From a virus: a stretch of 20,742 nucleotides of DNA. Below are positions 1 to 20,742 of this stretch, in pieces. The position numbers were made by a program, and so were the translations under genes. The notes below the pieces were generated by a model. That model was not told the DNA's origin, did no database searches, and was given only the letters and a program-made list of their open reading frames with translations. Numbering within the stretch: position 1 is the first letter of the stretch; every line of letters begins with the position of its first letter. The stretch is taken from positions 1 to 20,742 of the IMG/VR virus record IMGVR_UViG_3300046660_000493, one strand, 5' to 3'.

Positions 1-10
1 CACACCATGG

Positions 11-324
11 GTGAGCGTGCTGACGCACGCTCACAGCTGTGCGCCCTCAGCGCACGCATGGTGTGCCCACCACAGTGGGCACTGCTGTGCGTACGGGTGG
101 AGGCTTCGCCTCCCCCCTGCACCACACCGTCCGCTCTCCCGCCAGCCCCCTCCGGGGGCGGTACGGCGGAAGGGGGGAGCATGAGGCCTGTTGGCCTCCC
201 CTCGCCGGCCTGAAGGCCGGCTGCTGCGCGCCTGAAGGCGCGCTGCTGTGCCCGCGCGATGGTGATCCGTTCGGCCGGAGGCCGACCGGTCACCTGCGCT
301 CCGGCCCCACGCACGCCAGTGCGT
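11..324. repeat. Dense array of short inverted repeats, no gene
   Basis: This stretch holds no convincing gene but at least eight short stem-loops with unrelated arms. They are 11-34 (9-bp stem), 63-82 (8 bp), 99-113 (6 bp, loop TTC), 145-159 (6 bp), 183-198 (6 bp), 204-221 (7 bp, loop TGAA), 226-243 (7 bp, loop TGAA), 271-285 (6 bp) and 309-324 (6 bp). The two TGAA-loop hairpins share a CCTGAAGG centre with different outer arms. Reading frames across the region are open only because of high GC and show no recognisable domain. The role is unknown; an origin, a structured RNA or a chain of terminators are all possible. Confidence 0.7.
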
Positions 325-377
325 TGCGCTGGAGCACCAAAAGCGCGCAGCTCTCGTCACCGTGTCTTGTTCGAGCC

Positions 378-406
378 TTGACATGCGCACGCCTTGCCAC
401 ACCCTG
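378..406 (+). promoter_or_regulatory. Possible -35 box with weak -10
   Basis: A perfect TTGACA lies at 378-383. The hexamer 17 bases downstream is ACCCTG, a poor match to the -10 consensus, so this is only a weak promoter candidate. It would read rightward out of the hairpin array towards the first genes. Confidence 0.2.
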
Positions 407-734
407 TGTGTGGCCCCTGCACCTGCTGTGACGTGCATATATCCATGTGCACACCACGTGTGCGCCGGCGCTGCGCCCGAATCTTCACAAGTCGACCCGA
501 TGGGGAACGAGCACTCCGGAACCGGGATCGTGCTCAGTCATGAGCGCGTGAACGATTACATGCCTCTTAGGCAACAGCCCTCATTCGTGCAGGTCATAGA
601 GCATCTCGGAAAGATCTTGAAGAATCTTCGGTGAACCTATTGACCGCGAACGCGATCAGGGCGCAGTGTTGGCACTCCCAACCGGGACCGCCGCAAACGC
701 GGAGGAACCGGGAGGAACCCCGGAGCATCGCTCA

Positions 735-1048
735 CCTGGTGTTCACCAGGCGTTCGAAGGCTTCGAACGGTACGACGGCACGACAGCCCAAGGGCATCCG
801 CCACTCGGTATCCACTGAGTTTCTGGACAGCCCGGCTGGTTGGAGCAGGGCCCCGTTGGAGGCGGCAGTCGCCGATGACCTCACGGGCAGGACGCCAGGA
901 CATGGCGCCGGAAATGCCCAAGGGGATCTTGGGAAAACCTCCGGTAGGCACAGGTGGCGTCTCGTAGGGACTAGAGCCCTACGGATGAGGGACGGACCAC
1001 GGCGCTCGTTCCCAGGTGTATTCCCCCTGGGGCGGCTGCGAGCAGCCG
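735..1048. repeat. Second group of short inverted repeats in a gene-free stretch
   Basis: Between about 640 and 1070 no frame looks coding. Perfect inverted repeats lie at 735-750 (7-bp stem, loop TT), 751-769 (8-bp stem CGTTCGAA, loop GGC), 917-933 (6 bp), 963-983 (7-bp stem CGTAGGG) and 1033-1048 (7-bp stem CGGCTGC, loop GA). The first two are directly adjacent. The arms are unrelated, so this is a structural series and not a sequence repeat family. The stretch just before it (609-629) has AAGATCTT followed by a GAAGA/TCTTC dyad. Confidence 0.6.
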
Positions 1049-1071
1049 GCGGCCCGTCACTCGTCAAGTCA

Positions 1072-1093
1072 GCACGGACGTGATGAGCCGTGC
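1072..1093 (+). other. Hairpin upstream of gene 1134 with GTGATGA-containing loop
   Basis: A 6-bp stem (GCACGG with CCGTGC) encloses the loop ACGTGATGAG. It closely resembles the hairpin at 1637-1658 in front of the gene at 1686, which has the same CGCACGG-type arm and a TGATGA loop. The repetition in front of two unrelated genes argues for a regulatory or transcript-processing role. Confidence 0.5.
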
Positions 1094-1098
1094 CGGCC

Positions 1099-1111
1099 TG
1101 ATGAGTCATCA
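1099..1111. promoter_or_regulatory. Perfect 6-1-6 dyad, possible operator
   Basis: TGATGA and TCATCA flank a single central G, giving a perfect palindrome 22 bases before the start codon at 1134. Size and position would suit a repressor site. It also repeats the TGATGA word seen in nearby hairpin loops, so it may be part of that RNA-level pattern. No second copy of the full palindrome was noticed. Confidence 0.3.
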
Positions 1112-1136
1112 CATGACAGTGGAGAGGCTGATCATG
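1112..1136 (+). promoter_or_regulatory. SD-in-loop hairpin over the start of gene 1134
   Basis: CATG (1112-1115) pairs with CATG (1133-1136) and CAG (1117-1119) pairs with CTG (1128-1130), with a one-against-two internal loop. The apical loop is TGGAGAGG, which carries the ribosome binding site. The 3' CATG contains the start codon. The arrangement matches the one at 1662-1688. Confidence 0.5.
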
Positions 1137-1418
1137 AGCGAGAACAAGCACACGCCCGTAGCGCACCTTGCGGCAGACAGCGCGTTGGTGCGGAACCTGC
1201 CGCTGGGCATGCGGCAGAGCGGAACCGGGAGCGGCTACACCAACTGCGCATGCCGTAACTGCCAGACAGACCAGGGCGCTTGCCTGAAGGCGCCCGGCGC
1301 CCACTGGGTGGTGCGTCTGCCCAACGGCCGCGAGCGGGGCCCGTACGCCACTCACAGCGAGGCTCTGGCTGCCGCCCGTCGGGCCGGCGGTGGCACGCCC
1401 GTAAAGCGGGACGCCTGA
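1134..1418 (+). CDS. Small Cys-cluster protein, unknown function
   Basis: This 94-residue protein has Cys38, Cys40, Cys43 and Cys50 in a compact cluster that could bind a metal ion, followed by a segment around 57-80 with a Trp-Val-Val strand and an Ala-rich helix. The ATG at 1134 was chosen over the GTG at 1080 because GGAGAGG at 1121-1127 lies six bases before it. It is the first convincing gene of the window and is followed after two bases by the gene at 1421. I do not recognise the family. Small Zn-binding proteins of this sort are frequent in the early regions of actinophages, so early expression is an inference. Confidence 0.7.
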   Translation: MSENKHTPVAHLAADSALVRNLPLGMRQSGTGSGYTNCACRNCQTDQGACLKAPGAHWVVRLPNGRERGPYATHSEALAAARRAGGGTPVKRDA

Positions 1419-1420
1419 TC

Positions 1421-1567
1421 ATGGACCAACGCGAGTACGAGGACATGATCGTCGCCCGTGCTGCCGATCTCTATCGGCAGTGGGAGGCCCGCCCTTGGCA
1501 CGCAAAGCTGCGCGCCCGCATCCGCGGCGCATGGTGCCGCTTCCGTATCACCCGCAGGACCAATTGA
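1421..1567 (+). CDS. 48-residue basic protein, unknown
   Basis: This short reading frame begins at the ATG two bases after the stop of the gene at 1134 and ends just before a strong terminator. The product starts MDQREYEDMIVARAADLYRQ and is helical and acidic at first, then strongly basic and Trp-rich (residues 20-46), which would suit nucleic-acid or membrane-surface contact. There is no recognisable domain. Tight spacing and terminator placement support it as the last gene of a two-gene transcript. A purine-rich stretch before the start is only a weak ribosome binding site, so coupling to the upstream gene is likely. Confidence 0.55.
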   Translation: MDQREYEDMIVARAADLYRQWEARPWHAKLRARIRGAWCRFRITRRTN

Positions 1568-1584
1568 TCACCCGCCGCAGCATC

Positions 1585-1613
1585 GGACGCACCCCATCCC
1601 ACGGGGTGCGTCC
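1585..1613 (+). terminator. Strong hairpin, likely terminator after 1567
   Basis: An 11-bp perfect stem (GGACGCACCCC with GGGGTGCGTCC) has a 7-base loop and is followed by CCTTGCTCTT. It lies 17 bases after the stop at 1567. The U-run is poor, as is common for high-GC actinobacterial terminators. Confidence 0.7.
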
Positions 1614-1636
1614 CCTTGCTCTTACGGATGAGAGCA

Positions 1637-1658
1637 CGCACGGAGTGATGACCGTGCG
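1637..1658 (+). other. TGATGA-loop hairpin upstream of gene 1686
   Basis: A 7-bp stem (CGCACGG with CCGTGCG) has the loop AGTGATGA. It is the near-twin of the hairpin at 1072-1093. It lies just before the SD hairpin at 1662-1688, so the start of this gene carries two hairpins in series. Confidence 0.5.
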
Positions 1659-1661
1659 CCC

Positions 1662-1688
1662 CATGGTTGATGGAGAGGTCACACCATG
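1662..1688 (+). promoter_or_regulatory. SD-in-loop hairpin over the start of gene 1686
   Basis: CATGGT (1662-1667) pairs with ACCATG (1683-1688), and TGA (1668-1670) pairs with TCA (1679-1681), with one bulged C. This gives nine pairs around the loop TGGAGAGG. The ATG start codon is inside the 3' strand while the ribosome binding site is exposed in the loop. Confidence 0.6.
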
Positions 1689-2003
1689 AGCGAGAACTAC
1701 GGAACCATTTGGGTCTGCCAGGACTGCATGCTGCACCACGCCAACGGCGAGTGCGGCTCGTGCAGCGACCTGTACGGCCCGCACGATGAAGAGCCGCTGA
1801 GCGCCATTGAGGCGCCGTTCACCGTGGCCATGGGCATGGCCTACGACGAGCACGCGGAGGACTGCGAGACGCGCATCCACAACGGCGCGCCGGACAACTA
1901 CGAGTGCGACTGCGAGACGAACACCTACAGCACGTCGCAGTGCGAGGGATGCCGCTCGTACCTGCACGGTGAGCGCCACGCCATGACGCTTTTCAAGTCG
2001 TGA
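1686..2003 (+). CDS. Cys-rich, probably Zn-binding protein
   Basis: This 105-residue acidic protein has nine cysteines, including CxxC pairs at 11-14, 23-26 and 86-89 and a CDC at 74-76, so one or two zinc sites are likely. The start is fixed by GGAGAGG eight bases upstream, inside the hairpin described at 1662. The stop overlaps a GTG that begins a tiny membrane-type reading frame (GTGA). The family is not recognised. The CxxC arrangement suggests a zinc ribbon or rubredoxin-like knuckle, which could act in protein or nucleic-acid binding. It has its own upstream hairpins and a terminator at 2120, so with 2000-2101 it seems to be an independent transcription unit. Confidence 0.75.
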   Translation: MSENYGTIWVCQDCMLHHANGECGSCSDLYGPHDEEPLSAIEAPFTVAMGMAYDEHAEDCETRIHNGAPDNYECDCETNTYSTSQCEGCRSYLHGERHAMTLFKS

Positions 2004-2101
2004 CCGTGCACGCGCTCCTGACGGCCCTCTGGGACGTCCCGTTGATCCTGGCACTGGTAGGACCCGCGCAGTTCGTGTGCGGGCACCACAGGATGCACTG
2101 A
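2000..2101 (+). CDS. 33-residue hydrophobic peptide, GTGA-coupled
   Basis: A GTG at 2000 overlaps the stop of the preceding gene as GTGA, the coupling used by many genes in this window. The peptide starts VTVHALLTALWDVPLILALV and has one hydrophobic stretch at about residues 4-26, long enough for one membrane pass, with a His/Arg-rich tail. It ends 18 bases before a terminator hairpin. It is too short for family assignment. The placement between coupled start and terminator is the main support. Confidence 0.5.
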   Translation: MTVHALLTALWDVPLILALVGPAQFVCGHHRMH

Positions 2102-2119
2102 GCCCCTGTAAGAGCCATC

Positions 2120-2144
2120 GGACGCCCGTCTCGTACGGGCGTCC
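2120..2144 (+). terminator. Strong hairpin, likely terminator
   Basis: A 10-bp perfect stem (GGACGCCCGT with ACGGGCGTCC) with a 5-base loop is followed by TCTTGGTT. It lies after the stop at 2101. Its arm begins GGACGC, like the terminator at 1585. Confidence 0.7.
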
Positions 2145-2164
2145 TCTTGGTTCCGCAGGAACCG

Positions 2165-2191
2165 CACCGGTGGCCTGATGAACCGCCGGTG
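2165..2191 (+). other. TGATGA-loop hairpin upstream of gene 2220
   Basis: CACCGGTGG pairs with CCGCCGGTG (nine pairs, one G-T) around the loop CCTGATGAA. It is the third hairpin with a TGATGA loop placed just before an SD hairpin. Confidence 0.5.
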
Positions 2192-2195
2192 ACCC

Positions 2196-2218
2196 ATCTG
2201 CATTGGAGAGGTGCAGAT
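2196..2218 (+). promoter_or_regulatory. Perfect SD-in-loop hairpin before gene 2220
   Basis: ATCTGCA (2196-2202) and TGCAGAT (2212-2218) form a perfect 7-bp stem whose loop is TTGGAGAGG. One base separates the stem from the ATG at 2220. This is the cleanest example of the SD-in-loop arrangement in the window. Confidence 0.7.
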
Positions 2219-2219
2219 C

Positions 2220-2639
2220 ATGAGCATGACCCTGAACAAGACCCGCCCCGGAGTCGAGCTGCACATGGGCGTGCTGCTGCGTGATGCCCTGGCCTTCCAG
2301 GGCATCGGCGTGCGCGTCGACAAGCCGTGGCGCTCACTGCCCACCGAATACCTGGTGGCTGAGCGCGAGGGCCACACGCGGGTGTGGATTCACGCCGTGT
2401 CGTGCAACGGCGCCACCGATTACGACATCCCGCGCGCCGAACTGATGGGCGTGGCTGCCGTCATCACCGACGCCGAGAGCACGCGATTCGTCTACGACGG
2501 ATTCAGCGACGAATCAGCGCGGCCAACCGCGCAGGCCGTAGCCATGGCCGCAGCGGTTGCCCGGCACTTTGGCCTGCCGGTGCGCGAGTACGCCGACCCG
2601 TTCGTCGACGCCACGCTGAACGGCGGTGCGTCCGCATGA
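2220..2639 (+). CDS. Conserved-looking unknown protein, 139 residues
   Basis: The product has no motif I can assign. It alternates beta-like stretches (for example residues 40-60, with YLVAERE and TRVWIHAVS) and helices, and ends with an Ala-rich helix, so it looks like a folded cytosolic alpha/beta protein. The ATG at 2220 is used because it directly follows the SD hairpin; an in-frame GTG at 2211 lies inside the ribosome binding site. Its stop overlaps the start of the next gene as ATGA at 2636-2639, so the two are translationally coupled and probably work together. Confidence 0.75.
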   Translation: MSMTLNKTRPGVELHMGVLLRDALAFQGIGVRVDKPWRSLPTEYLVAEREGHTRVWIHAVSCNGATDYDIPRAELMGVAAVITDAESTRFVYDGFSDESARPTAQAVAMAAAVARHFGLPVREYADPFVDATLNGGASA

Positions 2640-2890
2640 GCACTCGTCGATCGGCGCATGACCCCCAGTACCCGTACAACCGCCCCTGGGAGCGCCTGGC
2701 CATGCGGGATGTGGACATGTACGAGCCACGACGTGTGGCGCTGTACAACTCCAAGCTGAACGCCCTGGACGACTACAACCCCGAGCGTCATGAGCGGCTG
2801 TACCACCTACCGAAGGGACAGCGACCGTTCCGCGACGGTGACGGTGCGATCTACAGCCTGGAGTACCTGACGCGCCGGCACGGCGCCTGA
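2636..2890 (+). CDS. 84-residue Arg/Tyr-rich protein, unknown
   Basis: The ATG at 2636 overlaps the preceding stop as ATGA. No separate ribosome binding site is visible, so translation probably depends on the upstream gene. The product is rich in Arg, Tyr, Asp and Pro with no hydrophobic core segment, suggesting a small, partly extended, nucleic-acid or protein binding polypeptide. It is followed by 186 bases of intergenic sequence with three successive hairpins. Confidence 0.65.
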   Translation: MSTRRSAHDPQYPYNRPWERLAMRDVDMYEPRRVALYNSKLNALDDYNPERHERLYHLPKGQRPFRDGDGAIYSLEYLTRRHGA

Positions 2891-2901
2891 CCCCACAGAC
2901 C

Positions 2902-2967
2902 CCCGGCACCCCCCCGCCGGGATGAGAGACCCCCGTCCCGCCCCTCCCCCCTTGGGGCGGGGGTCTC
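2902..2967 (+). terminator. Two tandem hairpins, terminator region
   Basis: The first hairpin (2902-2921) pairs CCCGGC with GCCGGG over a C-rich loop. The second (2926-2967) pairs GAGACCCCCG with CGGGGGTCTC, a perfect 10-bp outer stem with further C/G pairing inside. Together they likely end the transcript of the genes at 2220 and 2636. Confidence 0.65.
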
Positions 2968-2976
2968 GCCCCAAGT

Positions 2977-3042
2977 CCGTGCGAGCGGAAGTCTGCATGC
3001 CTGCCACCTCTCCGGTGGGCATGCAGGCCTCGGTCCGCACGG
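2977..3042. repeat. Long nested inverted repeat before gene 3077
   Basis: CCGTGCG (2977-2983) pairs with CGCACGG (3036-3042) as an outer stem. Inside it CTGCATGC (2993-3000) pairs with GCATGCAG (3019-3026), then CCACC (3004-3008) pairs with GGTGG (3014-3018). The outer arms are the same heptamers that form the hairpin at 1637-1658, here in reverse order. The site could be a cruciform-type protein site or an RNA structure. Confidence 0.55.
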
Positions 3043-3058
3043 GCCAATCACGCCACGA

Positions 3059-3074
3059 TCTACGGAGAGGTAGA
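3059..3074 (+). promoter_or_regulatory. SD-in-loop hairpin before gene 3077
   Basis: TCTAC (3059-3063) pairs perfectly with GTAGA (3070-3074), leaving GGAGAG in the loop. The ATG at 3077 follows after two bases. Confidence 0.55.
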
Positions 3075-3076
3075 AC

Positions 3077-3406
3077 ATGGCCAACAACGAAGGGCTCCAG
3101 AAGACGCTGGAGTACATAAAGGAGCACCCGAGCGAGTGGAGCCAGATCCGCTGGACCACCTGTTTCGCCGGGATCGCTCTCCGCGTCCTCAAGGGCGCGC
3201 AGCTCTCGGAGCTCGACTGCTGCAACATCTGCCGTGACCTGATGATCGACGGCAAGCGCCTCGCGCCGCACGAGATCCAGGAAGCCGCAGGGGCGGCCCT
3301 GAAGCTGACCGACACGCAGCGCCGCGCGCTGTTCCACCAGACCAACGACCTTGCGGCCTTGACGGCGTTCGTCGCGGAGTTCACCGCGGAGAAGGTGCCC
3401 GCATGA
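3077..3406 (+). CDS. DUF6197-like helical protein
   Basis: This 109-residue, mostly helical protein opens with a helix (LQKTLEYIKEHP, 7-18), then a Trp/Thr/Cys segment (WTTCFAGIALRVLKG, 26-40), then LKLTDTQRRALFHQTNDLAAL. This order resembles the small actinobacterial and phage family DUF6197, as I recall it: an opening helix, a Cys/Ala-Gly-Ile/Trp-Ala segment, then a Leu-rich helix. The resemblance is by eye and moderate. Function in that family is unknown. The start follows an SD hairpin and the stop overlaps the next gene (ATGA at 3403), so the two form an operon. Confidence 0.7.
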   Translation: MANNEGLQKTLEYIKEHPSEWSQIRWTTCFAGIALRVLKGAQLSELDCCNICRDLMIDGKRLAPHEIQEAAGAALKLTDTQRRALFHQTNDLAALTAFVAEFTAEKVPA

Positions 3407-3774
3407 TCGAGATCGACTACGCGGCACGCGTCGCCAAGGGCGCGGCCCTGCTCGACGAGAAGCGCCCCGGGTGGGAGCAGCTCATCGACCTGGAGATCCT
3501 CGACATCGAGAGCCCTACGAGCTGCGTCACGGCGCAGCTCAGCGGACAGCGGCACTTCCGCGTAGGGCTGGCGCAGCTCGGCCTCACCGGGGGCAGCGAC
3601 GGCACGTACGTCTCTCACGGGTTCAACGCTGAGGGTGACTGCGACTGCTGTGTCAGTCGGGAAGTCCTGGACCGGCTCCCCGAGGGCTACGACCAGGACG
3701 CGGCGTACGGCACGCTCAACACCCTTTGGAAGGACTTGATCAGCAAGCGTCTGGCCGAGCCGGCTGACAGCTGA
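3403..3774 (+). CDS. Unknown phage protein, 123 residues
   Basis: The ATG at 3403 overlaps the upstream stop. The product begins with a helix and the segment KGAALLDEKRPGWEQLIDLE (residues 12-31), followed by CVTAQLSG (about 46-53), a CDCC cluster near residue 81 and a Leu/Lys-rich end. I believe this is a widespread actinophage family of unknown function, because the segment around DEKRPGW looks familiar, but I cannot name it. The CDCC cluster is a possible metal or redox site. No membrane segment or signal peptide is present. Confidence 0.75.
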   Translation: MIEIDYAARVAKGAALLDEKRPGWEQLIDLEILDIESPTSCVTAQLSGQRHFRVGLAQLGLTGGSDGTYVSHGFNAEGDCDCCVSREVLDRLPEGYDQDAAYGTLNTLWKDLISKRLAEPADS

Positions 3775-3781
3775 TCAGCAT

Positions 3782-3827
3782 GCAGCCCCTGCCCGGCGGT
3801 GTGGCGAAGCCCGCCGGGTGGGGGTGC
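3782..3827 (+). terminator. Extended hairpin after 3774
   Basis: CCCGGCGG (3792-3799) pairs with CCGCCGGG (3811-3818). The pairing extends outward through CCCC/GGGG and GCA/TGC after small mismatches, giving a stem of about 15 pairs. It begins 8 bases after the stop at 3774 and ends just before the next gene's ribosome binding site. Confidence 0.6.
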
Positions 3828-3839
3828 AAGGGAGTCGCA

Positions 3840-3974
3840 ATGCGTCAACAACGCGTGACCAAGCGCAAGCGAGTGACTGACAAGCGCCGTCCGGCGCGAG
3901 AGGATGAACCGCAAGAGGAGAAACCGGAGATCCGCCCGGATCTCCGGCATTGGTTCACGGAGGCGAACACGTGA
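3840..3974 (+). CDS. 44-residue highly basic peptide
   Basis: The ATG at 3840 has GGGAG eight bases upstream. The product begins MRQQRVTKRKRVTDKRRPAR and is then acidic, ending in PDLRHWFTEANT. The strongly basic N-terminus suggests nucleic-acid binding, but that is inference from composition only. Its stop overlaps the GTG of the next gene (GTGA at 3971-3974). An in-frame ATG at 3780 exists, but it would translate through the hairpin at 3782-3827, so it is less likely. Confidence 0.55.
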   Translation: MRQQRVTKRKRVTDKRRPAREDEPQEEKPEIRPDLRHWFTEANT

Positions 3975-4114
3975 GCAGGATCAAGAAAGCCCTTCTGTCC
4001 CTTCCCAGGCTCTTCCGCCCGCTGGGCATGACGTGCCCCAACGGCGAGTGCGGCGGCACGATGACCAAGAGCGGTGACGTGTACGTGTGCGGCAAGTGCG
4101 GCAACGTGCTCTAA
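3971..4114 (+). CDS. 47-residue zinc-ribbon peptide
   Basis: A GTG at 3971 overlaps the preceding stop as GTGA. The peptide has a basic amphipathic N-terminus (residues 1-18, VSRIKKALLSLPRLFRPL) and then a compact zinc ribbon with Cys22 and Cys27, then Cys40-x2-Cys43. The stop codon TAA lies exactly in the loop of a 6-bp hairpin (4106-4120). The next gene also encodes a tiny zinc ribbon, so this is a tandem pair of mini zinc proteins. The role is unknown; nucleic-acid or protein binding is typical for such folds. Confidence 0.65.
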   Translation: MSRIKKALLSLPRLFRPLGMTCPNGECGGTMTKSGDVYVCGKCGNVL

Positions 4115-4120
4115 GAGCAC
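4106..4120 (+). other. Hairpin with a stop codon as its loop
   Basis: GTGCTC (4106-4111) and GAGCAC (4115-4120) form a perfect 6-bp stem. The three-base loop is TAA, the stop codon of the 47-residue gene. It lies just ahead of GGAGAGG at 4125-4131 for the next gene. Confidence 0.45.
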
Positions 4121-4139
4121 ACACGGAGAGGAGCGGGAC

Positions 4140-4295
4140 ATGGAGTGTCCGCGGTGCAGGTCCACGAACGTGACTTCCACTGGTCTCGGGACCGGGGTCT
4201 GGAAGTGCATGCAGGTGACCTGTGGTCAGACGTTCGACCGGGACAGCGCGTTCAAGCGCACCACGCCCGTACGAGTGAACGGCGCGAAGGGATAA
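4140..4295 (+). CDS. 51-residue Ogr/TFIIS-type zinc-ribbon peptide
   Basis: The ATG at 4140 is preceded by GGAGAGG at 4125-4131. The peptide MECPRCRSTNVTSTGLGTGV and its continuation WKCMQVTCGQTFD make a classic zinc ribbon: Cys3-x2-Cys6, then Cys24 and Cys29. It resembles short regulatory or RNA-polymerase-type ribbons such as phage Ogr/Delta only in overall shape, so the function is unassigned. It is the second of two adjacent zinc-ribbon genes and is followed by a strong terminator at 4306. Confidence 0.7.
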   Translation: MECPRCRSTNVTSTGLGTGVWKCMQVTCGQTFDRDSAFKRTTPVRVNGAKG

Positions 4296-4305
4296 CCGAC
4301 AGACA

Positions 4306-4331
4306 GCCGGAGGCCTGAAAGGGCCTCCGGC
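4306..4331 (+). terminator. Strong hairpin, likely terminator before the DUF5753 gene
   Basis: GCCGGAGGCC (4306-4315) and GGCCTCCGGC (4322-4331) form a perfect 10-bp stem with loop TGAAAG. It follows the stop at 4295 by ten bases. No U-run follows; four bases later the SD hairpin of the next gene begins. Confidence 0.65.
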
Positions 4332-4334
4332 GCT

Positions 4335-4354
4335 GGTTCGAGGAGAGGTGAACC
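4335..4354 (+). promoter_or_regulatory. SD-in-loop hairpin abutting an ATG at 4355
   Basis: GGTTC (4335-4339) pairs with GAACC (4350-4354) around a loop containing AGGAGAGG. The ATG directly after the stem (4355) is out of frame with the DUF5753 gene and would encode only eight residues. The in-frame ATG is at 4360. Confidence 0.55.
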
Positions 4355-4381
4355 ATGTCATGGAAACCGCCGAGCAACTGA
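4355..4381 (+). other. Eight-codon mini-ORF overlapping the DUF5753 start
   Basis: The ATG that fits the SD hairpin best reads MSWKPPSN and stops at 4379-4381. It overlaps the first codons of the gene starting at 4360 in another frame. It may be a leader peptide that tunes translation, or the mark of a small indel near the start of the DUF5753 gene. Confidence 0.3.
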
Positions 4382-5145
4382 TCAGAGCGTTAAGGGCCCC
4401 GGACCAGCGGGGCATGGGCCGTGTTGAGGCGAGCGACACCGGTCCGTCCAACATCAACCGCCTGGCCGACCTGGACGCGATGGCCACGACCATCCGCATC
4501 TGGGGCAGTTCGGTGATTCCCGGGAACCTCCAGACGCCGCAGTACTCGGACGCGGTGATCCGGGCAGCGCACCCGCGACTGCCCACCATGGAGGTGCGCC
4601 GGCGCGTCCTTCAGAAGGAGGTCCGCCAGCGGGCCTTCCTCAAGAGGACGTTCGACGAAGCCCTGAGCCACGTATGGGTGGTCATCTCGGAGCGCGCCAT
4701 CACGCAGGCCGTCCACCTGGACGGCAGCGTGCACGTACAGCAGCTCTTCCACCTGTCCCGCCTTGCGGCACACGCGAAGATCATCCTTCAGGTGCTTCCC
4801 GAGGGCTTCACTCCAGGACTGGCGGATTCATTCAGCCTGTACACCCTGGACGAGGAACACCGCGTTGGCTACGTTGAGACGATCATGGGCTCGTGGTACT
4901 CCACGCGCTCGGAGGACGTGGCCAAGCTCCACTCGACCTTCAGTGACATCGGGGGCGTGGCCATGTCCCAGACAGCCACGCGGCTATTCATCCGAGAGGT
5001 GCTGAACACATGGCGATCAGCAAACCCCGTGTTGCCCGACAGTATCGAGGAGAGCCGTTCCTCTTCTCCTCGTACTCCAGCGGTGGAGACGAGTGCATCG
5101 GAGTCGCAGGACTCCCCCCGCGCAGCGCACCGGACGGAGCCATAG
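4360..5145 (+). CDS. DUF5753 protein without the usual HTH domain
   Basis: This 261-residue protein matches the C-terminal sensory domain (DUF5753) of Streptomyces XRE-family regulators. The signature stretches are IPGNLQTPQY at 53-62, a Glu/Arg-rich helix at 78-100, LQVLP at 143-147 and YVET at 171-174; the domain ends near residue 216. The usual N-terminal helix-turn-helix of about 70 residues is replaced by some 40 unrelated residues, so DNA binding by this chain alone is unlikely. The last 45 residues are Ser/Pro/Glu-rich and overlap the DUF397 gene. In the host, DUF5753 regulators of the WhiJ type act with a DUF397 partner; that pairing is preserved here. The start at 4360 is chosen as the first in-frame ATG after AGGAGAGG, at a rather long 11-base spacing. 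Confidence 0.85.
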   Translation: METAEQLIRALRAPDQRGMGRVEASDTGPSNINRLADLDAMATTIRIWGSSVIPGNLQTPQYSDAVIRAAHPRLPTMEVRRRVLQKEVRQRAFLKRTFDEALSHVWVVISERAITQAVHLDGSVHVQQLFHLSRLAAHAKIILQVLPEGFTPGLADSFSLYTLDEEHRVGYVETIMGSWYSTRSEDVAKLHSTFSDIGGVAMSQTATRLFIREVLNTWRSANPVLPDSIEESRSSSPRTPAVETSASESQDSPRAAHRTEP

Positions 5146-5237
5146 CGGTACTGGACTCCAAGCGCCAGCACGGTCCCATCCTGGAGGTCACAGAAGGCGC
5201 CTGGAGCGCCTTTGTGCGCTCCGTCAAGGCTCTCTGA
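5010..5237 (+). CDS. DUF397 protein
   Basis: The 75-residue product has the DUF397 signature: FSSYSSGGDECIGVA at 19-33, the strand LDSKRQHGP at 48-56 and the ending AWSAFVRSV at 64-72. Such proteins are abundant in Streptomyces, usually beside XRE-DUF5753 regulators, and some pairs affect development or have been proposed as antagonistic (toxin/antitoxin-like) partners. The ATG at 5010 is preceded by GAGAGG at 4994-4999. It lies 136 bases inside the DUF5753 gene in another frame, so the two share sequence. A terminator follows 13 bases after the stop. The first 15 residues could be extra if initiation occurs later. Confidence 0.85.
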   Translation: MAISKPRVARQYRGEPFLFSSYSSGGDECIGVAGLPPRSAPDGAIAVLDSKRQHGPILEVTEGAWSAFVRSVKAL

Positions 5238-5250
5238 GCCTTCCCGAACC

Positions 5251-5280
5251 GAAGCCCCCACACTGCCTCGTGGGGGCTTC
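5251..5280 (+). terminator. Strong terminator after DUF397
   Basis: GAAGCCCCCAC (5251-5261) and GTGGGGGCTTC (5270-5280) form a perfect 11-bp stem with an 8-base loop. It ends the DUF5753/DUF397 transcript. Confidence 0.8.
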
Positions 5281-5371
5281 GTCATGCCCGCTCTTGTGGG
5301 GCGGATGAGCGTCGGCCCCCATGAGGCCGATCGGCCGGTCTGGCACCACCGGTGACGCGCAACGGTGCCTC

Positions 5372-5440
5372 CCCCTCGTAGCTCAGCCTGGCAGAGCGCC
5401 ACCGCGCAGGAGGTCGCAGGTTCAAATCCTGCCGAGGGGA
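5372..5440 (+). tRNA. tRNA-like RNA with a contracted anticodon arm
   Basis: A 7-bp acceptor stem (CCCCTCG with CGAGGGG) is followed by TA, a D-arm (GCTC/GAGC with loop AGCCTGGCA containing GG) and a perfect T-arm (GCAGG/CCTGC with loop TTCAAAT). The region between the D- and T-arms is five bases shorter than normal. It folds as CCACC/GGAGG (one A-A mismatch) with a five-base loop GCGCA and a two-base variable region. A seven-base loop reading is possible with a four-pair stem, but then T33 is absent. It is probably not a normal decoder, so this is either a decayed tRNA or a purposeful tRNA mimic. No CCA is encoded. Confidence 0.55.
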
Positions 5441-5498
5441 CGTTCGCGGCCGACGGGCCGCGGCTGGTGCACCGGGCGATATCCCGGTGTCGGATCGA

Positions 5499-5553
5499 CT
5501 GCGGGTGCAGCCCTCCCAGTGGGAGGTGGCGGGTTCGAGCCCCGCTCGGTCTA
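5499..5553 (+). ncRNA. Second tRNA-like structure, no clear acceptor stem
   Basis: A T-arm (GCGGG/CCCGC with loop TTCGAGC) is preceded by a two-base variable region and a perfect 5-bp stem CCTCC/GGAGG with a five-base loop CAGTG. A short D-arm-like hairpin (CTGC/GCAG) comes before that. The contracted anticodon arm and two-base variable region match the structure at 5372-5440 exactly. The 3' acceptor strand TCGGTCT has no complementary 5' strand upstream, so an intact tRNA is not present. Confidence 0.4.
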
Positions 5554-5557
5554 CGGA

Positions 5558-5621
5558 AGCGTGGCAGACGCTACGAGGAACGCCGTGCAGCCCCTTCGGG
5601 CAGCTGCGTCACCCCGAAGGG
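5558..5621 (+). terminator. Hairpins after the tRNA-like pair
   Basis: AGCGT/ACGCT (5558-5572) and a perfect 9-bp stem CCCTTCGGG/CCCGAAGGG (5592-5621, 12-base loop) follow the tRNA-like sequences. They may end or trim that transcript. The rest of 5622-5746 shows no gene; it contains GGGCCC twice in a row near 5640-5653. Confidence 0.45.
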
Positions 5622-5746
5622 ACGGCCAACACCTCGCGCGGGCCCTGGGCCCTCTAGCTTCCGGTGAGTTTCGCTCCAACTAAGTGAGATCTGTCAGGAG
5701 GAGCTGTAAGGGTCTGGCCAGCCTGAACCGAAACCAAATGGCCACC

Positions 5747-5774
5747 GCCCCGCCGGCCTGATGACCGGCGGGGC
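5747..5774 (+). terminator. Strong hairpin before gene 5805
   Basis: GCCCCGCCGG (5747-5756) and CCGGCGGGGC (5765-5774) form a perfect 10-bp stem with loop CCTGATGA, the loop also seen at 2174-2182. Its 3' arm can instead pair with GGAGCCC at 5794-5800 beside the ribosome binding site of the next gene. Two mutually exclusive folds are therefore possible. Confidence 0.65.
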
Positions 5775-5804
5775 TTCCCGTGTCCCGAGGAGAGGAGCCC
5801 GGCA

Positions 5805-6707
5805 ATGACCTTGCCGCGCAAGCCCGAGCCGGAAGAGGAGCTCATTCCGGCCAACGATCCGCACTCGCTGCCGCGGAAGTCGGGGGTCTTCCCCGTCACG
5901 CCCGCGATGGCCAGTTCCTGGCTCTCGTACCGCAACCACCCGAAGAACCGCCCCCTCAGCAAGTCCGTCTCCGCCCGCTACCAGGCGGACATGGAGGCCG
6001 GCCGGTGGCGCCAGGGCACCCCCGAGGGCTTGATCTTCGATACGGACGGCTACGTGATCTCGGGCCAGCACCGCCTGAAGGCGCAGGCGAACGCCGGGGC
6101 CACGCTCGACTGGTGGATCTTCGTGGACGAGCCCCGCGAGATCTTCGAGCACGTGGACCAGGGCTTCCGCCGCACCGCGGCGCACCTGATCCGCGGCAAG
6201 TACGCCAGCCAGGTCGGCGCCGGAGCGCGCCACCTGGCAGCGCTCGCCTACGGCGATCGCTGGGGCATGCCGCACTTCAACGGCATCACCACCCCCGAAG
6301 TGCTGGCCACCCACCGCGAGTGGCCGGAGCTGACCTGGCACCTGACCGAGGTCATGGCCTGCCACTACGAAGCCGGGGTCGTAGGCCCCCCGCACCTGGC
6401 CGTGATCGCCCAGGCGGACCGCACGGAGCACCGGGACATGATCCCCTCCTGGCTAGAGGGCGTGCGTACGGGTTACGACCTGAGCAAGGGCGACCCGCGT
6501 GCTCACCTGCGGAACCGTTTCCGCAGCGGATTCGCCATGACGGGTCAGGGCAACAAGCGCGACTCGATGTATGCGCAGATCGTCAAGGCGTGGAACGCCT
6601 ACGTGACCGGCGAGTCCCTGACGGTCCTGCGGTTCATGGCCTCCGAGGAACTGCCCACGGTCGTGGGCTTCACCTTCAAGAACGACACCAGGGAGGACGC
6701 GGCGTGA
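5805..6707 (+). CDS. ParB/Srx-fold-like protein
   Basis: The 300-residue product has a Pro/Glu-rich leader (1-25), then an ordered segment with VTPAMASSWLSY (31-42), HPKNRPLSKSVSARYQADME (45-64), GLIFDTDGYVISGQHRLKA (75-93) and a helical remainder. The order 'match the constraints, then G-x-H-R' is the hallmark of ParB/sulfiredoxin-fold proteins, in which GxHR binds nucleotide. Similar stand-alone proteins occur in actinobacterial phages and islands with unknown function. No separate HTH typical of true ParB is obvious. The ATG at 5805 follows the purine-rich GAGGAGAGGAG. The stop overlaps the next gene as GTGA. A role in DNA binding or a nucleotide-dependent switch is inferred from fold only. 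Confidence 0.65.
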   Translation: MTLPRKPEPEEELIPANDPHSLPRKSGVFPVTPAMASSWLSYRNHPKNRPLSKSVSARYQADMEAGRWRQGTPEGLIFDTDGYVISGQHRLKAQANAGATLDWWIFVDEPREIFEHVDQGFRRTAAHLIRGKYASQVGAGARHLAALAYGDRWGMPHFNGITTPEVLATHREWPELTWHLTEVMACHYEAGVVGPPHLAVIAQADRTEHRDMIPSWLEGVRTGYDLSKGDPRAHLRNRFRSGFAMTGQGNKRDSMYAQIVKAWNAYVTGESLTVLRFMASEELPTVVGFTFKNDTREDAA

Positions 6708-6976
6708 GCGTTCCGAACCAGTACACCAGCCGAGTACCCAAGACCGTCCTGCGCCAACTCCAGAAGGCCGCCCTGGGCCTCCAGGACGCCGAGGAGAAGG
6801 CGCACGAAGACATCCTCGTGTTCATCCACGAGGGCAAAGAGAAGGGGCTCTCGAACGCCGCGATCGCCGGGATGTTCGGTCTCTCTCCGTCCGGGATACC
6901 CGCCAAGGCCGCGCTCGGCGCGGACCTCAAGGCCCAGCGCGCCCGCAGGAAGGGCGCGTCCCCGACGGACGCATGA
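6704..6976 (+). CDS. Small HTH protein
   Basis: A GTG at 6704 overlaps the preceding stop. The 90-residue product is helical with a helix-turn-helix-like segment GLSNAAIAGMFGLSPSGIPA (48-67) that resembles the DNA-reading helix pair of sigma-4-type or resolvase-type HTH proteins. The C-terminus is basic (KAQRARRKG). It probably binds DNA, possibly as partner of the ParB-like protein upstream. The stop overlaps the next gene (ATGA at 6973). Confidence 0.65.
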   Translation: MSVPNQYTSRVPKTVLRQLQKAALGLQDAEEKAHEDILVFIHEGKEKGLSNAAIAGMFGLSPSGIPAKAALGADLKAQRARRKGASPTDA

Positions 6977-7233
6977 CCATCCATCCCGGCACACCGGTAC
7001 TGGTGCGGGCCCCGAGAGGGCGGGGCCTGCCCAGCTACGCCATGGTGGTACGGACGCTGACCCCACGCATCGTCAGGGTGATCATCACGGCAGACAGCGG
7101 AGGGCGGCGCAAAGGCGCCGTTCTCGCCGTCCCACGGGCCACGCTCCAGCGGCGTGCCCGTGGTTGCCATCGCAGAGCGAAACCGCTGCGTCGCAGGTGG
7201 CGACAGTGGGCGCTTGAGTTTGGCAATTCCTGA
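6973..7233 (+). CDS. 86-residue basic beta-type protein, unknown
   Basis: The ATG overlaps the previous stop. Residues 5-55 contain Val/Ile/Arg strands with turns (TPVLVRAP, YAMVVRTL, RIVRVIIT, KGAVLAVP), suggesting a small beta-barrel such as an SH3- or KOW-like fold. The rest, after residue 56, is very Arg-rich. It may bind nucleic acid; no family is recognised. It ends the three-gene operon that begins at 5805. Confidence 0.6.
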   Translation: MTIHPGTPVLVRAPRGRGLPSYAMVVRTLTPRIVRVIITADSGGRRKGAVLAVPRATLQRRARGCHRRAKPLRRRWRQWALEFGNS

Positions 7234-7260
7234 TCCGCGTCCAACTCGGCATGTCGTCGA

Positions 7261-7291
7261 TTGAGCTACGTTGCACTGAGTCACGTACTAC
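7261..7291 (+). promoter_or_regulatory. Possible promoter of the integrase operon
   Basis: The 125-base gap 7234-7358 is less GC-rich than its surroundings and separates two operons. TTGAGC (7261-7266) is a fair -35 box. TACTAC (7286-7291) is a weak -10 at 19 bases; GTACTA at 7285-7290 is an alternative at 18 bases. No terminator-type hairpin was noticed in the gap. Confidence 0.35.
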
Positions 7292-7358
7292 CGGAGCAAG
7301 AGTCGGGCCTCTCGCGGTCACGTGAACTGCTGCCAAGCCACATCGACAAGGGGAAGAC

Positions 7359-7661
7359 ATGCCGCCAAGGAAAAGAGTCGACTTGCCGGAGTATGTGAGA
7401 GAAGTCGTCCTCCTGGACGTCGAGCGGTCGTATCGAAAGTCGCTCGAGTCCAACGAGGAAGCCAAGATCCGGATCTACCTGGCCACCGAGCAGGGCCTGA
7501 CGACGCGAGAGCTCGCCGATCAGCTCGACATCGGTCAGACCTCCGTCAGCAAGTACGCCCGAGAAGGGAAGGAGGCCTACGAGCTGCGTGACCAGAAGAA
7601 GCGAAGTCGACGCACTGGCGAAGGTCCTGATGGACCCTCAGAACGAACAGAGATCGGCTGA
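7359..7661 (+). CDS. HTH DNA-binding protein, first gene of the integrase operon
   Basis: The 100-residue product has a basic start, a Glu/Lys-rich helix and a clear helix-turn-helix LTTRELADQLDIGQTSVSKY (47-66). The first helix binds the backbone and IGQTSVSKYAREG forms the recognition helix. The tail is basic and low-complexity. The ATG at 7359 follows AGGGGAAG. Coming right after the only promoter-type gap in the region and at the head of the integrase operon, it is a candidate regulator of integration or lysogeny. The position supports this, but no repressor-type oligomer domain is visible. It overlaps the next gene by 74 bases. Confidence 0.7.
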   Translation: MPPRKRVDLPEYVREVVLLDVERSYRKSLESNEEAKIRIYLATEQGLTTRELADQLDIGQTSVSKYAREGKEAYELRDQKKRSRRTGEGPDGPSERTEIG

Positions 7662-8268
7662 GGAAGTCGCCGAAATCGCCCTTGATGCGCTGACGGACTA
7701 CGTCAAGAAGGTCAGGGCGGACGAGGTCGACCGCATCGCCAAGCAAGTCGTGGAATCGGTGGAGGGCGAGAAGGCCGGGGGCATCCCGGCCCGCATCGCC
7801 GACCGGATCGACGACATGAGATCCGCGACCCACCGCATCGCGGTGGTCGGACAGATCCAGCACGGGCCCCAGGGAGAGACGCACACGGTCGTCCTGGGGC
7901 CTTTCCGTGCCCGGGGCACCCTGGACACGGAGGAGAAGTTCCTGACCGCCATACAGGGCGGTACAGCCGCCCGCGAGGCGGGCCAGCACCTGGCCTGGGA
8001 CACCAAGACCGGTACGGGCAAGGGCCGCTTCATGCTCGTGCCGGCCTTCAGGGCCGGCCGGGACGCCTGGGACTTCTTCCGGGGCCAGGGCCCCGCGGAG
8101 GACATCGCCCAGGTACTGCCCATGATCCGGTCCCCGCACTTCGGGCCGGTCTGCGCCTGCGGTCTGACAAAGACCGAGGTCTGCCGCTGGTGCGGACTTA
8201 CGTACGAGCGGCATTGCCCTCTGCATGATCCAGAGGCAGAGGTACACCAGTGCCGCCCCGCGGCATGA
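7588..8268 (+). CDS. Protein with C-terminal CxC-CxxC cluster, unknown
   Basis: This 226-residue protein begins at a GTG with AAGGAGG about 12 bases upstream; a later ATG at 7630 is a possible alternative start. Residues 20-80 are helical and charged. Residues 85-180 look like an alpha/beta core (HRIAVVGQIQHG, THTVVLGPFRAR, FMLVPAF). The C-terminus holds Cys189, Cys191, Cys199, Cys202 and Cys210 with His213, probably a zinc knuckle. No family is recognised. It sits between the HTH gene and the integrase and is clearly coding, since its third-codon positions are GC-rich and it reads through 680 bases. Confidence 0.7.
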   Translation: MTRRSEVDALAKVLMDPQNEQRSAEEVAEIALDALTDYVKKVRADEVDRIAKQVVESVEGEKAGGIPARIADRIDDMRSATHRIAVVGQIQHGPQGETHTVVLGPFRARGTLDTEEKFLTAIQGGTAAREAGQHLAWDTKTGTGKGRFMLVPAFRAGRDAWDFFRGQGPAEDIAQVLPMIRSPHFGPVCACGLTKTEVCRWCGLTYERHCPLHDPEAEVHQCRPAA

Positions 8269-8281
8269 CACCAGGAGCACC

Positions 8282-8461
8282 ATGCAGGATGGCAAGGCCA
8301 TACCGGCCGACGCGGCTGGTGAATGGCTCAGAGAACACTTCGCCGGCGATCCGGAGGCGAAGATCGACATCACCTGGCGTGCTGAGAAGCCCGACCCGGT
8401 GGCGTACCGCCGGATCCTGGAGATCCTGTTTGCCCCACGCCCTGACAGTGAAGCGGCCTAA
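8282..8461 (+). CDS. 59-residue protein before the integrase, RDF candidate
   Basis: The ATG at 8282 has AGGAG five bases upstream and lies 13 bases after the previous stop. The product is acidic and helical: MQDGKAIPADAAGEWLREHF and DPVAYRRILEILFAP. It has no HTH. Small proteins next to serine integrases can be recombination directionality factors, which share no common sequence, so this is only a positional candidate. It is followed by a hairpin at 8479 that may separate it from the integrase gene. Confidence 0.6.
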   Translation: MQDGKAIPADAAGEWLREHFAGDPEAKIDITWRAEKPDPVAYRRILEILFAPRPDSEAA

Positions 8462-8478
8462 GCTGCCGCAGTAAGAAC

Positions 8479-8511
8479 GACCCCGGGAAGCGGTGCATGC
8501 CTCCCGGGGTC
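8479..8511. terminator. Perfect 10-bp inverted repeat upstream of the integrase
   Basis: GACCCCGGGA (8479-8488) and TCCCGGGGTC (8502-8511) flank a 13-base centre that itself contains GCATGC. It is probably a terminator for the genes at 7359-8461. The location, directly beside a serine integrase gene, and its dyad shape also make it a candidate attP core, though the arms are closer together than in known attP sites. Confidence 0.55.
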
Positions 8512-8533
8512 TGCCAGTCGCGAAGGGACTGAC

Positions 8534-10537
8534 GTGAGCAAGACTCTCACACGTGCCATTGCCACAGCTCAAAGGGCTGTAGAGGGCAGGCAGCTGCGCG
8601 CGGTGGACTACCTCCGAGTATCCACCGAGGAGCAGCTCAAGGGCTACGGGATCAGCTACACCAGCAAGAAGACCAAGAAGCACATCGAGAAGAAGGACTG
8701 GCTCTACGTCCGCACGTACGCGGACGAGGGCTACAGCGGCTCCCTGGAGGCGCACGAGCGCCCGGACGTCAAGAAGCTCATGGAGGACGCGCGGATGACC
8801 CCGCGGCCCTTCGATGTCGTGGTCGTCAACGAAGAGCGGGCCATCGGCCGCGCCGGCCGGGCTTTCTGGCCCTGGGTCTGGGAGCTGGAAGACCTCGGGG
8901 TCTTCGTCGCCATCGTCGAGGGCGACTACGACAACACGACCCAGGACGGCCGCAAGCGGATGCGCGACGCGGCCGGCAGGGCCGAGGACGAGCGCGAGCT
9001 GATCCGCAAGCGCACCCAGGGCGGCATCCAGGAGAAGGCCGAGGAGGGCCTTTACCCGGGCGGTACGGTGCCCTTCGGGTACCGCGTGGCCGAGCAGGGC
9101 AAGAAGGGCGTCTCGCACTACGCCGTGGACGAAACGGAGTCCCAGACCCTGCACAGGGCGAGGGAGGTCTTCCTCGCCAAGAAGAGCTGGACAGCCGTCG
9201 CCCTCACGCTCAACAGCGAGCAGCGCTTCAACCGCTCCGGGCGGCCCTGGAGCCGCAAGAACATCCGCTGCCGCATGCTCGGAGACGCGGTTCTCGAGCG
9301 CCGCATCGTCTGGCGCGGGAAGTCCGCCTTCAGGGACCAGGACGGAGACCCGGTCTACGGGGAGACCGTCACGATCACCCTGCCGGAGATCTTCACCGAG
9401 CAGCAGACGGAGGAGCTGAAGGCCGCGGCGCAGGAGCGCCCGCGGGTTCTCCAGTCCGGCGCCCGCATCTACACCCTGTCCGGGCTGATGGTCAGCCCGT
9501 GCGGCGACACGTACGAGGGTCACCAGCACCGGCCGACCGAGGTCATCTACCGGTGCAAGAGCCGGCAGGAGTCGTACGCCGGAGCCGGCGACCAGTGCTC
9601 GTGCCCGTACCTGGAAGCCACCGCGGTGGAGAAGCAGGTCTGGACGGACGTCGTCGCCCTCCTGGGTGACGCAGAGCGCATGAAGGCCATGGCCCAGGAC
9701 TGGATCGGCGCCACCGCCGACCAGCGCGTGGACCACACCGCCCGCATCGCGGAGCTGGACCAGCAGATCGCCGAACAGGGCGACGTCATCGACGTCACGC
9801 TGCCCGTGGCAGCCCGTCAGGCGGCCCGTAGGGGCCTGCGGGGCCCGGAGGCGGAGAAGGCCGTGGAGGCCACTCTCAAGCCGCTGTACAGCGAGCTGGA
9901 GGCTCTCGAGAAGCTGCGCAGGGAGACGGTGGCATGGCAGCAGGAAGCAACGGACACCGTTCGCCGTGTCCAGGGCTTCGAGCGTCTCGCCGAAGCCGCC
10001 CGCGCGAACCTTGCGCGCATCGAGCCCATCGAGAAGGCCGAGCTTCTGGACCTGATGGGCCTGCGGGCCGAGGTTATGCGCTGCGCCCCCCGGCGCAAGG
10101 GTGTGGCCTGCGCCGTACGGGAGTGGTTCGTCAAGGCGGGCCGGGGCGTGCCTGTCCTGACGGACGGGGGATGGGAGCGGATCAAGCCGCTGATGGGCGG
10201 CTCCCGCTCCAAGCTGGACCGCCGGACGGTGGTCGAGGCCCTGTTGGAGAAGGCCGTCAGCGGCGCCCTGGTGAAGGACATGGCGCAGAAGTACGGCATC
10301 CCGGCGTCCTCCTTGCAGACGCAGTCCTACCGGTGGCTCCAGGACGGCATCTGGGAGCAGGCCATGGGCCTGCTGGTGGACGCGCAGACGCGTCCCGTCT
10401 GGATGCCGGACCCCATTGAGATCAAGGTCAGCCTGCGACCGCTGGCCATTGAGTCCAAACTAGGTGACGGGGAACGCGAAGGTTGGATGGGAAGTCGCAA
10501 CACCCTTCTTGAACTCACCTTCATGACAGCCGCCTGA
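8534..10537 (+). CDS. int: Large serine integrase with transposase-like C-terminal extension
   Basis: The 667-residue product has the N-terminal resolvase catalytic domain with YLRVS at 26-30 (catalytic Ser30), the loop DEGYSGS at 64-70, and the conserved helix RELIRKRTQGG around 154-164. This is followed by the recombinase domain (about 180-300), a zinc ribbon (about 315-370) and a long coiled coil (about 400-500). Phage serine integrases join attP and attB and need a directionality factor for excision. Unusually, residues 541-612 (LTDGGWERIKPL, RRTVVEALLEKA, RWLQDGIWEQAM) resemble DUF4096, the N-terminal HTH of IS5-type transposases. The start is a GTG with AAGGGA upstream. Confidence 0.95.
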   Translation: MSKTLTRAIATAQRAVEGRQLRAVDYLRVSTEEQLKGYGISYTSKKTKKHIEKKDWLYVRTYADEGYSGSLEAHERPDVKKLMEDARMTPRPFDVVVVNEERAIGRAGRAFWPWVWELEDLGVFVAIVEGDYDNTTQDGRKRMRDAAGRAEDERELIRKRTQGGIQEKAEEGLYPGGTVPFGYRVAEQGKKGVSHYAVDETESQTLHRAREVFLAKKSWTAVALTLNSEQRFNRSGRPWSRKNIRCRMLGDAVLERRIVWRGKSAFRDQDGDPVYGETVTITLPEIFTEQQTEELKAAAQERPRVLQSGARIYTLSGLMVSPCGDTYEGHQHRPTEVIYRCKSRQESYAGAGDQCSCPYLEATAVEKQVWTDVVALLGDAERMKAMAQDWIGATADQRVDHTARIAELDQQIAEQGDVIDVTLPVAARQAARRGLRGPEAEKAVEATLKPLYSELEALEKLRRETVAWQQEATDTVRRVQGFERLAEAARANLARIEPIEKAELLDLMGLRAEVMRCAPRRKGVACAVREWFVKAGRGVPVLTDGGWERIKPLMGGSRSKLDRRTVVEALLEKAVSGALVKDMAQKYGIPASSLQTQSYRWLQDGIWEQAMGLLVDAQTRPVWMPDPIEIKVSLRPLAIESKLGDGEREGWMGSRNTLLELTFMTAA

Positions 10538-10550
10538 CCTGCAACAACCG

Positions 10551-10580
10551 CGAGCCCCTGGGAAACCGGGGGCTCTTCGC
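10551..10580 (+). terminator. Terminator after the integrase
   Basis: GAGCCCC (10552-10558) pairs with GGGGCTC (10569-10575), with CGCG/CGCG outside and CCTGGG-type pairing inside. It begins 14 bases after the integrase stop and runs into the ribosome binding region of the next gene. Confidence 0.65.
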
Positions 10581-10592
10581 GTGGGAGAAACC

Positions 10593-10877
10593 ATGCCAGA
10601 ACCGGACTGGAAGACCGAGCTGAGCGCGGATGTCGAGTGCGCCATCGGATTCAACGTCGACTGTGGCGGGACTGTCGGAGTCCACCGCGTCCGTGACGCG
10701 GTGCTGCACGCCATCGACCGGCACATCGACGCCGCGTACCTCCGCGGCCTGAACGCAGGCCGGAGCCAGAGCGGCTACACGACCCGCCGCAAGAAGAAGG
10801 AGGAGCCGTGGCCAATGGCTGGTGCTGGTGCGGCAGGCCCTACCCCTGCCTCAACCACTGAGGGGGGCGAGCCGTGA
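10593..10877 (+). CDS. 94-residue unknown protein
   Basis: The ATG at 10593 has GGGAG upstream. The first 50 residues form a mixed acidic region with two Cys (DVECAIGFNVDC), then an amphipathic helix (RVRDAVLHAIDRHIDAAYLR) and a basic stretch RRKKKEE. The last 25 residues are Ala/Gly/Pro-rich. It is the first gene after the integrase terminator and heads the long downstream gene chain, with GTGA coupling to the next gene. No family is recognised. Confidence 0.65.
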   Translation: MPEPDWKTELSADVECAIGFNVDCGGTVGVHRVRDAVLHAIDRHIDAAYLRGLNAGRSQSGYTTRRKKKEEPWPMAGAGAAGPTPASTTEGGEP

Positions 10878-10972
10878 GGCTCCCTCGCAGTCACAAGCTG
10901 ATCATCCTGGCGGCCCTCGTGGCCGCCTTCGTCATGTCGGGAGTTCCGCACTGGGAGGCGCTGAGACCGTGA
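10874..10972 (+). CDS. 32-residue single-pass membrane peptide
   Basis: A GTG at 10874 overlaps the preceding stop. The product begins VRLPRSHKLIILAALVAAFV, with two basic residues before a hydrophobic stretch at 9-24 and a short polar end, as expected for a one-pass inner-membrane peptide with its N-terminus inside. The stop overlaps a second GTG (GTGA at 10969), so two membrane peptides are coupled in tandem. Such pairs next to integration genes may act in superinfection exclusion, but this is only inference. Confidence 0.55.
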   Translation: MRLPRSHKLIILAALVAAFVMSGVPHWEALRP

Positions 10973-11088
10973 TCAAGAAGTGGCGTGAGCAGCTCCGCAG
11001 CTTCGGCTGGAGCATCGGTTCCGGGCTCGTCGGAGCCGGGATCGGGCTCATGGTGGCCATGCTGTACATCCATGCGAGGGGCTGGTGA
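10969..11088 (+). CDS. 39-residue membrane peptide with Gly-rich segment
   Basis: The GTG overlaps the previous stop, and the stop overlaps the WhiB gene's GTG. The peptide has a basic N-terminus (VIKKWREQLRSFGWS) and a Gly-rich hydrophobic segment (GSGLVGAGIGLMVAML, 18-33), which is typical of tightly packing transmembrane helices. It ends HARGW. Its role is unknown. Confidence 0.6.
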   Translation: MIKKWREQLRSFGWSIGSGLVGAGIGLMVAMLYIHARGW

Positions 11089-11813
11089 CGGTGCTCTACG
11101 ACCCGGAGCGCCGCTGGCTGGCGCGGAGCATCTGCCGCTGGGAGGACCGTCACCTCTTCTTCGCCGACGGCGCGTCCGCCGGCCGCACATCGCAGAGCGT
11201 CCAGAAGGCCTGGGACCAGGCCAAGGAGATCTGCGCCGTATGCCCGGCACTCAAGGAGTGCGCCCGGGACACCCTGGGCGAGGACTTCGGCGTCTGGGGC
11301 GGCTTGGACCAGAACCAGCGCGCCGCCATACGGCGCGCTATGCCCAGGGCCATCAAGAAGTGGCCGGAGGCCAGCCGCTTGCGCTGGGGCAAGGAAGTGC
11401 AGCGTCTGCGCGACGGCGAGGTGAGCTGGAGGGACATCACGCTCCAGACCGGCCTGCCGCACAACGTGGCCGAGACGCTCGCCACGCAGTGGCGCGTTCA
11501 CCTGATCGAGACCGAGAACCAGCCGAAGGTCATCGACCTGCACTTGCCTGAGGAGAGGTCCAGGGGACCGGAGTTCCCGACGAAGGCGGGCGGGCGGCAC
11601 GCCTGGGTGCGGCACAACGGCCGCATGTCAGACGCGATCTACCGGGGCGAGACCCCGTCAGGGGTCTGGATCTTCGTAACCGTCTACTCCGGTCACGGCC
11701 ACGTCAACAAGTGGGTGCTCCGCAGGGACGTGCAGATCTACCACCCCCAGCCCGTGATCATCATGTCCAAGCGCAGGGAGGAGGCGGATGAGCCCGCCAG
11801 GCCAGCTGCCTAA
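11085..11813 (+). CDS. WhiB-like protein with a long C-terminal extension
   Basis: The four cluster ligands are Cys17, Cys50, Cys53 and Cys59 (ICAVCPALKEC), and the following GVWGG motif (69-73) is the classic Wbl signature. Wbl proteins bind a [4Fe-4S] cluster and modulate transcription, commonly by binding the sigma factor. At 242 residues this protein is two to three times longer than most. Residues 85-135 contain an HTH-like stretch (VSWRDITLQTGLPHNVAETL), and 165-235 form another domain of unknown type. The GTG start overlaps the previous gene's stop. In a mycobacteriophage, a WhiB protein is known to interfere with host WhiB2. The same could hold here, but the extension is unlike those proteins. 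Confidence 0.9.
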   Translation: MTVLYDPERRWLARSICRWEDRHLFFADGASAGRTSQSVQKAWDQAKEICAVCPALKECARDTLGEDFGVWGGLDQNQRAAIRRAMPRAIKKWPEASRLRWGKEVQRLRDGEVSWRDITLQTGLPHNVAETLATQWRVHLIETENQPKVIDLHLPEERSRGPEFPTKAGGRHAWVRHNGRMSDAIYRGETPSGVWIFVTVYSGHGHVNKWVLRRDVQIYHPQPVIIMSKRREEADEPARPAA

Positions 11814-12630
11814 GCACACCAGCCATTCCGCCCGTGAGCAGCTCGAACGTTGCGCCAAGGCGTGGTTCCTCACCCGTGTCGCCAAGGCGCCAAAGCGTCC
11901 AGCACTGTGGCTGGCTGGCGGGAGCGCCGTCCACGCCGTAACCGAGGCGTGGGACAGGGGCACCGTCCCTAACGGGGAGCTGGGAGAGGCGTGGACGTAC
12001 GCCTTCGAGGGCTTTCTGAACGAACTGCGCGCCAAGGAGCCCAACGAGAACATCTGGCGCCGCTCTCAAGCGGAACCCATCGCGGCCTGGAACGTCCTCG
12101 GGCCGCAGTTCGTCCGCTCGTACATCGACTGGCGCGAGCGCTCCCCCTGGGAGATCTGGACCACGCCCGGTGGGCAGCCTGCCATCGAGCTGGACGTGTC
12201 GGGGATGCTCCCCGGCTGCCCGGTGGAGATCAAGGCATACCTGGACCGGGTCTTCTGGGACCCGGTCTTCAAGAAGCACCACATCCTGGACCTGAAGACC
12301 GGCAAGCGGGCGCCGAAGAATGCCGACCAGTTCGGCACGTACGGCGCCCTGCTCAAGGCCAAGTACGGCATCGACGTGGACAGCGGCGTGCCCTTCATGA
12401 ACCGCAAGGGCGGGCTGGGCAAGCCCTTCGACCTGACCTCGTACACGCCCGAGTACGTGGGCCTCGTCTTCGGTGAGGCCTGGGAGCAGGTGGAGCGCGG
12501 GGAGTTCCCCGCGAACGGCTTCGACAAGGAGTGCTTCAGCTGCGACGTGGAGGCCGCCTGCGCGGCCCGCGGCGGGCCCCTGGCCCATCTCTACGACCCG
12601 GATTCTCCGGGCTACCAACCACCCTTCTGA
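11788..12630 (+). CDS. Cas4/RecB-type Fe-S nuclease
   Basis: This 280-residue nuclease of the PD-(D/E)XK superfamily has D153 in AYLDRV and the catalytic D168-L-K170-T-G, with an early Ser-Arg-x-Glu segment (SAREQLERCAKAWF). Cys22 in the N-terminal arm and C249-x2-C252-x5-C258 near the C-terminus form the four ligands of the Fe-S cluster seen in Cas4 and AddB. Phage proteins of this group are single-strand DNA exonucleases that probably act in recombination or replication. The ATG lies 26 bases inside the WhiB gene. No CRISPR array was noticed, so the Cas4 label refers only to the fold. Confidence 0.85.
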   Translation: MSPPGQLPKHTSHSAREQLERCAKAWFLTRVAKAPKRPALWLAGGSAVHAVTEAWDRGTVPNGELGEAWTYAFEGFLNELRAKEPNENIWRRSQAEPIAAWNVLGPQFVRSYIDWRERSPWEIWTTPGGQPAIELDVSGMLPGCPVEIKAYLDRVFWDPVFKKHHILDLKTGKRAPKNADQFGTYGALLKAKYGIDVDSGVPFMNRKGGLGKPFDLTSYTPEYVGLVFGEAWEQVERGEFPANGFDKECFSCDVEAACAARGGPLAHLYDPDSPGYQPPF

Positions 12631-12636
12631 GGACCC

Positions 12637-12792
12637 GTGATAGCCACCTTGAGCTTCAGCGACCTGCTGGCCAAGTTCTTACTGCGGGCGCGCTCCGTGA
12701 ACGAGCCCGTGGCCTACGACGATCCGCAGCGCGATCCCAACTACTGCTGGACGCACCACCTGATCTATCCCGCCTGTGCGGACATGCACTAG
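12637..12792 (+). CDS. 51-residue peptide ending in a His/Cys cluster
   Basis: A GTG seven bases after the previous stop opens a short frame. The product has an amphipathic helical first half (SFSDLLAKFLLRARS) and a second half with NYCWTHHLIYPACADMH, whose His and Cys residues could bind metal. The stop codon overlaps the next GTG (TAGTG). No family is recognised. Support comes from its coupling and position between two longer genes. Confidence 0.5.
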   Translation: MIATLSFSDLLAKFLLRARSVNEPVAYDDPQRDPNYCWTHHLIYPACADMH

Positions 12793-12920
12793 TGCTCCCC
12801 AACTGCGACTGCGATGCGTGTTGCGAGCAGTGCGGGCACTACCCGGGTTGTATCCGTTTCGAACTGAGCGAGGGGGACGATGCCGATCCTGAGCCTATGC
12901 ACGGGCTACGGCGGGCTTGA
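12792..12920 (+). CDS. 42-residue Cys-rich peptide
   Basis: A GTG overlaps the preceding stop. The peptide has seven Cys within 20 residues (NCDCDACCEQCGHYPGC), probably a zinc or iron knuckle, followed by an acidic tail. Its last 41 bases overlap the methyltransferase start in another frame. The length and overlap leave some doubt. Confidence 0.45.
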   Translation: MLPNCDCDACCEQCGHYPGCIRFELSEGDDADPEPMHGLRRA

Positions 12921-13632
12921 TATGGCCGTGGAGGCCCTGACCGGTGACAAGGTCGCCTACGTCGCGGAGAACGACGAGGCGGCCTCTCTTGTGCTCAAGC
13001 ACCACCGGCCCGATGTGCCGAACATCGGCGACATCACAACGTACGACTTCACGCAGCTGTCCGGCCTGGTGGACGCCATTGCGGCCGGCTTCCCCTGCCG
13101 CAATACCTCCAACGCCGGCCGAAGGGATGGAATCAATGGCCAGTGGTCGCGGGTCTGGAAGGACGTCTGCCGAGCCATCCGCGATATACGACCTCGTCAC
13201 GCGTTCCTGGAGAACGTTGCGGCGCTCCGGTCGCGGGGCCTCGATGTCGTCGCTGAAGACCTGGCCTCGGTCGGGTATGACCTCTGGTGGACGACTCTTC
13301 GAGCTTCCGACCTGGGAGCCGCCCACCAGCGAGACCGATGGTTCGGAATCGCGGTTCCCCACGCCGAAGGCGAGCGACGGCCCGCACGGTGGGCCGAACC
13401 AGCGCAGCAGCAAGGGGAAGTACGACGCGCTTCCGGGGATGGTGGTCAACTGCCTTCCCACGCCGACCGCCAGGGACTGGCGGTCGGGCGCCTCGAACCT
13501 GCATGGGGTCAACTCCAGACCGCTGAACGAGGTGGTCTTGCTCCTGAAGACGCCCACGGCGCAACTCGGGACGAACGGGTCGGCACAGCACCCGGACAAG
13601 CGTCGAGGGGGGGGGCACGGACCAACCCTTGA
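12880..13632 (+). CDS. Cytosine-C5 DNA methyltransferase, catalytic part
   Basis: The 250-residue frame has motif I SLCTGYGGLD (5-14), the catalytic loop GFPCRNTSNAG (70-80, nucleophile Cys73), ENV (111-113) and AHQRDRWFGIAV (148-159), in the order of m5C methyltransferases. After Pro160 at the CCCC of 13357-13360 it departs from the usual sequence; the typical target-recognition and final GNG motif continue in the next frame (to 14023). Read alone, the product lacks those parts and would stop at 13632. The ATG is preceded by GAGGGGG. Phages use such enzymes to protect their DNA from host restriction. It could be inactive, rescued by a +1 shift, or the result of sequencing indels. Confidence 0.8.
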   Translation: MPILSLCTGYGGLDMAVEALTGDKVAYVAENDEAASLVLKHHRPDVPNIGDITTYDFTQLSGLVDAIAAGFPCRNTSNAGRRDGINGQWSRVWKDVCRAIRDIRPRHAFLENVAALRSRGLDVVAEDLASVGYDLWWTTLRASDLGAAHQRDRWFGIAVPHAEGERRPARWAEPAQQQGEVRRASGDGGQLPSHADRQGLAVGRLEPAWGQLQTAERGGLAPEDAHGATRDERVGTAPGQASRGGARTNP

Positions 13633-14023
13633 CGACGAAGTCTCCTTCCTTCTTCCCCACGCCGACAGCGGCGGACGGGACGGGAGGCCCGGGGACGAGC
13701 CCGAATCGCAAGGGCGGGATGAACCTGCGGACGGCTGTCACTCGCCTGCCGAGTGGTGGGGCGAGTACCTCCCCGCCATCCGCAGATGGGAGCAGCTGAG
13801 CGGGATTCCCGCACCAGCGCCCACAGAGACAGGACCCAGAGGGGGCCGCCGACTGGCGGCCCCCTTCGCTGAGTGGCTGATGGGCATCCCGCCCGGTCAC
13901 GTCACGGGCGTGCCGGGCCTGGACCGGAAAGACCAGCTTCACAAGATCGGTAACGGCGCCATGCCCGTACAGGCATACGCCGCTTACGAACACCTGCTCA
14001 ACCTGATGAAAGAGGCGTCATGA
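13361..14023 (+). pseudogene. Out-of-frame remainder of the methyltransferase
   Basis: From 13361, one base after the CCCC at 13357-13360, the second frame reads TPKASDGPHGGPNQRSSKG, then LPTPTARDW, then GGHGPTLDDEVSFLLP. Such 'L-P-T-P' modules are typical of the variable region of actinobacterial m5C methyltransferases. At a second CCCC (13655-13658) the meaningful frame again moves by +1, reading TPTAADGTGGPGTSPNRKGG and LRTAVTRLP. It returns at 13751 to EWWGEYLPAIRRWEQL, then the motif GNGAMPVQA near the end. A nine-G run at 13607-13615 keeps frame. The final stop overlaps the next start (ATGA). Confidence 0.7.
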
Positions 14024-14682
14024 CTGACACCACCACCGAGACCGTAGGCCCCGACACCGAGGCCGAAGGCTGGGGCGCTGACGCGCCGGCCGTGGCCTAC
14101 CCGGAGTACGGACCGCTGCCCGAGGCTCGCATCAGCCTCAACTTCACGCCGGGCAAGGCTCCGCAGCTCACCGTCCGGGCGCACACCGCGGCCGAGCTGA
14201 CCGCGGCCCTCCAGGAGCTGGAGGAGGGCAACGTGTACAACGTTATCGGCGTGGCCCACAGCTCGATGGGGGCCCAGGTGGCCATCGGTGCGGGCCTCGG
14301 CCAGGCGACCCAGGTCCCGGCCCCCCAGGGCACTCCTGCGCCCGTGCAGCCCATGCCGCTGCTGCAGTCTCCCCAGGCGCAGTACCCGGTCGGTCCGCCG
14401 GTGCCCCCGCAGGGCCCGGCTCCGGCGCAGTGGCAGAACGCGGGCGCTCCGGCCCAGCAGGGCCCGCAGAACCAGGAGTACCGCAACGCGGGCTGGTACC
14501 GCCTGGACGTGCCCTTCCCCAAGAAGGGCCAGTTCGACGGGATCGTGGCGCAGTACCAGCTGCGCAAGGGCCGCCCGTCCGAGGGCGGGTCGTACTCCTT
14601 CAACTCCAAGGGCGAGAAGGCCTGGTACGTCTCTCCCGAGGTCGCGGGCGCCTTCCCGATGTTCTCGCCCATGCCCGCCTAG
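14020..14682 (+). CDS. Pro/Gln-rich linker protein, replication block
   Basis: The ATG overlaps the methyltransferase frame's stop. Residues 1-30 are acidic, 35-95 form an alpha/beta domain (ARISLNFTPGKAPQLTVRAH, then a helix TAAELTAALQELEEG), 96-150 are a Pro/Gln/Ala-rich flexible linker, and 155-215 form a second small domain (WYRLDVPFPKKGQFDGIVAQ). Two small domains joined by a disordered linker suit a DNA- or protein-binding accessory such as a helper of the ATPase at 14890, but no family is recognised. It ends 18 bases before a hairpin that contains the next SD. Confidence 0.65.
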   Translation: MTDTTTETVGPDTEAEGWGADAPAVAYPEYGPLPEARISLNFTPGKAPQLTVRAHTAAELTAALQELEEGNVYNVIGVAHSSMGAQVAIGAGLGQATQVPAPQGTPAPVQPMPLLQSPQAQYPVGPPVPPQGPAPAQWQNAGAPAQQGPQNQEYRNAGWYRLDVPFPKKGQFDGIVAQYQLRKGRPSEGGSYSFNSKGEKAWYVSPEVAGAFPMFSPMPA

Positions 14683-14700
14683 GCCATGACTTCCCTTCAG

Positions 14701-14735
14701 CCTCTCCTTGGCGCCATGATGGCGCTGGGGAGAGG
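14701..14735 (+). promoter_or_regulatory. Long hairpin hiding the SD of gene 14743
   Basis: CCTCTCC (14701-14707) pairs with GGAGAGG (14729-14735), TTG with TGG (G-T pairs), and GCGCCA (14711-14716) with TGGCGC (14720-14725), with loop TGA. This gives about 16 pairs. The 3' arm is the ribosome binding site itself, so translation of the next gene should be low until the hairpin opens. It may also act as a terminator. Confidence 0.55.
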
Positions 14736-14742
14736 GGGTGTG

Positions 14743-14886
14743 ATGGACCATCGACTGTCGGACTACGACAAGAAGCGCCTGGACGAGATGAACTCGGCGA
14801 ACCTGCCGGCCTTCTGGCTGGCTTACCCGGTCGTCGTCTTCGGGGGATTCTGGCTGCTGATCCGAGTCCTGGACTGGATCGGGTAA
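14743..14886 (+). CDS. 47-residue membrane peptide
   Basis: The ATG at 14743 follows GGAGAGGGGG. The product begins MDHRLSDYDKKRLDEMNSAN and has one transmembrane segment, FWLAYPVVVFGGFWLLIRVL (residues 23-42). It lies between a linker protein and an ATPase in the replication block. Its ribosome binding site is buried in a hairpin, so it is probably expressed under conditional control. The longer start at 14686 would have to translate through that hairpin and is not favoured. Confidence 0.6.
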   Translation: MDHRLSDYDKKRLDEMNSANLPAFWLAYPVVVFGGFWLLIRVLDWIG

Positions 14887-14889
14887 CAC

Positions 14890-15717
14890 TTGCTCACACT
14901 CTCGCGCTCAGTGACGCGGGCGGCCAGCGGCAAAGAGCCGCTGCCGCCCGCTTTTGCGTCCTGGGTCGCGCCGGGGATCAGGTTCCGGCGGGCGTCGGTG
15001 TCGATGCTCGCCGGGATCCCCGGCTCCCACAAGACGCGGATCATGCTCAACGCCGTGGTGAACATGGGCGTCCCCACGCTCGCCTTCTCCACGGACTCCG
15101 ACCAGGACACGATCTCCTCGCGGCTGCTGGCCAAGAGCCAGCGGGCCACCACCTCGGTCACCGAGGAGTGGCTGAGGACCGAACCGGAGAAGTGCCAGCG
15201 CCTGCTGGCGCAGTACGACTTCATCCGCTGGGACTTCCGCCCCGACCCCACGCTGGACGACATCTGGCACGGGCTGTACGCGTACCACGAGGCCGAGGGC
15301 CGGTACCCGGATCAGACCGTCATCGACATTGCCTCCGATGTCGGGCACGACACCGGGGACGAGTGGGGGTCGCTGCGCGACCTGATGCGCCAGACCAAGG
15401 TCATCGCCCGTGAGACGGGCACGCATCTGCTGCTGGTGCACCACTGCTCGGACTCGCCGGGCACCAAGAAGCCGTGCCCGAGACGCTCGGACATCCACGG
15501 CAAGGTGGCGGCCATTCCCGAGCTGATCGTTACCTGCGGTACGGACGCCTCTGGCGGCCTGCACGTGGCGCCGGTGAAGAACCGGCACGCCAAGGCGTCT
15601 GCTGACGCCGAGATCCGCATCCCTATGACGCTGGACGCCGCGACGTCCTACGTCGGGGACTACGTGCCCCACATTCCCTCGTACGGGGGTTGGGGCGGAG
15701 GAGAGGACTGGAACTGA
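14890..15717 (+). CDS. RecA/DnaB-like ATPase (replicative helicase-type)
   Basis: The 275-residue protein has a P-loop G42-IPGSHK48-T49, a Walker B Asp at 146 (TVIDIASDVG) and a Ser/Asp-rich segment SDSDQD, plus the His-rich sensor segment LLLVHHCSD. This order fits the C-terminal ATPase core of DnaB- or RecA-type enzymes, which unwind or organise DNA. The N-terminal helicase domain of DnaB is absent, so a phage-type short version or a recombinase is possible. I used the TTG at 14890, three bases after the previous stop, but a GTG at 14911 is also possible. The next gene starts on its stop codon. Confidence 0.8.
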   Translation: MLTLSRSVTRAASGKEPLPPAFASWVAPGIRFRRASVSMLAGIPGSHKTRIMLNAVVNMGVPTLAFSTDSDQDTISSRLLAKSQRATTSVTEEWLRTEPEKCQRLLAQYDFIRWDFRPDPTLDDIWHGLYAYHEAEGRYPDQTVIDIASDVGHDTGDEWGSLRDLMRQTKVIARETGTHLLLVHHCSDSPGTKKPCPRRSDIHGKVAAIPELIVTCGTDASGGLHVAPVKNRHAKASADAEIRIPMTLDAATSYVGDYVPHIPSYGGWGGGEDWN

Positions 15718-15872
15718 TGGAGGCAAAGCGCTGTTGGCCCCTCCACAAGTGGGGCCGCTGGACGGTCGAGAACGTGGGGGGCACGCACCTCAAGACGGGC
15801 GTGACGTACACGGTCGGCGTGCAGTGGCGCACCTGCCAGCGCTGCGGCAAGCGGAAGCAGGTGGAGCTGTGA
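15717..15872 (+). CDS. 51-residue Zn-type peptide, paralog of the next
   Basis: The ATG overlaps the ATPase stop (TGATG). The sequence begins MEAKRCWPLHKWGRWTVENV and ends with TCQRCGKRKQVEL. The Cys6/His10 pair and the CxxC suggest one zinc site. It shares C-x3-HxWGxW with the next product, so the two are probably a diverged tandem duplication. The function is unknown. Confidence 0.65.
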   Translation: MEAKRCWPLHKWGRWTVENVGGTHLKTGVTYTVGVQWRTCQRCGKRKQVEL

Positions 15873-16069
15873 CCTGCCGCTGGTTCCACCGCTGGGGCAA
15901 GTGGGAGAGCGAGTTCGATGAGTGCCCGGTCGGCGTGACGGGTGTCTTCGAGTTCCGCTCCCGGCGCTGCAAGCGCAAGCGCTGCAACTGGACCGAGGAA
16001 GTGAGCGAATGCGTGTCGAATACGCCCGCCGTGTTGCGCCTCAACTGGCACTACGGGGAGGCGTCGTGA
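15869..16069 (+). CDS. 66-residue Zn-type peptide, paralog of the preceding
   Basis: A GTG overlaps the preceding stop. The product begins VTCRWFHRWGKWESEFDECP, then RSRRCKRKRCNWTEEVSEC. The C-x3-H-x-W-G-x-W start is shared with the gene at 15717, and the Cys pairs (C34, C39, C48) suit a zinc knuckle. The tail is extended. The stop overlaps the SLOG gene start. Confidence 0.65.
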   Translation: MTCRWFHRWGKWESEFDECPVGVTGVFEFRSRRCKRKRCNWTEEVSECVSNTPAVLRLNWHYGEAS

Positions 16070-16434
16070 GGGTTCTGGTGACAGGGTCCAGGGCGTGGCC
16101 TGACCCCCTGGGGGTCGCCCACGAGCTGACCACGCTGTACCTCCAGCACGGGCCCTTCACGCTCATCCATGGCGCCTGCGCCACGGGCGCGGACGCTGCG
16201 GCTCATCACTGGCACGAGACCGCCGGCGCGAACCTCGGATGCATCGAGGTCCGGTACCCGGCCGACTGGGAGCAGTTCGGCAAGAGAGCAGGGCCCATCC
16301 GCAACGAGCAGATGGTGAAGGAGGCGGGCGCCGATCTGGTGCTCGCCTTCCCGCTTTTCGACAGCCGCGGCACGCGGCACACGATCGACCTCGCCCGCGA
16401 GGCGGGCATCCCGGTACAGGAGATCAGAGCATGA
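16066..16434 (+). CDS. SLOG-family (DUF2493/YspA-like) protein
   Basis: The 122-residue product has VLVTGSRAW (3-11), HGACATGADAAAHHW (35-49), RNEQMV (79-84) and LAFPLFDSRGTRHTIDLARE (93-112). These are the ordered nucleotide-binding motifs of the SLOG/YpsA-type Rossmannoid fold. Members bind nucleotide derivatives, and related domains occur in stress or defence systems. In phage genomes the role is not known. The GTG start overlaps the preceding stop and the stop overlaps the next start. No effector domain is attached. Confidence 0.85.
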   Translation: MRVLVTGSRAWPDPLGVAHELTTLYLQHGPFTLIHGACATGADAAAHHWHETAGANLGCIEVRYPADWEQFGKRAGPIRNEQMVKEAGADLVLAFPLFDSRGTRHTIDLAREAGIPVQEIRA

Positions 16435-16706
16435 GCACGTTGAAATTCGAGGGACCGCCCCCGACGGCCCACGGGACATCCAAGGGGCACCACGCCGATG
16501 CAGCCCGGGAACTGCGCGAGCGGCCCGAAGAGTGGGCGATCGTCGGCGTCTACGCCCACAGCGGCTCCGCCGGTGCGGTGGCCCTCCAGGTGCGCAAGGG
16601 GTCCATAGCCGCATACGAGCCGGCAGGGGCCTTCGAGGCCAAGGCCCGCACCGTGAACGGCGAGGCGCGCGTGTACGCCCGCTACGTGGGCGATCCGGAT
16701 GAGTGA
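16431..16706 (+). CDS. 91-residue unknown protein
   Basis: The ATG overlaps the SLOG stop (ATGA). A helical segment HHADAARELRERPEEWAIVG (22-41) is followed by beta stretches with GSAGAVALQVRKGS and a helix. Similarity in style to small regulators that read a short sequence and then fold as a beta-meander is suggestive only. No domain is recognised. It overlaps the next gene by eight bases. Confidence 0.65.
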   Translation: MSTLKFEGPPPTAHGTSKGHHADAARELRERPEEWAIVGVYAHSGSAGAVALQVRKGSIAAYEPAGAFEAKARTVNGEARVYARYVGDPDE

Positions 16707-16917
16707 CAACCACACGGGCCTGCCGCATGACCTGCCGGAGTACGAGCCCAACTGGCCCGCGGCCGTCAGGGTCAAGGCGCAGGTCTACAGGCTTCCCAGC
16801 GGCTGGGCCTGGTCGCACGACTGCCCCCGCAAAGGCTGGGTCTTCCTCGGCTTCCCGAGGACTACGCACGCCGTCGCCTTTGTCGCGGCCCTGAAGCACG
16901 CAAGGGGATGCTGGTGA
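16699..16917 (+). CDS. 72-residue unknown protein
   Basis: The ATG lies eight bases before the previous stop. The product has Trp/Tyr-rich segments (DLPEYEPNWPAAVRVKAQVY, SGWAWSHDCPRKGWVFLGFP) and a helical tail. It may be a small beta-sheet protein. No recognised family. It shares the GTGA link with the next gene. Confidence 0.6.
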   Translation: MSDNHTGLPHDLPEYEPNWPAAVRVKAQVYRLPSGWAWSHDCPRKGWVFLGFPRTTHAVAFVAALKHARGCW

Positions 16918-17204
16918 GCGGCGGATCGTACAACTACCTCTACTCGCATGCCGGGGGCCTGGAGGCCCAGCGCGGGGACATCGAGGCCATGCGGGACAGG
17001 CTCCAGGAGCTGGAGAAGCAGCGCGTCCCTGGCGCCGCCAGGGCGGCTCGCCAGACGCGCATGGTCCTGAACCATCTCAAGCTGGCCGAGCAGCACGCCC
17101 AGACCCTCTCAGAGGTCTGGCGCACCGTGGAGTGGCGCGACTCCGGGGATTACGGCGATGACCAGGTGGATGAGGCCCTGGCCGAGTTCATGGAGGGCTT
17201 GTGA
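16914..17204 (+). CDS. Helical coiled-coil protein, unknown
   Basis: The GTG at 16914 overlaps the preceding stop and has AAGGGG six bases upstream; the ATG at 16908 touches that sequence and is less likely. The 96-residue product starts VSGGSYNYLYSHAGGLEAQR, then long heptad-like helices (IEAMRDRLQELEKQR, RMVLNHLKLAEQHAQTLSEV), then an acidic end. I recall such proteins in actinophage replication regions, but the function is unknown. Confidence 0.7.
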   Translation: MSGGSYNYLYSHAGGLEAQRGDIEAMRDRLQELEKQRVPGAARAARQTRMVLNHLKLAEQHAQTLSEVWRTVEWRDSGDYGDDQVDEALAEFMEGL

Positions 17205-17626
17205 GCACCAAGAGCAAGGCCAAAGGCACCGCAGCGGAGACCGCGGCCGTGCGGTACCTCAAGGAGGTCTTCCCGGCCTGCGAGCGACGTACCTTGTCCG
17301 GCAGCAAGGACCGGGGCGACATCGCGGGAGTGCCTCGCACGGTCGGCGAGGTCAAGGCGGCCGTCAAGATCGAGCTGGCCAAGTGGCAGCGCGAGACGCT
17401 GACCGAGATGGAGAACGCCGGGGAGCCCAACTGCTTCTTGCTGATCAAGGTCCCGTACAAGAGCGTCGCGAAGTGGGACTTCTGGATCCCGGCCTATCAG
17501 GTCGGGTTGGAAGACCGGTCCTTCACGCCCGAAGAGAAGCTGCCGGAGGTCTGCCGATGGATCCACATGGACTTCGAGCTGGGACGCGACGTTATCCGGA
17601 CGCTCGCCAGTCAGGGCTGGCTATAG
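17201..17626 (+). CDS. Hjc-like Holliday-junction nuclease
   Basis: The 141-residue product has an early acidic residue E13 in KGTAAETAAVRYL, then RTLSGSKDRGDIAG with D40, then E50-V-K52. Together these form the E...D...ExK active site of the restriction-endonuclease fold in archaeal and phage junction resolvases. The N-terminal basic patch and absence of other domains match. It would process branched DNA made by the phage replication proteins. The GTG start overlaps the preceding stop; a small VRR-NUC-type nuclease is the main alternative. Confidence 0.75.
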   Translation: MSTKSKAKGTAAETAAVRYLKEVFPACERRTLSGSKDRGDIAGVPRTVGEVKAAVKIELAKWQRETLTEMENAGEPNCFLLIKVPYKSVAKWDFWIPAYQVGLEDRSFTPEEKLPEVCRWIHMDFELGRDVIRTLASQGWL

Positions 17627-17967
17627 CTCCTGTCCTCGCCCATTACGGCGTCGACCTGAAAGAGGGCCGCTGGGGCAACGAGATGACCTGTTGCCCGGTC
17701 CACGGCGACCGCCGACCGTCCATGTCCGTCAGTACGGAGAAGGGCGTCTTCCATTGCTTCTCGTGCGGTGCCGGGGGCACCGCGGTGAAGCTCGTACAAC
17801 TGATGGAGGGCTGCGACCGTGCAGAGGCCCGAGAGCGGGCAGAGAAAATCCTCGCAACGGCCGGGGTCGAGGTCAAGCAATCAGCCAGCCCGGCCCGGTA
17901 CTCCCGGCCCGGGACTGACGAGTCACGACCCACCAGGAGCCGGTATGTCCCTCCGGGCCGGCGGTAA
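17557..17967 (+). CDS. Primase CHC2 zinc-binding half
   Basis: The frame contains CPVHGDRRPSMSVS (46-59) and VFHCFSCGAGG (64-74), the Cys46/His49...Cys67/Cys70 zinc ligands of DnaG-type primases. They precede a helix (VKLVQLMEGCDRAEARERAE). The polymerase/TOPRIM half is missing here and is encoded 440 bases on (18405). The ATG at 17557 follows GGAGGT by seven bases but lies 70 bases inside the nuclease gene, so the first 20 residues are the least certain. The tail after residue 108 is low-complexity and probably not part of the domain. Confidence 0.75.
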   Translation: MDPHGLRAGTRRYPDARQSGLAIAPVLAHYGVDLKEGRWGNEMTCCPVHGDRRPSMSVSTEKGVFHCFSCGAGGTAVKLVQLMEGCDRAEARERAEKILATAGVEVKQSASPARYSRPGTDESRPTRSRYVPPGRR

Positions 17968-18418
17968 GCCGCTCGTACTGACAGAGAAGGACGAAAAGAG
18001 GTTCTGGGCGCAGGTCAGCTTGCCGGACGCGAACGGCTGTATGCGATGGCGAAGCTACGTCCGCGAGGACGGATACGCCTCGTTCTACCTGGCCCGCCGC
18101 CAGGTGCTCATCCATCGCGTGGCGTACACGCTGGCGTACGGCCCGATACCCGAGGGCGCCGTGATCGACCACGTGAAGGCCAACGGGTGCAGGTGGCGGG
18201 ACTGTTGCGCACCTCTCCACCTGGAGGCCGTGACCGGCCTGGAGAACCACCGCCGCGGCGGTGCGGGGTCCAATATGCGGGAGAAGACCCATTGCCCGCA
18301 GGGCCACCCGTACAGCAGCGAGAACACGTACGTGTATCCGTCGGGGCACCGACGGTGCAGGGCGTGTAGCCGGGTTAGCGACCAGGCGTACCGCGAGCGC
18401 AAGCGTGCAGTCGCTTAG
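17945..18418 (+). CDS. HNH endonuclease between the two primase halves
   Basis: The 157-residue protein has HR at 57-58, DH at 75-76, LHLE at 91-94 and EN at 100-101: the HNH_3 type active site as found in free-standing homing endonucleases. A zinc-type C-terminus (HCPQGHPYS, then CRAC at 138-141) follows. AGGAG lies five bases before the ATG at 17945. It overlaps the end of the CHC2 gene and the start of the TOPRIM gene, each in another frame. It is likely a mobile insertion that lies between primase parts; intein motifs are not visible. Confidence 0.85.
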   Translation: MSLRAGGKPLVLTEKDEKRFWAQVSLPDANGCMRWRSYVREDGYASFYLARRQVLIHRVAYTLAYGPIPEGAVIDHVKANGCRWRDCCAPLHLEAVTGLENHRRGGAGSNMREKTHCPQGHPYSSENTYVYPSGHRRCRACSRVSDQAYRERKRAVA

Positions 18419-19037
18419 CGCGGAGCAACGCCGGTTCTTCGAACAGGCCGTCAGCCAGTATCAGGCGGATCTTGCCGGGGACCCGGCTGCGCAGCAGTAC
18501 CTCACTGGCCGTGGGCTCGATCAGCAGGCGTCGCAGCTCTTCCGCCTGGGCGTCGTTCAGAGGCCCCTGGCCGGACATGAGCAGTACCGCGGGCGTCTGG
18601 CCATCCCGTACCTGACCCCCGCCGGGGTCGTGAACCTGCGCTTCAGGTGCGCAGAGGCGCGCGAGTGCGAGGGGCACCCGAAGTACCTGAGCGCCGAGGG
18701 TGCGGGGACCAACCTGTTCAACGTCCTGGACCTCAAGAAGGACTCGCCCTTCATCTGCGTGGCCGAGGGCGAGATCGACACCATGAGCCTCTCCCTGGCC
18801 GGCCTGCCGGCCGTGGGCGTGCCCGGGGTCGATACCTGGCAGAAGCACTTCAGCCGCTGCCTTGAGGACTTCGAGGTCATCTACGCCTTCGGCGACGGCG
18901 ACAAGGCCGGGGGCAAATTCTCCAACTTCCTGGCCCGGGAGACCCGGGCCCGTCCCATCCGCATGCCCAACGGCAAGGACTGCAATGACATCTTCCGAGA
19001 GCAAGGAGCCGAAGGGCTCCGAGCGCTCATCGAATGA
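18405..19037 (+). CDS. Primase TOPRIM half
   Basis: The 210-residue product begins with a helical region (AAQQYLTGRGLDQQASQLFR, 28-47) and has a DnaG-like segment GRLAIPYLTPAGVVNLRFR (63-81), the TOPRIM glutamate in AEGEID (120-125, E121 or E123) and DGD (164-166). This is the catalytic core of a primase, without the zinc domain. The GTG at 18405 lies 14 bases inside the HNH gene. It probably works with the product of 17557; the two halves in other actinophages can be in one chain. Confidence 0.85.
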   Translation: MQSLSAEQRRFFEQAVSQYQADLAGDPAAQQYLTGRGLDQQASQLFRLGVVQRPLAGHEQYRGRLAIPYLTPAGVVNLRFRCAEARECEGHPKYLSAEGAGTNLFNVLDLKKDSPFICVAEGEIDTMSLSLAGLPAVGVPGVDTWQKHFSRCLEDFEVIYAFGDGDKAGGKFSNFLARETRARPIRMPNGKDCNDIFREQGAEGLRALIE

Positions 19038-19662
19038 GTGCCGGGCCAACGGGGACGGCCCTCACTGCTTCGCCCATGGCAACGGCAAGAGCTGCTGCTT
19101 CTGCGGTCAGCCCGAGAAGCCCGCCCTGATGTGTACCTGCGGGCACTCCCGCAACTGGCACCCGAAAGCCAACGGCCACGCATGCATGGGTGACAACTGC
19201 CTGGACTGCGCCGAGTTCCGCTGCGACCACGCGCGGTGCGGCTGGAAGCCGCGCGAGGAGCCCGAGGAGGAGGCGCACGACTTCAGCTCCCCGTCGCACT
19301 GCAAGGCCTGCATGAGGGCCTGGATAGGGCCGGACGCCGTCCTGGGGGACGAGCCGCCCCTCACGCCCGAGGAGGAAGAGGAGGCCGCGCCGGAGGTCGC
19401 CGTGGACGACTTCGGCCAGCCCATCCGCGAGTGCTACGCCTGTGACCGCGTGGGCTGCTCTGGCTGCGTCCCACCCCAGCCCGAGCGGCGTCCTCCGTAC
19501 GCCGTTGCCTACTCCGTCCAGGGCCACCTCTTCGAGGTGGCCCTTCCTGGTGACGCCACCGTGAGGGCCGTGGACGGGGCCCTCGTCATCCAGCACCACC
19601 TGGGCCCCGTAGCGGGGATCGTCAGCGTGCTGCCCGTGATCAACAAGGAGGGGACGCAGTGA
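18985..19662 (+). CDS. Very Cys-rich protein, unknown
   Basis: The 225-residue product has 14 Cys in residues 19-109, including CCFC, MCTC, CLDC and CKAC, and four more (ECYACDRVGCSGC) near residue 150. At least three zinc sites are likely. The middle is Glu-rich (120-140), and residues 170-225 form a beta-type end (PYAVAYSVQGHLFEVALP). The ATG at 18985 has AAGGA upstream and lies 53 bases within the TOPRIM gene. It is coupled to the gene at 19659. No named family is recognised. Confidence 0.7.
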   Translation: MTSSESKEPKGSERSSNECRANGDGPHCFAHGNGKSCCFCGQPEKPALMCTCGHSRNWHPKANGHACMGDNCLDCAEFRCDHARCGWKPREEPEEEAHDFSSPSHCKACMRAWIGPDAVLGDEPPLTPEEEEEAAPEVAVDDFGQPIRECYACDRVGCSGCVPPQPERRPPYAVAYSVQGHLFEVALPGDATVRAVDGALVIQHHLGPVAGIVSVLPVINKEGTQ

Positions 19663-19814
19663 AGCTCTCCCTTGACCTCGTCTTCGAGGTCGAAGGCGAT
19701 CGAGAGGCCACCAAGGCCGAGATGTACACGATCATGCAGGCGATCTATGGGGCGCGGACCGAAGCGACCTTGGACAGCTGGACCTGGGACATCTCCGAGA
19801 AGGACGAGGACTGA
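19659..19814 (+). CDS. 51-residue acidic protein, unknown
   Basis: The GTG overlaps the preceding stop. The product starts VKLSLDLVFEVEGDREATKA, with a beta strand and then a helix, and ends ISEKDED. It has no metal ligands or membrane segment. The stop overlaps the next ATG (TGATG). Its similarity in style to the next product (MLKLTTKG and so on) suggests two small ordered proteins of one operon. The function is unknown. Confidence 0.55.
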   Translation: MKLSLDLVFEVEGDREATKAEMYTIMQAIYGARTEATLDSWTWDISEKDED

Positions 19815-20191
19815 TGCTCAAGCTGACGACCAAGGGCACGGTGCGCTTCTCCTGGGCCTCCGAGGCCATGGAGGCCATCTGGGCCCTGAACCCGGGCGAC
19901 TCCGAATGGGAGCTGCTCGCCAAGATGAAGCTGATCGTGCGCTTCGTGGAGGAGCAGGGCAAGCCACCGCTGCCCGAGCGACTCCCCGGCTTCGCGCTGG
20001 GGATGGCGCAGACGGCGCACCCGCGCATGGTGGAGGTCACGGAGGAGGAGGCCATGGCCATGAAGAAGGCCCAGCCCGGGTCTGTCACCAACGGCTGGGC
20101 CGCTACGGCCGGGATCGTCCCCCCGGTCCCGGAGCTTCCCGCAGACCGTCAGGGCGAGTGGGAGCTGATCCCGCCGGAGGAGCAGGGGTGA
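19814..20191 (+). CDS. 125-residue unknown protein
   Basis: The ATG overlaps the preceding stop. An amphipathic start (KLTTKGTVRFSWASEAME) is followed by helices (SEWELLAKMKLIVRFVEEQG) and an extended Pro/Glu-rich tail. No active-site motif is visible. Its stop overlaps a GTG (GTGA at 20188), making it part of the terminal chain of small genes. Confidence 0.65.
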   Translation: MLKLTTKGTVRFSWASEAMEAIWALNPGDSEWELLAKMKLIVRFVEEQGKPPLPERLPGFALGMAQTAHPRMVEVTEEEAMAMKKAQPGSVTNGWAATAGIVPPVPELPADRQGEWELIPPEEQG

Positions 20192-20493
20192 GCGTCTGCG
20201 TGAACGACACGGACGGCGATGGGGATTGCGCCGCATGCGCACGGAACCCAGAGGCTCCGTGCCGTGTGAGCGCCAGGGACGCCATGCATCGCCTCTTCGA
20301 GAGCGGTCGTACGTCATACCGCCTGGACGCCTACCTGGACGCGTACGCCCACGAGCTGGCGGAGAAGGTCATGGCGCTGCGTTCAACGGTGCCCGCCCTC
20401 AAGGCTCGGCAGCTCTTCAAAGACGGGTACGACGCGGCCTTGATGGTGGCCGCCTTCACCATCTCCGAGGAGGTGTCTGACAGTGGCGCATGA
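20188..20493 (+). CDS. 101-residue protein with N-terminal Cys cluster
   Basis: The GTG overlaps the preceding stop. The product begins VSVCVNDTDGDGDCAACARN, giving Cys4, Cys14 and Cys17 and, at 25, a fourth Cys in PCRVSARDAM, a probable zinc site. The rest is helical (LDAYAHELAEKVMALR). No family is recognised. It overlaps the next gene by 11 bases. Confidence 0.65.
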   Translation: MSVCVNDTDGDGDCAACARNPEAPCRVSARDAMHRLFESGRTSYRLDAYLDAYAHELAEKVMALRSTVPALKARQLFKDGYDAALMVAAFTISEEVSDSGA

Positions 20494-20677
20494 CCTGCCC
20501 AAGCTGGGCAGACAGGCGTCTGCGCGCATCGACGACCAGATGCGCAAAGACCTGAACGTCCTGTGCGTGACATGGGGCGGGACCGTGTCTGACGTCCTGC
20601 GCAAGGCCGTCAACCAGGAGGCCGAGGCCGTCAGGCAGGCCTGGCAGGCGGCTGGAGTCGATCAGCCGGACGCGTAA
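20483..20677 (+). CDS. Ribbon-helix-helix type DNA-binding protein
   Basis: The 64-residue product has a short beta strand with RQASARID (10-17), then a helix DQMRKDLNVLCVT, a turn WGGTVSDVLRKAV and a terminal helix. This is the pattern of Arc/CopG-type repressors, which bind DNA as dimers by the N-terminal strand. The GTG start lies 11 bases before the previous stop. It may regulate the early operon, but no operator was found next to it. Confidence 0.7.
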   Translation: MAHDLPKLGRQASARIDDQMRKDLNVLCVTWGGTVSDVLRKAVNQEAEAVRQAWQAAGVDQPDA

Positions 20678-20678
20678 C

Positions 20679-20742
20679 ATGGACGCCGTCGACCCTCTCC
20701 GGTCGGCAGGCGCCCCGTACCTCCGGATTCATCACCCGGAAC
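20679..20742 (+). CDS. Partial gene running off the window
   Basis: An ATG one base after the TAA at 20677 opens a frame starting MDAVDPLRSAGAPYLRIHHP that continues to the window end. Only 21 residues are visible, so no function can be given. The spacing and lack of stop make it a likely continuation of the operon. Confidence 0.4.
   Translation, partial: MDAVDPLRSAGAPYLRIHHPE

Follow-up and report, generated by a model that had tools for sequence, protein, structure and literature searches.

Why a phage should carry two adjacent tRNA-like elements whose decoding arm is too short for a normal anticodon loop is the question raised by a stretch of 20,742 bases from an IMG/VR virus record (the window). 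The window encodes a large serine recombinase (Resolvase/Zn-ribbon), a WhiB-like protein, a PD-(D/E)XK exonuclease, a DnaB-like helicase and a primase. Because two Streptomyces genomes carry the same RNA, the natural reading of its source is a temperate-type actinobacterial (Streptomyces) phage.

Direct reading of the sequence confirmed two tandem tRNA-likes with intact T arms and a contracted anticodon arm (Table 1), as had been proposed from the letters alone (the sequence-only reading). In the first element, the acceptor CCCCTCG/CGAGGGG pairs at 7/7 positions, T8 and A9 precede a D stem GCTC/GAGC, and the T arm is GCAGG-TTCAAAT-CCTGC, with A73 as discriminator. The acceptor of the second, GGATCGA/TCGGTCT, also pairs 7/7, wobbles included; its D hairpin is CTGC-GGGT-GCAG and its T arm GCGGG-TTCGAGC-CCCGC, then A. 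Both therefore have the arms of a decoding tRNA (7-bp acceptor, 5-bp T stem, TTCRANN loop; 7/7 and 5/5 pairs). Where a normal tRNA has 22-23 nt separating D arm from T stem, these elements have 18, reading G-CCACC-GCGCA-GGAGG-TC in the first element, where the stem carries an A.A mismatch, and C-CCTCC-CAGTG-GGAGG-TG in the second, where it is perfect; the earlier count of 17 omitted base 26, and the contraction itself stands. The 7-nt loop with U33 on a 5-bp stem that marks a decoding tRNA is absent from both (loops GCGCA and CAGTG), CCA is not encoded after either, and it is proposed that neither decodes.

In a covariance-model check of the kind advised by the sequence-only reading, the Rfam tRNA model recovers the first element (48.8 bits, E 6.9e-8, anticodon arm shortened) and does not report the second in a scan of the window. 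ARAGORN reports neither element there. The first folds into a tRNA-like shape (z -2.6). Folded alone, the second is not outstanding (z -1.1), and its support is comparative: its arms are shared by L003-2 and L025, two elements from the related loci described below. Between the tRNA-likes lie two linker hairpins, and the first helix, CGCGGCC/GGCCGCG, becomes CACGGCC/GGCCGTG in L025.

Table 1. Features at and around the RNA locus (positions in the window)
Feature	Position	Strand	Support
DUF397 protein, upstream neighbour, outside the RNA	5010..5237	+	Pfam
Pseudoknot-capable element CCGGT-CT-GGCACC-ACCGG-TGACGCGCAAC-GGTGCC, just 5' of tRNA-like 1	5335..5369	+	conserved
tRNA-like 1: intact acceptor, D arm and T arm; contracted anticodon arm 5398-5415	5372..5440	+	Rfam tRNA, relatives
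Linker region with two hairpins, loops GACG and CGATAT	5444..5491	+	fold z -3.0
tRNA-like 2: intact acceptor and T arm, minimal D hairpin, contracted anticodon arm, discriminator A5553	5492..5553	+	relatives L003-2, L025
Structured RNA core, ~190 nt: P1, P2, P3, pseudoknot or kissing hairpins, P4, P5, P6	5554..5745	+	alignment, covariation
GC-rich terminator-like hairpin GCCCCGCCGG/CCGGCGGGGC, CTTCCC tail	5747..5774	+	differently sequenced hairpin there in most relatives
phrog_5931 protein, downstream neighbour, outside the RNA	5805..6707	+	resembles ParB-like/DNA-binding annotated proteins of other phages

Six related viral loci were found through the downstream protein and more through a DNA word in the core, a search that also returned S. 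himalayensis PSKA28 and Streptomyces sp. t39. True members of the family are L002, L003 (identical to L004 and L005), L006, L007, L008, L011, L014, L016, L025 and L026, with L010 belonging in part. L003, L004 and L005 are separate metagenome assemblies, so that an assembly error is unlikely. The corresponding position holds one or two tRNA-likes in 10 related loci, 8 of them viral and 2 in Streptomyces genomes. The one that abuts P1, the first helix of the core, is always present, being of the tRNA1, tRNA2 or tRNA-Leu type or consisting of acceptor and T arm only. In L002 (4625-4765) a different insert separates tRNA-like 1 from the core and ends in a minihelix, GCCCTGGAG..CTCCAGGGC-A, which occupies the place of tRNA-like 2. 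On L014, a 47-kb phage contig of this group, ARAGORN finds a tRNA-Pyl (CTA) at 7358-7444 (minus strand), a possible amber suppressor. Among 50,697 phage records and 72,556 plasmids, similar DNA was confined to pieces of tRNA-Pro and tRNA-Leu and to chance matches. In a core search of Streptomyces and its order only the two genomes already known were convincing; matches of 24-31 bits there resembled chance matches in other sequence. A link to phiC31-type phages was rejected: the phiC31 tRNA-Thr gene shares D arm, T arm and acceptor with the window elements, but its anticodon loop is normal and no core of this type follows it.

Across 14 tRNA-likes of the family, T-stem positions are paired in 70/70 cases with nine different T stems, and acceptor positions in 93/97 with 12 different acceptors; strand shuffles among the 14 never attain this pairing. 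The segment between D arm and T arm, where measurable, ranges from 12 to 36 nt and may have any sequence. Contracted anticodon hairpins occur in the window, L003-2, L006, L016 and L025 and enlarged ones in L003-1 and L014, while L002 has a segment of near-normal length that lacks U33 and L007 retains a remnant only. The D arm is lost or remodelled in L007, L011 and L026, and of the identity bases only the discriminator A is fixed. Such a record indicates that the acceptor and T arms are under selection and that the decoding part is not. This agrees with the sequence-only reading that the pair had not decayed independently and may be mimics put to another use. Its argument from a departure common to both neighbours applies to the window, where both segments measure 18 nt, and does not extend to relatives with shorter, longer or missing anticodon arms. 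Full-length tRNAs at this place in relatives, which it had listed as evidence against itself, are represented by L008, a complete tRNA-Leu(CAA)-like element and the sole family member with a normal anticodon loop; the arms are nonetheless conserved throughout.

The sequence-only reading overlooked the larger conserved RNA of which the tRNA-like pair is the 5' portion. In all 11 known core sequences, which form the covariation sample, P1 (5554-5560 with 5657-5663) starts one base past the discriminator A. It shows compensatory changes such as CGGAAGC/GCTTCCG, CCGGACC/GGTCCGG and CGGAACC/GGTTCCG, with one bulge in L007, L008 and L011. P2, P3, P4 and P6 also covary in the core alignment and P5 is invariant, the P2/P3 region being different in L007 and L011. 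Across the full structure, 94.9% of cells are paired, and 14 pairs are changed on both sides, as against 4.8 in shuffles and 0-3 in slid structures. A pseudoknot of GCAGC/GCTGC with CCCTTCGGG/CCCGAAGGG and two kissing UUCG/CGAA hairpins fit the alignment about equally well. The word GGTGAG(T/C)TTCGCTCCAAC is nearly invariant by construction, having served as the search word, and AGGAGC(C/T)GTA(A/G)GGGTC, which played no part in the search, is nearly invariant as well. The folding energy of the whole element is not exceptional (z -1.0), and the structural case therefore relies on covariation. A cmscan of the window and its relatives matched the core to no Rfam 15 family. The tRNA-like pair is thus judged real and selected, and it belongs to a phage RNA family not described before.

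The core is followed by a terminator-like hairpin in most members and the next gene differs between loci, and for these reasons we read positions ~5335-5774 as a stand-alone noncoding RNA of ~430 nt with tRNA-like 5' modules. The U tract of the hairpin in the window is too short for the terminator consensus scan. A cis-regulatory leader of the phrog_5931 gene was considered and rejected, since the following gene is not constant: a gene of this type differs or is absent downstream in some relatives, and was not found directly after L008, L014, L016, L025 and L026. A sigma-70 consensus scan found no promoter, a negative that carries little weight for hosts of this group. The element at 5335..5369 is near-invariant in L002, L004, L006, L016 and L011, its pseudoknot being drawn by inspection and not from covariation; as it is single-copy in the window, the idea of a repeated operator was discarded. 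The same five loci also conserve an intergenic stretch at ~7150-7210 of the window (minus-strand reading TGTCGCCACCTGCGACGC..GGTTTCGCTCTGCGATGG), loosely similar to the element at 5340 and perhaps a promoter or operator.

For kilobases on either flank, identity between the window and L002 is 97-98%, but it drops to 45-78% across most of the tRNA-likes and part of the core, much of 5340-5700. This local fall in identity between flanks of ~98% suggests either cassette exchange of the element or diversifying selection upon it. L016 shows the reverse pattern, with a core ~89% identical and flanks ~71%.

RNase P and RNase Z recognise the acceptor/T minihelix of a tRNA and not its anticodon arm. We consider it quite possible, if a little short of probable, that the tRNA-likes are 5' modules kept for end-processing by the host, and that cleavage frees the core of the ~430-nt RNA. 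After transcription of the whole RNA, host RNase P would cut the 5' ends of the tRNA-likes and RNase Z their 3' ends, the minihelix being the sole part that either enzyme recognises. A cut immediately 3' of the discriminator A would set the core free, its 5' end held in P1, and this core would then have a role of its own. The acceptor and T arms would be kept because the two enzymes read just that minihelix, and the anticodon arm, on which neither depends, could therefore drift or be swapped freely. The P1 boundary (A5553/C5554) coincides with the expected RNase Z site. Substrates for tRNA-processing enzymes had already been named by the sequence-only reading; they now provide the leading mechanism, with cleavage predicted from sequence. 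There is precedent in that RNase P processes tRNA-like parts of non-tRNA RNAs, phage regulatory RNAs included, and that the tRNA-like parts of MALAT1 and MEN-beta are cut by RNase P with RNase Z (PMC4919922). Nevertheless, the abutment of P1 on the acceptor stem could equally reflect coaxial stacking in a single uncleaved structure, and the local divergence between the window and L002 suggests more than a passive cleavage tag would need. The altered D arms of L007, L011 and L026, the differing P2/P3 region of L007 and L011 and a core sample of 11 also count against it.

Such an uncleaved arrangement is the basis of a GOLLD-like alternative, in which the tRNA-likes remain covalently attached structural domains of an RNA with a conserved 3' core and a variable 5' part. 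GOLLD itself, from phages and prophages, is conserved in its 3' region and variable in its 5' region, with tRNAs sometimes in the linker (PMC12286853), and P1 abutting the acceptor stem and a core rich in pseudoknots fit this picture. Rfam, however, gives no GOLLD or ROOL match in the window or its relatives, and at ~430 nt the RNA is well below the >800 nt of that class; we regard the alternative as unlikely, while taking it seriously. Rather unlikely too, in our view, is a decoy or mimic for a putative host factor that binds the acceptor/T arm, with variability arising from an arms race; EF-Tu, the CCA-adding enzyme, MenT-type acceptor-stem toxins and users of aminoacyl-tRNA are possible candidates. 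The strictly kept minihelix, the recurrence across phages of tRNA-likes without an anticodon and the hypervariability local to near-identical phages would all suit a decoy. The acceptor sequence itself is highly variable (12 in 14 elements), however, with CCA not encoded and nothing but the discriminator A fixed. The decoy for host anticodon nucleases suggested by the sequence-only reading does not fit, because the loop that it requires is lost or unconserved.

The remaining explanations have less in their favour. P4 CI RNA is a phage substrate of RNase P. So is C4 of P1 (PMC4919922), and an antisense immunity RNA of this kind, with the variable arm as its specificity region, would account for a segment that is hypervariable in near-identical phages. 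Yet no Rfam C4 match was found in the window or its relatives, and the variable segments overall show no stronger pairing to the locus they come from (2.5 kb on either side) than to others; an antisense target for them was rejected on these pairing energies, which show no general own-locus preference, and the explanation appears improbable. Decay of tRNA pseudogenes, to which the missing decoding loop and the negative ARAGORN result might point, should erode the arms as it does the loop, but the arms covary and are almost perfectly paired in all relatives, which makes it very hard to credit. Equally remote is a working, unusual tRNA (e.g. one reading four-base codons or causing frameshifts) or an attachment site. 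L008 resembles a complete tRNA; in most members, however, the loop is 3-5 nt long or the anticodon arm is missing. Moreover, the recombinase of the window is a large serine enzyme, and both acceptor strands are present, unlike in a tRNA-half attP.

Comparison with known systems gives partial likenesses only. GOLLD and ROOL are likewise structured, pseudoknotted and located near tRNAs in phages and prophages, but the window RNA is much smaller, its tRNA parts lack anticodon loops and they abut the first core helix exactly. mascRNA (MALAT1) and menRNA also place a non-decoding tRNA shape beside another RNA and undergo the two cleavages proposed here; these, however, are human nuclear lncRNAs with a 3' tRNA-like, whereas the phage element lies 5' of the core. 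P1/P7 C4 and P4 CI share the phage setting, a regulatory nature and RNase P maturation (here proposed), but no antisense target was found for the window elements, which are near-complete tRNAs. tmRNA likewise has pseudoknots and a tRNA-like domain that lacks an anticodon; in the window, by contrast, D and T arms are adjacent (18 nt apart), an mRNA-like insert is absent and ARAGORN finds no tmRNA. In the papers searched, no account of anticodon-less phage tRNA-likes was found.

Contracted tRNA-likes are also present outside this family. A scan for D-arm to T-arm spacing 1-8 nt short found them in at least 120 viral contigs, and in 80 contigs inspected 53 elements combine a perfect T stem with 6-7 paired acceptor positions. 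Among the matches listed, 26/51 distinct anticodon segments have a stem of at least 5 bp, against ~9 expected from shuffling, and a common design is 5 bp with a 4-nt loop. The contracted pattern occurs in 2/448 bacterial genomes (0/149 from the phylum of Streptomyces, 2/299 from the phylum of a Pseudomonas); full-length spacing gave 117 matches in 13 bacterial genomes, ~9 per genome. When the D arm is fixed to a single form, 10 contracted and at least 120 full-length elements are found in the viral collection, a contracted share of at most ~8%. Fragments, and genuine tRNAs with unusual loops, may be among the contracted viral elements.

Many unrelated phages (L104-L183) have intact acceptor and T arms with a 3-5-nt loop replacing the anticodon loop, e.g. 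CTATA-GAAA-TATAG in L117 and CCTGA-TAGG-TCAGG in L123. Three related phage tRNA-likes, in L132 (3112, minus-strand coordinates), L157 (8502, plus strand) and L166 (12159, minus-strand coordinates), have a clear intrinsic terminator directly 3' and a conserved scaffold, varying chiefly in a loop flanked by TCC/GGA (AAATCA, CTCAGT, CCACAA). ARAGORN counts 20 and 13 genes in the large tRNA arrays of L161 and L164, each of which includes a contracted tRNA-like with a conserved scaffold and differing anticodon segments (ACTTGGTCAAGAGGTC, ACTTGGAAGAAGGGGTC).

It is conceivable, although we incline slightly against it, that phages widely carry selected anticodon-free tRNA-likes with a 3-5-nt hairpin loop and a non-translational role, which the window family fuses to an undescribed structured RNA. 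Gene finders that require a near-normal loop would then miss or mislabel such recurring phage RNAs. If the proposed processing is true, phages use the acceptor/T half of a tRNA as a detachable handle, independently of decoding, and a phage RNA family would gain a testable start and end. In addition, the local hypervariability between near-identical phages offers a route to function through cassette swaps.
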